Part shown: positions 1 through 64,000 of the stretch, piece after piece | Layout of the letters: each line of letters opens with the position of its first letter | Position numbering within the stretch: the stretch's first letter is position 1 | NCBI RefSeq assembly: GCF_025629245.1 | Contig: NZ_JANZXN010000017.1 | Span: forward strand, 1-64,000 | Direction of reading: 5' to 3' | Source of the DNA: Natronobiforma cellulositropha | GTDB taxonomy: Archaea > Halobacteriota > Halobacteria > Halobacteriales > Natrialbaceae | Length of the DNA stretch: 64,000 nt | The notes under the pieces: generated by a model | Databases searched by the model: none | Told to the model about the DNA's origin: nothing | What the model saw: only the letters and a program-made list of their open reading frames with translations | Translations under genes and position numbers: made by a program

Positions 1-1
1 C

Positions 2-307
2 GACGAACAGGTCCTCGAGGTCGACCCACCACTCGAGCGCGAGCCGGACACCACGCTCCAGCTCGTGGCGTTACCCTCCGGCTCGCTCGAGGTGTTCCGT
101 CGGCTGCTGGTCCACCACCTCGGCTGTCAGATCCGCGATTGTTATCTCGAGATGGGTGTCGAACCACCTGAAGCCTTCCGCCTCCTGGGCCACGGCTTCT
201 ACGACTCCGCCCAGCGCTACCGTCTGCTCGAGCGCTACGAACCCTACTTCGACTTCGAGGCGGACATTCCCGGCTACCGAACGGTCGACATCGGCCAACC
301 GCGATAA
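2..307 (+). CDS. 3' end of an unrecognised CDS, cut by the window edge
   Basis: Only the last 101 codons are visible. The frame is open from base 2 to a TAA stop at 305-307. The segment is acidic with haloarchaeal codon use and contains CQIRDCYLEMG and a Tyr- and Phe-rich tail near LLERYEPYFDFEADIPGY. There is no membrane segment and no catalytic motif that I recognise. It is convergent with thrS, whose stop lies 131 bases away; that gap holds nothing recognisable. The GTG at 65 is internal to the open frame and is unlikely to be the true start. I cannot name the family. Confidence 0.6.
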   Translation, partial: DEQVLEVDPPLEREPDTTLQLVALPSGSLEVFRRLLVHHLGCQIRDCYLEMGVEPPEAFRLLGHGFYDSAQRYRLLERYEPYFDFEADIPGYRTVDIGQPR

Positions 308-438
308 CCCGTGGCGAGCAGCGAACACTCGAGAAACCAGTGAGGGTACGACACATCCAGGTCCGGTACTTGAGCGCGAGGCCGACGAGGTGTAAAACAA
401 GGCGTTCAGGTCGGACGATAGGTGCGCTCTCGAGTGCG

Positions 439-2382
439 CTACTCGGCGAGGAAGTCTGGCGCGCTGCGTTTCTCGTCGCGCTCTGCCTCGAGATGAGCAC
501 GGAACGCGTCGACCTCGACGTCGTACTCCTGCTGTTCGAAGCGGTCGCGCACGGAGATGTTGCCGGCCTCTTCCTCGTTGTCGCCGACGATGATCTGGTA
601 GGGGACGCGGTCGTCGTGGGCGGCGCGGATCTTGCGCTCGAGGGTGGCGTCGCGGCCGTCGACCTCGACGCGGAAGTCGTCGAACTCGTTGGCGACGCGG
701 TGGGCGTAGCCCAGCGAGGCGTCGGAGATGGGGAGGACGCGCACCTGTTCGGGGGCCAGCCAGAACGGGAAGTTGCCCTCGTAGTGCTCGATGAGCATCA
801 TGAAGAAGCGCTCGTAGCTGCCGTAGAGCGCCCGGTGGATCATCACCGGCCGGTGGTCCTCGTTGTCCTCGCCGACGTACGAGAGGTCGAAGCGCTCGGG
901 CATGTTGAAGTCGAGCTGGACGGTCGGGCCGTCCCAGCTCCGCCCGATGGCGTCTTTGAACGCGAAGTCGATCTTCGGGCCGTAGAACGCGCCGTCGCCC
1001 GCCTCCAGGTCGTACTCGTAGCCGCGTTTCTCGAGGACGGACTCGAGCTGTTCTTCGGCTCGCTCCCAGATCTCGTCGCTCCCGACGCTCTTCTCGGGGC
1101 GGGTGGCGAGTGCCATCTCGTACTCTAAGTCGAACGTCTCTAAGACGTCGACGATCATGTCCATGATCTGTTCGACCTCGCGTTCGATCTGGTCGGCGCG
1201 GACGAAGAGGTGGCCGTCGTCGATGGTGAACGCCCAGACCCGCGAGAGACCGGAGAGTTCGCCGCGCTGTTCTTTCCGGTACACCTTGCCGTTCTCGGCG
1301 TAGCGGATCGGCAGGTCGCGGTAGGACCAGGAGTGGTCCTGGAAGATGGCGGCGTGGCCGGGGCAGTTCATCGGCTTCAGGCCGAACTCGTCGTCGCCGA
1401 CGTCGAAGATGAACATGTCGTCGGCGTAGTTCTCGTAGTGGCCCGAGCGGTGCCAGAGATCGGTCTTGAAGACGTGGGGCGTCTCGACGTAGTCGTAGTC
1501 GGCCGCCACGTTGAGGTCCTCGACGAAGCGCTCGAGTTCGCGCAGGATGGTCTTCCCCGGTGGGTGATACAGCGGCAGTCCGGGACCGGTCACGTCCTGG
1601 ATCGAGAAGAGATCCATCTCGCGGCCGATCTTGCGGTGGTCGCGTTCTGCGGCCTGTTCCCGGCGCTCGAGGAACTCCTCGAGGTCGGACTCGCTCTCGA
1701 AGGCGGTGCCGTAGATGCGCGTCTGCATCGGGTTCTCCTCGTCACCGCGCCAGTAGGCACCGGCGATGTCGAGGAGGTCGACGACGCCGATCTCGCCGGT
1801 CGATTCGACGTGGGGGCCCGCACAGAGGTCCTCCCACTCGCCCTGTTTGTAGAAGGTGACGGTCTCGCCCGCCTCGGCGAGTTCCTCGAGTAACTCGAGT
1901 TTGTAGGGTTCGTCGGCGAGACGCTCGCGGGCGTCTTCGATCGAGACCTCCTCGCGGACGATGTCGTAGTCGGCTTCGAGGATGTCCTCGATCTCGCGCT
2001 CGAGCGTTTTCAGGTCGCTCTCGTCGATCTCGAGGTCGTCGAAGTCGTAGTAGAAGCCGTCGTCGGTCGGTGGCCCGATGGCGAGTTTGGCGTCCTCGAA
2101 GTGGCGCTCGACCGCCTGGGCGAGACAGTGGGCGGCGGAGTGGCGCATCACGTCGAGGTACTCCGCCGACCCGTCGGTGACGATCTCGAGGCTGACGCCG
2201 TCGTAGACGGGCTGTTCTTTCGCGACGAGGTCGCCGTCGAGTTTGCCGGCGACCGTGTCGCGGCCGAGACCGGGACCGATCTCGTAGGCGCAGTCTTCGA
2301 CCGTTGCACCCGCGTCGACCGCGAGTTCCGAGCCGTCGGGGAGGACGACCGTCAGGTGTGGCTGTGAGTCTGATTCTGACAT
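439..2382 (-). CDS. thrS: threonyl-tRNA synthetase
   Basis: This enzyme charges tRNA-Thr with threonine in the cytoplasm. At 647 aa it has the full bacterial-type architecture: a TGS domain (about residues 8-70), then an editing domain with the HSAAH motif (H81, H85) and a second site with C187 and H191, then a class II catalytic core with the zinc cysteine C340 in LKPMNCPGH, and an anticodon-binding domain at the C-terminus. The bacterial-type editing domain, rather than the D-Tyr deacylase-like domain of many archaea, fits haloarchaea. The ATG at 2382 puts the TGS domain at the N-terminus as usual. It is transcribed alone, and an inverted repeat lies upstream at 2470-2521. Confidence 0.97.
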
Positions 2383-2469
2383 AGCTATGAGTGTGGTGGC
2401 TGTGAACCGTCCGGTGGGGTGTCCATCACGGATACCGTCCGCTGGTCGGATGTGAGCGACACAGCGTAC

Positions 2470-2521
2470 GGTAGGTGTGAATTAGAAGCGGGCGAGCGGC
2501 CCTGTAAAGTAGACACCTACC
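2470..2521. promoter_or_regulatory. inverted repeats in the thrS upstream region
   Basis: GGTAGGTGT at 2470-2478 is the exact reverse complement of ACACCTACC at 2513-2521, with 34 bases between. A second small inverted repeat, TACCA/TGGTA, overlaps the right arm at about 2518-2530. Both lie about 90-150 bases upstream of the thrS ATG. They could be an operator or a 5' leader fold; no regulator is identifiable. The rest of the 2383-2607 gap shows no gene. Confidence 0.35.
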
Positions 2522-2607
2522 ATCGTGGTACGTGGTAATCTCGAGTGGGATAAAAGCATTGTGATGGCCTGCCGTCGGGTGGTCGGCTGTGAGTACACCG
2601 TCGCCGC

Positions 2608-3807
2608 TCAGGCGACGTAACTGTCGACCCACTCCTGGAGTCCGACGGCGAGGACGAACAACAGCGCCAGGAACTCGGCCGATTTCGCCACCAGCGCGGC
2701 GCTGTCCTCCCGGAACGCCTCGCCGAGCTGTTCGATCAGCGCCGGACTGTGGTCGTGGTGGCCGTGGTCGCCGTGGTCGTGGCTGTGCTCGAGACCGAGG
2801 TACTCGAGCGGCAGCAGTGACTCGGTGTAGCCGAGGAAGTGCCAGTCGACGTAGAACGCGAGCGCGAGGAAGGTGAGACCGCCCGCGAGCGCCATGGCGT
2901 ACTGGCGGGCGAGGTAGCCGGTCGCGAAGCCGCCGACGACGAGGTAGGCGGCGAGGGCGAAGGCGACGAACGCGAGTGAGAGCGCCGCTCCCTCGAGTCC
3001 AGAACGCAGTGCCTCGAGTAGCCCGGCCGCGCCGAGGGCGAGGTGGACGGTCGCAGTGACGAGGACGAGCGCGCCGGCGAGTGTGAGGAGCGTCTGGCGG
3101 GCGTTCGCTGCCTCGAACGGCCGCCAGTAGAGCACGCCGAGGGTGAAGACGAACGCGAGCGTCGAGAGCGCGTACGCCTGCGAGTAGAGCGTGGCCGTGA
3201 GCGCGGTCGTCGTCCCCGCGCCGGAGACGAACGCGACGATCAGGGGGAAACTACAGCCGACACAGGAGAAGACGCCGACGAGTCCCACGGACGCCTCGCC
3301 GGTGGCGTCGAGAATCGTCACGTACAGCAGGTAGGCGAGGGCGATGAAGCCGATCAGGAGGTACGGCGAAACCGTCGAGACGAGATACGGGCCGGAGTAG
3401 ACGAGCGCCGGCCCGTAGCCCGGTGGGACCGCCGTCGCGACCTCGAGTCCGTAGGCGAAGTCGGCGAACGCCGGCGTAACCTCGTGGCCCATGAAGCGGT
3501 GGCCCCGCCCGACGAGACCGCCGAAGTAGGCGAGTACGAGGAAGTAGGCGGCCGCTATCGCGCCGGCAGCGGTGCGTTTTCGCCCGCTCGCTGCTGGTGG
3601 GTCCGTCCGCCACACCGCCCAGATGCTGAGGTTGATCCAGACGAACGGGTAGACGTGGAAGGCCATCAACTGGGCGTTCGCGACCGTCACGTAGGTCCAG
3701 ATGAGCAGCGCTTCTGCGAAGAGGATACTCGCCCAGACGACCGCTGAAAACGGCGTCGGCGACCAGCGAACGAGTGCGTTCGAAGCTGCCATCGATCGCT
3801 CGTCCAT
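2608..3807 (-). CDS. polytopic membrane protein with a His-rich loop and a SCVGCSFP motif
   Basis: This 399-residue integral membrane protein has roughly ten hydrophobic segments. Two features suggest metal handling: a CVGC motif inside a membrane-proximal segment (FSCVGCSFP, middle of the protein) and a run of alternating His and Asp near the C-terminus (HSHDHGDHGHHDHS). I do not recognise an enzyme or transporter family; similar haloarchaeal proteins are annotated only as domains of unknown function. The start at 3807 (MDERSM) has an alternative ATG at 3792. It is monocistronic, between thrS and pyrE. The link to metal is inference from composition. Confidence 0.75.
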   Translation of the reverse strand: MDERSMAASNALVRWSPTPFSAVVWASILFAEALLIWTYVTVANAQLMAFHVYPFVWINLSIWAVWRTDPPAASGRKRTAAGAIAAAYFLVLAYFGGLVGRGHRFMGHEVTPAFADFAYGLEVATAVPPGYGPALVYSGPYLVSTVSPYLLIGFIALAYLLYVTILDATGEASVGLVGVFSCVGCSFPLIVAFVSGAGTTTALTATLYSQAYALSTLAFVFTLGVLYWRPFEAANARQTLLTLAGALVLVTATVHLALGAAGLLEALRSGLEGAALSLAFVAFALAAYLVVGGFATGYLARQYAMALAGGLTFLALAFYVDWHFLGYTESLLPLEYLGLEHSHDHGDHGHHDHSPALIEQLGEAFREDSAALVAKSAEFLALLFVLAVGLQEWVDSYVA

Positions 3808-3961
3808 TCGGCGAGCAAACCCATAAGCGACCGCATTTCGACCCGTCGTCGTTCCCCACTCGAGGGCGGTGAAGACGGCTCGAGCGTATCGAATTCGGCC
3901 GCTTTGACACGGATACCGAACCCGTTCGGGTCGCCTCGGCGCGGCTGTCGGACGAGCGCCG

Positions 3962-4498
3962 TCAGTCCCGTCCGGCGTCGGCCAGCAACGCGCTCGCAGT
4001 CACGAGCGCGTCGACCTCGACGCCCGCCTCCTCGATGGCTTCACGGCCACCCTCTTCGCGGTCGACGACGACGAGCGCGCGCTCGACGGTCGCCCCGGCC
4101 GCCCGCAGCGCCTCGACGGCGTCGATCAGGCTGGTTCCCGTGGTGACGATGTCCTCGAGTACGACGACCTCCTCGCCCGCCTCGAGGTCGCCTTCGACCA
4201 GGTTGCCGGTGCCGTACTCCTTGCGCTGTTTGCGCGCGATGACGTAGGGGACGCCCGCGGCGACGCTCGTCGCGGCGGCGAGCGGGACGCCACCGAGGGC
4301 GACGCCCGCGAGTTTCGCGTCCTCCTCGAGTCGCTCGGCGAACGCCTCGGCGATCAGCGCGAGACACTGCGGATCGGTCTCGAAGAGGTACTTGTCCACG
4401 TAGTACTCGCTCGTCCCGCCGTGAGAGAGTTCGAACTCGCCGAAGCGGACGGCGTCGGCCGCCCGAAGCGCGTCGATGAGGTCCTGGTTCGCGGTCAT
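3962..4498 (-). CDS. pyrE: orotate phosphoribosyltransferase
   Basis: It makes orotidine 5'-phosphate from orotate and PRPP in de novo pyrimidine synthesis. At 178 aa it has the usual length. The type I phosphoribosyltransferase PRPP loop is [13 protein letters not shown] at residues 112-123, and the catalytic loop contains [11 protein letters not shown] (residues 89-99). The ATG at 4498 gives the compact archaeal N-terminus. It is followed after 52 bases upstream by carS on the same strand, so the two may be co-transcribed although their pathways are unrelated. Confidence 0.96.
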
Positions 4499-4554
4499 CT
4501 GTCGTCCGGGAGGACCCGCTCGAGCGAGATAAGCAGTCTGAAACGCCCGCGACG

Positions 4555-5103
4555 CTACCAGGGTTCGTTCTTCAAGCCGAGCCAGTAGGCGGCGACGTTC
4601 GTCCCGACGTGGAGCACCGGCGTCATGATCACCACGACGAGGAGGACGCCGAGGGTGAACGTCTCGAGGAACCAGCCGGGTGCGACGACGAACGCGAGGG
4701 CGAGCGAGACGACGACGAAGTCGAGCTGGTCGACGCCGGGGAAGGGCGCACCGCGGTCGCGGCCGGTTCGGCGCTTGAGAAAGGAGGCGGTCATGTCGCC
4801 GAGCATCGCGCCGAGGGGGAGCGCGAGGACGACCTCGGGCGGGAAGGTCGGGAGGTCCTCGATTCCGGTCGCCGCTCCCACGTCGCCCGCGACCGCGTTG
4901 AGTGCGAGGGCGAGGACGGCCCCGACGGCGGTCCCGACGGCGGTCCCGCGCCAGGTCTTTCCGTCGCCGAGGAGGCGCTTTTCGTTCCAGGTTCGTCCGC
5001 CATCGATCGGTCTCCCACCCCCCGCGAGCACGGCCACGTTGTTGGGGACGTACGCTGGTAACATCGCCCAGAACGCGATCACGACTGTCTCGAGCACTGC
5101 CAT
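4555..5103 (-). CDS. carS: CDP-archaeol synthase
   Basis: This integral membrane CTP transferase activates unsaturated archaetidic acid to CDP-archaeol, the precursor of polar membrane lipids. The 182-residue protein has about five membrane segments and the family signatures [12 protein letters not shown] near the N-terminus, [11 protein letters not shown] (about residues 47-57) and [18 protein letters not shown] before the Asp-containing segment. The frame stays open far upstream on this strand, but that extension is the antisense of the proline dehydrogenase gene, so the ATG at 5103 is the real start. It is divergent from the proline dehydrogenase gene with about 100 bases between. Confidence 0.93.
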
Positions 5104-5205
5104 ATCCCTCGCAAGGAACCCGCCGGCCTTAACGGGGGATGGTTCGCGTGCGGCGACGCCTCGAGAACCGCCAACCCTCTTAGCGCTCGGGTGCAACTGT
5201 CGGCT

Positions 5206-6042
5206 GTGATTCCGCCCATCGCGAACCGGTTCGTCGCGGGGGAGACACCCGCGGAGGCGCTCGCCCACGCCGCCCGACTCGAGGAACGCGGCGTCTCCGC
5301 CATCGTCAACCTGCTCGGCGAGCACTACGACGACCCGGCGACGGTCGCTGCCGACGTCGCCGAGTACGAGCGGCTGATCGAGGACATCGCCGACGCGGGT
5401 CTCGACGCGACGGTTTCGGTCAAACCCAGCCAGCTCGGTCTCGACCTCGGTGCGACGGTTTTCGACGAGCACCTCGAGCGACTCGTCGAGTACGGCGTCG
5501 AACGCGGCGTCTTCGTCTGGGTCGACATGGAAGACCACACGACGACCGACGCCACGCTCGCGGCGTTCGAGAGGCTCGCGCGCGAACACGACGGCGGCGT
5601 CGGTGTCTGTCTGCAGGCGAACCTGAAACGCACCCGTGAGGACCTCGAGCGACTGGCCGACGTCCCGGGGAAGGTCCGTCTGGTCAAGGGTGCCTACGAC
5701 GAACCGGCGGCGGTGGCTTTCACCGAGCAGGCGACGGTCAACCGGGTCTACCGCGAGTTGCTCGCGTACGCGCTCGAGACCTACGAGGGCGGCGTCGCGG
5801 TCGCCAGCCACGATCCGGCGCTGATCGAGTACGCGGCCGAACTGGCGGCCGAACACGACGCCGACCTCGAGTTTCAGCTGTTGATGGGCGTCCGCGAGGA
5901 CGCTCAGTACGACCTCTCGAGCGAGTACCCGGTGTATCAGTACGTCCCCTACGGCTCCCGGTGGAAGTCCTACTTCTACCGGCGCGTCAGAGAGCGCCGC
6001 GAGAACCTGTGGTTCGCGCTGCGAGCGATCGTGGGCCGATAA
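5206..6042 (+). CDS. proline dehydrogenase (FAD-dependent)
   Basis: It oxidises proline to pyrroline-5-carboxylate, passing electrons to the respiratory chain. The 278-residue single-domain protein has the PRODH barrel signatures SVKPSQLGL, RLVKGAYDEP and VASHDP, and the C-terminal substrate-binding segment YFYRRVRERRENL. The GTG at 5206 gives the start MIPPIANRFV, which fits homologues as I remember them; an in-frame GTG at 5191 would add five residues. No pyrroline-5-carboxylate dehydrogenase gene is adjacent, so the second step must be encoded elsewhere. Confidence 0.9.
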   Translation: MIPPIANRFVAGETPAEALAHAARLEERGVSAIVNLLGEHYDDPATVAADVAEYERLIEDIADAGLDATVSVKPSQLGLDLGATVFDEHLERLVEYGVERGVFVWVDMEDHTTTDATLAAFERLAREHDGGVGVCLQANLKRTREDLERLADVPGKVRLVKGAYDEPAAVAFTEQATVNRVYRELLAYALETYEGGVAVASHDPALIEYAAELAAEHDADLEFQLLMGVREDAQYDLSSEYPVYQYVPYGSRWKSYFYRRVRERRENLWFALRAIVGR

Positions 6043-6081
6043 AGGGAAGGGCTCATATCCCCGTGGTGTGAGTCTGGGCAC

Positions 6082-6873
6082 ATGACGTCGTGGAAACGGG
6101 ACTTCGCGAGCGGGCTCATCGTCCTCGGCCCGATTCTCGTCTCCCTCTACATCATCTACTGGCTGTACGGATTCCTCGCCGGGATCACCCCCGGAGTGAT
6201 CCTCGACGCCAACTCCCTCGAGTGGCTCATCGCGGGCGAGAGTGCGCAGGCAGAACAGGCGCGCGGACACCTCGCACAGCTCTTGCGCGTCATCGTGGTC
6301 ATCACCGTCTTCATCATCCTCACCCTCTCCGTGGGCTATCTGATGCGCACGACCATCGGCGGTCTCGTCGAGCGGATGGTCGACGACGTCGCCAACCGGG
6401 TCCCCGGTCTCCGCGTCGTCTACAACGCCTCGAAGATGGCCGCTGAGACCGCCTTCGGCGAGCAGGACTCGTTGCAGTCGCCGGTCAAACTCGAGACCTG
6501 GAACGGGCTCCGGATGACGGCGTTCAAGACCGGGAAAATCGCAGACGACGGCCGCGAAGTGCTCTTCTTGCCGACCTCGCCGAACATCACGACGGGCTTC
6601 GTCATCGAGGTCGAATCCCACCGGATCACCGAACTCGACGAGGACGTCGAAGAGGCGCTCACCCGCGTCCTCAGCGCTGGCTTCGGTGACGCCGACCGGA
6701 CCAAACGCGGCATGGATGCCGGCGTCCCCATCGACGTCGTCGACGACCGCGTCTCGGAGTTCGAAGAGGTCGTCGACGAGCACACCGCGACGGCACAGGA
6801 CGTCCTCGACGAGAAGACCGGCCGCGTCACGGAAGTCGGGGACGGTCCCTCGAAGAAGGGCGAAGACGACTGA
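6082..6873 (+). CDS. DUF502 family membrane protein
   Basis: The 263-residue protein has two N-terminal membrane helices (about residues 10-35 and 67-90) joined by a short external loop, followed by a large soluble domain with the DUF502 hallmarks of the segment VANRVPGLRVVYNASKM and FLPTSPNITTGFVIEV. The family is widespread in bacteria, archaea and plants, and its biochemical role is not established as far as I know. The acidic C-terminal tail is a halophilic trait. It starts 39 bases after the proline dehydrogenase stop and could share its transcript. Confidence 0.9.
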   Translation: MTSWKRDFASGLIVLGPILVSLYIIYWLYGFLAGITPGVILDANSLEWLIAGESAQAEQARGHLAQLLRVIVVITVFIILTLSVGYLMRTTIGGLVERMVDDVANRVPGLRVVYNASKMAAETAFGEQDSLQSPVKLETWNGLRMTAFKTGKIADDGREVLFLPTSPNITTGFVIEVESHRITELDEDVEEALTRVLSAGFGDADRTKRGMDAGVPIDVVDDRVSEFEEVVDEHTATAQDVLDEKTGRVTEVGDGPSKKGEDD

Positions 6874-6912
6874 CCGCAGCGCCTTCTGGCTTCGCTCGAG
6901 TGGACGACTCCC

Positions 6913-7074
6913 TTACCGGAGGTCCCGAGCTTCTTCCTGGCTGAGATAACAGCCACAGGAGGCCTGGATGGTGAACGGGCCGGTGGCGGTCACGCCGACG
7001 ACCACGCTCTCACAGCGGGGACAGCGCGGCGGGTTCCACTCCTCGCCGCCCCAGCGGTCGTACTCCTCGCTCAT
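6913..7074 (-). CDS. 53-residue zinc-ribbon-like small protein
   Basis: A short ORF runs from ATG at 7074 to TAA at 6913. The 53-residue product has CPRC at residues 18-21 and CGC at 40-42, two metal-ligand pairs about 20 residues apart as in a minimal zinc ribbon. It begins MSEEYDRWGGEEW, a tryptophan-rich acidic start, and ends SQEEARDLR. Codon use matches its neighbours and the cysteine knuckles make chance unlikely. It is convergent with the DUF502 gene, 39 bases away. The function is unknown; such micro-proteins in haloarchaea may bind nucleic acid or protein partners. Confidence 0.75.
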   Translation of the reverse strand: MSEEYDRWGGEEWNPPRCPRCESVVVGVTATGPFTIQASCGCYLSQEEARDLR

Positions 7075-7374
7075 CGACGTCGCTCCGTGGGGGTTGCTTG
7101 AGCGGTTGCAGGGTCTACTCGCGTGCGCGAGGCGATGGCAGGTGCTTGAGCGCGTGAATCGGTGGCCAACACGCGAGCGCGTGGCTGGCTGTCGGTTCCC
7201 TGTGCGCGCAACTGGTTGTCGACTTCTCGAGTGGTCCGCCGGGACCGTGTGGCCGGCCCTCGAGTGAGAGACTGGTCTCCTCGAGTGAGAGGGTTGGGAC
7301 TCCGAGAACCGGCGTTTCGCGGGCTGTACGGTGCGTTTGCGAGGCTTTTAAGTTCGCGTGGTTGGTACTGAATC

Positions 7375-7509
7375 ATGGCTTCAAATCCATCTCTGGATGT
7401 GGAAGCCACGCCTCGGGTGCTGGTACCACCCGGGGCACTTTCTGTGCGTGCCCCACCTCGACGGCGGGCGTCGCTTCCAGGTGTGACTTTCACGAAGTCC
7501 TACATATAA
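7375..7509 (+). ncRNA. candidate structured RNA or mobile-element remnant: five consecutive stem-loops
   Basis: The 7075-7799 gap has no convincing large gene. Within it, five perfect stem-loops lie end to end: 7377-7382 with 7402-7407 (inner stem 7385-7389 with 7394-7398), 7414-7419 with 7427-7432, 7432-7438 with 7448-7454, 7459-7463 with 7469-7473, and 7485-7489 with 7495-7499. A TATA-like CTTTTAAG at about 7345-7352 sits some 27 bases before ATG 7375, which opens a 44-codon frame ending at 7509. The frame is Arg- and Pro-rich and may be incidental. The density of stems suggests a folded RNA, or the structured end of an IS200/IS605-type element. Confidence 0.4.
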
Positions 7510-7799
7510 TTTCTGGAAATGGGTGGTGGTGATGAAGCGGGTGTCTGGCTCACCTGTACTGGGTACTCTGGACGGCCAAACAGAAGTTTGACACCGTGCT
7601 CGTTGACAAATCACGCCTGAGATCCGGTTACTTCAGGATGCTTTATGGGCGACTGTCATTGAATTGAATGTCTGGTTTGGAAGGTATTTTCTTGCCTATT
7701 TTGACAGACTGTCCGATAGACTTTATCGATTAAAACCGGAATTGGATTGATTATCTATGACCGAAAGACTGAGTAGTCTATCACCTCCACTGGCCTGTT

Positions 7800-9953
7800 A
7801 TGTCTGATGAATCTGGTGAACCGGGATTGCTCTCAGATTCTTCCTTGGAAAAGCCGGAAGATGATCAACTAGGATACAATGATTTTGCGAAGGATATCGC
7901 AGGCTCAATCACTTCTGAAGTACCCCGAGAAGACTTCATTGTCGGGATTTACGGCCCTTGGGGGTCCGGAAAAAGTACGGTTCTCAACTTTGTCGAATAT
8001 TATCTCAAACAGGATGAGGAACCACCTGCTGTTATTCGTTTTAATCCGTGGTGATTCTCCGGGCAGGAAGACTTGCTTGAACGGTTTTTTGCTCAGTTAG
8101 AGTCTGGGTTAGAAAAAGAGGATGGATTCGGAAAGGTTAAAATACAGATCTCAAACCTTTCCGCAGCACTTTCAAACATTCCCTTGTCAGCAGTTACGGG
8201 TGTCCCATCCCAGAGATTGCTGCAGTACCTGTCGCAAAGGCTGGACCCTACCCCAAAGAATGCGGAAGAGCTGAAAGAAGATATTTCTAATTCTCTTAAA
8301 GATACTAACCGTAGAATTGTTGTGTTTCTTGATGATATTGATCGGTTGACTGAGGATGAAATGGCGCAGATGTTTCGACTTGTGAAAAGCGTAGCTGACT
8401 TCCCTAATGTAACCTATGTCTTGGCTTTCGACCACGAAATCGTTACTAACGCACTGGAAAGAGAACATGTAGTTCGGAACGGTGAGGAGTACCTCAACAA
8501 GATTATACAGTTACCTCAGCACCTTCCTGTACCTGAGACGGGTGCCCTTGATCAGTTTTTTGTAGAACGTCTTCTTCAGATTGTTGGTGATCAGGTAATT
8601 GGTATCAATGAACATCACTGGCAAAGGGTCTATGGAGACGGAATCCTACCGACTTTGAATACGCCAAGAGATGCTGTCAGACTTTCTAACTCGGTGCGTG
8701 CTTCGTATAGGCGTCTTGAGGATGAAGTGAACTTTATTGATTTGGTCGCTGTTGAAACATTGCGAATCTTCCACACAGATGCTTACGAGTATATTCGCAA
8801 ACATCCTAGTGAATTCGTAAATAAAGTTGGGACACGCCGGTTGCGGGATGAGGATGACTACTCCAGATTTTTGGAAAACCATGTCTCGGGAAATTCTGAA
8901 CGAGTAGAAGGGATTCTCACATATCTTTTCCCACGGTTTGACACTGGGCCCTCGTTCATGGGATCACGATATAATGAAGATCACAGTACATTCCGTAAAC
9001 GGAAACGGATCTGTCATCCAGAGATGTTCCCCTTCTACTTCCGTCAGACAGTTCCTCAAGGGGAACTTACCACGATCGAAATGGAAACGGCTCTCTCTGT
9101 TTCTGATGATTCTGAGGCATTTGCTGAGGAATTGAGACGGTTATCGAGAGAGGATGGTATAGATGGTCGATCAAAGGCGAATACGTTCCTAAAACGGTTT
9201 ACCGACTATACAGATGATATTTCAGACGATAATATTGGTGGAGTGGTAGGGGCGTTATTGCTTGTTGGGGATGAGTTGTGTTCTGTTGATCCATCCAAAA
9301 GTATTATGGACGATGGAACACTCAACCAGATCAACCGGATTTTGCGGGAGTTACTCAGAAGGGTTGAGAACCGTGATGAACGGCTGGCATTGCTTGAACA
9401 AAGCGTTAGAGAGGGCAACTCGCCATACGTATCAAGCCATGTCACTGCTAACATTTACCGAGAACATGGCGAGTTCGGTGGTGAAAGCATCGAAGAGGAT
9501 GAACGGTCGCTGAATTACAATCAACTCGAAGAACTTACCTTAGCTGTGGTTGAGAAGATTAGGGAGATAAGTGAGGAAGGTGAACTGCTGGAGACACCGA
9601 ACCTTGATATTTTAATTGCGAGATGGATGAAATGGGATGACTCAGAGAAACCCGTTGAATGGGTTGAACAAAACACCCAGGAGCCCGATGATCTACTATT
9701 CTTTCTCAGCCACTACGTTAGCCAAGGATGGTATGCTTCACAGGCTGAAAGAGGTGAACAACAGTACTTCGACCCCAAAAAGCTGGTCCCCTTCTTCGAA
9801 CTTACCGAACTAGAATACAGGTTAGACCAGCTTGAAAATGAGGAGCTAGATGATTGGGAACAGTTGACTATTGAACTATTCAAGAAAGGGAAAGAAATGT
9901 TGGATAATGGTCGTGAACCCGGTGATTTCTCCGCATGGCGTTTTGACAGATAG
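7800..9953 (+). pseudogene. KAP-family P-loop NTPase, interrupted by one in-frame TGA
   Basis: The frame from ATG 7800 to the stop at 9951-9953 encodes a 717-codon KAP NTPase apart from one TGA at 8052-8054. The Walker A GPWGSGKST is at residues 52-60. The Walker B FLDDIDRL is around residue 178, followed by a sensor-like VTYVLAFD. The TGA follows FNPW and precedes FSGQEDLLERFF in the same frame; KAP proteins commonly read FNPWWFSG here, so TGG to TGA is the simplest explanation. All downstream motifs are intact, so the lesion is recent, a sequence error or read through. A TTG at 8073 could restart translation but would lack Walker A. The gene is much AT-richer than its neighbours, which suggests transfer. 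KAP NTPases occur in anti-phage loci, but no partner gene is visible. A 16-codon ORF (7757-7807) overlaps the start. Confidence 0.85.
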
Positions 9954-10342
9954 AACGTGAAGTGTCGCGATTCTCTTTTAATAATATCTTTGCCGTGGTG
10001 AATCATTAGACGGGGGTCATTTCACTGTTTGATGGGACGTGTGATATTGTAGACGATCCATATCTGATAGATGTCATGTGGCTCACGATACCAGGTTCGC
10101 GCACGCACGGCGTCGCCGAGCGTACGCTTGATCACCAAGAAAGCGCTTTTTAACCATAGATGCCCTCAATCCGCACGTTATGCGCGTGATCGGTGGGCGG
10201 GCCTATTGATGCATGATCAGCGGTCTAACGCCTTCTTCTCATAGTTTCAGAAATCGCATTCTGTTCACAGACAGCTGCAAACTGATTGACGACCGCTCGT
10301 AGACTCTCGAGCCCACGACATCGGCCACGACCGCACCGATCC
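9954..10342. other. 389-base intergenic stretch without a recognisable gene
   Basis: This is the right flank of the AT-rich island. It contains only very short frames; the longest start-to-stop runs are about ten codons (near 10160 and 10180). A TATA-like CTTTTTAACC lies at about 10147-10156. I see no tRNA, terminal repeat or attachment site. Host-like composition, including a CTCGAG, returns at about 10300, close to the ilvE stop. Confidence 0.5.
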
Positions 10343-11272
10343 TCAAACGTATGTGAACCACTCGTCGTACTCGTCGGTACGGCGTTCGACGACCTCGAAG
10401 AAACGCTGCTGGATCGCTTCGGTGACCGGACCTCTCGAGCCGCTGCCGATCTCGACGTTGTCGACCTGGCGGATGGGGGTGACCTCGGCGGCCGAGCCGG
10501 TGAAGAACAGTTCGTCTGCGGTGTTGAGTTCGCCGCGAGAGAGTGAGACGGAGTCGTAGACGTCGTAGCCGAGGTCGCGTGCGAGGGTGATCACGGTGTC
10601 GCGGGTGATGCCGTCGAGGATGGACTCGGAGAGACCGGGTGTGTAGATGTCGCCGTCGCGGACCAGAAAGAGGTTCTCGCCGGGACCTTCGGCGACGTTG
10701 CCCTCCTTGTTGAGGACGATGGCTTCGGCGTAGCCGTAGCGGCGGGCTTCCTCACCGGCGAGGAGGCTGTTGACGTAGAGACCGGTCGTCTTCGCGTTCG
10801 TCGGGACCTGACTCGAGGAGTGTTTCCGCCAGGAGGAGACCATCACCTCGATACCCTCTTCGAGTGCCTCCTCGCCGAGGTAGGCTCCCCAGGGCCAGAC
10901 GGCGATGGCGGTGCGCGTCGGACAGTCGCGGGGACTGACGCCGAGGGAGTCGTAGCCGTAGAAGGCGATGGGGCGGATGTAACACGACTCTACGTTCTGT
11001 CGGCGGATCAGCTCGAGGGTGGCGTCGGTGAGTTCCTCGTGGCTGTGGGCGATCTCCATCTCGTAGGGTTTGGCCGACTGAAACAGCCGTTCGACGTGTT
11101 CGTCCCAGCGAAAGAGCGCGGGACCCTCTTCGGTGTCGTAACAGCGTGCGCCCTCGAAGACGCCGGTGCCGTAGTGCAGTCCGTGTGTGAGAACGTGTAT
11201 CTGTGCGTCTTCCCACGGGACGAACTCGCCGTCCATCCAGATCGTGTCGACGTCCATCTCGTCGAATCCCAT
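10343..11272 (-). CDS. ilvE: branched-chain amino acid aminotransferase
   Basis: It transfers the amino group between glutamate and the 2-oxo acids of valine, leucine and isoleucine, using pyridoxal phosphate. The 309-residue class IV aminotransferase has the PLP lysine K161 in VPTNAKTTGLYVNS, the substrate-binding HGLHYGTGVFEG (residues 30-41) and the phosphate-binding segment near EGPGENLF and DGITRD. It catalyses the last step of the pathway encoded at 52-60 kb but lies 42 kb away and is transcribed alone. ATG 11272 gives the normal N-terminus MGFDEMDVDTIWMDG. Confidence 0.95.
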   Translation of the reverse strand: MGFDEMDVDTIWMDGEFVPWEDAQIHVLTHGLHYGTGVFEGARCYDTEEGPALFRWDEHVERLFQSAKPYEMEIAHSHEELTDATLELIRRQNVESCYIRPIAFYGYDSLGVSPRDCPTRTAIAVWPWGAYLGEEALEEGIEVMVSSWRKHSSSQVPTNAKTTGLYVNSLLAGEEARRYGYAEAIVLNKEGNVAEGPGENLFLVRDGDIYTPGLSESILDGITRDTVITLARDLGYDVYDSVSLSRGELNTADELFFTGSAAEVTPIRQVDNVEIGSGSRGPVTEAIQQRFFEVVERRTDEYDEWFTYV

Positions 11273-11358
11273 ACGCGGGCTGAGGGTCGCCTCTGTAATG
11301 AACGTTCTCGAATCGTGTGAGCGAATCCCGTACCCGCCGAACCCGCGAGGGTGAGACC

Positions 11359-12090
11359 TCAGGCGAGGCGGTCGGTGATCTCGCTGCCCTCGAGGTAGAC
11401 GAACCCGTTGCGGGCGGCGTAGGCGCGGGCGTCGGTCGGGGTGAGCGCCTCGCCGGTCCGGTCGTCGAGCATTTCACAGACGACGACGGCTGGCTCGAGG
11501 TCGGCGGCGTCGGCGAGGGCGAGACCGAGTTCGGTGTGGCCCTCCCGCGAGGCGGCCAGCCCCGGTGCGCCTCTCAGGAGGTGGACGTGGCCGGGGACGC
11601 GAAACGCGGCGCTGAAGTCGGTCTCGTCGGGACTCGCGGCGGCCTCAGCGAGCGCACGGATCGTGAGCGCCCGGTCGTTGTCGGTGATGCCGGTGTAGGT
11701 GTCGCGGTGGTTGACCGTGAGCGAGAACGACGAGCGCTCGTCGTAGCCGATGTCGTGGGCACCGGTCGCGGGGTGGTCGACCTCTTCCCAGTAGAACGGG
11801 AGACCGAACGCGTCGGCGACCGCGTCGGTGAGCGCGACGCAGACGAGACCGCCGGCGTCGTTTCGCAGGCGGGCGACCGCGTCGGGTGTGACGGCCGCGG
11901 CGGGGTAGATCAGGTCCGTCTCGCCCTCCCTGTCGGCGGCGTCGTGGACGAGGACGGGGTCGCCCGAGCGCATCGCCTCGAGTGCGTCCTCGAGTGAGTC
12001 GCCCGTCGAGACGGTCGGTGGCGTATCCGTACCGATCGCGGACGAACTCGCGTGGGCGTCGTGGTCGCCGTCGGCGTGTGGGCCGGTCAT
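11359..12090 (-). CDS. ribB: 3,4-dihydroxy-2-butanone 4-phosphate synthase
   Basis: It converts ribulose 5-phosphate to dihydroxybutanone phosphate and formate for riboflavin synthesis. The 243-residue protein has the metal- and substrate-binding HDAADREGETDL (residues 49-60), the acidic loop, and a conserved TVNHRDTYTGITDNDRA segment; GHVHLLRG carries the family His. An acidic 30-residue N-terminal extension is a halophilic trait. It starts one base after the ribK stop, so the two are almost certainly one transcript. The GTP cyclohydrolase II half found in bacterial fusions is absent, as is normal in archaea. Confidence 0.95.
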   Translation of the reverse strand: MTGPHADGDHDAHASSSAIGTDTPPTVSTGDSLEDALEAMRSGDPVLVHDAADREGETDLIYPAAAVTPDAVARLRNDAGGLVCVALTDAVADAFGLPFYWEEVDHPATGAHDIGYDERSSFSLTVNHRDTYTGITDNDRALTIRALAEAAASPDETDFSAAFRVPGHVHLLRGAPGLAASREGHTELGLALADAADLEPAVVVCEMLDDRTGEALTPTDARAYAARNGFVYLEGSEITDRLA

Positions 12091-12091
12091 G

Positions 12092-12793
12092 TTAGCGGTC
12101 CCCGACGGTGATCGTCACGTGGTCGCCGTCGGTCAACGTGAGTACTTCGCGCAGTTTCTCGGGGGCGATCACCTCGAGCTGGTCGTCGTCGTGGTGGGTC
12201 CGTTCGGGAGCGATGGTGTGGGCGCGCTCGTAGACCTCGCCGGCGGCCGTCTCGACGGTCGCGGGGTGGCAGACGGCGGGACCGTAGGTCCGGTCCTCGC
12301 TCTCCCAGCCGTCGATCGGAATCGGATCGAACGAGGAGACGGCGCTGCGCCGGCGCACGCTGTCCTCGCGCAGGGCGACGTTGAGCGTGCCTGGATACGG
12401 CTCGTAACCCAGGCGCGCGTCGAACTGTGAGCGATAGCCCGGCAGCGAGATGTAGTGGCGACCCTCACCCATCCCGCTCGTGACGGTTCCCTCGAGTGTG
12501 ACGTCGGTGTCGGCTTCGAAGATCCGGCGGTAGTCTTCGTACTCGCCCCGGAGTGCGCCTTCGCCCTCGTCGGTGATGGCGATCCACTGGCCGTCGCTCA
12601 CCGTATCGCGGGTGAGATAGCCGGCCGACTCGAGACGTTGGAGGCGACGCGAGGCCGTCTGGTTCGACGCCTCGAGTCGCTCGGCGAGTCCGGCACAGGA
12701 GAGCTTGACGTCGCCGTCGAGACCGCCGTCGAGCGCGAGGAGTTTTAGGACGGCCAGTTCGTCGTGGCCGACCGCCGACGTAGTCACAGGCAT
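12092..12793 (-). CDS. ribK: CTP-dependent riboflavin kinase with an N-terminal winged-helix regulator domain (RbkR type)
   Basis: The C-terminal half (about residues 95-233) is the archaeal DUF120 kinase that makes FMN from riboflavin using CTP; it shows LPGYRSQF and the conserved GTLNV with an Asn in the active site. The N-terminal 90 residues form a winged helix with [20 protein letters not shown] as recognition region. This fusion matches the bifunctional regulator/kinase RbkR known in archaea. The ATG at 12793 (MPVTTSAVG) is chosen because a TATA-like TTATAC on this strand lies about 26 bases upstream; a longer frame to 12844 is open but crosses the promoter. It precedes ribB, and repeats of GCATACC suggest autoregulation. 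Confidence 0.93.
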
Positions 12794-12848
12794 ACCAACG
12801 CGTTCGCTCGCGTCTCGTATAAGCATACCGAATGTGGAGAGCATACCG
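12790..12848 (-). promoter_or_regulatory. ribK-ribB promoter with repeated GCATACC elements
   Basis: On the minus strand a TATA-like element (plus-strand GTATAA, 12817-12822) lies about 26 bases before the ribK ATG, fitting a leaderless transcript. The octamer GCATACCG occurs at 12823-12830 and 12841-12848, 18 bases apart, and GCATACC again at 12790-12796 over the start codon. GTAT and ATAC flank AAGC at 12817-12828 as a small palindrome over the TATA element. This arrangement fits a binding site for the winged-helix half of RibK. The binding is inferred, not shown. Confidence 0.5.
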
Positions 12849-12978
12849 GATTCGAGATGGAGTGGCCGACTCCGGGTTCGTATCGCTCGTTTCTCGAGGG
12901 CGGCGAAAAAGCCACCGGTCGGTCTCGGTAGCTGAATCGTTCACGGCATCGGAACACCGCGAACGCCCGTTTCGCCGG

Positions 12979-14016
12979 TCAGTCGCCGGTCACCGGGTCG
13001 CGCGCCCAGAACTCGCTGTCTTTCTTCAGCTTCGGTACCCAGGTGTCGCTCGTCTTCGAGAGCAGCGCGACGCGCGAGGCGGGGACGCCCTTCAACTCGG
13101 TGTGTGCTGGCATGTGCTCCTGGACCTCGCGGGTGAAGGCCATCACCTCCTCGTGGTCGGGCATCGAAGAGCGCCCGAGCCGCCCGCGCGAGTGGCCGAT
13201 GTGCATGTAGGCTTTGAGTTCGACGAAGTCCGGCTCGGCGCGCTGGTAGAGCGCCGCGTACCAGTCCGGACTGTGCATGTTCTCACCCTTGACCAGCGTC
13301 GTCCGCAACACCGTTCGCGTCTCCTCTTTTTCGGCGAGAATATCCATCGTCTCGAGGAGTTTCTCCCAGGCGTCGTCTTCCATCGCCTTCACCACCTGAT
13401 CGAAGGTGTGGCGCTCGGGGGCGTCGACGCTGACGTAGAGCTGTGTGGGATCACACTCACGGATCACGTCTGGCCGGGTGCCGTTCGAGACGAGGAAGGT
13501 GGTGATGTCCCGGTCGTGAAACGCCTCGAGTAGCTCCGGTAAGTAGGGGTAGAGCGTCGGCTCGCCATCGAGGCTGATGGCGACGTGGCGGGGTTCCATC
13601 GACTCCTCGAAGACCTCGCGGGGGACTTCCTCGTTGCCGCCGAAGCCCGAGAGGAGTTTCTTCTGGAGGGTGATGGAGGCGTCGACGACCGCCTCCGGGT
13701 CGTCCCACTCGACGCCCTCGAGTTCGTAGGCGTGGCCGTTGTGGTCGCGCCAGCAGAAGACACAGCGCTCGTTACAGCGCACCACGGGCGTCATCTGGAT
13801 GCAGCGGTGGGACTCGATGCCGTAGTAGATGTTCTTGTAACACTTGCCCTCCCCGCGCAGGGCGTTGGCGGTCCACCCGCAGGTCTGGGCTGCGGTGTGG
13901 TTCTCGCTGTGGTAGTTCGGACTCGTGACCTGCTTCGGCCCGCCCTCACTGCCGCCCCCGTCGTCTCGCTCGGCGTCGACACCGGTCTCGACGCGCGAAT
14001 CGGCGGAATCGCTCAT
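12979..14016 (-). CDS. taw1: tRNA 4-demethylwyosine synthase (TYW1/Taw1)
   Basis: This radical SAM enzyme condenses m1G37 of tRNA-Phe with pyruvate to build the tricyclic wyosine core. The SAM cluster motif is C81, C85, C88 in RCNERCVFCWRD. A second cluster is supported by C46, C59 and C72, spaced 13 and 13 as in known archaeal TYW1 proteins. SLDGEPTLYP and LKAYMHIG are further family signatures. At 345 aa it has the archaeal length, without the flavodoxin domain of the eukaryotic form. The acidic 30-residue N-terminus is halophile-specific. Its substrate is made by Trm5, whose gene starts at 63166. Confidence 0.95.
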   Translation of the reverse strand: MSDSADSRVETGVDAERDDGGGSEGGPKQVTSPNYHSENHTAAQTCGWTANALRGEGKCYKNIYYGIESHRCIQMTPVVRCNERCVFCWRDHNGHAYELEGVEWDDPEAVVDASITLQKKLLSGFGGNEEVPREVFEESMEPRHVAISLDGEPTLYPYLPELLEAFHDRDITTFLVSNGTRPDVIRECDPTQLYVSVDAPERHTFDQVVKAMEDDAWEKLLETMDILAEKEETRTVLRTTLVKGENMHSPDWYAALYQRAEPDFVELKAYMHIGHSRGRLGRSSMPDHEEVMAFTREVQEHMPAHTELKGVPASRVALLSKTSDTWVPKLKKDSEFWARDPVTGD

Positions 14017-14145
14017 GAGTGCCCGCTTGGCGCGGCGCGGACAAAAGGCGTGTGGTGTTCTCTCGCGTCTCGGTGGTCACCCGCTCTCGGCTCCGCTCGA
14101 GCCTCCTCCAACCACTCGTCCGCTCTCAGCGCGCTCGAGTCTCCA

Positions 14146-14496
14146 TCACTCGTCGTCCGCTCGCGTCTCCCCCGACTCGCGACTATCGCCGCCGTCACCG
14201 CCGGTCGGGTCGCCGGGGAGCCAGCCCGGTTCGGCCGGGTCGTCCCCTTCGCCGACGACCTCCCGCTCGAAGCCGTAGAGGACGAGACCGGTGTTGGCGG
14301 TCATGATGATGCCGGTCATCGGCGCAGTCGGCACGAACGCGTAGAGGGAGACGCCGACGAGGACGGGAACGGCGGCGACCGCGGCCCACAGCCGTGGCCG
14401 GCCGATCGCTTCCCGCTTCGCGTCCCAGCGGACGACCGCGAAGACGGCGAGCGTCCCCACTATCCCCAGCGCGATGGCAACGGTCGAACTCACCAT
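14146..14496 (-). CDS. small membrane protein, unknown function
   Basis: The 116-residue protein has three hydrophobic segments (about residues 4-22, 35-53 and 58-76) followed by an acidic, Gly- and Asp-rich cytoplasmic tail. I recognise no family motif. ATG 14496 begins directly with the first membrane helix. It is divergent from the next membrane gene by about 100 bases. The 130-base gap to taw1 holds no gene. Confidence 0.7.
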   Translation of the reverse strand: MVSSTVAIALGIVGTLAVFAVVRWDAKREAIGRPRLWAAVAAVPVLVGVSLYAFVPTAPMTGIIMTANTGLVLYGFEREVVGEGDDPAEPGWLPGDPTGGDGGDSRESGETRADDE

Positions 14497-14596
14497 GAGT
14501 GGGAGTAGGGGCGTCAGTACAGATGCGTGCTCCGGTTGGCGGTCGCCGACCGCTCACCTCGATACACCTATTGGCAGGGTGTCCGTTCTCCGACGT

Positions 14597-14974
14597 ATGC
14601 TCTCGAGAGAAAATGCGGTCGTCGTCGCGGCGGGTCTCACGACCGTCGTCGCGCTGGCTGCACTCGTCGCCGTCGAAGCGACCACCGGTCTCCTGGACGA
14701 GTGGTTCGCCGTCGCCGCGTTCGTGCTGGTGGTGCTGTTCGGGTTCGTGCTCCCGCAGGTGTACCTGCTGCGCGTCGACCGGACGACCTCTCGAACGTCC
14801 AGGCTTGGCGTCGTCACCCTCATGCTGGTCCTGCTCGCAGGGGCGTTCTCGAACGCCGCTTCCGGAACGGCAGTGGTCGCCATCTGGCTGTTCGCCGTCG
14901 CCACGGCCGCGGTGATCTTCCTCGTCGAGGCCCGCGCGGGCTACCGCGAGACCACCGGGGACACCGTCGCCTGA
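14597..14974 (+). CDS. small membrane protein, unknown function
   Basis: The 125-residue protein has four hydrophobic helices separated by very short loops, with RVDRTTSRTSR as a basic turn in the middle. No catalytic or transport motif is visible. The ATG at 14597 is chosen over upstream in-frame codons because the preceding residues are not hydrophobic and are rich in Ser and Arg. Its stop abuts the stop of the convergent HAD phosphatase gene with no bases between. Confidence 0.7.
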   Translation: MLSRENAVVVAAGLTTVVALAALVAVEATTGLLDEWFAVAAFVLVVLFGFVLPQVYLLRVDRTTSRTSRLGVVTLMLVLLAGAFSNAASGTAVVAIWLFAVATAAVIFLVEARAGYRETTGDTVA

Positions 14975-15658
14975 CTACACTCCGCCGCGAACCCGCTCGA
15001 GCGCTGCCAGCGTCCCGTCCGCGTGAGCAGCCTCGAGCACCTCGTCTGCGGCCTCGCTCGCGGCCGCGTCCGCATTCGCTACGGCGAAGCTCCGCCCGAC
15101 GACCTCGAAGGTGGAGACGTCGTTGATCGAGTCGCCGACGGCGACCGCCGTCGAGAGGTCGATACCGACGGTCTCGGCGACCGTCTTCACCCCCTCGCCT
15201 TTGCTCACGGTGGGGTCTTTCAGGTGGTAGGCGTAGCCGGTGTCGATCACCTCGAGCCCGTGTGCGGTGGCGGCCTCGCGCAGGGGCTCGAGTGGCTGCT
15301 CGCGGCTGATGGCGAGTTCGGTCTCGCGCCAGCGGTTGACGGTGTCGTCGGGACCCCAGCCGAGGTCGTAGCCCGCATCTCGATAACTCTCGACGACCGA
15401 CTCCGCCCGTTCGCGGTCGGCGGTGACCGAGACGGCGTCGCCGGTGTAGACGATCCCGCCGTTCTCGGCGACGACGAGTTCGGGAAGTGCGAGGAAGTGA
15501 CAGAGCGCGATCGGGTAGGGGAAGGCCTTCCCGGTGGCGATGACGACCGGGGCGTCCCACTCGTGCAGTGGGTCGAAGATACGCGGGTCGATGCCCCAGC
15601 CAGCGGGGCGGGTGAGCGTCCCGTCGATGTCGAGGACGAGCGGCGGATCGGTGGCCAT
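14975..15658 (-). CDS. HAD-superfamily phosphatase, phosphoglycolate phosphatase type
   Basis: The 227-residue protein has the HAD nucleophile motif LDIDGTLT (D10, D12), motif II in VVIATGKAFP, a conserved Lys in KDPTVSKGEG, and the metal-binding motif VAVGDSINDVSTFEV near the C-terminus. The cap insertion resembles archaeal phosphoglycolate phosphatases of the TA0175 type, so the expected reaction is dephosphorylation of 2-phosphoglycolate, though sugar phosphates are possible. ATG 15658 is chosen because it puts motif I at residue 10; the longer frame to 15835 is antisense to the next gene's promoter. Confidence 0.88.
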   Translation of the reverse strand: MATDPPLVLDIDGTLTRPAGWGIDPRIFDPLHEWDAPVVIATGKAFPYPIALCHFLALPELVVAENGGIVYTGDAVSVTADRERAESVVESYRDAGYDLGWGPDDTVNRWRETELAISREQPLEPLREAATAHGLEVIDTGYAYHLKDPTVSKGEGVKTVAETVGIDLSTAVAVGDSINDVSTFEVVGRSFAVANADAAASEAADEVLEAAHADGTLAALERVRGGV

Positions 15659-15833
15659 ACCCGTCTCTACGTCGCGCGGTGGAAAACGACGGCGATGTCG
15701 GCAGGCGGTGTGTCGATCTCGAGCCGTTCTGTCACTGGTGGGTTCGACAACTACGGACCACGCTCCGCTGGATGAGTCAGTCGTTGCTTCTTCCACCCAC
15801 GAAATTATGCGTGCTGGGTCCGTACTGACTGGC

Positions 15834-16079
15834 ATGGGGACAGACAGCTACGCTGATGAAACTACGGTCGGCGACCGTGGCTCGGTACCCGTCCCTGCAG
15901 AGATTCGTGACCGGTTCGACATCCAACCGGGGGACAAGATCAGGTGGCGACTTACCGACGACGGAGACATCGAACTCGAGGTCGTCAACCAGCGCTTCGG
16001 TGCGTTCGAGGGCTTCGAACCGATCGATATCGGTGAAACGAACGCTGCTGATGAACACAATCTCTCGGGTGCACAGTAG
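15834..16079 (+). CDS. AbrB/MazE-type antitoxin (VapB-like)
   Basis: The 81-residue protein has a swapped-hairpin AbrB fold signature: TVGDRGSVPVPAEIRDRF followed by QPGDKIRWRL. It would bind its own promoter as a dimer and neutralise the adjacent PIN toxin through its C-terminal tail. A TATA-like AAATTATG at about 15802-15809 lies some 29 bases before the ATG, fitting a leaderless transcript. The stop codon TAG ends at 16079 and the toxin ATG begins at 16080, the tight arrangement of a toxin-antitoxin operon. Confidence 0.85.
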   Translation: MGTDSYADETTVGDRGSVPVPAEIRDRFDIQPGDKIRWRLTDDGDIELEVVNQRFGAFEGFEPIDIGETNAADEHNLSGAQ

Positions 16080-16508
16080 ATGGGCACAGCCCTCGTCGAC
16101 TCGAGTGTACTGATCGGTGCTGTGAGTGCTCGTGATACACACCACGAGAATGCGGCGGCAATACTCCACGGCGTCGACCGTGGTGAGCTTCCAACCGGCT
16201 TCGTCACGAACTACGCGCTCACGGAAACGCTGAATTTCATTCACGAGCGAGTCGGCCACGATACTGCGACAGGATTTCTCGACCGGCTGATCGAGAGCGC
16301 AGGGTTCGAACTCGTGCACGCCCCTGAACGTGACTTCCACACTGGTCGGTCACTGTTTCGCAAACACACCTCACTCGCGTTCGGTGATGCGACGATGGTC
16401 GCCTACATGAAACGCAGTGGTATCGATCATATATACAGCTTCGATGATGACTTCGACGCCGTCGACGGTATCGTCCGACTGAACGTCGCTACCAATCCGT
16501 TCGATTGA
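16080..16508 (+). CDS. PIN-domain toxin ribonuclease (VapC-like)
   Basis: The 142-residue PIN protein should act as a metal-dependent RNase, with tRNA or rRNA a common VapC target. Acidic metal ligands are visible: D7 in LVDSSVLIG, E49 in YALTETLNF, D101 in LAFGDATMV, and the final acidic cluster in YSFDDDFDAVDG. All four positions are intact, so the toxin looks active. It directly follows the antitoxin. The base composition is slightly less GC-rich than the flanking glpK gene, compatible with the mobility of such modules. Confidence 0.87.
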   Translation: MGTALVDSSVLIGAVSARDTHHENAAAILHGVDRGELPTGFVTNYALTETLNFIHERVGHDTATGFLDRLIESAGFELVHAPERDFHTGRSLFRKHTSLAFGDATMVAYMKRSGIDHIYSFDDDFDAVDGIVRLNVATNPFD

Positions 16509-16542
16509 TACAGTCCACTCGAGCGAGCGCGTCCGATACCGT

Positions 16543-18081
16543 TCACGCGTCGTCTCGAGCCCAGCCTCGAGCGCAGTCGACGGCGTCGCCCCAGCGCTCG
16601 TAGCGCCGGTCTGCGACCGCCTCGTCCATCGTCGGCTCGAACCGGCGGTCGGCCGTCCAGTTCGCGCGTAGTTCCTCGAGACTCTCCCAGTAGCCGGCGG
16701 CGAGGCCAGCGGCGTAGGCCGCCCCGAGGGCGGTCGTCTCGTCGACGACGGGGCGGACGATCCCACAGCCGAGGGCGTCGGCCTGGAGCTGACACAGGAA
16801 GCTGTTCTTCACCGCACCGCCGTCGACTTTCAGCGCGTCGATCTCGATACCCGAGTCGGCTTCCATCGCCTCGACCACGTCGCGGGTCTGGTAGGCGATC
16901 GACTCGAGCGTCGCGCGCACGAGGTGTTCCTTCCGGGTGCCGCGGGTCATGCCGACGATGGTGCCGCGGGCGCGTCCGTCCCAGTGGGGTGCGCCGAGAC
17001 CGGTGAACGCCGGGACCAGGTAGACGCCGTCGCTCGAGTCGACGCTCCGGGCGAGCGCTTCGGTCGCCGCCGGCTCGTCGATCAGGTCGACGTCGACCAG
17101 CCACTCGATGGCTGCGCCGGTGACGAAGATCGATCCCTCGAGTGCGTACTGGAGCGGCTCGCCCGACCGCTGGAAGGCGACGGTCGTCAGGAGACCGTGT
17201 TCCGAGGTGACCGCCTCCTCGCCGGTGTGCTGGAGGAGGAAGGAGCCGGTGCCGTAGGTGTTTTTGGCCTCACCGGCGTCGAAGCAGGCCTGGCCGAACA
17301 GCGCCGCCTGCTGGTCGCCGAGTGCGCCAGTCACCGGCACCGACGCGCCGAGGAAGCCGTCGGGGTCGGTCGAGCCGTAGGTCTCCTCGTCGCTCGAGGG
17401 GCGGACCTCGGGCATCATCGCGCGCGGAATCGAGAACTCCGCGAGCAGGTCGTCGTCCCACGCGCCGGTGTGGATGTCGAAACACATGGTGCGCGAGGCG
17501 TTGGTCACCTCGGTGACGTGCTCGCCGGTCAGCTTGTAGATGAGCCAGCTATCGATCGTTCCGAAGACGACCTCGCCCGCACGCGCCCGGTCGCGGACGT
17601 CCTGGGGCCGGGCGCGCTCGAGTTTGATCGGGTCGGCGTTCTCGAGCAGCCACTCGACTTTCGTCGCCGAGAAGTAGGCGTCGGGCTCGAGACCGGTTTT
17701 CTCCCGGATCGTCTCGCTCAGGCTGTCGGTCTCGAGCCGTTCGACGCGCTCGGTGGTCCGTCGGTCCTGCCAGACGATGGCGTTGTAGACCGGCTTCCCG
17801 GTGGCGACGTCCCACAGCACGGTCGTCTCGCGCTGGTTGGTGACGCCGAGCGCTTCGAGCTGGCCCGCGTCGATTCCGCCCGCCTCGAGCGCCTCGCTCA
17901 CGACGCGTTTGGTGTTCGCCCAGATCTCGAGGGGGTCGTGTTCGACCCAGCCGGGTTCGGGGTAGTGCTGTTCGTGGGTCTCGTAGGCGCTCGAGACGAC
18001 CGCTCCGGCGCGGTCGAACACCATGAAGCGCGTGCCGGTCGTTCCCTGGTCGATCGCGCCGACGTAGGTCTCTTCGCTCAC
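16543..18081 (-). CDS. glpK: glycerol kinase
   Basis: It phosphorylates glycerol with ATP to sn-glycerol 3-phosphate, the entry step of glycerol use, important for haloarchaea living with glycerol-producing algae. The 512-residue FGGY kinase has the phosphate-1 loop [13 protein letters not shown] (residues 11-23), the substrate segment [11 protein letters not shown], the [11 protein letters not shown] loop and the adenosine motif [13 protein letters not shown]. It is divergent from glpABC with only 68 bases between the two starts, so they share a control region. The C-terminus ends close to the VapC stop (35 bases). Confidence 0.96.
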
Positions 18082-18149
18082 GGGTATCGTTCAGCGCTTC
18101 GTTCGCCGACAGGGTAAAGCACGCGGCGGCCGTCGATTTCGACGACCAG

Positions 18150-19913
18150 ATGGAACGATCGACGACCGACGTGCTCGTCCTCGGCGGTGGCTCGACCGGC
18201 TGTGGCATCGCCCGCGACCTCGCCCTGCGCGGACTCGAGGTGACGCTCGTCGAGCGGGGGAACCTGACCCACGGCACGACGGGCCGGATGCACGGCCTGC
18301 TCCACAGCGGCGGCCGGTACGCGGTGTCGGATCGGGCGAGCGCCCGCGAGTGCATCGCAGAGAACCGGATTCTACGCGAGATCGCGGGCCACTGCGTCGA
18401 GCAGACGGGCGGACTGTTCGTCAAGCGGCCCGAAGACCCGGACGACTACTTCGAGCAGAAACTTCGAGGCTGTCGCGACTGTGGTATTCCGGCCGAGGTG
18501 CTTTCAGGAACCGAGGCGCGGGCGCTTGAGCCGTATCTCGCCCCCGACGTCGAGCGCGCGATTCGGGTCCCCGACGGCGCGGTCGACCCCTTCCGCCTCT
18601 GCGTCGCGAACGCGATGGACGCCGAAGCCCACGGTGCACGGATCGAGACCCACGCCGAGGTTGTCGACCTCCTGCGGGAGGGTGAGGAGGTCACCGGTGT
18701 GCGCGTCCGCCACGACTCCGGGCCTGGCAAACGGACCCACCTGCGGCCGGGGACGACCGAGGAGATCACCGCCGACTACGTCGTCAACGCCACCGGCGCG
18801 TGGGCCGGGAACGTCGCCGCCCTCGCGGACCTCGAGGTCGCGGTCCGTCCCTCGAAGGGCGTGATGACGATCATGAACGTCCGGCAGGTCGACACCGTGA
18901 TCAACCGCTGTCGGCCCAAGGGTGACGCAGACATCATCGTCCCCCACGAGACGACGGCGATTCTGGGGACGACCGACGAGGAGGTCTCCGACCCCGACGA
19001 CTACCCCGAGGAGCGCTGGGAGGTCGACCTGGTGATCGACCAGCTGGCCGAACTCGTGCCCATCCTCCGCGAGGCGCGGACCATCCGCTCGTTCTGGGGA
19101 GTGCGCCCGCTGTACGAACCGCCCGGCACCGCCACCGTCGACCCAACGGACATCACCCGCGACTTCTTCCTGCTCGACCACGCCGAGCGCGACGGCGTCA
19201 CGGGTATCGCGAGCATCGTCGGCGGGAAGTTCACCACCTACCGGGCGATGGCCGAGGAGATCGCCGACCACGTCTGTGCGGCCCTCGGCGTCAGTGCCCG
19301 GTGTGAGACGGCCGAACGGCCCTTGCCGGGCAGTGAGAACCTCGAGTCCGTTCTCGAGCGCATGGACGCGTTCGGTCTCCGCTCGCCCATCGCCCGCCGG
19401 AGCGCGGACCGACTCGGAAGCCGCGCACCCGATGTCCTCGAGTGCGACGGCCCGAATCCGGTGCTCTGTGACTGTGAGGGCGTCACCCGTGCGGAGGTTC
19501 GCGACGCCATCGCGGCGTCGGGGACGGACCTGAACGCGGTGCGCATCCGGACGCGCGCCTCGATGGGCAACTGCCAGGGCGGCTTCTGCTGTCGCGAACT
19601 GGCCCAGGAACTGCACCCGGACCACGGCCACGAGGTCACGATGGCGGCGCTCGCCGACCTCTTCACCGAGCGCTGGAAGGGCCAGCGCCACGCGCTCTGG
19701 GGTGAACAGCTCTCACAGGCGATGCTCACCTACGCCCTCCACGCGGCGACGCTCAACCGCGACCGGGCCGACGACGGGCCGCTCGAGTTCGGGACCTTCG
19801 ACGCGGGACCGGACCGCGGGGGCGAGACGGGCGTCCCGGTGGCCGACGGCGGGCCGGAGGGCAGCGGGCCGCACGGCCGCGAGCGGACGCGAGGTGGTCG
19901 CGGTGGCGATTGA
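18150..19913 (+). CDS. glpA: anaerobic-type glycerol-3-phosphate dehydrogenase, subunit A
   Basis: It oxidises glycerol 3-phosphate to dihydroxyacetone phosphate with FAD as part of a membrane-associated GlpABC complex feeding the quinone pool. The 587-residue subunit has the FAD dinucleotide fold [21 protein letters not shown] at the N-terminus (residues 7 onward), the DAO-family core, and a C-terminal BFD-like [2Fe-2S] region with CDC and NCQGGFCCR (around residues 440-480). The tail is long and acidic. The GTG of glpB lies inside its last codons (11-base overlap), indicating translational coupling. Confidence 0.95.
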
Positions 19914-21192
19914 GGACGACGTGCTGGTAGTCGGCGGCGGTCTCGCCGGGCTGACGGCGGCGCTGGCTGCGGCCGACACCGGCGCTCGCGTCCGCCTCAT
20001 CTCGCACAAGCGGAGCACGCTCCGCCACGCGAGCGGGCTGATCGACGTCCTTGGCTACGGGCCGGACGGGCGGGGACCGCTCGTCGATCCCTTCGAGGCG
20101 CTCGAGTCGCTGCCCGAGACGCATCCGTACGCACGCGTCGGGTCCGAGATCGTCCGCGAGGCGCTCCACTTTTTCGACGCGGTCGTCGGCGACGCCTACG
20201 GTGGCTGTCACACGACGGCGAACGCGCTCGTGCCGACGGCCGACGGGACGGTGAAACCGACCGCGCGCTACCCGGCGAGTGTGGCGGCGGGACTCGCGAG
20301 CGACGCGCGGGCGACGCTGCTCGTCGGCTTCGAGACGGTCACTGATCTGAATGCGCCGCTGGTCGCCGCCGGACTCGAGGCGAGCGGCGTTCCGTTCCCC
20401 GTCCGCGGTGAGACGGTTCCGTTCCCGGGCGGTCTCCGGGACGACGCCACGCGGACCCGCTACGCGCGTGCGCTGGACCAGGACGAACGCGTCGAAGCTG
20501 GCAGCGTCCGCGTCCGGACCGCACTCGCCGAGGCGATCCGTTCGCTGCTGCGCCCCGCAGACCGCCGTCTCGGCCTGCCCGCGCTCCTCGGTCTCGAGAA
20601 CGCCGCCGTCGTCCGCCGTGACCTCGAAGAGCGCCTCGGCGTCGCCGTGTTCGAACTGCCGACCGGCCCGCCGAGCCTGCCGGGTGAGCGCCTCGAGCGC
20701 CTGCTGTTCGACGCGCTCGAGGCGGCGGGTGTCAGGGTGACGACGGGCGTGCCGGTCGTCGATTTCGAGACCGAGTCGGACGACCCGACTCGGATCGCGC
20801 GCGTCTTCGTCGACAGAAACGGCGCGCGGGTGCCCCACCGGGCGTACGAGTACGTCCTCGCGACGGGCGGTCTCGTCGGCAAGGGGATCCGCTCCTCCCG
20901 AGCGGGTGTCCGTGAACCCGTCTTCGGCTGTCCCGTCGCTCACCCCGACGAGCGAATCGAGTGGTCCGCCGCCGCGCCGTTCGGCGAGCACGCCTTCGCC
21001 AGGTTCGGTCTCGAGACCGATGGGTGGCTGCGGCCGCTCGAGACCGACGGCTCGCCGGTGTTCGCGAACTTGCGCGCGGCGGGGGCGGTCCTCGGCGGCT
21101 ACGACTTCCCCGCCGAGTGTTCCGGGAGCGGCGTCTCGCTCGCGACAGGCTACGCCGCGGGTCGGGAGGCGGGCCTGGAGGTGAGCGCGTAG
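19903..21192 (+). CDS. glpB: glycerol-3-phosphate dehydrogenase, subunit B
   Basis: This is the flavoprotein partner that links GlpA to the iron-sulfur subunit. The 429-residue protein starts with the nucleotide-binding motif [22 protein letters not shown] second conserved region is [14 protein letters not shown], and the C-terminal FAD segment is [17 protein letters not shown]. The GTG at 19903 is preferred because it places the Rossmann motif at residues 6-26, the normal distance; an earlier GTG at 19894 is possible. It overlaps glpA by 11 bases, and glpC begins on the base after its stop. Confidence 0.92.
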
Positions 21193-22509
21193 ATGAGCGA
21201 CGCTGATCGGTTCTCCGAGACGGACCGCTCGAGCGACGCCTCCGACCCGGTTTCGGTGTTTCCCGACGCCGAGTCGATGGACCTCCGTCCGGGTGCCGAC
21301 GACTGTTACAAGTGTTCGACCTGCGACAGCGTCTGTCCCGTCGCGGCCGTCGACGACGACTTTCCGGGACCGAAGTTCCAGGGACCGGAGCAGTGGCGAC
21401 TCGAGCGCCACGACGACCGCGAGATCGATCCCTCCGTCTCCGCGTGTTCGAACTGTATGCGCTGTGACGACGCCTGCCCCTCGGAGGTTCCGCTCTCGCA
21501 GATGCACAACACGGCGCGGGCGGCCTACGTCGAGGGGAACGTCCCGCGGCTCTCGCGGACCTACCTGCGCAACCGGCTGCTCTCGAACTACGGCCGACTG
21601 GCGTGGCTCGGGAGCAAACTCCCCCGACTCACCAATTTCGTGATGGGGCTGTCGGTCACTGGCTGGATCAACGAGCACGTACTCGGGATCACGAGCGAGC
21701 GCGAGTTTCCGACGTTCGCGACCGAGACGTTCCGCGCGTGGTGGCGTCGCCGCGGCGGCGCGCAGGTCGAGAACGCGAACAAGCGCGTCGCCTACTTCCA
21801 CGGCGACTACGCCAACTACAACACGCCGGCGGTGGCGAAGGCGCTGGTGCGCGTCTACGAACACTTCGGCTACGAGGTGGTCGTCCCGCCCCAGCGCTGT
21901 TCGGGGACGCCGATGTTCGCCAACGGCATGCTCGGAGACGCCCGGCGTGCGGCGCGGTTCAACGTCGAGACGCTCGCCGACCTCGTCGCCGACGGCTGTG
22001 CGGTGATCTGTTCGTGTACCTCCTGTTCGATGGCGCTGCGCCAGGAGTACCCCGAACTCTTCGACTTCGAGCGAACCGAACTCGTCGCGGCGAACACCTA
22101 CGACGCCCTCGAGTACCTGCGGATCAACGAGGACCTCGAGTCCGCACTCGAGGGGACGGAAACTGACGCCTTCGCCGGACTCGCCTACCACGCGCCGTGT
22201 CACGCGCGCAACCAGGGACTCGACGGGCAGGCGCTCGAGGTCCTCGAGTCGGTCGAGGGCGTCGACGCCGAGGACGTCGGCGACTCCTGTTCGGGCATCT
22301 CGGGGACCTACGGCTGGAAGCGCGAGCGCTACGAGACCTCGATGGCTATCGGCGAGGAGATGTTCCGCCACATGGCGCGCGCGGACGCCGACGCCGGTCT
22401 CACGGAGTGTCCGACCTGCGCGATGCAGATGCACCACGGCACCGGCTACGAGATTCACCACCCGCTCGAGGTGCTCGAGGCGGCGCTCTCGACACCGGAC
22501 GGCCGGTGA
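21193..22509 (+). CDS. glpC: glycerol-3-phosphate dehydrogenase, subunit C (iron-sulfur)
   Basis: It passes electrons from GlpAB to the membrane quinone pool. The 438-residue protein has two [4Fe-4S] ferredoxin motifs, C38, C41, C44, C48 and C85, C88, C91, C95. Two CCG domains follow, seen in the CTSCSMALRQEYP segment, in APCHARNQG with the distal SCSGISGTYGWK, and in ECPTCAMQMHHG. The start at 21193 follows the glpB TAG without a gap. It ends the operon and is followed by a hairpin and T-tract. Confidence 0.95.
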   Translation: MSDADRFSETDRSSDASDPVSVFPDAESMDLRPGADDCYKCSTCDSVCPVAAVDDDFPGPKFQGPEQWRLERHDDREIDPSVSACSNCMRCDDACPSEVPLSQMHNTARAAYVEGNVPRLSRTYLRNRLLSNYGRLAWLGSKLPRLTNFVMGLSVTGWINEHVLGITSEREFPTFATETFRAWWRRRGGAQVENANKRVAYFHGDYANYNTPAVAKALVRVYEHFGYEVVVPPQRCSGTPMFANGMLGDARRAARFNVETLADLVADGCAVICSCTSCSMALRQEYPELFDFERTELVAANTYDALEYLRINEDLESALEGTETDAFAGLAYHAPCHARNQGLDGQALEVLESVEGVDAEDVGDSCSGISGTYGWKRERYETSMAIGEEMFRHMARADADAGLTECPTCAMQMHHGTGYEIHHPLEVLEAALSTPDGR

Positions 22510-22578
22510 TAGGCCGGCCGCTACAGTACCCACCCGGTGAGATAATAACTAACTGTCATTTCCTCCGGTTACTTTTTT
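22500..22578 (+). terminator. glpABC 3' hairpin and T-tract
   Basis: CGGCCGG at 22500-22506 pairs perfectly with CCGGCCG at 22514-22520, forming a GC-rich stem over the glpC stop codon. Six consecutive T bases follow at 22573-22578. Archaeal termination depends mainly on T-tracts, so the T6 run is the more likely terminator and the stem may protect the mRNA end. The remaining gap to 22740 holds the control region of the next gene. Confidence 0.45.
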
Positions 22579-22660
22579 CCGAGTTTGCATCTGTGATTCG
22601 ACAGCTGTGCGTCTCGAAACGGCCGCCTCGCTCGCCGGCCACCACCACTACAGCCGGCGT

Positions 22661-22698
22661 ATAACTGAGGGTTATGGCCGGATAGTTTTTAGTAACCC
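22661..22698 (+). promoter_or_regulatory. nested inverted repeats around the CHAT-gene TATA element
   Basis: ATAAC (22661-22665) and GTTAT (22671-22675) form one inverted repeat. GGGTTA (22669-22674) and TAACCC (22693-22698) form a second that overlaps the first. A TATA-like AGTTTTTAG (about 22684-22692) sits between the GGGTTA and TAACCC arms. A repressor bound here would cover the promoter. The CHAT-gene ATG is at 22740, so this transcript would carry a short 5' leader of about 20-25 bases. The regulator is unknown. Confidence 0.45.
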
Positions 22699-22739
22699 GG
22701 TAGAATGGAAGTGATAGTGAGGACGAGGTTCAGGATTGC

Positions 22740-24851
22740 ATGGTGATCGAATTCGACGGCACGAGAAAGCCAACGGGGCTCGAGGTGTACGATCCGATTG
22801 AGCAGCGGCGGTTACACGTTCGCACCCCGACTGCGGTTTCGCCGACGCCAGCCGACGGGAGGCAGTTCTGCCACCCGGTCGATACGGCGTGTTCGATCGA
22901 GACGGACTCGATCGTCTTCGACCAGTTGTACGGGGTGCACATCCACGACGAGGACGGACAGTCGTTGTGTAGTCTCAGCGCGAACGACTCGGCCAGGTTC
23001 GAGGAGGACGCCCGGTTTCTCGGGTTGAGCGGCCCGATCAGAGTCTACACGCGACTCGAGACGACCGGGCTCGTCGAGACGGGCATCGGCTCGATTCACG
23101 TCACGTTCGACGAGCCGACGACCGTGACGATCGGTGCGCGCTCGCTGCACGAACAGCCAGCCGAGACGATCACGACGACGGACGAGCCGGCGGCGACGAT
23201 GCAGGCGGTCTCGGCGCTCTCGTCGGCGCTGAAGACGACTTCCCCGGAACGGGCCTGGCCGACGCTTCGCGGCCACCCGCCGCTGATCGAACGCGGTGAT
23301 CGTCTCGAGATTCCCTCGACGCTCGAACAGCCAACGACGAACGTTACGATCGAGGTTCCGGCGACCTATCAGGACATCTACGCCGTCTCACCGCTGGCGT
23401 TCTTCCTCGGTGCAGAGATCCGCGAGAGTGAGTATCCGGCGATCGTCACCGACGTCGCGACGTACGACCTCGCGCTGGGTATGCGACTCGAGGACGACGT
23501 CGCCCGGACGCTCAAACACATCTTCTTACTCGAGTGTCTCGTCCGAACCGAGGGTCTCTATCGCGACGATCTCAGAGAGCGCCACCTGCTCGAAGACGAA
23601 CTGCCCTTCGACTTCTTCGATACCTACCACGCCTCGCTCACCGACCGTCTCGAGGCGTACCTCTCGGTACCGTTCGACCTCGTCGAAGCGCACATTCCGC
23701 GCTGGCCGCTGACCGCGCACGTTCCCTCGACGCCCGAGGGCGTCGAGTTGCTCCCGTTCGTGGTGAACGAACTCGGCATCGTCCGTGAACCTCGCGGGAC
23801 GCGCATCGACGCGCTCAGTGAGATGCCGTCCCCCGAGGTCGCCGACGCGGGATTCGTCCGCTCTGCAGCGCCGCTCTCCCGGTCGGCTGACCTCCAGCGG
23901 GCACCCGTGTTCGGTCCCGACGACGGTGCCCCAACGGATCTCGTCGTCCCCGCCGTCACCGACGAGTCGATCGAACACGCCTGGTTCGGCAGCCAGGTGC
24001 CGCGGGGTGCCTCGAAAGCGACGATCGAAGCCTACCAGAACCAACTCGATCGCCAGCAGCGGACCCAGTCGATCGAGATCTTGCTGGTCTGTAACGACGC
24101 GCGGATGCTCGACGAACACGACGTCCTCGACGACGCCTACGGCACGCGGGATACGTTACCGTTCGACATTCACTCCGAGTTCGGCGTGTCGACGGACGAC
24201 CTCGCCTCGTTGCTGACCGACGGCGGCTACGACTTCCTCCACTACATCGGCCACGCGACGCCGGAGGGAATCCAGTGTCCCGACGGCAACCTCGACGTTC
24301 GGACCCTCCCGTCTGTCGACCTCGGCGTCTTCTTCCTCAACGCGTGTCAGTCCTACGAACAGGGTCTCGCACTGGCAGAACGCGGTGCTTTCGGCGGCGT
24401 CGCGACCCTCGGCGACATCGTCAACGAACACGCCGTCGAGACCGGCGAGACGATGGCGCGACTGCTCAACCTCGGCTTCCCACTGCGTGCGGCCCTCGAG
24501 ATGGCCAAAGAGACGACGACCATCGGTGACCAGTACCTCATCGTCGGTGACGGCTCGGCCGACATCGCCCAGACCGACGGCGGCGTCCCCTCGATCATCG
24601 AGGTCTCGGATACCCCCTCCGGCTACGACTTCGTGTTGCGGTCGTACTCGACGAAGGAGTTCCGTGTCGGTGCTGCGAGTGAGGTCAACCTCGAGCCAGC
24701 GACGCAGAAGTACCTCTCTCCGGGGCGCGTCGACGTGACGGACGTCCAGACGGGCGAGGCACACTCGTATCTGACGTGGACGAACGGTCCCGTCCTCAAA
24801 CACGAGTCGCTGGTGTGGAACGATGGCCTTCGCTCGCTCGATATCTGTTGA
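22740..24851 (+). CDS. CHAT-domain cysteine protease-like protein
   Basis: The 703-residue protein ends in a caspase-like CHAT domain (about residues 450-620). Its expected dyad is present: H505 in LHYIGHATPEG and C536 in FFLNACQSYEQG. The segment GVATLGDIVN and the following helix TMARLLNLGFPLRAALEMAKE complete the caspase-type fold. The N-terminal 440 residues have no motif I recognise; they contain no membrane helix or TPR pattern and may be a sensor or substrate-binding region. CHAT proteases act in immune and death pathways, such as gasdermin cleavage or Craspase; no such partner is seen here. The nearest gene is the convergent 45-residue peptide at 25053. Nested inverted repeats cover the promoter. 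Protease activity is inferred from the dyad. Confidence 0.9.
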   Translation: MVIEFDGTRKPTGLEVYDPIEQRRLHVRTPTAVSPTPADGRQFCHPVDTACSIETDSIVFDQLYGVHIHDEDGQSLCSLSANDSARFEEDARFLGLSGPIRVYTRLETTGLVETGIGSIHVTFDEPTTVTIGARSLHEQPAETITTTDEPAATMQAVSALSSALKTTSPERAWPTLRGHPPLIERGDRLEIPSTLEQPTTNVTIEVPATYQDIYAVSPLAFFLGAEIRESEYPAIVTDVATYDLALGMRLEDDVARTLKHIFLLECLVRTEGLYRDDLRERHLLEDELPFDFFDTYHASLTDRLEAYLSVPFDLVEAHIPRWPLTAHVPSTPEGVELLPFVVNELGIVREPRGTRIDALSEMPSPEVADAGFVRSAAPLSRSADLQRAPVFGPDDGAPTDLVVPAVTDESIEHAWFGSQVPRGASKATIEAYQNQLDRQQRTQSIEILLVCNDARMLDEHDVLDDAYGTRDTLPFDIHSEFGVSTDDLASLLTDGGYDFLHYIGHATPEGIQCPDGNLDVRTLPSVDLGVFFLNACQSYEQGLALAERGAFGGVATLGDIVNEHAVETGETMARLLNLGFPLRAALEMAKETTTIGDQYLIVGDGSADIAQTDGGVPSIIEVSDTPSGYDFVLRSYSTKEFRVGAASEVNLEPATQKYLSPGRVDVTDVQTGEAHSYLTWTNGPVLKHESLVWNDGLRSLDIC

Positions 24852-24883
24852 TCCGGTCGGTTTCTCGGACCCGGCTTCGTCTC

Positions 24884-24962
24884 TAGTAGCCACTGCAAGT
24901 CTGTGCACACCTGGTCGCCAGACGGATCGGCGATCAGTGTGTAAATCGTTGCAGTTGTTACT
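24884..24962. repeat. palindromic intergenic repeat, copy 1
   Basis: A 79-base element nearly identical (five mismatches) to 41349-41427. The inner part folds as TCGCC/GGCGA with flanking CACAC/GTGTG pairing, and the outer part pairs CACTGCAA (24890-24897) with TTGCAGT. It could thus form one long imperfect hairpin. This copy lacks the CTATAG outer arms of copy 2. It begins 32 bases after the CHAT-gene stop, between that gene and the convergent micro-peptide gene. The design is MITE- or REP-like, with no coding capacity. Confidence 0.8.
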
Positions 24963-25052
24963 CGCGCTCGGTGGTGGTTTCGACGTAGAGTGAATCGCTG
25001 TAGAATGCAGCCCGCGTTCGGTAGCCGTCTCTCGTGTGATGATCGCCTTCGT

Positions 25053-25190
25053 TTAGGGCCCAACGAACGTGCACTGACACCCTGCGCTCGCCGCGCCGGC
25101 CTGGCTGAGCAGCAGCATGATCGCGAACAGTGCGCCGATCATTCGTGGGTGCGATGCGAGTCGGGTGGTCAGCTTGTCATTGTCTGCCAT
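25053..25190 (-). CDS. 45-residue membrane or exported micro-peptide
   Basis: A short ORF runs from ATG 25190 to TAA 25053. The product has a charged start (MADNDKLTTRLASHPRM), a hydrophobic stretch (IGALFAIMLLLSQAGAASA, about residues 18-36) and a tail GCQCTFVGP with two cysteines. The hydrophobic part ends in AASA, a possible signal-peptidase site, and SAGC is a weak lipobox; either cut would release an eight- or nine-residue peptide. I believe very similar short proteins recur in haloarchaeal genomes as an uncharacterised DUF family, but I could not check this. An AT-rich promoter region lies upstream. It is convergent with the CHAT protease gene, 201 bases away, with a palindromic repeat between. 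Confidence 0.75.
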   Translation of the reverse strand: MADNDKLTTRLASHPRMIGALFAIMLLLSQAGAASAGCQCTFVGP

Positions 25191-25205
25191 TGCATTCTAA
25201 CGATT

Positions 25206-25240
25206 ATTGCCAATGGTAATCAATCTATCTAAAAAATTCT
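25206..25240 (-). promoter_or_regulatory. AT-rich promoter and palindrome upstream of the micro-peptide gene
   Basis: ATTGCCAATGGTAAT at 25206-25220 is an imperfect palindrome (ATTnCCA/TGGnAAT) 16 bases before the micro-peptide ATG. An A6 run at 25231-25236 reads as a TATA-like TTTTTTAG on the minus strand. The whole 25191-25290 stretch is far more AT-rich than the rest of the window. The remaining gap to 25366 holds no gene. Confidence 0.4.
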
Positions 25241-25366
25241 GCCAATTAGAAGATGATTATAATTATTAATCGCGGAGAATCCTCTCCGACACGTACTCTG
25301 GGCGAACTGTCTACACGAAAACAGTGTGTGCTAATAAAATGAACGGCCGTTTCCCCCAGCCGGCTG

Positions 25367-26302
25367 TCAGGCGTACGCCAGGTCGTCCGTGTAGTGGTCG
25401 ACGAGTAACACCGCCGCACAGCCGACTACCGCAGCGAGCGCAGCGACCTCGAGCGAGCCGCCGGCGGTCTGGCCGAGGTTGTCGGGGTCCGTGACCTCCA
25501 TCGCCGGAAACCTGAGCGCACCGACCATCAGGCTCACCAGGAAGGCGAGCGTCGCTTCGCGGTAGCGATCCAGTGCCCGCTCGATCAGGTGGGCCATCGT
25601 GATGAGTCCGATCACCGCGCCGACGCCGAAGATGGCCACCGTCGTCCCCGACTCGAGAACTGGCGTGAGTGACCCGCCGTTGGCGACGGCGAGCAGGCCG
25701 TCGGTGAAGTCGCGAAGCGTCCCCGTGAGGTACTCGTACTGGCCGAGGATCAACAGGAAGAACGCGCCGGAGACGCCCGGGAGCACCATCGCACAGATGG
25801 CGATCGCGCCGGTGACGAAGATCACGAGCGGACCGTGTGGCGCTTCAGAGCCGGTGAGTCCAGTGATGAGAAACGCCAGCGTGACGCCGACGGCCGAGAC
25901 CGCAATCCGCCCCGGCGTCCACGATCCGACCTCACGGTAGAGGACGATCGCCGACGCCGCGATGAGACCGAAGAAGAACGCGTACGTCGGCACGGGATAC
26001 CCCTCCGCGGCGCTCGCCATCACCCGCGAGAGGACGACGACCGCCGTCGCGATACCCAGACCGAGCGAGAGCAAGAAGAAGACGTCCATCCGCTCGAGTT
26101 CCTCCTGGAGCGCCTCGCGTTCGTCCGTCCGGTGTGCTCGTAGCGCTGGCGCCAGCCCTCGCGGATCGAACGCCGTGATCGCCCGGATCAGCCGGTCGTA
26201 GATGCCGAGGATGAGTGCGATTGTCCCGCCCGAGACGCCGGGGACGACGTCCGCCGCCCCCATCAAAAACCCCTTCAGATAGACTCCGAGCGGCCCTCGC
26301 AT
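25367..26302 (-). CDS. DUF368 membrane protein, candidate polyprenyl-phosphate translocase (PopT type)
   Basis: The 311-residue protein has eight or more membrane segments and two copies of the DUF368 signature: GAADVVPGVSGGTIALILG (residues 15-33) and CAMVLPGVSGAFFLLILG in the middle. Bacterial DUF368 proteins (PopT) have been implicated in returning undecaprenyl phosphate across the membrane. In an archaeon the equivalent carrier would be dolichyl phosphate, released on the outer face when AglB transfers glycan. The aglB gene lies 95 bases upstream on the same strand, which makes this role plausible. The substrate is inferred from the family and the neighbour. Confidence 0.88.
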   Translation of the reverse strand: MRGPLGVYLKGFLMGAADVVPGVSGGTIALILGIYDRLIRAITAFDPRGLAPALRAHRTDEREALQEELERMDVFFLLSLGLGIATAVVVLSRVMASAAEGYPVPTYAFFFGLIAASAIVLYREVGSWTPGRIAVSAVGVTLAFLITGLTGSEAPHGPLVIFVTGAIAICAMVLPGVSGAFFLLILGQYEYLTGTLRDFTDGLLAVANGGSLTPVLESGTTVAIFGVGAVIGLITMAHLIERALDRYREATLAFLVSLMVGALRFPAMEVTDPDNLGQTAGGSLEVAALAAVVGCAAVLLVDHYTDDLAYA

Positions 26303-26396
26303 GTACGCGAGTGTAATCTACCTGCCGCCAAAAGCGTTCTCACCTGCCTCGATTCGTGCGTGCCGTCCCCGAGTGAGACGAAGCCCGCTCGTCCAC

Positions 26397-29324
26397 CTAC
26401 CCGGCCAGGGGAGTGAGCGCTCCGGCGGGCTCGGCTTCGCCCGCCTCGCCCTCTGCGTCACCGACTGCATCCTCGTCCGGTGTGGGTTCTACAGGTCCGA
26501 CCTCTTCGGGTGCGTCCGTCTCCTCTTCGGTCGGATCGTCGACCGTCTCGTCGGTCTCCTCGAGCGTGACGTCGATCGTCTCACCGTCGATCACGGCGGT
26601 CTCCGGCACCTCCGTTTCGCCGGAGTAGTGAAGCTCGAGCATGCCGTTCTCGTCCGGCGTCGCGACGGCGACCTCGTACGCCGAGAGCGCCTCGACGCTG
26701 CTGTCGGTGTAGCCGTCCTCGACGCCGAGTTCGTCGTCCGTCGCGTACGGCACCGTCAGCTCGAAGCTGCCGTCGTCCTCGACCTCGGCCTCTTGGATGT
26801 AGACGAACGTCCGGCCGGGGGCGGTCTCGAGTTCGACGACTGCGTAGGCGGTCGCGTCCTCGACGGCGTCGACGGAGCCGGTGAGCGTCGCGCCCTCGAC
26901 ACGCTCGAAGGTCTTCACCGAGGAGACGACCTGTGGGTTGTAGATGTACTCACTCTGGCTCACCGGGCTCAGCTGCTGGGCCTGTCGGACCAGGTCGTAC
27001 TGTGTACTGATCTCCGCGGCGTCACCGGACCAGGTGCCGTTCGTCCCTGACAGTTGCTCGAGTCGGAACGACTGGAGCGGATTCGGCAGGAACCCTTGTT
27101 GGGTGGCCGTCAGCATCGAGGTGACGGCAGCGTAGTCGTCTGTTTCGTGGACGAGCCGGTAGTGCTCGAGCCCGGTCGCGTCGTCGAGATACAGCGAGGC
27201 GAGCATCGTCTCCTCGTACTGCTCGTTCGGTCCGGGGAGGGTGAGCGGCTCTTCGCCGAAGGTGTACTGCCCGTCCTCGACGTAGCTCTCGTAGTCGGGT
27301 CCGGTCCACTGAGTGATCGCTCCGAACTTCCCGCCAGCCATCTTGTGGTCGATCATCACGTAGCGAATCTCCTCGTGGGAGCCGCCGTCGCCGATGGCGT
27401 CTCGGAGCTGATCGTCCGTCTGGTCGCTCACCGACCCGCCTTCGGCGATGGCGTCGAGGATCAACTCGGCGCGCTCTTCGCTCGTCGCCGTGAGGTAGGC
27501 TGCCGAGGAGGCGGCGTTCGACTGGAACGGATTCGAGTGTGGAATCCGTTCACCCTGGACCGTTATCAGGTGGCCGTAGTCCCACCACGAGAGCACGCCG
27601 TACGCCCCGACCGGATAGTCGAAGGTGCCGTCTTCGGGGTACTCGTAGGTGCCGTAGTACTCGAGTTCGGAGGCGTTGTCAGCCCCGGCCCAGTCGCCGA
27701 CCTCGGGGGTGTTCTCGAGCAGCCAGTGGTTCGCCTCTTCCCACGCCATCGCGTCGTCGCTCGGGTGCATGTTGGCACCACGGTCCCACACCGGGGCGGC
27801 CGCGACCGGCGGCAACAGCGGTGCGAACAGCATGACGACGACGAGGAAGACGGCGATCACCTGGTAGGTCTCGACGTTTCTGATCGCCTCGACGTTTCGC
27901 TCGAGGTCGAGATAGCGGACCACGTCGCTGATGAAGACGGCGTTGACGACGGCGACCGCGAGGACGAGGTAGTAGGCGAAACGCGTCTGGGTCGTCGACA
28001 TGCTGATCAGAAAGAGCGACCAGACGACGATCAGGGTGTGTTCGGCGCGGAACTCCCGACCGAGCCACGGGCGTGCGAGGAGGAGTGCGAGTCCGGCGAG
28101 GAACGTGTAGAAGGCCATGCCGAACTCGTCGAAGACGTGCTGTGGGTAGCTGTCGGGTGGCTGCGCCTCCGCGATGGTCGCCGTGCCCGTTCCGGGATCG
28201 AGTGGGAGGAGCCGGCTGGTGACGTTTCGGGCGATCGAACTGAAGAGATCGGGAGTGGCGAGCGCCATCACGACGAACGCGACGGTGATCAGCCCGACGA
28301 TGGTGACGGGATAGTAGGTGCGTGGCACCTCGTGGCGGTCCCACTGTCGGGCCAACCAGGCCATGAACACACAGCCGAACGCGACGAGAAACGCCGTCGC
28401 GGGCTGGAGAAAGCCGAAACTCGTCGCGTTCATCGTCGGCAGTTCGATCAACGCGATGGTGAACAGTCCGGTCGTTCCAAGACTCGTCACCCCGACGAAC
28501 GCGACGTGGTCGGGGGAGGTGCCGCGGAAGTACTCGAGACTGAGGTGGACGGTGAAAAACGCCGCGAGGATGCCGACGAACACGACGCCCGGCGGCCAGA
28601 CCCAGATGTACAGCGAAATGGAGATTCCCGCGAGGACGCTGAACAGCGCCGGTTTCTTCAGTGCATCGAGTTCGTTGGTGACGAGTAACTCGTAAATCGG
28701 TTTCTCTTGCTCTGCGACACGCAACGCGACCATCATCGCCAGCACCGACAGCGCCATGAACAGCACTTCGGCGACGTGGTGCTGGAGTTGGCCCGTCGTC
28801 GACCGGAAGAAGAAGGTCCCCGGCGCGAGCGCGAGAAGCAGTACGGAGACGAGTCCACCGAGTGTCCCACCCAGACGGCGGCCGATGGCGAAGACCGGGA
28901 GCGCTACCAGTGCTCCGAGAACCGGAATCGCGACCAGTGACACGGTGTAGAGGAGTTCTGTGCTCGGGTCACCGAGACCGACGACCATCGCAGCGGTGAC
29001 GATCAACTGGTCGAAGAGCGTGCCGAACTGCCCGACGTATCGCCCGGACGGAAAACTCGTCCAGATCTCGAACGGCATCGTCTGCGGATAGTTCTCGCTC
29101 GTCCACTGGACCGTCCGCCAGTGGTACCACGAGTCGACTGCAGCCAGTGCGGGCGTCCCGTCCTCCGTAGTGAAGTTATCGTACGACCGCATCCGCGTCC
29201 AGAACATAAAGAGCATCACGACCCCCAGAACTGGGAGGTGATACCACGACTCCCACGTCTCGAGGACCGAGCGAGATCGCTCCCCTTCGGTCCCCTCTTC
29301 GAGACGCTCAGTGTCAGTACTCAT
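26397..29324 (-). CDS. aglB: oligosaccharyltransferase AglB (STT3 family)
   Basis: It transfers lipid-linked glycan to asparagine of exported proteins on the outer membrane face. The 975-residue protein has an N-terminal multi-helix membrane half with the first acidic catalytic motif in AAVDSWYHWRT (D64), and a large extracellular half with the STT3 signature WWDYG (about residues 579-583). The C-terminal 150 residues are acidic, rich in Glu, Thr and Pro, and look like a flexible spacer. ATG 29324 (MSTDTERL) is preferred to a GTG two codons upstream. It is divergent from the glycosyltransferase genes with 229 bases between, which hold no other gene. Confidence 0.96.
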   Translation of the reverse strand: MSTDTERLEEGTEGERSRSVLETWESWYHLPVLGVVMLFMFWTRMRSYDNFTTEDGTPALAAVDSWYHWRTVQWTSENYPQTMPFEIWTSFPSGRYVGQFGTLFDQLIVTAAMVVGLGDPSTELLYTVSLVAIPVLGALVALPVFAIGRRLGGTLGGLVSVLLLALAPGTFFFRSTTGQLQHHVAEVLFMALSVLAMMVALRVAEQEKPIYELLVTNELDALKKPALFSVLAGISISLYIWVWPPGVVFVGILAAFFTVHLSLEYFRGTSPDHVAFVGVTSLGTTGLFTIALIELPTMNATSFGFLQPATAFLVAFGCVFMAWLARQWDRHEVPRTYYPVTIVGLITVAFVVMALATPDLFSSIARNVTSRLLPLDPGTGTATIAEAQPPDSYPQHVFDEFGMAFYTFLAGLALLLARPWLGREFRAEHTLIVVWSLFLISMSTTQTRFAYYLVLAVAVVNAVFISDVVRYLDLERNVEAIRNVETYQVIAVFLVVVMLFAPLLPPVAAAPVWDRGANMHPSDDAMAWEEANHWLLENTPEVGDWAGADNASELEYYGTYEYPEDGTFDYPVGAYGVLSWWDYGHLITVQGERIPHSNPFQSNAASSAAYLTATSEERAELILDAIAEGGSVSDQTDDQLRDAIGDGGSHEEIRYVMIDHKMAGGKFGAITQWTGPDYESYVEDGQYTFGEEPLTLPGPNEQYEETMLASLYLDDATGLEHYRLVHETDDYAAVTSMLTATQQGFLPNPLQSFRLEQLSGTNGTWSGDAAEISTQYDLVRQAQQLSPVSQSEYIYNPQVVSSVKTFERVEGATLTGSVDAVEDATAYAVVELETAPGRTFVYIQEAEVEDDGSFELTVPYATDDELGVEDGYTDSSVEALSAYEVAVATPDENGMLELHYSGETEVPETAVIDGETIDVTLEETDETVDDPTEEETDAPEEVGPVEPTPDEDAVGDAEGEAGEAEPAGALTPLAG

Positions 29325-29553
29325 TAGCACTCACCAGAAGCAAATAGGGAATAAGCCTTGTCATCTATCCGCGGAGTGTTCATGAGGGGGCGGTTAGTCG
29401 ATTTGTCGGTCGGTGTCCGCCTCGACCACCGCTGTCGGAACACCGATGCGTATCGGTCCAGTACCCGCTCGGGCGTCGTCCGTCGGGGATCCGTTCGGAT
29501 CGAGTACAGGTGACCGCGAGATTTTTGTAGGGTGACTCGTATGTGCGCAGTAG

Positions 29554-30696
29554 ATGGATCTGGTTCTGGCTGCGGCCGTCGTACTGTTTTTCGTGACTGT
29601 TACTCCGTACACTCTCTACGCTGCCCTCTATTTGTGGCACCGCCCTCGTGGCTCGCCGGTCTCGAAACACGAGACCGAACCGACCGTCAGCATCGTCCTC
29701 CCGACGTTCAACGAGGCGAGCATCGTCGAGCGAAAACTCGAGGACCTCTGTGCGCTCGAGTATCCGACCGAGAAGGTCGAGGTCGTCGTCGTCGACTCGA
29801 GCGACGACGAGACGCCCGCGATCATCGAGGAGTTCTTCACTGTGCCCGAGACGCCAGCACTGACGCTGATCAGAGAGGACGAACGGCGCGGTCTCGCACT
29901 GGCGTTGAACGACGCCTACGCCGCCGCGAGCAACGATGTCGTCGTCAAGACCGACTGTGACTCGTTGCTCGCCTCCGACGCCCTCCGCGAGGCGGTCGCG
30001 AACCTCGCCGATCCGGAGGTGGCGGCCGTGACTGGGCGCAACGCCGAAGTGCTCGGAGAGAGCGACGTCGAAACCGGCTACCGGGGCGTACAGGCAGCCA
30101 TCCAGCAACTCGAGTCCCACCTCGATTCGACGCTCATCTTCCACGGGCCGTTCTCCGCGTTCGAGAACGACGCCATCGTACCGATCGATCCGAACTCGCT
30201 GGCGGACGACACCGAACTCGCGTTGAAGATCCGTCGAAACGGTGGCCGCGTCGTATTCGATCCGGCGATCCGGTACAAAGAGGCCTCACACTCCGGTTTC
30301 GTCAAGCGACGCAAACAGAAGGATCGCCGCGGAATGGGGCTGATTCGGCTCCTGGTACAACACCGCGATGCGCTCGGCCGCTACGGAAACTACGGCCGGG
30401 TCGTCCTCCCGTTCAACTGGTGGTTCATGATCGTCTCGCCGTGGCTGGTCGCGCTCACGCTCTTGGTGGGCGTCGTTGCCGGCTTCTCGACGCTCGGTAT
30501 CGGTGGTCTCGCCCCTGCCCTCGCACTCGTCGGCTTCGTCTGGCTCGGACAGCGGGATGCGCTCGGTCCGCTCGGACCGATCTACGCCATCTTCGACACG
30601 CAGGTTTCGCTCGCCGCAGCGAGTGTCGCCTTGCTTCGCGGCGGTGCAGACGGCACCTGGGAGGTCGACACCGAACTCCGCGACGCGTTCGAATGA
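29554..30696 (+). CDS. membrane glycosyltransferase, family 2
   Basis: The 380-residue GT-A transferase has an N-terminal membrane helix (residues 3-27), the nucleotide-sugar fold starting at VSIVLPTFNEAS (residues 45-56), and a DxD metal site in TDCDS (residues 133-137). A second catalytic region includes DDTELALKIRRNG and the KRRKQKDRRG loop, like the QxxRW site of processive enzymes. Two to three C-terminal membrane helices follow. It would add a sugar to a lipid-linked glycan on the inner face; donor and linkage are unknown. It opens a run of four coupled glycosyltransferase genes, its stop overlapping the next ATG (ATGA at 30693). Confidence 0.88.
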   Translation: MDLVLAAAVVLFFVTVTPYTLYAALYLWHRPRGSPVSKHETEPTVSIVLPTFNEASIVERKLEDLCALEYPTEKVEVVVVDSSDDETPAIIEEFFTVPETPALTLIREDERRGLALALNDAYAAASNDVVVKTDCDSLLASDALREAVANLADPEVAAVTGRNAEVLGESDVETGYRGVQAAIQQLESHLDSTLIFHGPFSAFENDAIVPIDPNSLADDTELALKIRRNGGRVVFDPAIRYKEASHSGFVKRRKQKDRRGMGLIRLLVQHRDALGRYGNYGRVVLPFNWWFMIVSPWLVALTLLVGVVAGFSTLGIGGLAPALALVGFVWLGQRDALGPLGPIYAIFDTQVSLAAASVALLRGGADGTWEVDTELRDAFE

Positions 30697-31736
30697 TCGT
30701 CACACTCGTCACCCCGCGCTATCCACCGCACACCGGTGGCGTCGAAACGCACGTCGAGGCGGTGGCAACGCGCCTCACGGAGCGCGGCCACGAGGTCACC
30801 GTCTGCACTGCCGATGCGTCGGAGCCGCTTCCCCGCCGAGAACACCGTGACGGCGTCACCGTTCTCCGCCACCGTTCTCTCGCACCCGGCGGTGCGTTCC
30901 ACGTCTCGCCGACGATCACGGCCACGGTTCGCCGCCTCGAGAGCGACGTCGTCCACGCGCACAACTACCACTCACTGCCGCTCGCCGCCGCCGCACTCGG
31001 CATCAGCGACGAGCGTTTCGTCGTCACGCCACACTACCACGGACACAGTGCGAGTCGCGTTCGGAACGCACTGTTGCGGGCCTACCGCCCGCTCGGAAAA
31101 CGCGCGCTCGAGCGGGCGACGCGCGTCGTCGCCGTGAGTGGCTGGGAACGTTCGCTCCTCGAGACACACTTCGGCGTCGACCCGGTCGTCGTTCCGAACG
31201 GCCTGGAGGTCGCCCGGTTTCGAGACGCCACTCCCGAACACCGCGACCGGCCGTACCTCCTCTGTGTCGGCCGCCTCGAGGCGTACAAACGCGTTCAGGA
31301 CGCGGTGTATGCGCTCGCTCACCTCGACGGCTACGACCTCGTCGTCGCGGGTGACGGTCCGGCCCGCCCCGCACTCGAGGGCCTCGCCGACGAACGCGGG
31401 CTCGGCGACCGAGTGACGTTCCTCGGACGCGTCCCCGACGACCGCCTCCCCGGCCTGTACGCCGGTGCCGACGCGTTCGTCCACCTCTCCCGGTTCGAGG
31501 CGTACGGGCTGACCGTCGCCGAGGCGCTCGCCGCGGGCACGCCGTGTGTCGTTCGGGCCGAAGGCGCTCTCGGTGACTGGCTCGAGTACGACGGCGTCGT
31601 CGGCGTCACCGATGCGACGCCGGATGCGGTCGCCGCTGCCTGTCGACGGGCGACTGACGCGACTCCCGTCTCGCCGTCGGTGCTGCCGACCTGGGACGAC
31701 GTGACGGACCGACTGCTGGAGGTCTACAGTGGCTGA
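30693..31736 (+). CDS. glycosyltransferase, family 4 (GT-B)
   Basis: The 347-residue soluble transferase has the GT4 N-terminal signature TPRYPPHTGGVETHVEAV, the inter-domain region LCVGRLEAYKRV, and the C-terminal nucleotide-sugar motif FEAYGLTVAEALAAGTPCV, in which the two Glu residues (EX7E) are present. ATG 30693 overlaps the previous stop by four bases. The next gene begins eight bases before its stop, so the genes are translationally coupled. Acceptor and donor cannot be predicted. Confidence 0.9.
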   Translation: MIVTLVTPRYPPHTGGVETHVEAVATRLTERGHEVTVCTADASEPLPRREHRDGVTVLRHRSLAPGGAFHVSPTITATVRRLESDVVHAHNYHSLPLAAAALGISDERFVVTPHYHGHSASRVRNALLRAYRPLGKRALERATRVVAVSGWERSLLETHFGVDPVVVPNGLEVARFRDATPEHRDRPYLLCVGRLEAYKRVQDAVYALAHLDGYDLVVAGDGPARPALEGLADERGLGDRVTFLGRVPDDRLPGLYAGADAFVHLSRFEAYGLTVAEALAAGTPCVVRAEGALGDWLEYDGVVGVTDATPDAVAAACRRATDATPVSPSVLPTWDDVTDRLLEVYSG

Positions 31737-32841
31737 TCTCACCGTCGCGCTGCTCACGCCGTGGAACGTCGCTGGCGGCATCGCGACCTACGCTCGGCGC
31801 TTCGTGGACGCACTCGAGACCCGTGGCGTCGACGTTCGGCCGGTGGGGATCACCGACCGGGACGCGTCCAGTCCGCTCGCGTTTCGGGACCTCCCTTCGC
31901 AGGTACCGGCCGAGACCGACCTCGTTCACGTCCAGTTCGAAGCGGGGCTGTTCGGTCACCTCGGTGTTCGTGGCGTGGGCGCACCGGCGTTCTTCCGTGC
32001 GCTCGCTCGCGGACCTCACCCCGTCGTGACGACGCTCCACGAGGTACACCGAACGCACGACCACCGTGGACCGGTCGGCGACCGGATCCTCCGCGTCCGT
32101 GATACGATCCTCGAGCGATTCACTCTCGCTGCATCGGCCGCCACCGTCGTTCACACACGGGAGGCTGCCGCCGTCCTGCGCGAGCGCCACGGAACTGGCC
32201 ACCACATCGAACGATATCTCCACCCAGTCGAGGTCGACGCGACCCCGCGCGGGCGCGAGGAGGCGAAGGCGGCACTCGGACTCAATGGTGAGGTCTTCCT
32301 GACGTTCGGCTGGGTAGAGCGGAAGAAGCGTTACGAGGACGTGATCCGTGTGCTACCCTCGTTTCCCGACGCAACGTATCTGATCGCTGGCGGGCCGCGA
32401 CCGGGGGAGGGGGAGGCGGTCCTCGAGTCGGTGTTCGACGTCGCGAGCGACCTCGGCGTCCGTGATCGGGTACGCGCACTCGGATACGTCGACGACGAAG
32501 CGGTTCCGACGGTACTCAGCGCCGCCGATGCCGTCGTCTTGCCCTACGAGCGCGTGAGCCAGAGCGGCGTCGTCAACGACGCACTCGCCTACCGCCGGCC
32601 CGTCGTCACGACGGCGCTCCCCGCGTTCGAGGAACTGCAGACGGCGTACGACTGCCTGCGAACCTACCGGACGCGAGCGCAACTCGTAGGCCACCTCGAG
32701 GCGACGCTCTCCGCCCCATCGCCGTCTCCGTCGCTCGCATCGGCCATCGACGCCTACCTCGAGGAGAACTCGTGGGGATCGTTCGCCGAGCGTTCGGTCG
32801 AACTCTACGAGTCGGTCCGCACGTCGGCCGACCGTCCGTGA
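31729..32841 (+). CDS. glycosyltransferase, family 4 (GT-B)
   Basis: The 370-residue protein begins LLTPWNVAGGIATYARRFVD, the glycine-rich GT4 start. It has LTFGWVERKKRYEDV between domains and LPYERVSQSGVVNDALAYR in place of the usual EX7E region, so the first Glu is conserved but the second is replaced by Asp or lies elsewhere. This suggests a divergent subfamily. The GTG at 31729 overlaps the upstream gene by eight bases. It is the third member of the transferase run. Confidence 0.87.
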   Translation: MADLTVALLTPWNVAGGIATYARRFVDALETRGVDVRPVGITDRDASSPLAFRDLPSQVPAETDLVHVQFEAGLFGHLGVRGVGAPAFFRALARGPHPVVTTLHEVHRTHDHRGPVGDRILRVRDTILERFTLAASAATVVHTREAAAVLRERHGTGHHIERYLHPVEVDATPRGREEAKAALGLNGEVFLTFGWVERKKRYEDVIRVLPSFPDATYLIAGGPRPGEGEAVLESVFDVASDLGVRDRVRALGYVDDEAVPTVLSAADAVVLPYERVSQSGVVNDALAYRRPVVTTALPAFEELQTAYDCLRTYRTRAQLVGHLEATLSAPSPSPSLASAIDAYLEENSWGSFAERSVELYESVRTSADRP

Positions 32842-32903
32842 TGTCGGCCAGGTTGCTCACAGGCCCGTGCCCTTTTATGCGCTCGATGGAAACCACAGAG
32901 CAG

Positions 32904-34121
32904 ATGTCGGCCGAACCCGCCCGCTCGCTGTCCGTCCTCCTCGTGAACGATTACTCAGACGTCGCTGGCGGCGCGGAAGAGCAACTCCACCGCGAGGCGG
33001 CGTTGCTCGAGTCGGCCGGTCACGATGTCGCTTCCGTTGGCTTCGCTCGCCCGAGCGAGAACCGTCCAGCCGAGACCGATTACGTCCTCTTCGAGTCCGA
33101 CCACCGTCCCACGCGAATCCTCCAGAAAGTCGCCGTCAAGCCGGGAATCTACCGCGGCTTGCGCTCGGTGCTCGAGCGCGTCGACCCGGACGTCGTCCAC
33201 ATTCACAAGAACATCAATTATCCGGTGACCGTCCTGACTGCCTGCCGTGAGTACCCCATCGTGAAGACCCACCACGACTACACGAACGTCTGTCCGTCGG
33301 GCTGGGCGGCCTACGCCGATACGTACCAGGTCTGTCCCGGTGGTCCCGGCGCGAAGTGCGTCCGCCACGGCTGTACATCCGCCGCCGAACTGGCGGGATT
33401 TCACCTCCCTCGCCACCAGGTAAAACGCCGTCTGCAGGCGCGCTACGTCGACCAGCACCTCGCGCCGAGTCGCCGCCTGAGCGAGTACCTCGAGCGGTTC
33501 GGCTACGCCGTCGAGACGGTTCCGTACCCGCTATTCTCACCTGAGGTGGAACCGAACGTCGGTCCCGGCGAGGGCCGGTTCACGTTCGCCGGCCGTCTCA
33601 CCGAGGAGAAGGGCGTTCACGTCCTCCTCCACGCCGTCGCGCACGCGAGCGAGGACCTCGGTGTCGACGTGCCGGTCGGTATCGCAGGCGACGGTCCCGA
33701 ACGCGAGGAACTCGAGCGACTCGCTGCCCACCTCGGAGTCGACCACCTCGTCGAGTTCTACGGCCACCTCGACCACGCCGACCTCGTCGACGTCTACCGC
33801 CGGAGCAGGGCGGTCGTCGTCCCCTCGTTGTGGATGGAGAACTTCCCGAACGTCGTCATCGAGTCGCTCTCACTCGCCCGGCCCGTGATCGGCAGCGACC
33901 GCGGTGGCATTCCAGAACTGCTGGCCGACGGCGACCACGGCGCGGTCTACCCGGCGCTCGAGCACGAGGCGCTCGCCGACCGACTGGTCGCGTTCCTCGA
34001 GAACCCCGACCTCGCGACCGAGCGCGGGGCTTGCGGACGCGAGTACGTCCTCGAACACCTCGCTGAGGCGCGCGTCCGTGAACAACTCGAGACCGTCCTC
34101 TACGCGGCCGTATCCGGCTGA
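32904..34121 (+). CDS. glycosyltransferase, family 4, with a Cys-rich insertion
   Basis: The 405-residue GT4 transferase has the start LLVNDYSDVAGGAEEQLH, the mid-region FAGRLTEEKGVHVLLHAV, and the EX7E-type motif in SLWMENFPNVVIESLSLARP. An insertion with four cysteines (NVCPSGW, then QVCPGGPGAKCVRHGC) may bind zinc. Several starts are possible: ATG 32841 overlaps the previous stop, and 32877 and 32886 follow. ATG 32904 is chosen because a TATA-like CTTTTATG at 32872-32879 lies the right distance upstream and the conserved fold begins soon after. It ends 15 bases before the convergent nucleotidyltransferase gene. Confidence 0.88.
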   Translation: MSAEPARSLSVLLVNDYSDVAGGAEEQLHREAALLESAGHDVASVGFARPSENRPAETDYVLFESDHRPTRILQKVAVKPGIYRGLRSVLERVDPDVVHIHKNINYPVTVLTACREYPIVKTHHDYTNVCPSGWAAYADTYQVCPGGPGAKCVRHGCTSAAELAGFHLPRHQVKRRLQARYVDQHLAPSRRLSEYLERFGYAVETVPYPLFSPEVEPNVGPGEGRFTFAGRLTEEKGVHVLLHAVAHASEDLGVDVPVGIAGDGPEREELERLAAHLGVDHLVEFYGHLDHADLVDVYRRSRAVVVPSLWMENFPNVVIESLSLARPVIGSDRGGIPELLADGDHGAVYPALEHEALADRLVAFLENPDLATERGACGREYVLEHLAEARVREQLETVLYAAVSG

Positions 34122-34136
34122 ACGCGCCACCACTGC

Positions 34137-35264
34137 TCAGTGATAGAGCGCGTCCCAGAGGTCGTACATCGCGTAGGCGGCGCTCTCGTCGTCGGTCGCG
34201 TCGACGCGCTCGAGGAGGGGTGTTCGACCGACGGTGGGACCGTTCTCGAGCGCCAGAAAGAGACCGGTGCTGACGCTCGCCCGGACGCTGTCCTCGCCGA
34301 GATACGGCAGACACCGAACGAGTGTCCGTCTCGTCACGCTGTCGGACCTCGCCAGGCGATAGACGTTCCAGGCCAGTTGTTTCGGTCGTCGGCGCGTCCT
34401 CGCCAGGTGAGCGAGCGCTGGCGCGATTCCGTCGAACTCCCTGTCGAACTCCGCCTCGAGAACGTGCGTGAAGACGGTCGCGGTGAGCGAGGCGTAGCGC
34501 TCGACCGTCTCGTCCGAGACGTCGACCGTTCGCTCGGGTTCGTACTTCCGCGTGAGGGCCTCGCCTGCGAGGGCACAGATGTCGTCGGCTCGCGGCAGTC
34601 CCGTCAGTGTCTCGTCCGCCACTAACTGCTCGAGGAGGTCGTACTTTCCGCGGTAGGTCGGCTCGAAGCGCCCCTGGGCCAACAGCAGGCTGTCGGTCCA
34701 CGCCAGTGCGAGTTTCGTCACCTGATTCTCGAGGTACGCCCTCGAGCGCCCGGCCTGTAGCCCACCCAGCAGGCCGGCCAACCGGTTCGAGAGGAGGACG
34801 ACGGCCTCGTAGGTCGGGATGTCCGTCGGCTCGAAGGCGGGGACGAGTTCGAGGATATCCGGATCGCCGTAGATCGGTACGGAGCCGTACTTGAGATCGT
34901 AGTTGAAGATGGTTGGACGGGAACGCTCGAGGTCCGCTCGCGAGGTCACCATCACGTCGACGAAGTCGATGCCGAGTTCCTCTGCCAGCGCGTCCGCTCG
35001 GCGCTCGAGCCACGCGACGTCACACGAGGCACCCTCCTCCGGCACGACGATCAGGTCGTAGTCGTTGACCGGCACCCAGCTGTCGGGGGTTCGTTCGACG
35101 GATCCCTCCTCGCGTCCGAAGCTTCCGGAGAGGACGAACGTTCCCTCGCAGTGGTCTGAGAACGTCTCGACGATCGTCTCGAGGTCGCGACGTACCCGCC
35201 GCTCGCTCGCCTCGCCCCGAGGCGTGTACCGGTGAGTCTGTATCAGGCTAGCGTCTCGTCCCAT
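34137..35264 (-). CDS. nucleotidyltransferase-fold protein in the glycan cluster
   Basis: The 375-residue protein has the polymerase-beta-type nucleotidyltransferase signature: GSFGREEG (residues 47-54) followed by NDYDLIVV (residues 67-74) with the paired Asp metal ligands, and a third Asp in DFVDVMV. The C-terminal half is helical with no recognised motif. Such enzymes move nucleotides to proteins, RNA, small molecules or sugars; the substrate here is unknown. It is the last gene of a minus-strand operon with a GT2, a phosphodiesterase-like protein, a GT4, a kinase-like protein and a flippase, which suggests a role in glycan decoration. It overlaps the next gene by 17 bases. Confidence 0.8.
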   Translation of the reverse strand: MGRDASLIQTHRYTPRGEASERRVRRDLETIVETFSDHCEGTFVLSGSFGREEGSVERTPDSWVPVNDYDLIVVPEEGASCDVAWLERRADALAEELGIDFVDVMVTSRADLERSRPTIFNYDLKYGSVPIYGDPDILELVPAFEPTDIPTYEAVVLLSNRLAGLLGGLQAGRSRAYLENQVTKLALAWTDSLLLAQGRFEPTYRGKYDLLEQLVADETLTGLPRADDICALAGEALTRKYEPERTVDVSDETVERYASLTATVFTHVLEAEFDREFDGIAPALAHLARTRRRPKQLAWNVYRLARSDSVTRRTLVRCLPYLGEDSVRASVSTGLFLALENGPTVGRTPLLERVDATDDESAAYAMYDLWDALYH

Positions 35265-36093
35265 CGTAGAATCCCACCTGCTCTGCGGTCCTGACGAACG
35301 GTGCGCGTACGAGGTCGACGATGCTCCACTCGCGCGGGTTTCTGCCGAAGTGGAGGTAGTCGAGACCGACTTCGCGAACGACGTTTCGCGGTATCGCCAA
35401 CGGGGACGGGCGTGTTCCGTCTATGTCACGCTCTGCGCGCCCCTGGTTTACGTTCCGCCTGTAGGCGTCTCGGAGACTCTCGCGGTGTTCGTGAAAGACC
35501 GGGGCCGTCGGAACGTATCTGATCGCGTACCCCCGTTGCTGCATCTCGCGTGCCCAGAGTCGGTCCTCGGAGTACGAGACCTCCTCGTCGAACGGCACCC
35601 GCTCCCAGCACTCACGTCTCACCAGCGAGTTCGCGTTCGAGAAGAACGGGTCCCGACGCTGGAGGCGTTCGTCCGTCCCGAAGACCGCCTCGAGGCTGCG
35701 CCGCTCGAGCGGGTCTCCCTGCTCGCTGACGACCTGTCGGCCGTAGGCGGCCGCCGTTTCGGGATCGTCGAGCGCCGCCACGAGGTTCTCGAGCCACGCC
35801 GTCGTCGTGGGGACGGCGTGCGCGCTCAGGATGCAACACAGGTCGCTCTCGGTGTGTTCGATGCCGACGTTGATCCCGTAGCCGTAGGTGAACTCGTCCG
35901 GGTGCATGTCGACGACCGTCGCCCCGTACTCGGCGGCGATGTCGCGGGTCCCGTCCGTCGAGTGGCAGTCGACGACGACGACCTCGGCGGGTGGGTGGCG
36001 CTGTCGGTCGATCATCGAGAGCGTCTCGCCGATCATCTCGGCTTCGTTTCGCGCTCGGATCACGATCCCGACGTCTCCGCTGGTCTCACTCAT
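35248..36093 (-). CDS. glycosyltransferase, family 2
   Basis: The 281-residue soluble GT-A transferase begins VGIVIRARNEAEMIGETL. It has VVDCHSTDGT as the nucleotide-binding strand and, in place of a canonical DxD, a SAHAVP segment (about residues 90-95) as in many rhamnosyl-type GT2 enzymes. SYSEDRLWAREMQQRGY is the catalytic ED motif. There is no membrane segment. ATG 36093 (MSETSG) is preferred to the ATG nine bases upstream. It overlaps the phosphodiesterase gene by eight bases. Confidence 0.88.
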   Translation of the reverse strand: MSETSGDVGIVIRARNEAEMIGETLSMIDRQRHPPAEVVVVDCHSTDGTRDIAAEYGATVVDMHPDEFTYGYGINVGIEHTESDLCCILSAHAVPTTTAWLENLVAALDDPETAAAYGRQVVSEQGDPLERRSLEAVFGTDERLQRRDPFFSNANSLVRRECWERVPFDEEVSYSEDRLWAREMQQRGYAIRYVPTAPVFHEHRESLRDAYRRNVNQGRAERDIDGTRPSPLAIPRNVVREVGLDYLHFGRNPREWSIVDLVRAPFVRTAEQVGFYDGTRR

Positions 36094-37375
36094 CACCCTC
36101 ACCGCCCGACGCGTGCGTCTGTGCTGGCTCGACGAGGCTCGTCCCCTCGCTCGTCTCCGGTGTCGGCAACCCGAGAAGGTCGAGCGTGGTCGGGAACAGG
36201 TCGACCATGGCGACCTCCTCGAAGCCTACGAGTCGACGACCCGGTGCGTGTACCAGCAACCCACCCTGGTCGTCGATCACCTCCGGTGCGTAGCCGTGCA
36301 TTCCCGCGACGGTTTGCCCGCCCCGGTGAAAGTAGTTCGGTTCGATCACCGTTCCCGGTTCGACGAGGACGAACAGGTCGCCGTAGCGGTCGTCACCGAA
36401 CCGGATCCGGTACCGGCGTTCGTCGTCCTCGTCGAGGATGCGACTGGCTGGCAGCGACCGGACCACTTCGCTCACCGCCTCGCGGGTCGCCTCGTCGTCG
36501 AACCAGAAGCGGGCGATCGTCGAGTCGAGAAAGAGGTCGAAGCCGTCGCCCGGCTGGAGACCTGCCGCCTCGAGCGCGCCGAGGACGTCGATCGTCGACT
36601 CGACGCCGACCATTCCGTGGTCGCCGAACAACACGAGGTTGACCGTCTCGTAGTGGGCGTCGTAGTGGGTGTATACCGCCTCGACCAGCCTATCGACGCG
36701 CTCGAGTCCGCCGTCGATTTCGTCGGCGTCGGGTCCGTGTGCGTGTCCGAGTCCGTCCAGTTGCGAGAGGTGGAGGTAGACGAACGACGGCCGTCTCGAG
36801 GCGGCCTCCATACACGACTCGGCACACGCCTCGTCGGAGTCGTACCCCGTCGTCAGCGGCCAGCCGAAGTACGCCCACTCGCGGTCGCTCGCACGCAAGC
36901 AGTCGAACACCGTCTGCTGTTCGACGTAGTGTTCGTGCCACGGTAGTTCCTTCTCGGCGAAGTCGAACCGGTGCAGTTCGTCGAGCGGCACGTCGGCGGG
37001 GGTGGCGTACTCCGCGAGCGCCGAGTGAGGCGTCCGGTACCTGACGTAGCGCTCGAGTCCTCGCCTGATGGCCCAGTCGACGATCCGTCGGTTGTCGAAC
37101 CAGGCCGGCACGTATCGGGCGACCGAGAAGGGCGCCTCTGCGGTGTGCTCGGCCGTTCGAAACATCGTGCTAATCCCGCTGGTCTCGGGATAGAGACCGG
37201 CGAAGAAGGCCGGTCTGACCTGGAAGCCGAACGGTTCCCGGACGCGACCGTACGCGCCCTCGTCGGCGAGTGCGGCGATGAAAGGCGTCCGCTCGGGGCT
37301 GGGGTAGTCGTTTCTGAACGCGTCGACCAGGATCACGAGAGTGACCGACGCGTCGCTCGCCGTCGGTTCGCTCAC
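36086..37375 (-). CDS. type I phosphodiesterase / alkaline-phosphatase-superfamily protein
   Basis: The 429-residue protein belongs to the alkaline phosphatase superfamily. An early metal and nucleophile region contains VDAFRNDY and TPFIAALADEGA. A central metal motif is QLDGLGHAHGPD, a third is LFGDHGM, and a final His is near AGMHGYAPE. It may hydrolyse or transfer phosphodiester groups on a nucleotide sugar, lipid carrier or glycan. No signal peptide or membrane helix is seen, so it likely works in the cytoplasm. The GTG at 37375 overlaps the upstream GT4 stop by four bases. The link to glycan phosphate chemistry is inferred from the operon. Confidence 0.85.
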   Translation of the reverse strand: MSEPTASDASVTLVILVDAFRNDYPSPERTPFIAALADEGAYGRVREPFGFQVRPAFFAGLYPETSGISTMFRTAEHTAEAPFSVARYVPAWFDNRRIVDWAIRRGLERYVRYRTPHSALAEYATPADVPLDELHRFDFAEKELPWHEHYVEQQTVFDCLRASDREWAYFGWPLTTGYDSDEACAESCMEAASRRPSFVYLHLSQLDGLGHAHGPDADEIDGGLERVDRLVEAVYTHYDAHYETVNLVLFGDHGMVGVESTIDVLGALEAAGLQPGDGFDLFLDSTIARFWFDDEATREAVSEVVRSLPASRILDEDDERRYRIRFGDDRYGDLFVLVEPGTVIEPNYFHRGGQTVAGMHGYAPEVIDDQGGLLVHAPGRRLVGFEEVAMVDLFPTTLDLLGLPTPETSEGTSLVEPAQTHASGGEGDE

Positions 37376-38550
37376 GTGCGCACCCCCGCGTTCGCGGCCT
37401 GCTCCCAGGCGGAGACGAACGTCTCGGCGACCCGCTCTTTCGAGAAGCGCTCGAGGACGGCCGCCCTCGCATTCGCTCCGAGTTCTGCGCGCAACTGTGG
37501 ATCGTCGACGAGCGTCCGCACCGCGTCGGCGATTCCCGCTGCCGATCGCTCCTCGACGAGCATTCCGTCGACGCCGTCTCTCACGACCCACGGAATCGCC
37601 CCCGACTCGCTCGCGACGACCGGGAGCCCGGCGCTCATCGCTTCGGCGTAGACGACGCCGAAGTACTCCTCCCAGCGCTCAGTTCGCAGCGAGTGGAGCG
37701 CGAAGATATCCGCCTGTCGGTACCGCTCGTGAATCCGGGCGTGGTCGACGACGCCGTGGAGTGTTACCTGCTCTGTTAGCCCCGCGGCGTCGAGGCGTCG
37801 CTCGAGGTCCCCTCGCAACGGCCCGTCGCCGACGACCTCCCACTCGAGGTCGACACCGTCGTCTACGAGCGTCGTGATCGCTTCGAGGAGGTACTCGTAG
37901 CCCTTCCGCTGCTCGAGCCGTCCGATCGTGAGGACCGTGATCGGTCCCGTCCGATCCGTCCGGTCGGTCGCCGGTGGTGCGAACACGTCGGTGTCGATCG
38001 GGTGGCCGGGGTAGACCACCCGCTCACTCTCGGTCTCGAGCAGCCCCAGCCGCTGGAACCGCTCGGCCGCGAGCGGTGTGATACAGAGGATGGAACCGGC
38101 AGCGTCCATCACCTCGCGTGCGCGCCGGTCGTTCACGGGAGTCGACAGTGTCAACGTGACTGACGAGCCACAGACGATGCCCGCTTCGAGGCGGCGTGCG
38201 CCTTCGAGTGCCCGCCACGCGTACGGATAGAGCGTCGGATCGGAGGTCTCGACGACGTCGTAGTCGCCGTCCGCGAGGACCGCACCGAGTGACGAGTAAT
38301 CGCTCGAGACGAAGTCGTATCGCGAGGTGACCTTGTTGAATCCCTTTCTCGCGAGACAGCGCACCCGGTCTCTCGCATCCGGTCGTACCTCGACGACGGA
38401 GAGCGTATCACTCTGTAATCCGTTTCGTCGGTCCGCGACGACATCGATCGTCACGTCGGACGTCGCACAGATGTGCTCGTAACAGCGCAACTGCGCGTCG
38501 AACGACGTGTTGTTTCTGGCTGGCACGGGTCTCGCGATGGCGACGTTCAT
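37372..38550 (-). CDS. glycosyltransferase, family 4 (GT-B)
   Basis: The 392-residue transferase has the mid-region VLTIGRLEQRKGYEYLLEAI, and a C-terminal EEYFGVVYAEAMSAGLPVV segment that provides the EX7E pair. The N-terminal half is divergent, with ARPVPARNNTSF in place of the usual glycine-rich loop. ATG 38550 (MNVAIARP) fits the first strand; an upstream ATG at 38580 would add ten unlikely residues. It is translationally coupled to the phosphodiesterase gene (overlap of four bases). Confidence 0.9.
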   Translation of the reverse strand: MNVAIARPVPARNNTSFDAQLRCYEHICATSDVTIDVVADRRNGLQSDTLSVVEVRPDARDRVRCLARKGFNKVTSRYDFVSSDYSSLGAVLADGDYDVVETSDPTLYPYAWRALEGARRLEAGIVCGSSVTLTLSTPVNDRRAREVMDAAGSILCITPLAAERFQRLGLLETESERVVYPGHPIDTDVFAPPATDRTDRTGPITVLTIGRLEQRKGYEYLLEAITTLVDDGVDLEWEVVGDGPLRGDLERRLDAAGLTEQVTLHGVVDHARIHERYRQADIFALHSLRTERWEEYFGVVYAEAMSAGLPVVASESGAIPWVVRDGVDGMLVEERSAAGIADAVRTLVDDPQLRAELGANARAAVLERFSKERVAETFVSAWEQAANAGVRT

Positions 38551-38610
38551 TAGTCGATATCTCGACAGTGGTGGCTCCACCTCTTACCCATTACGGCGAG
38601 GGGATGGCCG

Positions 38611-39684
38611 TCACGGGCGGTGTTCGAGGAGCGCCTCGAGCGCGTCGTACCAGTAATCGGTCGTTGGCCCGTCCCGTCTCGTGATTCGCGTGAGAATGTG
38701 AAAGACGACCACGCCGCCGGGAAACGTCCCTCGCTCGAAGACGAGCGGGCCCGCATCGCTCGCGTACGCGTTCGCAATCGCCCCGCCAGTCCCAGTGTTC
38801 CGGACTATCTCCTCGAGGACGCCGGTGTCGCCAGTGTTCGCGGCGTGGGTGGCGAACAGTTTGACGAAATCGCCCACCGCGTAGTCGACCTTGCTGTCTT
38901 CCCAGTCGAGTATCTGGACGCCGTCAGCCGTCGCAAGGAGGTTTCCGACGTGGAAGTCGCCGTGGACGCGACAGCGCCTGAGCGACGGTGGCAACTCGAG
39001 TTGATCGAGCAGGTCCAGCGCGCGTTCGACCACCGGGTCGTCGTCCCAGCCGCGCTCGCGTACGGTCGTCTCGAGGTGCCGTTGCGCCTCGTTCATCGCC
39101 ACGGTCGTCGACGGCTCGCGGCTGTACAGCGCACACAGCGACCGCAGTGCAGGCCGAATCGCGTCCCAGCCGGCGACCGGACCAGTGAGTTCTCGCCCCG
39201 CGAGGTAGCGCTCGACGAGGTACGGGTACGCGTCGTTCGTCTCGAGTACTGGCGGCGTGTGAACCGTCTCGGGCAGTCGCGTTCTGAGGTCGATCTCCCG
39301 TCGGAGTGCGGCCGCGGCCGACCCGTCCGCCCGCTCGCGCGGGAACGTCACCACCCGCTCGCCGTCGAAGTCGATGCCGGTCGTCCGGTAGCCGATGCAG
39401 AACAGATCGAACGCCGTCTCCGCTGGCACCACAACTGGGCACGCGGAGAACGACCACACCAGTCGGCTCGCTGCCGGATACGCCGAGAGTGCGCCCATCG
39501 CTGTCGAGGCGAACCGCGCGGGTAGCCCGGGACCATCGATCCGGGTCGAGAGAAAGCGCAGTGCCTCCCGGTTCGGCCGAAAGAGATATCGGTAGGTCCC
39601 GGGCTTCCAGGAGAGGTACGTCCGCTCGACGGTCGTCTCTCCGTACGCCGCCGAGAACCGCTCGAGTTCCTCAGTCTCGCTCAT
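38611..39684 (-). CDS. phosphotransferase, aminoglycoside/choline-kinase fold
   Basis: The 357-residue protein has a kinase-like fold with the catalytic loop CRVHGDFHVGNLL and the metal motif QILDWEDSKVDYAVGD. The N-terminal lobe is unusually long and includes a Cys- and Tyr-rich hydrophobic stretch (WSFSACPVVVPAET, LFCIGYR). This family phosphorylates small molecules, sugars or lipids. Lying between a flippase and a GT4 gene, it may phosphorylate a sugar, polyol or lipid head group during glycan assembly. The true substrate is unknown, and antibiotic resistance is not implied. ATG 39684 (MSETEELERF) is the first ATG after the flippase stop. Confidence 0.8.
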   Translation of the reverse strand: MSETEELERFSAAYGETTVERTYLSWKPGTYRYLFRPNREALRFLSTRIDGPGLPARFASTAMGALSAYPAASRLVWSFSACPVVVPAETAFDLFCIGYRTTGIDFDGERVVTFPRERADGSAAAALRREIDLRTRLPETVHTPPVLETNDAYPYLVERYLAGRELTGPVAGWDAIRPALRSLCALYSREPSTTVAMNEAQRHLETTVRERGWDDDPVVERALDLLDQLELPPSLRRCRVHGDFHVGNLLATADGVQILDWEDSKVDYAVGDFVKLFATHAANTGDTGVLEEIVRNTGTGGAIANAYASDAGPLVFERGTFPGGVVVFHILTRITRRDGPTTDYWYDALEALLEHRP

Positions 39685-39778
39685 TCGCGTTTCCCCTCTG
39701 CGCTCGCTGCCGGCCGGTGTCGGCCATCTCTCTCGAGTGGTCACGGTCGGCCCAAAGAGATGCCGGTTCGCCTGCGGG

Positions 39779-41212
39779 TTACCCCGGCAACTCGAGGCCG
39801 ACGTTCCGGTTGACGGTCGTCCTGAACGTCCGCGAGATGGCGTAGAGGACGGCGAAGTAGACGCCAGCACCGACCGTGACGAGCACGAGCGTGAGGAGGA
39901 TGTTGTGTCCGACGAGTCCGTAGCTCGACTCGAGGTGGAGACCGCCGTAGACGGAGGGGACCATCGCGAGGGCGGCGATCCACTGGTGGGCAATCATCGT
40001 GTAGGGAACGCGAAAGTGCACCGCCCGGCGGAGGTAGACGAAGGCGACGCAGAGGGCGACGAACGCCGAGAGACCGGTGGCGACCGCCGCACCGATCCAG
40101 CCGAACGCGTAGACGAGGGCGACGTTGAAGACGACGTTCGCGACGATGAACGTCGTGTTGACGCGGAACGCGAGGTCGGGCCGGTCGATCGCGTTCAGGC
40201 TGTTTCCGAGCTGTTTCTGATAGCTGTAGACGAGCAAGGCGGCGAGCAAGATGGTCAGGACGGTCGCTCCGACGCGGAACTCGTCGCCGTAGATTCTGAG
40301 GATGCGCTCGCCGAGTAGTGCGCCGCCGACGAAACCGGGGATCATCACCAGCCCCGCGTACGCGATCGAGTCGGTGATGAGTGCAGAGACACCGTCGTCG
40401 TCGGCTTCGGCGGCGCGTTTGCTGATTTCCGGGAACAGCGTCGCACTGACCGACGAGCCGAAGAGGTCGAGGAACTTCGATATCGTCCACGCGACGGAGT
40501 AGATGCCGACCAGACCTGCGGGGACGAACACCCCCAGCACGAGTATATCAACATTCTTGAACGTCTGCGAGGTCACCGAGCCGAGCCAGGAGAACTTCGC
40601 GTACTCGAAGAGACTCCGAAAGTGCCTGAGCGCGGGCTTTCGAAAGCGAATCGTGACGAACGACAGCCCGACGACGACGGCGACTGCCGCGCCGAGAACG
40701 TACCCGAAGAGCATGCCGGTCAGTCCATAGCCAGCGACGACGAGTCCGACCTGGATGACGCTCCGACTCGCGACCTTGATCGGTGACAACAGTCCCGCGA
40801 GGTGAACCAGGTGGTTCCCCATGAGGACGGCACTGACGAGCGACTGGGCCAGCCCTACGAGCATGAGCAGGACGATGAACTCGCCGACGGAGAGACCGAT
40901 GTACGCCGTCAGCTGTTCGTCGAACACCAGGACGAAACCGATCAACACGGTGAACAACGCAGCCATCAGGATCGCTCCCGCAGTGAAGTACGCCTCCCGT
41001 TCCTCGCCCTCACTGATCCGCTTGGTCGTCGCCGTCGAGACGCCCATCGTCCCGCCGAGTTTCAGCCACGAGGCGACCGCCAGGACGAGTGCGTAGAAGC
41101 CGAGTACCTCCGCTCCGAGTTCTCTGGCGAAGTAGATCGTCGCCAGGAACCCGATCGCCGACGCGAGCGCTGACGACCCGAAGTGTACGACCGAGGTTTG
41201 ACCGAGTCTCAT
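39779..41212 (-). CDS. polysaccharide/oligosaccharide flippase (Wzx or AglR type)
   Basis: The 477-residue protein has about 14 hydrophobic segments and the MATE-like flippase start SVVHFGSSALASAIGFLATIY. It carries charged residues within the membrane half (ISKFLDLFGSSVSATLFPEISK) that are typical of polysaccharide biosynthesis exporters. It should turn a lipid-linked glycan from the inner to the outer face for AglB. ATG 41212 is preferred to a GTG at 41224. The promoter region upstream contains a palindromic repeat, so the adjacent kinase gene at 41438 may be a separate transcript. Confidence 0.92.
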   Translation of the reverse strand: MRLGQTSVVHFGSSALASAIGFLATIYFARELGAEVLGFYALVLAVASWLKLGGTMGVSTATTKRISEGEEREAYFTAGAILMAALFTVLIGFVLVFDEQLTAYIGLSVGEFIVLLMLVGLAQSLVSAVLMGNHLVHLAGLLSPIKVASRSVIQVGLVVAGYGLTGMLFGYVLGAAVAVVVGLSFVTIRFRKPALRHFRSLFEYAKFSWLGSVTSQTFKNVDILVLGVFVPAGLVGIYSVAWTISKFLDLFGSSVSATLFPEISKRAAEADDDGVSALITDSIAYAGLVMIPGFVGGALLGERILRIYGDEFRVGATVLTILLAALLVYSYQKQLGNSLNAIDRPDLAFRVNTTFIVANVVFNVALVYAFGWIGAAVATGLSAFVALCVAFVYLRRAVHFRVPYTMIAHQWIAALAMVPSVYGGLHLESSYGLVGHNILLTLVLVTVGAGVYFAVLYAISRTFRTTVNRNVGLELPG

Positions 41213-41345
41213 TGTCCTGTTCACCGCGCCCGGCGACCACTGGCCGGCGTTTTCGCCGAGTGACCGCTTACTGAACCCGTCCCCACCCTGCGGCCATAAG
41301 TGTGCTCATCGATACGTTCGCTGGAGCGTGTCCGTTCGACGCCTA

Positions 41346-41431
41346 CTATAGTAGCCACTGCAAGTCAGTGCACACCTGATCGCCAGACGGGTCGGCGATC
41401 AGTGTGTAACTCGTTGCAGTTGTCACTATAG
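41346..41431. repeat. palindromic intergenic repeat, copy 2 (complete)
   Basis: An 86-base element bounded by CTATAGT at 41346-41352 and ACTATAG at 41425-41431, which are exact reverse complements. Inside, CACTGCAA pairs with TTGCAGTTG, and CACACCTGATCGCC pairs with GGCGATCAGTGTGT around a nine-base loop, so nearly the whole element folds into one hairpin. It matches copy 1 (24884-24962) with five mismatches over 79 bases. It lies between the flippase and kinase genes. No ORF is present. Confidence 0.85.
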
Positions 41432-41437
41432 CCGCTG

Positions 41438-42412
41438 TCACTGCTCGCACTCTCTGCGAACGATCCGTCTGATGAGCCGCCCATCTGTCCACTTCGTGAG
41501 CTGAAACCCTCGCTTCAAACCGTCGTCCTCGACGTACCGATTCAGCATGTGACAGTAGTAGTAGAGCCGAAGCGATCGATACGCCGTCGCGCGAGGGTCG
41601 ACCGGTATGCCCGTCGAGTCGTACCCGGCCCAGAACGCCTCGAGCAGTCGCCGTCGCTGTCCGTCCCGCGCGTACGGCAATCGCCCCGTCATGAGCGTGA
41701 CGCCGATGTCTGCCTTCACGAGGTCGCTCGCGAAGAGACGGTCGGCGAACGCCACGTCGATCAGGTCGACGTCGCCGCCGCAGTAGTAGATGTTGTGTGG
41801 ACTCAGGTCGCAGTGACTCGTCGCCACGGCGAACTCGACCCCACCCAGTCGCTCGAGGCGCTCGCGAACGGTCGCCGTGACCGCAGACCCGAGACCGAGG
41901 TGCTCGAGCGACGCACGGACCTCCTCGAGCCGCTGGTCGTGGGGTGCGATTGTCGCCACTGGAACCGACTCGCGTCGCGTCGCGGCGTGTAGCGTCCCGA
42001 CCGTCTCGCCGATCGTTGCGAACGCCGATTCGAGACCTGCCCGTTGCAGCCGCCAGATTCCGGGGAGCAACGCGAACGGGAGAACCGTCGAGAGCGGTCT
42101 CCCCCGCGCGGGATGGCTGACGAGCAGGGACGGCGTACCGTCGAGGACGCTCGTGGTCGGCGTCTCGATGTCGACGCGACCCAGCACCTCGCGGACGGTC
42201 TGTGCGCGCTCGCCTCGGACGGTGCGAACGTACAGTTCCGCCGGCAGGTCGTCGTTGTCAACGCTCACACGGTAGACGACGTCGAACGGCCCTGACTTCT
42301 CGGCGACGACGGTCGCTGTGTCGGCCGCGATATCGGCCGCCGCCAGCCGACTCGCGATCTCTTCGCTCGTCGGCCGGTGGGTGGGGGTCGTCGACTCGTG
42401 AGCGTCTGTCAT
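41438..42412 (-). CDS. phosphotransferase-fold protein, second copy in the cluster
   Basis: The 324-residue kinase-like protein has SHCDLSPHNIYY, where the catalytic loop reads HCD rather than the more usual HGD, and VDLIDVAFADRLFASDLVK as metal motif. It is distinct in sequence from the 38611 protein, so the two are not recent duplicates. An N-terminal Thr- and His-rich stretch (about 30 residues) is probably disordered. ATG 42412 is chosen; ATG 42484 would add 24 low-complexity residues. The substrate is unknown. Its stop is six bases from the palindromic repeat. Confidence 0.75.
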   Translation of the reverse strand: MTDAHESTTPTHRPTSEEIASRLAAADIAADTATVVAEKSGPFDVVYRVSVDNDDLPAELYVRTVRGERAQTVREVLGRVDIETPTTSVLDGTPSLLVSHPARGRPLSTVLPFALLPGIWRLQRAGLESAFATIGETVGTLHAATRRESVPVATIAPHDQRLEEVRASLEHLGLGSAVTATVRERLERLGGVEFAVATSHCDLSPHNIYYCGGDVDLIDVAFADRLFASDLVKADIGVTLMTGRLPYARDGQRRRLLEAFWAGYDSTGIPVDPRATAYRSLRLYYYCHMLNRYVEDDGLKRGFQLTKWTDGRLIRRIVRRECEQ

Positions 42413-42582
42413 CGGTGTCGTCGCACTCGTCGGTGCGTGCTGGTTTGTTTCATTCCCCACCTCTCGAAAGCGCTTTCGATACATCGGCGCGCCCGTGCCG
42501 ACCTCGAGCGAGACCGTCGGGTGCACCTGTCACAGTGTGGGGAAACGATGCACTTTACTCGGTGGTGTCGTTGGTGACGGCT

Positions 42583-43590
42583 ATGAAAGCGGTGATTCCG
42601 GCGGCGGGCCAGGGGACGCGCCTCTTCCCACACACGCACACGAAACCGAAAGCCATGGTTAGGCTGGCGGGACAGCCGATTCTCGGCCACATTCTCGAGA
42701 GCCTCGCGGAGACGGACATCTCGGAGGTGATCGTCATCGTGGGGACCTCGATGCAGACACAGATCCTCGAGTACGCACTCGACGCGTACGGAGAGGTCTT
42801 CGAGTTCACCTTCGTCGAACAGGCTTCCGCGGAAGGTCTCGGCCACAGCATCTATCAGGCGCGCGAGGCGATCGACGGCGAGCCGATTCTCATCACCCTC
42901 GGCGACATGCTCTTCGAGAACGGTCACGCCAGGTTCCTCGAGATTCACCGTCAGGACGACGCACACGACGGGAGCATCGGCGTCAAGCGTGTGGTCGAAC
43001 CCAGCCACTACGGCGTCGTCGAAGTCGACGGCGACGACGTCGTGAACCTCGTCGAGAAACCCGACGATCCTCCCTCGGATCTGGCGATCAGCGGCGTCTA
43101 CGTCGTCGAGCGAACCGACGCGTTGATGGATGCCCTCGGGCACCTCATCGAGAACGACCTTCGGGGTGCAGGCGGGGAGTTCCAACTCACTGACGCCCTC
43201 CAGCGGATCATCGACGACGGGGTGACCCTCCGGACGTTCGAAGTCGACGAGTGGTACGACTGTGGGCGACCGGAGACCCTCCTCGAGGCGAACCGGGTCC
43301 TGCTCTCGCGAGACTCTCAGACCAGCGACGAGACCTGTGATAACTCCGTGATTATCCCACCGGTCGACTTCGGCCGTGGGGTCACGGTAACGGGTAGTAT
43401 CGTCGGTCCCAACGTCAGTATCGACGACGGCACACACGTCGAGACGTCTATCGTTACGGACAGTATCATCGGCGAGGCGGCGTCGATCGAACAGATCAAT
43501 CTCACCGAGAGCATCGTTGGCGACTTCGCGGAGGTGTGTGGTCAGCCGACGAATCTGAACCTCGGCGACAACAGTTCGATCAACCTATGA
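42583..43590 (+). CDS. aglF: sugar-1-phosphate nucleotidyltransferase (AglF-like)
   Basis: It makes a nucleotide-activated hexose (UDP- or dTDP-glucose type) from NTP and sugar 1-phosphate. The 335-residue protein has the pyrophosphorylase motif GQGTRLFPHTHTKPKAM (residues 9-25), the catalytic LGDML and VEKPDDPPSDLAISG, followed by a C-terminal left-handed beta-helix with hexapeptide repeats. A TATA-like CTTTACTC at 42553-42560 lies about 27 bases before the ATG, fitting a leaderless transcript. The stop overlaps the next ATG (ATGA). The name is by similarity in family and context; the exact sugar is not predictable. Confidence 0.88.
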   Translation: MKAVIPAAGQGTRLFPHTHTKPKAMVRLAGQPILGHILESLAETDISEVIVIVGTSMQTQILEYALDAYGEVFEFTFVEQASAEGLGHSIYQAREAIDGEPILITLGDMLFENGHARFLEIHRQDDAHDGSIGVKRVVEPSHYGVVEVDGDDVVNLVEKPDDPPSDLAISGVYVVERTDALMDALGHLIENDLRGAGGEFQLTDALQRIIDDGVTLRTFEVDEWYDCGRPETLLEANRVLLSRDSQTSDETCDNSVIIPPVDFGRGVTVTGSIVGPNVSIDDGTHVETSIVTDSIIGEAASIEQINLTESIVGDFAEVCGQPTNLNLGDNSSINL

Positions 43591-44546
43591 TGGGGAGACC
43601 ACACGCACTCGTCACCGGCGGCGCAGGCTTCGTCGGCAGCCACCTCGTCGACTCGTTGCTCGCCGACGGCTACCAGGTTACCTCCCTCGACAACTTTGGG
43701 AGCGGCCGCGCGACGAACCTCGAGCACGTCGACTCAGAGCGGTTTCGAAGCCTCGACCACGACGTCTCGGAGCCATTCCCGGACCTCGGTCCCGTCGACT
43801 CCGTCTACCACTTCGCTTCCCGAGCGAGTCCGGCCGACTTCGAGACGCACGCCGTCGAAATCGCCCGAACGAACAGCCTCGGAACGGCGAACGCGCTCGA
43901 GTGCGCCCGCGAACACGACGCGACGGTGATCCTCGCGTCGACAAGCGAAGTGTACGGTGAACCAGAGGTCCACCCACAACCCGAGTCGTACAACGGCAAC
44001 GTCACGGTTCGTGGGCCGCGCGCGCCGTACGACGAGAGCAAACGCTTCTCCGAGGCGCTCGCCGTCGCCTACGAACAGCAGTACGGCGTCGATACCAGGA
44101 CCGTCAGGATCTTCAACACCTACGGCCCGCGGATGTCGCCGACCGACGGGCGGGTAATTCCGAACTTCGTCTCTCAGGCGCTCCGTGGTGACGACCTGAC
44201 CGTCTACGGTGACGGCTCCCAGACGAGGAGTTTCTGCTACGTTTCCGATCTCGTCGCGGGTATCCGAGCGTTCGCCGACGCCCCCACCGACGCCGCCGGT
44301 GAGGTTCTCAACGTCGGCAGCCCCGACGAAGTCACGATTTCGGCGCTCGCAGAACTCGTCCTCGAGGTGATCGAGACGGACTCGAGCGTCCGGTACGAAC
44401 CGCTGCCACAGGACGATCCGACGATACGCCGTCCGGACCTCTCGCGGATCGAACAGCTCCTCGAGTGGACTCCGACCGTCGACCTCGAGACGGGTCTCGA
44501 GCGGACGGTCGAGGCGTTTCGCGACGAACTCGACGGCGACGACTAG
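43587..44546 (+). CDS. SDR nucleotide-sugar enzyme, UDP-glucuronate decarboxylase-like
   Basis: The 319-residue extended SDR protein has the NAD motif GGAGFVGSH (residues 11-19), the active-site YDESK (Y148, K152) and the segment FASRASPADFETH, which is typical of UDP-xylose synthase type enzymes. STSEVYGEPEVHPQ and RIFNTYGPRMSP are shared with that family. Decarboxylation of UDP-glucuronate to UDP-xylose fits with AglM two genes downstream, which makes UDP-glucuronate; a 4-epimerase is the alternative. ATG 43587 is used, although 43590 is also an ATG. Confidence 0.85.
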   Translation: MMGRPHALVTGGAGFVGSHLVDSLLADGYQVTSLDNFGSGRATNLEHVDSERFRSLDHDVSEPFPDLGPVDSVYHFASRASPADFETHAVEIARTNSLGTANALECAREHDATVILASTSEVYGEPEVHPQPESYNGNVTVRGPRAPYDESKRFSEALAVAYEQQYGVDTRTVRIFNTYGPRMSPTDGRVIPNFVSQALRGDDLTVYGDGSQTRSFCYVSDLVAGIRAFADAPTDAAGEVLNVGSPDEVTISALAELVLEVIETDSSVRYEPLPQDDPTIRRPDLSRIEQLLEWTPTVDLETGLERTVEAFRDELDGDD

Positions 44547-44653
44547 GTCGGCCCGGCCGGCAGGGTCACCCGCCCGCTCGCTGGCCGCTCACCGGAGGCT
44601 GTTGAGTCGTTCGAACCGTGGCGTTTTTGCTCGGTCGTCGAGTGTGCTCCGTC

Positions 44654-45778
44654 ATGACTCACGTTCTCGTCACCGGTGGTGCGGGCTTCGTCGGTAGTCA
44701 CGTCGTCGACCACCTGGTCGACGCCGGGTACGACGTCACCGTCGTCGACAACCTCACGGACCAAGTTCACGACGGGAAGCCCGAGTACCTCAACGACGAC
44801 GCGACGTACGTCTGGGGTGACGTTCGAGACCGGGACCTGATGACCGACCTCCTGACCGAGGCGGACGTGTTGAACCACCAGGCCAGCGCGGTCGGCGTCG
44901 GCCAGTCGATGTACGAGATCGAGCGGTACGTCGAAGTGAATACGCTCGCGACCGCCAGACTCCTCGACATCCTCGTCACCGAAGAGATCGACCTCGAGAA
45001 ACTGGTCGTCGCCTCTTCGATGTCGCTCTACGGCGAAGGTGCCTACTACTGTCCGGACTGTGACGCCGCTCGCTACCCGACGCGTCGCCGCGAGCGCGAC
45101 ATGGCCGACGGCGTCTGGGAACACCGCTGTGAGCGCTGTGAGGGCGCCCTCGAGGCACGCCCGACGAGCGAGGAGAAACCCCTGGACAGCACCAGTGTCT
45201 ACGCGATCACGAAACGGGACCAGGAAGACCTCTGTCGCGCGGTCGGTCGAGCCTACGACATCCCGACCGTCGCGCTCCGCTACTTCAATATCTACGGCAG
45301 TCGGCAGTCGCTCGATAACCCCTACACCGGCGTCTGCGCCATCTTCTCGAGTCGGATCAAAAACGGCAATCCACCCCTGTTGTTCGAAGATGGTGCACAG
45401 TCGCGCGACTTCGTACACGTTAGCGACGTCGCCCGTGCGAACGTCGCCGCGGTGGAGGCACCGATCGCCGACGAGGCGATCAACGTCGGCACCGGGAACC
45501 CGCACACCATCCGCGACATCGCGGACGCGTTGATCGACGAGTACGGCGCGAGCGACACCGTCGAACCCGAGGTCGCTGACGACTTTCGGGCGGGTGATAT
45601 CCGTCACTGTTACGCCGACACCAGCCGGGCCGAACGGCTCCTTGAGTTCACCGCCAGCGTCTCACTGCGTGACGGTATCGAGGAACTCGTCGGCTGGGCC
45701 GAAACCCGGGAGGCCGAGGACAACTTCGAAGACGCTCACGACGAACTCAAACAGCGAGGCCTGATCCGCGACTCCTGA
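44654..45778 (+). CDS. NAD-dependent nucleotide-sugar epimerase with an inserted zinc ribbon
   Basis: The 374-residue extended SDR protein has GGAGFVGSH (residues 8-16) and the catalytic YAITK (Y183, K187). Between the SSMSLYG strand and the active site it carries a roughly 45-residue insertion with two cysteine pairs, C133/C136 (CPDC) and C159/C162 (CERC), which should form a zinc ribbon. Reactions of the family include 4-epimerisation and 4,6-dehydration of UDP- or dTDP-sugars. ATG 44654 is the first start giving the Rossmann motif at its normal position; 107 bases separate it from the previous gene. Confidence 0.85.
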   Translation: MTHVLVTGGAGFVGSHVVDHLVDAGYDVTVVDNLTDQVHDGKPEYLNDDATYVWGDVRDRDLMTDLLTEADVLNHQASAVGVGQSMYEIERYVEVNTLATARLLDILVTEEIDLEKLVVASSMSLYGEGAYYCPDCDAARYPTRRRERDMADGVWEHRCERCEGALEARPTSEEKPLDSTSVYAITKRDQEDLCRAVGRAYDIPTVALRYFNIYGSRQSLDNPYTGVCAIFSSRIKNGNPPLLFEDGAQSRDFVHVSDVARANVAAVEAPIADEAINVGTGNPHTIRDIADALIDEYGASDTVEPEVADDFRAGDIRHCYADTSRAERLLEFTASVSLRDGIEELVGWAETREAEDNFEDAHDELKQRGLIRDS

Positions 45779-45821
45779 TCGGGACGAAAACGGCTAACTG
45801 ACTCGAGGCTCCCGTAACCAT

Positions 45822-47117
45822 ATGCACGTCTCTATCGTCGGCAGCGGCTACGTCGGCACGACGGTCGCCGCCTGTCTCGCGGAACTGGGCCACGAGGTCG
45901 TCAACGTCGAGATCGACGACGACATCGTCGAGGCGATCAACGCGGGCGAGACGCCGATCCACGAGCCCGGACTCGCCGACCTGCTCGCCGACCACGCTGG
46001 CTCCCGTCTGCGGGCGACGACCGACTACGACGCCGTCGTCGACACCGACCTCACCGTCCTGTGTCTGCCGACGCCACAGGACGACGACGGCGCGCTCGAC
46101 CTCGAGATCACGCGCGCAGGCGCTCGGTCGCTCGGGGAGGCGCTCGCGGCGACAGACGGAGCGCACCTCGTCGTCGTCAAGAGTACGGTGCTCCCCGGAA
46201 CGACCGAGGGGGTCGTCGGCTCGATCGTCGCCGAGACGTCGGGAAAACGCGTCGGTGAGGACCTCCACCTCGCGATGAACCCCGAGTTCCTCCGGATGAG
46301 TACCGCCGTGACGGACTTCCTCGAGCCCGACAAGGTCGTCCTCGGGACCGAGACCGACCACGCCGGCGCGACCCTCCGCGACCTCTACGCGCCGATCCTC
46401 GAGCGCCCCGAGACCCACCTCGTCGAGACCGGAATCCGTGAGGCAGAACTCATCAAGTACGCGAACAACGCCTTCCTCGCCGCGAAGGTGTCGCTGGCGA
46501 ACGAACTGGGGAACGTCTCGAAGGCCTACGGCGCGGACGCTTACGAGGTGCTCGAGGCGGTTGGGCTCGACGATCGGATCTCGGCGCGCTTTCTCCGCTC
46601 GGGGCTGGGCTGGGGTGGCTCCTGTTTCCCGAAGGACGTCAACGCGCTGCGTGCCGGTGCGCGCGAGCAGGGCTACGACCCCGAACTCCTGGATGCCGTC
46701 GTGGCGGTCAACGATCGCCAGCCGGTCGCGCTGGTCGACCGTCTCGAGGGCCACCTCTCACTCGAGGGGGCGCGCGTCGCCGTCCTCGGCCTGGCGTTCA
46801 AACCCGGCACGGACGACGTGCGAGCGTCGCGTGCGCTCGACGTGATCGAACACCTGCGCGAGCGCGGGGCGAGTGTCGTCGCCTACGACCCGGTTGCGAT
46901 GGAGAACGTCAGGACTCGCTATCCCGCACTCGAGGTCGAGTACGCCGAGTCGGCAGCGGCCGCACTCGAGGGGGCCGACGCCTGCGTCGTCGCGACCGAC
47001 TGGCCGGCGTTCGACGACCTCGCGTTCGACGGCATGGCGCGTCGGATCGTCGTCGACGGTCGTCGGATCGCCGTCGACGAGGACGCACTCGAGGTCTACG
47101 AGGGGCTGACCTGGTGA
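45822..47117 (+). CDS. aglM: UDP-glucose 6-dehydrogenase (AglM-like)
   Basis: It oxidises UDP-glucose to UDP-glucuronate with two NAD, giving uronic acids for the N-linked glycan. The 431-residue protein has VGSGYVGTTVA (residues 6-16), the NPEFLRMSTAVTDF region, K212 and N216 in IKYANNAFLA, and the catalytic C268 in GLGWGGSCFPKD. The C-terminal UDP-binding domain contains LAFKPGTDDVRASRA. It starts 43 bases after the epimerase gene and is followed 62 bases later by aglJ on the same strand. Confidence 0.95.
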   Translation: MHVSIVGSGYVGTTVAACLAELGHEVVNVEIDDDIVEAINAGETPIHEPGLADLLADHAGSRLRATTDYDAVVDTDLTVLCLPTPQDDDGALDLEITRAGARSLGEALAATDGAHLVVVKSTVLPGTTEGVVGSIVAETSGKRVGEDLHLAMNPEFLRMSTAVTDFLEPDKVVLGTETDHAGATLRDLYAPILERPETHLVETGIREAELIKYANNAFLAAKVSLANELGNVSKAYGADAYEVLEAVGLDDRISARFLRSGLGWGGSCFPKDVNALRAGAREQGYDPELLDAVVAVNDRQPVALVDRLEGHLSLEGARVAVLGLAFKPGTDDVRASRALDVIEHLRERGASVVAYDPVAMENVRTRYPALEVEYAESAAAALEGADACVVATDWPAFDDLAFDGMARRIVVDGRRIAVDEDALEVYEGLTW

Positions 47118-47179
47118 GCCCATGAACGGCGACGCAGTCGACCAGTAACCTTTTGCGCTTCGAGGGGAACTCCCTGACG

Positions 47180-48178
47180 ATGAACGACGACGCGGTGGGG
47201 TCGGCTTCGTTCTTGCGGACCGATGGGGCGAGTGCCGTCGACGACGCCGAAATTTCTGCAACCGCTGTCTGCGTCCTGATTCCGACGCTCAACGAGGCGG
47301 CGACGATCGGCGCGGTGATCGACGGCTTCACCGCCGAAGGCTACCCGAACGTCTTCGTCGTCGACGGCGACTCCGACGACGAGACGCGCGAAATCGCCCG
47401 CGAACGCGGCGCGCGCGTCATGACCCAGTCGGGCAGCGGCAAGGGCCAGGCCGTCCGCGAGGCGCTCGAGTACGTCGACGTGCCCTACGTGTTGATGGTC
47501 GACGGCGACGGCACCTACGATCCGGCGGACGCGGCGGCGATGCTCGAGCCACTCGCAGACGGGTACGAACACGTGATCGGCAACCGCTTTGCGAACATGG
47601 AGACCGACGCGATGCGACGGCTCAACGGCGTCGGCAACCGGCTGATCAACGGGGCCTTTCGCTTCATCCACGGCAGCGATTACGACGACATCCTCTCGGG
47701 CTACCGGGCGTTTACGACCGACTCGTTCCGCAAACTCTCGCTCTCGGCGGAGGGCTTTACGATCGAGACGGAACTCGCCGTCGAGTGTGTCAAACACGAC
47801 ATCGATACGACGGTCGTCCCGATCAGCTACCGCTCGCGGCCGGACGACTCGGAGACGAACCTCCACCCCGTCTGGGACGGCGGGACGATCATCTTGACAC
47901 TCTACTCGCTGGCGAAGACGCACAATCCGCTGTTTTACTTCGGCAGCCTCGGCGTCACGGCCATCGTCTCGGGGGCGCTCGTCGCCCTCTACGTCCTCTC
48001 ACAGTGGGTCTGGTACGGACGCGGCCACGAGATTCTCGCGCTCGTCGCCGCTGCGGGCATCCTCCTCGGCGTCCAACTGCTGATGTTCGGCGTCCTCTCC
48101 GATATGATCGTCTCGCTCCACCGCGAACAGCGCCGCCGCCTCGAGCGAATCGCTCGCGAGGACGAGCGACGGCGCTAA
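47180..48178 (+). CDS. aglJ: dolichyl-phosphate hexosyltransferase (AglJ-like)
   Basis: This family adds the first hexose of the N-glycan to dolichyl phosphate on the cytoplasmic face. The 332-residue GT2 protein begins its fold at CVLIPTLNEAATIG (residues 31-44). It has the metal site DGDGTYD (residues 108-114), the DDILSGYRAFT segment typical of dolichyl-phosphate mannose synthase relatives, and two C-terminal membrane helices (about residues 255-310). ATG 47180 gives a short acidic N-terminus. The gene ends the sugar-nucleotide block; the pairing with AglB, AglF and AglM mirrors known haloarchaeal agl clusters. Confidence 0.92.
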   Translation: MNDDAVGSASFLRTDGASAVDDAEISATAVCVLIPTLNEAATIGAVIDGFTAEGYPNVFVVDGDSDDETREIARERGARVMTQSGSGKGQAVREALEYVDVPYVLMVDGDGTYDPADAAAMLEPLADGYEHVIGNRFANMETDAMRRLNGVGNRLINGAFRFIHGSDYDDILSGYRAFTTDSFRKLSLSAEGFTIETELAVECVKHDIDTTVVPISYRSRPDDSETNLHPVWDGGTIILTLYSLAKTHNPLFYFGSLGVTAIVSGALVALYVLSQWVWYGRGHEILALVAAAGILLGVQLLMFGVLSDMIVSLHREQRRRLERIAREDERRR

Positions 48179-48210
48179 CCGTGGGTCTTCGGTGGCCGTC
48201 TGCACGTCGC

Positions 48211-48540
48211 TCAGAACGGCAGGAGTGAGCGGACCTGTCCGATGACGCCGCGGCCGTGTCGTTTCCGGTACTCCTCGAACGCCGGGTGGAGCGCGTTCAG
48301 CAGATCGATCTCGCTCGAGAACTCCGCCTGGTCGACCTGCTCGAGAATCTCGCCCACTTCGACGGTATTTCCGTGTACGTCGTAGGCGACCGCCGTCTCG
48401 CCGAGGGCGGCCGCGACGTCCGCTCTGGTCGCGGGAAACGAGAGGTCCGCTGTCTCGAGGTGTGGCTCTAACGCCGCGATACCGAACTCGATACCGCCTG
48501 CGTCGTCGTCTCCGCCGTTCGTCGGTGGTCGGACGCCCAT
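48211..48540 (-). CDS. small haloarchaeal protein (DUF5789/DUF2795-like)
   Basis: The 109-residue acidic protein starts with a flexible stretch and contains GIEFGIAALEPHLE, followed by a helix-rich body and a C-terminal FEEYRKRHGRGVIGQVRSLLPF. The pattern of a GIEFG strand followed by a small helical domain resembles haloarchaeal DUF5789 proteins, but I am not certain of the assignment. No catalytic residues stand out. It is convergent with aglJ, 32 bases away. Confidence 0.65.
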   Translation of the reverse strand: MGVRPPTNGGDDDAGGIEFGIAALEPHLETADLSFPATRADVAAALGETAVAYDVHGNTVEVGEILEQVDQAEFSSEIDLLNALHPAFEEYRKRHGRGVIGQVRSLLPF

Positions 48541-48664
48541 GCGGGGAGCCTACGAAGTCGGCCATAAAAACGCCTGTGGAGTCGTCCGGCGGTGGGTTCA
48601 CGCCGCAGGGGGCGTCCTCCCGGGTCCCGACAGTCCTATACCGCCTCCGACGGAGGTGTCTACC

Positions 48665-48874
48665 ATGACCGAGTACACCACGGTCTCGATTCCGAAGGAC
48701 CTCGCCGCCCGCGTCGAGGAGACGATCGAAGGAACGAGCTTTCAGAGCACGAGCGACCTCGTGCGCTTCCTCCTGCGCAGTATCGTTATTCAACACCAGC
48801 GAAGCGGCCAGCTCACCGAAGCGGAGTTCGAAGAGATCACCGAGCAGCTGAAGGGACTGGGCTATCTCGACTGA
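48665..48874 (+). CDS. ribbon-helix-helix (CopG-like) regulator
   Basis: The 69-residue protein has the RHH pattern: a short strand YTTVSIPKDLAARVEETIE, then a helix-turn-helix FQSTSDLVRFLLRSIVIQ. It would bind DNA as a dimer through the N-terminal strands. The acidic C-terminal tail may contact a partner. No toxin gene is adjacent, so an ordinary transcription factor role is more likely than antitoxin. ATG 48665 is preceded by a purine-poor region; the longer open frame upstream has no conserved features. Confidence 0.8.
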   Translation: MTEYTTVSIPKDLAARVEETIEGTSFQSTSDLVRFLLRSIVIQHQRSGQLTEAEFEEITEQLKGLGYLD

Positions 48875-48932
48875 GCGGCCAGACGCGAGTCGGAGCGCTC
48901 GCTCACGAGAACCGTTCTGCTGACCTGCCCGC

Positions 48933-49367
48933 TCACGAGAACCGTTCTTCTGGCGGCTCTGCGTCGAGCAACTCGAGCGGCTGGCGTCGCCCGCGCCGGT
49001 CGAACGCGCGAATCGACGTCGGGTCGGCCGACCACGGCGGAACCGCGACGAAGATCACCTGCGCTAAGTGGTCGCGTTTCGAGACCGAGAGCTCGCCCAT
49101 CGGGTGGGAGACGAACCGCCCCTGGGTCTGTCTGGCGGGCGTCGAGAGGTCGACGCCGAAGACGGCGTTGACGGGATTTCCGGGGTCGGGGAGGAAGAAG
49201 TCGGTGAACACCGGTGTCTCGGCGGGCAGCGCCCCGACGGATTCGCCGGTGAGTTCGCCCGCTCGTGTCACCGAGAGCCCCGTCGTCATCGACTCCGGAT
49301 CGGCGTCGCTCGCGAGGTCGAGCAAGACGTCGATCAGGCCGCGCGTCGCGTACACCACACACTCCAT
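48933..49367 (-). CDS. hypothetical haloarchaeal protein, possibly JAB/MPN-like
   Basis: The 144-residue protein contains VFTDFFLPDPGNPVNAVFG, a segment ending in RFVSHPMGEL, and a strand VIFVAVPPW. The strand pattern and the SHP segment recall degenerate JAB/MPN metalloprotease relatives found in haloarchaea, but the HxH-plus-Asp metal site is not complete, so I do not assign activity. It is convergent with the RHH gene. Base composition is normal for the window. Confidence 0.55.
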   Translation of the reverse strand: MECVVYATRGLIDVLLDLASDADPESMTTGLSVTRAGELTGESVGALPAETPVFTDFFLPDPGNPVNAVFGVDLSTPARQTQGRFVSHPMGELSVSKRDHLAQVIFVAVPPWSADPTSIRAFDRRGRRQPLELLDAEPPEERFS

Positions 49368-49451
49368 AGACGCTCGGTACAGTTAGTCCTATCCCGCCCG
49401 CGGCTCGCGTTTCGCCCTCGAGACCGATCGCGCTGATTGCCCCACACCGCC

Positions 49452-50159
49452 TCAGAACGGGAGCATCGACACCGCGTTCTTCGCGTACAGCCGTGGCAGC
49501 CGCCGCCGCGATCCCGAGAGCGCTTCTCTGAGCGCTACCCTCGCCCCGCGGGTCACGGCCGGGCCGTGGCCGACCAGGACCCGCTCGAGCGGGCGGCCGG
49601 GTTCGGCGACGAAGGGCTCGAGTGCGTCTCGCGGTGGGAACGCCCGCCGCATCGGGTGGACGCCGAGGCGTTCGTTCCCGGTGCGGAAGTAGGCGGCCGT
49701 CCCGACGGATTCGGGGACCAGCAGCGTCCGGTGGGCGGGATCGTAGAGCGCGACCTCCTGCCAGAACCGACTGTCGCGGACGATGTGCGCCTCGATGCCC
49801 GTCTCCCCGAGTTCGCTCTCGAAGCGGCCGATCGGCGTCTCGGCGGGCAGGTCCTCGGCGACGCCGTCGAAGAACTCCGGCAGGTAGACCGGGCAGTCGT
49901 GGCGCTTCGCGAGCGCCGCGGCGTCGCGTTTGTGTCGGTCGAGACAGACCACGACGCCCGCGACCGGTCCCAACTCGGCGAGGTGGTCGTCGAGACCCGC
50001 CGCGTCGACGGGGTCGACCACCCACACCTCGCCGTTGGCTGCCAGTGCGTGACTCGCCCGTTGCATCGTCTCGTCGGGGTGGGCGATCCAGCTGAACCCA
50101 CCGTCGAACACCTCGATCTCCCGGAGTGACCCCTCCTGGTCGTCGACACGGAGTGCCAT
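49452..50159 (-). CDS. metallo-beta-lactamase-like fold protein with degenerate metal motif
   Basis: The 235-residue protein alternates strands and helices as in the MBL fold: VFDGGFSWIAHPDETMQ, VWVVDPVDAAGLDDHL, GVVVCLDRHKRDAAALA and a late RVLVGHGPAV. The usual HxHxDH motif is replaced by LDRHKRDA, so at most a partial metal site remains, although the distal GHG histidine is kept. It may bind ligand or have lost hydrolase activity. ATG 50159 fits the first strand. The divergent neighbour is a VOC protein. Confidence 0.65.
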   Translation of the reverse strand: MALRVDDQEGSLREIEVFDGGFSWIAHPDETMQRASHALAANGEVWVVDPVDAAGLDDHLAELGPVAGVVVCLDRHKRDAAALAKRHDCPVYLPEFFDGVAEDLPAETPIGRFESELGETGIEAHIVRDSRFWQEVALYDPAHRTLLVPESVGTAAYFRTGNERLGVHPMRRAFPPRDALEPFVAEPGRPLERVLVGHGPAVTRGARVALREALSGSRRRLPRLYAKNAVSMLPF

Positions 50160-50252
50160 ACCCGTACACTCGAGCGTCGCCCGTATAAGCGGCGTCCCAA
50201 ACCGGGCCGACGGCTCCCGACCGTTTGTATCGCTCGAGCGCGTAGACGCCCT

Positions 50253-50951
50253 ATGCTCACGCGACTCGCCTGGCTCGCACTCGAGGTGAAGTACCTCGAC
50301 CCGGCCCGGTCGTTCTACGCCGGGACGCTCGCGCTCCCCGTGCTCGAGGAGCACGCCCACGAGGCGACTTTCGCCGCGGGGGAGACGGCCCTCGTGCTCA
50401 GACGGCCGACGGCCGTCCCACGCGGCGGTCTCCACACGCACTTCGCGTGTTCGATTCCCGCCGCCGAGTACGACGCGTGGTGGGACCGGCTCTCCGCCGA
50501 GGGCTACGAACTCGAGGAGGTGCGCTTCGGGGAAACCCGCTCGCTCTACTGTTACGACCCCGACGGCAACTGCGTCGAACTCGGCGAGTCCACCGTCGAC
50601 GGCCCGGGTATCGACGGCGTCTTCGAGGTCGCTCTCGAGGTCGAATCGCTCGAGCGGGCTGAAGCGTACTACCGCGCCCTCGGCTTCGAGCCGGTCGACC
50701 GCGGTGAAACACGCCGTCGGGTCCGCCTCGGGGGACCGGTGGCGCTCGAACTCTGGGAGCCACAGCTGGGCATCGCCGACGCACGCGGCGGCGTCCACGT
50801 CGACCTCGGCTTCGAGACCGACGACCTCGAGCGGGTCGAGGCGGCGCTCGAGGGACGGAGCCGTTCGCTCGAGCGCCGGCAGGGTGAGTTGATCGCGCGC
50901 GACGGTGACGGCCACCACCTGACGGTTCGACTGGGGGACTCGAGTGAGTGA
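50253..50951 (+). CDS. two-domain VOC (glyoxalase/dioxygenase fold) protein
   Basis: The 232-residue protein has two vicinal-oxygen-chelate modules, the first starting LAWLALEVKYLDPARSFY and ending YDPDGNCVELGE, the second starting VFEVALEVESLERAEAYY and ending DGDGHHLTV. Metal ligands would include His, Glu and Gln or His near the module ends (E in CVELGE, H in GHHL). Members include glyoxalase I, dioxygenases and resistance proteins; the substrate is not predictable. It is divergent from the MBL-like gene and convergent with the DUF5779 gene. Confidence 0.82.
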   Translation: MLTRLAWLALEVKYLDPARSFYAGTLALPVLEEHAHEATFAAGETALVLRRPTAVPRGGLHTHFACSIPAAEYDAWWDRLSAEGYELEEVRFGETRSLYCYDPDGNCVELGESTVDGPGIDGVFEVALEVESLERAEAYYRALGFEPVDRGETRRRVRLGGPVALELWEPQLGIADARGGVHVDLGFETDDLERVEAALEGRSRSLERRQGELIARDGDGHHLTVRLGDSSE

Positions 50952-50981
50952 GTCGTTCTCGCGCGGTGGCGCGGAGACGTG

Positions 50982-51278
50982 TCAGAGTCGGCTGGTGTCG
51001 ACGTCGACCTCCGGCGGGGAGACGACCAGGAAGCCCCGGAAGTGGACGAGGTTGCCGCCCGCGTCTTTGATCTCGCGGGCGAAGCCTGCGGCGCGCTGGT
51101 TGACGTCTCCCTCGACACAGAGGACGAGGACGTCCCCCGCTTCGACCGATTCGATCCACTCTTCGGGCGGCGTCGTCCCGTCGAGAATCCCGAGGACGAT
51201 GCCGCCGTCGAACTCCGTTTCGTCGTCACCGGCGATGTGTTCCTCGACCGCTCTGAGGTCGAGTCCGAAGTCGCTCAT
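50982..51278 (-). CDS. DUF5779 family protein
   Basis: The 98-residue acidic protein has the pattern GIVLGILDGTTPPEEWIESV, then VLVLCVEGDVNQRAAGFAREI and a closing GGNLVHFRGFLVVSP. These match the small haloarchaeal DUF5779 family as I remember it. It looks like a compact alpha/beta domain without membrane segments. The function is unknown. It is 31 bases from the convergent VOC gene stop, and the 111-base gap to the ferritin-like gene is empty. Confidence 0.8.
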   Translation of the reverse strand: MSDFGLDLRAVEEHIAGDDETEFDGGIVLGILDGTTPPEEWIESVEAGDVLVLCVEGDVNQRAAGFAREIKDAGGNLVHFRGFLVVSPPEVDVDTSRL

Positions 51279-51389
51279 ACGCCGTCGCTCGAAGCGAGAC
51301 GAGAAAAACGTTCGCCTCGAGTGATCAGATCTGACGTTCCGCCAGCCAGCGCTCCGTCCGTCGCCGAAACGACACGTCGTGTGCGGCCG

Positions 51390-51845
51390 TCACTCGGCGG
51401 GGAAGTCCTTTCGGAACCCGCGGAACTCGGTCCGGTGGGCCTCCTCGTCGGTGAGGGCGGTGACGGCTACGTCTTCGGTCACCGGGTCGTTCGCCTCGTC
51501 TGCGGCCTCGATCAGCGCGTGGTAGGTCTCGATGGCCTCCGCTTCGGCCTCGAGTACGCCGTCGATCACCGAGCGGACGTCGGTGGTGTCCTCGGGTGGC
51601 TGGAGGCTCGCCTGGCGCGCGTCGAACGCCTCCGACCCCGGAATCGGCTGCTCGAGCTGTTTGAGTCGCTGGCCCAGAATCCGGGCGTGTTCGAGTTCCT
51701 CGTCGACGTCGGCGGCGAGGCTCTCTTTGACCTCTTCGGCGTGGACGCCGTCGAGGGTGATCGCGTTCGAGAGGTAGTTCATCACCGTCTCGAGTTCGTC
51801 GAGGTACGCCCGCGTCAGGAGTTCGGTTACGTCGTCACTGGTCAT
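51390..51845 (-). CDS. ferritin-like / rubrerythrin-type four-helix protein
   Basis: The 151-residue protein is a four-helix bundle with carboxylate and His ligands at the spacing of ferritin-like diiron proteins: E19 in YLDELETVMNYL, EELEHARILG, AEAIETYHALI and DEEAHRTEF. It probably stores or oxidises iron, or protects against peroxide. The C-terminal rubredoxin domain of rubrerythrin is absent. ATG 51845 starts the first helix. It is divergent from leuA across a 310-base control region. Confidence 0.85.
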   Translation of the reverse strand: MTSDDVTELLTRAYLDELETVMNYLSNAITLDGVHAEEVKESLAADVDEELEHARILGQRLKQLEQPIPGSEAFDARQASLQPPEDTTDVRSVIDGVLEAEAEAIETYHALIEAADEANDPVTEDVAVTALTDEEAHRTEFRGFRKDFPAE

Positions 51846-51939
51846 ACGCTAGCGCCTCCCACGAGCAGCGCTATAGTACTCACACCCGGCGCGGCGTGAC
51901 GAACGTCCACCTGGGCGGCGCGCGCGAGGTCTCGAGCGT

Positions 51940-51966
51940 GAAAATCGCAACATTTTCGGCGAAAAT
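51940..51966. promoter_or_regulatory. three alternating GAAAAT/ATTTTC half-sites
   Basis: GAAAAT at 51940-51945, ATTTTC at 51952-51957 and GAAAAT at 51961-51966 give two overlapping inverted repeats with six- and three-base spacers. They lie in the 310-base gap between the ferritin-like gene and leuA, about 95 bases from the ferritin ATG and 190 from leuA. A regulator of either gene could bind here. Elsewhere in the gap are a TAGGC direct repeat (52033 and 52042) and the leuA TATA box. Confidence 0.45.
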
Positions 51967-52120
51967 ATCCCGGACTGCGGCCGGTGAGCCACGCTCGAGG
52001 GGACGACCACGGCGAGTGAACTAAGGACCTTCTAGGCAATTTAGGCCGTTTACGTCGGCCGATTCGGCCGCTCGTCGGCGGGTTCGGTCTCGAGCCGTCG
52101 GGGGGTCTCACAGCGCCAGT

Positions 52121-52129
52121 TTTATATAT
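52121..52129 (+). promoter_or_regulatory. leuA TATA box
   Basis: TTTATATAT at 52121-52129 is the strongest TATA element in this gap. It lies about 27-33 bases before ATG 52156, so transcription should begin within a few bases of that codon. This supports 52156 as the true leuA start rather than the ATG at 52346. Confidence 0.65.
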
Positions 52130-52155
52130 GCTGTCTCTCCTCGGTTATCAGTACA

Positions 52156-53389
52156 ATGTCGACACCAGACGACACTGGCTCTGAGACCCCTCAGGGCGGT
52201 CGAGTTCTTCCAGGGAACATTAGATTCCACTGACGAAATCGAGACCGCACGTGTCTTCGATACGACGCTCCGGGACGGCGAGCAGTCGCCCGGAACGTCG
52301 TTCTCCTACGACGATAAGCGCGAGATAGCCTCGATCTTAGACGAGATGGGGACCCACGTCATCGAGGCTGGCTTCCCGGTCAACTCCGACGCGGAGTTCG
52401 AGGCCGTTCGCGACATCGCAGAGAGCACCTCTACGACGACCTGCGGGTTGGCCCGCGTCGTCGAGAAGGACATCGAAGCCGCGCTCGACTCGGGCGTCGA
52501 ACTGGTTCACATCTTCGTGAGCACCAGCGACGTTCAGATCGAAGACTCGATGCACTCGACTCGAGAAGACGTAGTACAGCGCGCAGTCCAGTCGGTCGAA
52601 CGCGTCCGCGAGGCGGGCGCAGCGTGTATGTTCTCGCCGATGGACGCGACCCGAACGGACGAGCCGTTCCTGATGGACGTGATCGACCAGGTCACCGAGG
52701 CGGGAACGGACTGGATCAACATCCCCGACACCTGTGGGGTCGCGACGCCGCGGCGCTTCTACGACCTGATCGAGAAGGTCTGTGACCGCACCACGGCGAG
52801 AATCGACGTCCACACACACGACGACTTCGGACTGGCGACCGCCAACGCCCTGGCGGGAATCGAAGCCGGTGCCGACCAGGCGCAGGTCTCGGTCAACAGC
52901 ATCGGCGAGCGCGCGGGCAACGCCGCCTACGAGGAGTTCGTGATGGCCGTCGAGTCGCTCTACCAGGGCGACACCGGCATCGACACGACGCGCATCACCG
53001 AACTCTCGGCGATCGTCGCCGAGAAGAGCGGCGTCCCGACGCCGTCGAACAAGCCGGTCGTCGGCGCGAACGCCTTCTCTCACGAGAGTGGCATCCACGC
53101 CGCGGGCGTCATCGAGAACGCCGACACCTTCGAACCCGGCGTCATGACCCCCGAGATGGTCGGGGCTCAGCGCCGACTCGTCCTCGGCAAACACACCGGG
53201 ACCCACTCGGTGCGCGAGCGCTTACTCGAGCGTGGCTACGAGCCAACCGAGGAGGAAGTCCGCGCGGTCACCCGCCGCGTCAAGGACTTCGGCGCGGAGA
53301 AGCGCCAGGTCACCGTGACCGACCTAGAGCGCTTCGCCGAGGACGAGGACATCGCGCGTCAGCGCGAGCGAGAGGAGGTGCGCGCCTGA
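52156..53389 (+). CDS. leuA: 2-isopropylmalate (or citramalate) synthase with an apparent +1 frameshift near the 5' end
   Basis: It condenses acetyl-CoA with 2-oxoisovalerate, the first leucine step. The body is intact: FDTTLRDGEQSPGTSFSY, the metal motif VHTHDDFGLAT, GERAGNAAYEEFV and KHTGTHSVRERL. However, this frame (codons at 52142, 52145 and so on) has no ATG, GTG or TTG before 52346, and that ATG would remove the catalytic DTTLRDGEQ motif. The promoter-proximal ATG 52156 opens another frame, reading MSTPDDTGSETPQ and stopping at 52231. One extra base in the C4 (52186-52189) or G3 (52193-52195) tract explains this. It is a sequencing error, a mutation or programmed shifting. Total length is about 410 codons, so the C-terminal leucine-sensing domain is absent. 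It heads the branched-chain cluster. Confidence 0.85.
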
Positions 53390-53463
53390 GATGCGCCCCC
53401 CGTTTGCTTCCGGCCGTGAGCACCGGCTGGCGCTCTCCGGGGGCCCGTCACCGGGAACGGACC

Positions 53464-53483
53464 GCAAGGATTATATCCCTTGC
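53464..53483 (+). promoter_or_regulatory. TATA box inside a perfect inverted repeat, ilvB leader promoter
   Basis: GCAAGG at 53464-53469 and CCTTGC at 53478-53483 are exact reverse complements and enclose ATTATATC. The TATA core (53471-53476) lies about 27 bases before ATG 53503 of the leader ORF. A repressor bound to the palindrome would block TBP, so this may be the operator of the ilvB-leuB operon, possibly for an Lrp-type protein. The regulator is not in the window. Confidence 0.6.
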
Positions 53484-53502
53484 CCTCGCTACGAACCAAT
53501 CA

Positions 53503-53583
53503 ATGACGCAGCGCACTCCCCGCTCGGCTCACACCGACGAGAGCGTTGCACTCGACTCGCTCGTTATCGTAGGGGCGTCCTAG
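53503..53583 (+). CDS. 26-residue leader peptide rich in Val, Leu and Ile, upstream of ilvB
   Basis: The ORF runs from ATG 53503 to TAG 53581-53583. The TATA element 27 bases upstream places transcription start at or next to this ATG, so the peptide would be translated from a leaderless mRNA. The sequence begins MTQRTPRSAHTDES and ends VALDSLVIVGAS: six of the last 12 residues are Val, Leu or Ile. The three Val codons are GTT, GTT and GTA, which are rare in this GTC-preferring genome. A stable hairpin with an alternative partner follows at 53635-53670. The layout resembles bacterial ilv and leu attenuators. Function as a branched-chain amino acid sensor is inference. Confidence 0.6.
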   Translation: MTQRTPRSAHTDESVALDSLVIVGAS

Positions 53584-53634
53584 CCCCACCAGTATCCACT
53601 CCGTCCCGATTTCGCACCGTTTTCAGAGCGCCGA

Positions 53635-53670
53635 GACTCGAGACACCCACGTCTCGAGTCGGTACGAGAC
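53635..53670 (+). promoter_or_regulatory. competing hairpins in the ilvB leader
   Basis: GACTCGAGAC (53635-53644) pairs with GTCTCGAGTC (53651-53660) as a perfect ten-base stem with a six-base loop. GTCTCG (53651-53656) can instead pair with CGAGAC (53665-53670). The two structures exclude each other. They lie 52 bases after the leader-peptide stop and about 80 bases before the ilvB ATG. No long T-run follows, so if this is a switch it may act on translation or on pausing rather than on classic termination. Confidence 0.55.
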
Positions 53671-53749
53671 CCAGCACAGCCACACCGAAGATGACACACA
53701 CACGACCGTTAGACCACCGATGGCGCACGACAGCGCCGGGAGGACGCCG

Positions 53750-55534
53750 ATGAGCGAACGCGCCGCGTCGGTCACCTCCCCCGACGATGGGGAACCGCAC
53801 GACGAACGAGAGGCACACGAGTACGAGGAACGGGCTACAGCCAGCCCCGTCACGACGGGCGCAGAGGCGGTCATCCGCGCGCTCGAGAACGTCGGCGTCG
53901 AGTACGCCTTCGGCGTCCAGGGCGGGGCGATCATGCCCGTCTACGACGCGCTCTACCACTCCGACATCGAGCACGTGACGATGGCCCACGAACAGGGTGC
54001 CTCCCACGCCGCCGACGCCTACGGTATCGTCGCGGGCGAACCGGGCGTCTGTCTGGCGACCTCGGGACCGGGGGCGACGAACCTCGTCACCGGTATCGCC
54101 GACGCTGACATGGATTCCGATCCGATGATCGCGCTCACCGGTCAGGTTCCGACGGGAATGGTCGGCAACGACGCCTTCCAGGAGACCGACACCACGGGCG
54201 TGACGAAGCCGGTCACGAAGGCCAACACCTTCAGTTCGAACCCGGACACCGTCGGCGACGACGTCGGCGAGGCGTTCGCCCTCGCGAACACCGGCCGGCC
54301 GGGACCGACGCTGGTCGACCTCCCGAAGGACGTCACACTCGCCGAGACCGACAGCCAGCCGGGCCCGGCGCGGGTCCCCGACACCTACGAGGTGCAAGAG
54401 CGCGCCGACGACGACGTCGTCCGTGCGGCGGCCCGTCGGATCGAAGCGGCCGAACGCCCGATCATGCTCCTCGGCGGCGGCGTCATCAAAGGCGACGCCC
54501 ACGAGGAGTGTCGCGCGTTCGCGATCGACCACGAGATTCCGGTCGTGACGACGATGCCCGGTCTCGGGGCGTTCCCCGAAGACCACGAACTCGCCATGGA
54601 GATGGCGGGCATGCACGGCACCGGCTACGCCAACATGGCGATCACTCACTGTGATACGATGGTCGCCGTCGGCACCCGCTTCGACGACCGCCTCACCGGC
54701 GGCATCGAGACCTTCGCGCCCGACGCGGAGATTATTCACGTCGACATCGACCCCGCCGAGATTTCGAAGAACATCCACGCGGAGTACCCGCTGGTCGGCG
54801 ACGCCGCGACCGTCCTCGAGCAGCTCGCCGAGGCGGTCACCGAGTCGCCGAAGGCGACGAAGTGGCGCGCCCAGTGCCAGCAGTGGAAGTCGGAGTATCC
54901 GATGGCGTACCAGACGCCCGAGGACGAACCGCTCAAACCCGAGTTCGTCGTCGAGGCGCTCGACGCCGCGACGAGCGACCGGGCCATCGTCACCACCGGC
55001 GTCGGCCAGCACCAGATGTGGGCCTGCCAGTACTGGACCTTCACCGAGCCTCGAACCTGGGTCTCGAGTCACGGTCTCGGCACCATGGGCTACGGCATGC
55101 CCGCCGCCGTCGGGGCCCGCCTCGCCGCCGACGACGACCAGGAGGTCATCTGCATCGAGGGTGACGGCTCCTTCCTGATGACGCTCCAGGAACTCGCCGT
55201 CGCCGTCCGCGAACACCTGGACATCACGGTCGTCGTGCTCAACAACGAGTACATCGGCATGGTCCGCCAGTGGCAGGACGCCTTCTTCGACGGGCGTCAC
55301 TCCGCCTCGGAGTACCACTGGTGTCCCGAGTTCGACACGCTCGCCGAAGCCTTCGGCGCGAAGGGCTTTCGCATCGACGAGTACGACGAGGTCGCAGAGA
55401 CCATCGAGGCAGCGCTCGCCTACGACGGCCCGTCGGTGATCGACGCCCACATCGACCCGCGGGCGAACGTCTACCCGATGGTTCCAAGCGGCGGCGACAA
55501 CGGCCAGTTCGCCCTCTCGGAGGACCAGCTATGA
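53750..55534 (+). CDS. ilvB: acetolactate synthase, large (catalytic) subunit
   Basis: It makes acetolactate or acetohydroxybutyrate with thiamine diphosphate, the first common step of valine and isoleucine synthesis. The 594-residue protein has the N-terminal TPP-activating Glu in MAHEQGASHAADAYG, the FAD- or substrate-binding GFxxD-type region ALTGQVPTGMVGND, and the C-terminal TPP motif EGDGSFLMTLQEL ending in VVLNN. ATG 53750 (MSERAAS) is chosen because GGAGG at about 53738-53742 is a well-placed ribosome-binding site, expected for a gene behind a long leader; ATG 53720 is an alternative. It overlaps a 16-codon ORF at its stop. Confidence 0.96.
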   Translation: MSERAASVTSPDDGEPHDEREAHEYEERATASPVTTGAEAVIRALENVGVEYAFGVQGGAIMPVYDALYHSDIEHVTMAHEQGASHAADAYGIVAGEPGVCLATSGPGATNLVTGIADADMDSDPMIALTGQVPTGMVGNDAFQETDTTGVTKPVTKANTFSSNPDTVGDDVGEAFALANTGRPGPTLVDLPKDVTLAETDSQPGPARVPDTYEVQERADDDVVRAAARRIEAAERPIMLLGGGVIKGDAHEECRAFAIDHEIPVVTTMPGLGAFPEDHELAMEMAGMHGTGYANMAITHCDTMVAVGTRFDDRLTGGIETFAPDAEIIHVDIDPAEISKNIHAEYPLVGDAATVLEQLAEAVTESPKATKWRAQCQQWKSEYPMAYQTPEDEPLKPEFVVEALDAATSDRAIVTTGVGQHQMWACQYWTFTEPRTWVSSHGLGTMGYGMPAAVGARLAADDDQEVICIEGDGSFLMTLQELAVAVREHLDITVVVLNNEYIGMVRQWQDAFFDGRHSASEYHWCPEFDTLAEAFGAKGFRIDEYDEVAETIEAALAYDGPSVIDAHIDPRANVYPMVPSGGDNGQFALSEDQL

Positions 55535-55581
55535 CTGCCGACACTACTCACGACGGAACGCGAACGGGGTGGGACGCATGA
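55531..55581 (+). CDS. 16-codon mini-ORF bridging ilvB and ilvN
   Basis: ATG 55531 overlaps the ilvB stop (ATGA, 55531-55534) and the mini-ORF stop TGA 55579-55581 overlaps the ilvN ATG at 55578 (ATGA). The product would be [16 protein letters not shown]. Its likely role is to hand ribosomes from ilvB to ilvN so that the subunits are made in a fixed ratio. The peptide itself may have no function. Two four-base overlaps in succession are unlikely by chance but could be a relic of a shortened ilvN N-terminus. Confidence 0.45.
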   Translation: MTADTTHDGTRTGWDA

Positions 55582-56246
55582 CCGGCGGACTCGAGGGCCC
55601 ACCACCGGAAGAACGGCCCCGTCCGGCCGGACGGCGCAACTCCCAGGGAATCCGCATCGACCCCGAGGTCGAGGCCGAACCCGACACCCGGCGGACGGTG
55701 ATCTCGGCGCTCGTGAAACACGAACCCGGCGTCCTCGCCGACGTCTCGGGGCTGTTCTCGAGACGCCAGTTCAACATCGAGAGCCTCACCGTCGGACCGA
55801 CCGAAGACGACGAGCGCGCGCGGATCACGCTCGTCATCGAAGAGCCCGAACCCGGCATCGAGCAGGCGAAAAAACAGCTGCGAAAGCTCGTGCCCGTCAT
55901 CTCGGTGCGCGAACTCGAGCCGGACGCGATGCGCCGGGAACTCATGTTGATCAAGGTCAACGCGACCCGGCCCGACCGCGTCGCCGCCGTCGCCGAGATG
56001 TACGGCGGCCAGACCGTCGATGCGACGCCGGAGACGGCGACGGTGCAGATCACCGGCAGCCGTCAGAAGATCGAGGCGGCCATCGAGACGTTCAGCCAGT
56101 TCGGGATCCGCGAGATTTCGCGGACCGGGACGACGGCGCTCGCCCGCGGTGTCGAAGACACCGCCGCACGGGAACGGCCGACCCCGACGTACGCCGAAGA
56201 CGGAACACCTACTTCCCCTCAGACGACACCATCAGACGATGACTGA
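55578..56246 (+). CDS. ilvN: acetolactate synthase, small (regulatory) subunit
   Basis: It binds valine and controls IlvB. The 222-residue protein has the ACT domain [23 protein letters not shown] with [11 protein letters not shown], followed by the C-terminal domain with [10 protein letters not shown] and [16 protein letters not shown]. An N-terminal 35-residue Pro- and Glu-rich extension is haloarchaeal. ATG 55578 overlaps the preceding mini-ORF stop. It overlaps ilvC by eight bases, supporting coupled translation. Confidence 0.94.
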
Positions 56247-57282
56247 CGAATTCACCACGCAGATCTACTACGAAGACGACGTAGACGAATCGTATCTCGA
56301 AGACACCACCGTCGCCGTCCTCGGCTACGGCAGTCAGGGCCACGCTCACGCGCTCAACATGAAAGAGAGCGGCGTCGACGTGCTCGTCGGGTTGCGCGAG
56401 GACTCCTCCTCGCGCGAGGCCGCCGAAGCCGAAGGACTCGAGGTCGGCACGCCCGCGGAAGTCGCCGCGAAGGCGCAGCTCATCTCCGTGCTCGTGCCCG
56501 ACACGATCCAGGCTGCGGTCTACGACGAGATCGAACCGCACCTCGAAGACGGCGACACCCTCCAGTTCGCCCACGGGCTGAACATCCACTACAACCAGAT
56601 CCAGCCGCCAGCGCACGTCGACGTGACGATGGTCGCGCCGAAGTCGCCGGGGCACCTCGTGCGGCGCAACTACGAGAACGGCGAGGGGACCCCTGGACTG
56701 CTCGCGGTCTACCAGGATACCACCGGCGAGGCAACCCAGCGCGCACTCGCTTACGCGAAGGCGATCGGCTGTGCCCGCGCGGGCGTCCTCGAGACGACCT
56801 TCCAGGAGGAAGTCGAGACGGATCTGTTCGGCGAGCAGGTCGTCCTCTGTGGCGGTGTGACCTCGCTGGTCAAGCAGGGCTACGAGACGCTCGTCGACGC
56901 GGGTTACAGCCCCGAGGCAGCCTACTTCGAGTGTATGAACGAGTTGAAGCTCATCGTCGACCTGATGTACGAGGGTGGGCTGATGGAGATGTGGAACTCC
57001 GTGAGCGACACCGCCGAGTACGGCGGTCTCACCCGCGGCGACCGCGTGGTCGACGAACACGCCCGCGAGAACATGGAGGAGATCCTCGAGGAGATCCAGA
57101 ACGGCGACTTCGCCCGCGAGTGGATCCTCGAGAACCAGGCCGGACGGCCGGGCTACACCCAGATCCGTCAGGCCGAACAGGACCACGAGATCGAGGAGGT
57201 CGGCGAACGACTGCGCAGTCTCTTCTCGTGGTCGGAGGAGGCGACCGAAGACGACGCCGCGGAAGTGCCTGCGGACGACTGA
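56239..57282 (+). CDS. ilvC: ketol-acid reductoisomerase
   Basis: It isomerises and reduces acetolactate to dihydroxyisovalerate with NADPH or NADH and magnesium. The 347-residue class I enzyme has the Rossmann motif [12 protein letters not shown] (residues 30-41), the conserved [14 protein letters not shown] and the C-terminal metal-binding EECMNEL-type segment, here [20 protein letters not shown], with Glu ligands. The acidic tail [15 protein letters not shown] is halophilic. The ATG lies eight bases inside ilvN. A small protein gene follows after ten bases. Confidence 0.96.
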
Positions 57283-57292
57283 GAGAGCGACA

Positions 57293-57538
57293 ATGACAGA
57301 CGACAGACAGACGATGAAAGACGTCAGCCACACCAATCCCTACACGGGTGAGAGCGCGGGACACCTGTTCTCGCGTGGCCCCGTCGTGGCGGCCGACGGT
57401 GGCCACGAGGAGGCTGACGGGACGAGACAGACCGAACAGACCATGAAAGACGTCAGCCACACGCCGCCGTACGGCTCGAGCGAGGCGAACCGTGTCTTCG
57501 AGCGCGGCGGACGCGAACACGGACGAGGCGACGAATGA
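57293..57538 (+). CDS. 81-residue protein with an internal duplication, between ilvC and leuC
   Basis: The protein consists of two copies of a 22-residue unit (residues 8-29 and 51-72) sharing MKDVSHT-x-PY, an Ala, a Phe and a final RG, joined by a Gly- and Glu-rich linker. At DNA level the two copies share a 20-base identical stretch starting at 57314 and 57443, each opening with ATG. No enzyme motif or membrane helix is present, and it is probably largely disordered. The ATG at 57293 follows the ilvC stop by ten bases, and its TGA overlaps leuC ATG 57535. Tight coupling inside the operon suggests a role with LeuCD or IlvC, not known. Confidence 0.75.
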
Positions 57539-58956
57539 GCGAGGGAACCCTCTACGACGAGGTGTGGGACCGCCACAAGGTCACCACGCTCCCGACGGGC
57601 CAGGACCAGCTGTTCATCGGCCTCCACCTCATCCACGAGGTGACGAGTCCGCAGGCGTTCGGCATGCTCAGAGAGCGCGACCTGCAGGTCGCCTACCCCG
57701 AGCTGACGCACGCGACGGTCGACCACATCGTGCCGACGGCCGACCAGTCCCGTCCCTACAGTGACGACGCGGCCGAGGAGATGATGGCCGAACTCGAGGC
57801 GAACGTCCGTGAGGCGGGCATCGACTTCTCGGACCCGGCCAGCGGCGATCAGGGGATCGTCCACGTCGTCGGTCCCGAGCAGGGACTGACCCAGCCCGGG
57901 AAGACGATCGTCTGCGGTGACAGCCACACCTCCACACACGGTGCATTCGGCGCGCTCGCCTTCGGGATCGGCACCAGCCAGATCCGCGACGTGCTCGCAA
58001 CCGGGACGGTCGCGATGGAGAAACAGCAGGTCCGCAAGATCGAAGTGACGGGCGAACTCGGTGAGGGCGTCGAAGCGAAGGACGTCATCTTAGAGATTAT
58101 TCGCCAGCTCGGGACCGAAGGCGGCGTCGGCTACGTCTACGAGTACGCCGGCGAGGCCATCGAGAACCTCAGCATGGAAGGGCGGATGTCCATCTGTAAC
58201 ATGTCGATCGAAGGCGGCGCTCGAGCGGGCTACGTCAACCCCGACGAGACCACCTACGAGTGGCTCGAAGCGACCGACTACTTCCAGGCGAACCCCGAGC
58301 GGTTCGAGGAACTGAAACCCTACTGGGAGTCGATCCGAAGCGACGAGACGGCCACGTACGACGACGTCGTCACGATCGACGGCTCGTCGCTCGAGCCGGT
58401 CGTCACCTGGGGGACGACCCCAGCACAGGGCGTCGGCATCAGCGAGCCGATTCCGAGCCCGGACGACCTGCCCGCCGACAAGCAAGAGACTGCCCGGCGC
58501 GCCCAGGAGCACATGCGTGTCGAACCCGGCGAGACCATGGAGGGCTACGAGATCGACGTCGCCTTCCTGGGTTCGTGTACGAACGCCCGCCTGCCCGACC
58601 TCCGTCGGGCGGCCGCCATCGTCGAAGGCCGCGAGGTCCACCCCGACGTTCGCGCGATGGTCGTCCCCGGCAGCCAGCGCGTCCAGCGCGCAGCCGAGGA
58701 CGAGGGCCTGAAAGCGATCTTCGAGGACGCCGGCTTCGAGTGGCGAAACGCCGGCTGTTCGATGTGTCTGGGCATGAACGAAGACCAACTCGAGGGCGAC
58801 GAGGCGTGTGCCTCCTCCTCGAACCGGAACTTCATCGGCCGCCAGGGCAGCAAGGACGGGCGGACGATCCTGATGAACCCGCAGATGGTCGCGGCGGCGG
58901 CGCTCGAGGGGAGCGTCACTGACGTGCGCGACCTGAAGGAGGTGACGACGGTATGA
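57535..58956 (+). CDS. leuC: 3-isopropylmalate dehydratase, large subunit
   Basis: With LeuD it isomerises 2- to 3-isopropylmalate. The 473-residue aconitase-family protein has the [4Fe-4S] ligands in [13 protein letters not shown] and [11 protein letters not shown] near the C-terminus, and the early [27 protein letters not shown] and [11 protein letters not shown] segments. ATG 57535 overlaps the preceding stop (ATGA). It overlaps leuD by four bases. Confidence 0.96.
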
Positions 58957-59576
58957 CGACCGACGAGATTCCCGCCGTCGAGTCCGTCTCCGGGACGGGC
59001 GTCCCCATCCGAGGCAACGACATCGACACCGACCAGATCATCCCGGCGCGCTTCATGAAGGTGGTCACCTTCGACGGGCTGGGCGAGTTCGCCTTCTTCG
59101 ATCTGCGCTTCGACGAGAACGACGACCCGAAGGCGCATCCGTTCAACGACGAGCGCTTCCAGGGCGCGTCGGTGCTGGCGGTCAACGCCAACTTCGGCTG
59201 TGGCTCCTCGCGCGAACACGCTCCCCAGGCGCTGCTGCGCTGGGGGATCGACGCGATCATCGGTGAGTCCTTCGCGGAGATCTTCGCGGGTAACTGTCTC
59301 GCACTCGGCATTCCGACGGTGACCGCCGACAGCGAGACCGTCGAGACCATCCAGGAGTGGGTCGAGGCGAACCCCGACGACGAGATCGACGTCGACGTCG
59401 CCGCCGAGACGGTCACCTACGGCGGGACGACCGCCGACGTCACCGTCGACGACGCCCAGCGAAAGGCGCTCGTCGACGGCGTCTGGGACACCACCGCGCT
59501 GATGAAGGCCAACGCGGGCGAAGTGCAGAAGACCGCGGCGTCGCTGCCCTACGTCGAAGACGGCGAGCGCGCCTGA
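58953..59576 (+). CDS. leuD: 3-isopropylmalate dehydratase, small subunit
   Basis: The 207-residue swivel-domain subunit has [18 protein letters not shown] near the N-terminus and the substrate-recognition [15 protein letters not shown], followed by [18 protein letters not shown]. It forms the active site together with LeuC. ATG 58953 overlaps the leuC stop. An 81-base gap separates it from leuB. Confidence 0.95.
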
Positions 59577-59657
59577 CCGCACGCTCGCACTTCGGCCGGT
59601 TCTCGAGCGGCCACACACATCGACACGCTCTTTTCACCGCCGCGTCGAACTCTCTCC

Positions 59658-60641
59658 ATGACAGCAGAGATCACCGTCATCCCCGGTGACGGCATCGGTC
59701 AGGAAGTGACGCCAGCCGCGGTAGCCGTCCTCGAGGCGCTCGACATCGACTTCGTCTTCCACGAGGCGGACGCGGGCGACCACGTACACGCCGAGACGGG
59801 CGAGGCGCTGCCCGACGAGACCTACGAGCTGGCGGCCTCGACGGACGCGACGCTGTTCGGCGCGGCGGGCGAGACGGCGGCGGACGTGATTCTCCCGCTC
59901 CGGGAGGCGGTGGACTCGTTCGTCAACGTCCGGCCCGCGACGGCCTACCCCGGCGTCGACGCCTTACGCCCCGAGACGGACCTCGTCTTCTTACGCGAGA
60001 ACACCGAGGGCGTCTACTCGGGCCACGAGGACCGACTGAGCGAGGACCTCTCGACGCTGACGCGCGTCGTGACGACCTCCGCCTCGGAACGGCTGGCCGA
60101 GTTCGCCTGCGACTTCGTCGAAGACGGCGACTACGACGGCTTCCACGTCGCTCACAAGGCGAACGTGATGCGCGAGACCGACGGCCGCTTCCGCGATGCC
60201 GTCCTCGCCGTCGCCGACGAGCGCGGCGTCGAGACCGAAGAGGTGCTGATGGACGCCTTCGCCACCCACGTCTGTCTCGACCCGACGCAGTTCGACGTCG
60301 TCGTCTGTCCGAACCTCGCCGGTGACGTGCTCTCCGACCTCGCGGCGGGTCTAGTCGGCGGCCTGGGCATGCTCCCGAGTGCGAACCTGGGTCCCGAGCG
60401 CGGCCTGTTCGAACCCGTCCACGGCTCCGCCCCCGACATCGCTGGCCAGGGCATCGCGAACCCCGCGGCGACGATCATCTCCGCGGCCATGCTCCTCGAG
60501 TACCTCGGCCACGACGCCGAGGGCGAGGCGGTGCGTGCGGCCGTCGAGGGCGTCCTCGAAGATGGGCCACGGACCCCCGACCTCGGCGGCGACGCGTCGA
60601 CCGACGACGTGACCGAGGCGATCCTCGAGCGACTGGACTGA
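59658..60641 (+). CDS. leuB: 3-isopropylmalate dehydrogenase
   Basis: It oxidises and decarboxylates 3-isopropylmalate with NAD, giving 2-oxoisocaproate. The 327-residue protein has the start [11 protein letters not shown], the substrate segment [14 protein letters not shown], the metal and catalytic site with [13 protein letters not shown] and [25 protein letters not shown], and the cofactor loop [20 protein letters not shown]. The HGSAPD loop supports NAD use. It closes the branched-chain block; a related homoisocitrate activity is less likely given the neighbours. Confidence 0.93.
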
Positions 60642-60690
60642 TCTCCGTCCGACCACCACATATTTATTCCTTCTCTATCAAGTTGTTGCC

Positions 60691-61152
60691 ATGAGCGACA
60701 GACCCGCCGCCGTCGAACTCACGAGCGCGTTCGGCTTTGGCGTCCTCGTTCCGGCTGGCTCGTTGTTCCTGCTGCGGTGGGCACCAGCGCTCGCGCCGGC
60801 TAGTGACGCCCTCTCGGTCGTCCTCCCGCTCGCGTGGCTCCTGCTGGTCGCGGCCGGGACGGCCCTCCTCGGCGTCGGACTCGACCTCGAGACGGGGGCG
60901 CTGGTGGGCGGCTCGCTTCCGGGGACGCTGGTCGGCTTCTGGCTGTTCGCCGTCCTCGTCGGCTGGAGTTTCGTCATGTTCGCGCCCGCGGCGTTCGCGC
61001 TGTTGGCCGTCGTACTCGGTGCGTGGGCCGCCTACGAGCGAACCCGTCGCCACCGACCCGTGGACGAACCGCCGTACGGCACCTGGCGACACGTCTTCGG
61101 TGCGCTCGCACTCGTTGCGCTCGCGATACCGTTCTTGCTAATTTTCGCCTGA
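60691..61152 (+). CDS. small membrane protein, unknown function
   Basis: The 153-residue protein has four hydrophobic helices (about residues 10-30, 40-60, 70-110 as two, and 132-152) and a basic loop ERTRRHRPVDEPP before the last. No family is recognised. A TATA-like TATTTAT at 60661-60667 lies 27 bases before the ATG, so it is transcribed independently of leuB from a leaderless promoter. Confidence 0.72.
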   Translation: MSDRPAAVELTSAFGFGVLVPAGSLFLLRWAPALAPASDALSVVLPLAWLLLVAAGTALLGVGLDLETGALVGGSLPGTLVGFWLFAVLVGWSFVMFAPAAFALLAVVLGAWAAYERTRRHRPVDEPPYGTWRHVFGALALVALAIPFLLIFA

Positions 61153-61226
61153 CACGTGGCCTGTGATCACCAGCCAGCCCTGCCTCGAGAGTCGCGTTTT
61201 TCCCGACACCGCACGAAGGCGTGTCT

Positions 61227-62264
61227 ATGACTGACATGCGCGCGGCGGTACTCACCGAACCCGGCGAGTTCGCCCTCGAAGAGCGGCCGCGGCCGGAACC
61301 CGGTCCCACCGAGGTGCTCGTCGCGCTCGAGCGCGTCGGCATCTGTGGCTCTGACGTCCACTACTACGACCACGGCCGGATCGGCGACTACGTCGTCGAG
61401 GACCCGCTGGTCCTCGGCCACGAGAGCGCGGGTGTCGTCGCCGACTGCGGCGAGGCGGTGACGGACCTCGAACCCGGCGACCGCGTCACGCTCGAGCCAG
61501 GCATCCCCTGTCGCCGGTGTGAACACTGCTCGAGTGGCCACTACAACCGCTGTCCCGAGGTGACGTTCATGGCGACGCCGCCGCACGACGGTGCGTTCGT
61601 CGAGTACCTCACCTGGCCCGCCGATTTCGTCTACCGGCTTCCCGACTCGGTCTCGCTGGCCGAGGGCGCACTCTGTGAACCGCTGTCGGTCTGTCTCCAC
61701 GTCTGTGAGCGCGCCGGCGTCGGCGTCGGCGACTCGGTGCTCGTCACCGGCGCCGGTCCCATCGGCCTGCTCGCGATGGCCGTCGCGCGCGTCCGCGGTG
61801 CGACCGAGGTCTACGTTGCCGACGTCCTCGCGGCGAAACTCGAGCGCGCGCTCGAGCGAGGGGCAGACGGCGTGGTGAACGTCGCCGACGACGACCTCGA
61901 GACGGCCGTCGACGCCTGGACCGACGGCCGGGGCGTCGACGTGGTGATCGAAGCGTCGGGTGCGCCGTCGGCGATCCAGGGTTCGCTGGGGGCGGTCCGA
62001 ACCGGCGGCACCGTCGCCTTCGTCGGTCTCGCCCCCGAGGCGGAGATTCCCCTCGACGTGCTCGAGATCGTCACCCGCGAACTCGACGTCGTCGGGACGA
62101 TGCGCTTCGCGAACACCTACCAGACGGCCGTCTCGCTGCTCGCCGACGGCCGCGTCGACGTGGCCGGACTGATCGACTTCGAAGCGCCGCTCGCGGAGGT
62201 GACGGCGGCGTTCGAACGCTCGAAACGCGAGGCGGTCGTCAAGGGGATGCTCACGGTCGGCTGA
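61227..62264 (+). CDS. zinc-dependent polyol/alcohol dehydrogenase (sorbitol dehydrogenase type)
   Basis: The 345-residue medium-chain dehydrogenase has the catalytic zinc site with Cys in GICGSDVHYYDHG and His-Glu in LGHESAGVV, the structural zinc loop CRRCEHCSSGHYNRC, and the Rossmann motif VLVTGAGPIGLLAM. The adjacent ADVLAAKLERAL has the Asp that favours NAD. It likely oxidises a polyol such as sorbitol, xylitol or glycerol; the exact substrate is open. ATG 61227 (MTDMRAAV) is preferred to GTG 61221. Its stop abuts the convergent dph5 stop. Confidence 0.88.
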   Translation: MTDMRAAVLTEPGEFALEERPRPEPGPTEVLVALERVGICGSDVHYYDHGRIGDYVVEDPLVLGHESAGVVADCGEAVTDLEPGDRVTLEPGIPCRRCEHCSSGHYNRCPEVTFMATPPHDGAFVEYLTWPADFVYRLPDSVSLAEGALCEPLSVCLHVCERAGVGVGDSVLVTGAGPIGLLAMAVARVRGATEVYVADVLAAKLERALERGADGVVNVADDDLETAVDAWTDGRGVDVVIEASGAPSAIQGSLGAVRTGGTVAFVGLAPEAEIPLDVLEIVTRELDVVGTMRFANTYQTAVSLLADGRVDVAGLIDFEAPLAEVTAAFERSKREAVVKGMLTVG

Positions 62265-63080
62265 TCAGGCGATCTCGAGGGTCTCACGGTCTGCGCCGGC
62301 GAGTTCGACCAGCGCGTCGGCCTCGAGTAGGTGGAGGTGGCCGGGAATCACGAGGAGGTGCAGCGGGTCGCCGAACTCGCGGGTGGCGAGGTCCGCCAAT
62401 CGGCCCGCCTCGACGAGCGGGTCGGGACTCCCGGCGCGGGCGACGACGACGCCCGTCAGGTCGGGATACTCCTCGGCGAGCAGGCTCGCACCGACGTCGG
62501 CGGTCATGTACTCGTCGCCCTCGGGTTCGGGACTGTCCGCCCGGCGGTTCTCGGTCTCGTCGCCGACCTTGATGTCCAGGTAGACGACCGTGTGGAGGTC
62601 ACGCGCGCGGTTCTCGTCGATCGTTTCGGTGACGCTCGAGGGCAGGCCGTCTGCGCCGTGAGCGTAGGGAAACGGCAGGGTCGTCGCCTTCCCGAAGCGG
62701 TAGTTCTGTAAGCCGGTGAGCGAACTGGTGGCCGTCTGGGCGGTCACGCCGTGGATCACCCGCGTCTCGATGCCCCGCTCGTGGGCGCGCAGGCGTAAGT
62801 CGACGTGGGTGGTCGAGATCATCGTATCACCCGCGGTGAGGAAGACCACGTCGTCGGTCTCTGCGGCCGCCAGGATGTCCTCGGGGTCGCGTTCGACGCC
62901 CGCGCGCTCGCGGACCTCGATCTCGATCCCGTGTGCGCGCTCGAGGTCTGCGACGGTCGCGCCGAGCAGTCGGCTGGTGTAGAACTCGGCGAAGGCGCGG
63001 TCGGCCGCCCGGAGCGCGTCCTGGCCCTCGAGCGTGATCGAGCGCTCGTCGTAGAGTCCGAGACCGATGAACGTGAGCAT
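62265..63080 (-). CDS. dph5: diphthine synthase
   Basis: This SAM-dependent methylase trimethylates the modified histidine of elongation factor 2 in diphthamide synthesis. The 271-residue protein has the precorrin-methylase-like fold: FIGLGLYDERSITLEG at the start, VVFLTAGDTMISTTH, the conserved HGVTAQTATSSLTGLQNYRFGK and LHTVVYLDIKVGD. It is divergent from trm5 with 85 bases between, two translation-related modification enzymes with a shared upstream region. Confidence 0.95.
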   Translation of the reverse strand: MLTFIGLGLYDERSITLEGQDALRAADRAFAEFYTSRLLGATVADLERAHGIEIEVRERAGVERDPEDILAAAETDDVVFLTAGDTMISTTHVDLRLRAHERGIETRVIHGVTAQTATSSLTGLQNYRFGKATTLPFPYAHGADGLPSSVTETIDENRARDLHTVVYLDIKVGDETENRRADSPEPEGDEYMTADVGASLLAEEYPDLTGVVVARAGSPDPLVEAGRLADLATREFGDPLHLLVIPGHLHLLEADALVELAGADRETLEIA

Positions 63081-63165
63081 GGTCGCCGTAGACGCGGCCG
63101 CCGGTAGAAGCTTTCGAGTTGGCCCAAAGCGTCAGCGTTAGGACCCGTCGGCGGCGACTCGAGGT

Positions 63166-64000
63166 ATGGAGCAGGTCCCCTGCGTTCGCGTTCGCCCGAC
63201 CGACGGCGAGACGACCCGCCGGGCGCTGGCCGAGGCGAACCTCCTCGCTGACGGCTACGAGATCACCGTCGAGGACGGCTGGCTCTACGTGCCAGTGGCC
63301 GACCCCGAGGCGGCGCTCGAGGCGCTCTCGGGGGCCGAAGTCGTCGACTACGCCGCCCCGGTCCGCGAGACGCTGACGCGCCCGGCGGACCTCCTCGGGT
63401 ACGAACCCTCCTACGAGCGCATCGGCGAGGTCGCGCTCCTCGACGAGGACGACCCCGAGCGAGCGATGACGATCGCGCGGGCCATCGTCGACTCGGACCT
63501 GCCGCTCGAGACCGTCCTCGACAAGGCGTCGGCGATTTCGGGTGAGACCCGCGTGCGCGAGTGGACCGTTCTGGCCGGTGAGGGCACCGAGGTCCTCCAC
63601 CGCGAGTACGGCTGTACGTTCGCGCTCGATCTGGCCGAGGTGTACTTCTCGCCGCGACTCGCCACCGAGCGCCACCGGGTCGCCGAGCAGGTGGCCGCGG
63701 GCGAACGCGCCTTCGACATGTTCGCGGGTGTGGGCCCGTTCGTCATCCCGTTCGCGAAACGCGGCGCGGCGTGTGTCGGCTGTGACGTAAACGAGCGCGC
63801 CATCGAGTACCTCCGCGAGAACGCCCGGCGAAACGACGTCACAGATCGGGTGACGGCCATCTGTGCCGACGTTCGCGAGGTGGCCCCCGAGTACGAACAC
63901 TGGGCCGACCGCCTCGTGATGAACCTGCCTCACAGCGCCGACGAGTTCCTCGAGTCGGCCGTCACGCTCGCCGGCGAGCGGTGTACGCTCCACTACTACG
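63166..64000 (+). CDS. trm5: tRNA (guanine-37 N1)-methyltransferase, 3' end beyond the window
   Basis: It methylates G37 next to the anticodon, giving m1G37, the substrate for Taw1 in wyosine synthesis. The visible 278 codons cover the N-terminal domain, the central region GYEPSYERIGEVALL with DPERAMTIARAIV and EYGCTFALDLAEVYFSPRLA, and the SAM domain with FDMFAGVGPFVIPFAK and the catalytic NLPHSADEFL. ATG 63166 gives a normal start. The C-terminus runs off the window. Confidence 0.94.
   Translation, partial: MEQVPCVRVRPTDGETTRRALAEANLLADGYEITVEDGWLYVPVADPEAALEALSGAEVVDYAAPVRETLTRPADLLGYEPSYERIGEVALLDEDDPERAMTIARAIVDSDLPLETVLDKASAISGETRVREWTVLAGEGTEVLHREYGCTFALDLAEVYFSPRLATERHRVAEQVAAGERAFDMFAGVGPFVIPFAKRGAACVGCDVNERAIEYLRENARRNDVTDRVTAICADVREVAPEYEHWADRLVMNLPHSADEFLESAVTLAGERCTLHYY

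Follow-up and report, generated by a model that had tools for sequence, protein, structure and literature searches.

A CHAT-fold protease and a DUF7503 micro-peptide of haloarchaea: a convergent gene pair with a shared hypervariable cassette and a candidate recognition module

Two convergent genes lie in the 64,000-nucleotide window (the whole stretch of Natronobiforma cellulositropha DNA that was analysed), one encoding a protein of 703 amino acids on the forward strand and the other a peptide of 45 amino acids on the reverse strand (Table 1). Both reading frames and their orientation agree with the first-pass annotation, which had been made from the letters alone. The stop codons are separated by 201 nt, an unusually long gap relative to the median of 7 nt at 53 paired loci from named genomes, where the genes often overlap. 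Glycerol kinase and glycerol-3-phosphate dehydrogenase genes flank the pair on one side (16543-22509), while on the other side (25367-29330) lie a DUF368-like gene and one for a probable oligosaccharyl transferase, all named by eye; several of these flanking genes (the glp genes and the oligosaccharyl transferase) recur at some other loci of the window's family. Elsewhere in the window, a low-GC stretch (7000-11000, GC content of 0.45-0.53 against ~0.65) is possibly an inserted element.

Table 1. Coordinates of the features at the protease-peptide locus (positions in the window)
Feature	Position	Strand	Basis or remark
CHAT-type caspase-fold cysteine protease gene, 703 aa	22740..24851	+	ORF; 102-sequence alignment; AlphaFold2; Foldseek
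Catalytic His505	24252..24254	+	Invariant in 102 homologues
Catalytic Cys536	24345..24347	+	Invariant in 102 homologues
Protease C-terminal domain, residues 612-703	24573..24848	+	Putative reader of the tail; protease part of the hypervariable cassette
Protease residue 683, preceding invariant Pro684	24786..24788	+	Covariation partner of the first variable tail residue
Intergenic gap, stop codon to stop codon, 201 nt	24852..25052	none	ORF positions
DUF7503 micro-peptide gene, 45 aa	25053..25190	-	Pfam PF24335, E 4.3e-20; 110 aligned relatives
Conserved hydrophobic segment of the peptide, residues 17-33	25092..25142	-	Alignment of 110; strong codon constraint in Halorubrum (pN.02)
AxA site of the peptide, A34-S35-A36, signal-peptidase-like	25083..25091	-	Conservation in 110 peptides
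Variable C-terminal tail of the peptide, GCQCTFVGP, residues 37-45	25056..25082	-	Peptide half of the hypervariable cassette

The peptide (MADNDKLTTRLASHPRMIGALFAIMLLLSQAGAASAGCQCTFVGP) is a member of the Pfam family DUF7503 (PF24335, 71.5 bits against a gathering score of 27), and given this match its reading frame is a real gene. The 110 aligned members share one layout: a start that is polar or short and charged, the motif [HN]P[RK] with R or K after HP in 107 sequences, a hydrophobic run, QAG, an AxA site (Ala or Gly at position -1 in all 110, Ala or Val at position -3 in 105) and a variable tail. In a larger set of 136 peptides, the tail measures nine residues after AxA in 99 and ends in -GP in 127; the remaining 9 end otherwise. 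Charged residues make up 1.9% of the tails. The AxA site, the uncharged tail of set length and its -GP end suggest a short mature peptide behind an export signal. The AASA and SAGC motifs and the two cysteines that the first-pass annotation pointed out are present in the window copy. Its suggestion of a lipopeptide with a two-cysteine tail does not hold for the family: the 110 peptides carry no conserved lipobox Cys after the hydrophobic segment, position -3 of the window copy is Ser, which is not a lipobox residue, and Cys accounts for only 4 of 700 tail residues family-wide, so a disulphide peptide was also rejected.

For the 703-amino-acid protein, searches of Pfam, NCBIfam and PADLOC returned no assignment. 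The Pfam CHAT family (PF12770) has a cut-off of 24 bits, with no match for the window protein and scores of 13.5-16.8 bits for its relatives. An AlphaFold2 model built with 102 relatives (pLDDT 91, pTM 0.91) matches the PDB entries 8tl0, a SAVED-CHAT protein (E 1.9e-7), and 5fby (E 8.7e-7) in Foldseek, whose matches include separase, gingipain and caspases. His505 and Cys536 are the CHAT dyad, as the first-pass annotation had it, and are invariant across the alignment of homologues. By predicted structure and dyad, the protein is thus assigned to the CHAT-fold proteases, with a sequence score below the Pfam cut-off. Its N- and C-terminal parts are both predicted to be largely beta-rich, without a TPR match in Pfam, and the C-terminal domain is predicted to be beta-rich with one helix and has no match in Pfam or, by its fold alone, in the PDB. 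No obvious signal peptide was found on the protease.

The first-pass annotation had linked protease and peptide by proximity, a link to be given up if homologues of the two mostly occurred apart. We scanned named genomes with the CHAT protein alone, ignoring the peptide in the choice of loci, and found a convergent DUF7503 gene at 53 of 57 CHAT loci, 12 of them with touching or overlapping genes; one of the four unpaired loci is interrupted by a contig end. Among the 100 pairs listed within 2 kb, 99 are convergent, at distances of 5-227 nt. When seemingly unpaired loci were fetched, a convergent CHAT gene was present at 38 of 40 DUF7503 loci and a convergent DUF7503 gene at 30 of 40 CHAT loci. 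Nearly all DUF7503 genes therefore face a CHAT gene, most CHAT genes face a DUF7503 gene, and the pairing stands. The window genome itself has three pairs, as both of its other DUF7503 matches face their own CHAT paralogue. By a rough estimate (a handful of CHAT and DUF7503 genes per 3-4 Mb genome), chance adjacency has a probability well under 1 percent.

Both families are spread throughout the Halobacteria (of 194 genomes from the class, 179 have CHAT relatives and 164 have DUF7503), and genomes may hold several different pairs. We found no DUF7503 outside the Halobacteria; in a draw of 295 genomes across the phylum it was detected in 44, all within the window's own order. Some CHAT copies are carried on large plasmids. 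Some CHATs lack DUF7503, including those of one whole genus, and at ten peptide-less loci no other convergent small hydrophobic partner was found. No CHAT relatives were found in phage records or viral contigs, and a known defence system was rejected because PADLOC gave no match. The absence of a gasdermin partner, remarked on earlier, is borne out: the neighbour of the protease is DUF7503, and the recurrent neighbour families that we identified are DUF7504 (PF24336), immediately upstream of CHAT and in the same orientation at 34 of 119 loci and absent from the window, and HalX-type response regulators, directly upstream of DUF7503 at a distance of 106-167 nt at 12 of 110 loci. Both are consistent with a signalling role.

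The main result, on which the first-pass annotation is silent, is a hypervariable cassette composed of the tail of the peptide and the C-terminal end of the protease. Across the junction of the two genes in Halorubrum, nucleotide diversity rises from.08-.11 to.42-.61 and falls back to ~.1 with sharp edges, the low values lying in the protease catalytic domain and the peptide core. The high-diversity block, ~285 bp long, corresponds exactly to the protease C-terminal domain and the last ~9 residues of the peptide. In the 52 Halorubrum genomes searched (one genome per species), 29 DNA-distinct peptide copies carry 27 different tails on nearly identical cores; pN increases from.02 in the core to.44 in the tail and pS from.25 to.79. 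The protease behaves alike, with pN of ~.1 and pS of ~.4 up to residue ~620, except for a variable linker near residues 360-400, and with pN of.35-.47 and pS of.73-.82 from there to the end. We also measured the pattern in two other genera, one from another family, which repeats it (pN/pS of about.33/.77 in the C-terminal domain), and one representing the window's family, which shows it more weakly. In the latter genus and in other lineages the genes lie ~100 nt apart, and it is again the tail and the C-terminal domain that vary.

The cassette has a history distinct from that of the rest of the protease. Distances in the N-terminal part correlate at.91 with those in the catalytic part, and each correlates with those in the C-terminal domain at only.17-.18. 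Species pairs with flanks that are 88-96% identical have cassettes that are only about 45-70% identical; in one species pair the flanks are ~95% identical and the cassette is 100% identical. Where dS is unsaturated, dN/dS in the cassette is about.2-.3 and not above 1, and we do not claim positive selection from this ratio. As pS is raised together with pN and dN/dS remains at ~.2-.3, the cassette points to old allelic divergence or exchange rather than relaxed constraint. Trans-genus transfer was rejected, since every Halorubrum C-terminus has its best match inside its genus, and no alleles shared by different genera turned up. Hypervariability is absent from the peptide-less genus, a control that amounts to essentially one loss event and mainly one genus: its three species have core identities of.85-.89 and C-terminal identities of.80-.84, while C-terminal identity averages.50 among paired CHATs with core identities of.80-.95. 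The between-species data on cassette diversity and identity, drawn from one genome per species, would agree with an allorecognition locus under balancing selection.

Tail and protease also co-vary. Class-wide mutual information over all columns is dominated by phylogeny, and the analysis was therefore run again with separate cassettes, and also with Halorubrum left out. In 38 Halorubrum pairs, the strongest coupling joins the first variable tail residue to CHAT residue 683 (z 11.7), in the combinations A-L, V/I-V/I and Q-T (tail residue followed by the CHAT residue before the proline). After thinning to 23 separate cassettes with at least 42 percent C-terminal divergence, this pair alone reaches significance in each of the three draws (family-wise p.0025-.01), and no other inter-protein pair is consistently significant. 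Outside Halorubrum, the same pair gives z 3.8 (n=74), and z 1.8 under the strictest filter (n=50). The two codons do not overlap, so the signal is not an artefact of overlapping frames. Covariation between CHAT and the peptide, which the first-pass annotation had suggested looking for, exists; it had been proposed for the N-terminal region of the protease, which we rejected as the specificity part since the strongest coupling is C-terminal.

We consider it probable that in haloarchaea CHAT and DUF7503 constitute a recognition module of two cognate genes. The precursor would be DUF7503, with a short charged start, then a turn at [HN]P[RK], a hydrophobic segment, an AxA site and a tail of ~9 residues ending in -GP; the last ~90 residues of the caspase-fold protease would fold separately as a beta-rich domain and recognise the tail of the peptide encoded beside it, with tail binding switching the protease on or off. 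Both putative specificity parts sit at 3' ends, and convergence would place lock and key within ~285 bp, where one cassette could keep them matched when alleles diverge or are exchanged. Such matching is the likely cause of the conserved tail-to-tail order, and it offers a reason why selection can keep convergent genes in place. Several observations fit the recognition module less well. The protease has no obvious signal peptide, whereas the tail is apparently exported; one residue pair carries the consistent covariation, which weakens outside Halorubrum; dN/dS is low; and some CHATs have no peptide and some tails no -GP.

An unlikely alternative is that the peptide is a substrate: CHAT would cut it at the conserved HP[RK], the membrane-active product would kill the cell, upon virus infection for instance, and the variation would reflect an arms race. 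Separases and gingipains cleave after Arg, and the nearly constant basic residue after HP would suit such a cut. CHAT proteases elsewhere activate membrane effectors (PMC12881547), which also counts in favour of this alternative. However, the hypervariable part is the tail and not the proposed cut site, it is the tail that co-varies with the protease domain, and neither PADLOC nor phage records nor viral contigs gave a match. A docking role for the tail would merge cleavage with the recognition module.

It seems just as doubtful, and we rank it next, that the pair is a toxin-antitoxin or toxin-immunity system, in which the peptide would harm membranes and CHAT neutralise it, or CHAT would be toxic and held back by the peptide, and the cassette would diversify against cross-talk. 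The small, hydrophobic peptide, the tight linkage, the several different pairs per genome and the plasmid-borne copies would all be in keeping with this. Nevertheless, DUF7503 is present in most genomes of the class, the pair often keeps its glp and oligosaccharyl transferase neighbours in the window's family, unlike a roaming addiction element, the Halorubrum peptide core is almost invariant, and one whole genus has kept its CHAT genes in the absence of the peptide. Finally, it is very unlikely that the variation is a by-product without recognition, arising from faster mutation at convergent overlapping 3' ends or from loosely constrained C-termini: the joint rise of pN and pS, the touching or overlapping Halorubrum genes and a dN/dS not above 1 would allow it, but pS would not rise under relaxed constraint, variation keeps to the tail and C-terminal domain where the genes are well apart, its edges coincide with domain borders, tail length and the -GP end are fixed, the tail co-varies with CHAT residue 683, and peptide-less CHATs are not hypervariable.

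The pair shows the full defining features of none of the systems with which we compared it. The TPR-CHAT of Craspase, SAVED-CHAT and CHAT-gasdermin resemble it in protease fold, dyad and an adjacent small or membrane-acting partner; unlike them, the window protease has no recognised gasdermin, gRAMP, SAVED or TPR part, its partner is a 45-residue DUF7503 peptide, and its hypervariable C-terminal domain lacks PDB and Pfam matches. Rap-Phr, agr and ComX pherotype cassettes follow a logic similar to that of the CHAT-DUF7503 arrangement. By analogy with the Rap-Phr and RRNPP systems of Firmicutes, DUF7503 may be a precursor with an export-like signal and a short, species-specific C-terminal peptide, encoded beside an intracellular receptor; here, however, the proposed receptor is a protease without a TPR match in Pfam, and the genes are convergent and archaeal. 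In agr and ComQXPA, too, adjacent signal and receptor parts form a highly variable block within conserved flanks, but the CHAT-DUF7503 pair has no membrane-embedded receptor and no modifying enzyme, its genes are convergent rather than operonic, and the rarity of tail cysteines leaves no conserved thiolactone Cys for an agr-type cyclic peptide. The heterokaryon-incompatibility locus hetB of Aspergillus fumigatus has similar components: it includes a CHAT protease, has a narrow footprint of ancient divergence and encodes a short protein in its other allele (PMC11138114). The hetB alleles are alternatives at one locus, whereas CHAT and DUF7503 sit together in one genome. DUF7503 and DUF7504 are catalogued in Pfam without a function, and the open-access literature searched yielded no paper that deals with DUF7503 or with haloarchaeal CHAT proteins. 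The novelty lies in the pair and its cassette, as the single parts belong to catalogued families.

To our knowledge, hardly anything has been described of peptide signalling or self-recognition in haloarchaea. If the pair is a recognition module, its most likely deployment, favoured with less than even confidence, is that the tail would be exported as a self-identity peptide and read on uptake or cell contact; a purely intracellular sensor is somewhat less likely, and a trigger of incompatibility upon cell fusion less likely again. Haloarchaeal cells fuse, more efficiently within species, according to one study (PMC5496957). We suggest, tentatively and against the balance of probability, that this may be the first archaeal self/non-self system, in which the secreted or membrane peptide tail of a lineage is read by its own caspase-like protease as a pheromone or mating-compatibility check among DNA-exchanging, fusing cells. 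A pair found in most Halobacteria, with lock and key within 285 bp, is a concrete and genetically tractable candidate for self-recognition, and it would extend the link between caspase-like proteases and self-recognition, known from the fungal CHAT incompatibility genes, to another domain of life.

Some loci depart from the simple pair. At four, the order is CHAT-peptide-CHAT, the second CHAT having no peptide of its own nearby, and at another DUF7503 appears to be tandem-duplicated beside one CHAT, with identical tails. The sole clear split pair seen is in one genome, where a CHAT gene and a DUF7503 gene lie ~32 kb apart on the same contig. Frameshifted or interrupted CHAT or peptide copies also exist, at one inspected locus and among genome-search matches with internal stops, and the module can therefore decay.
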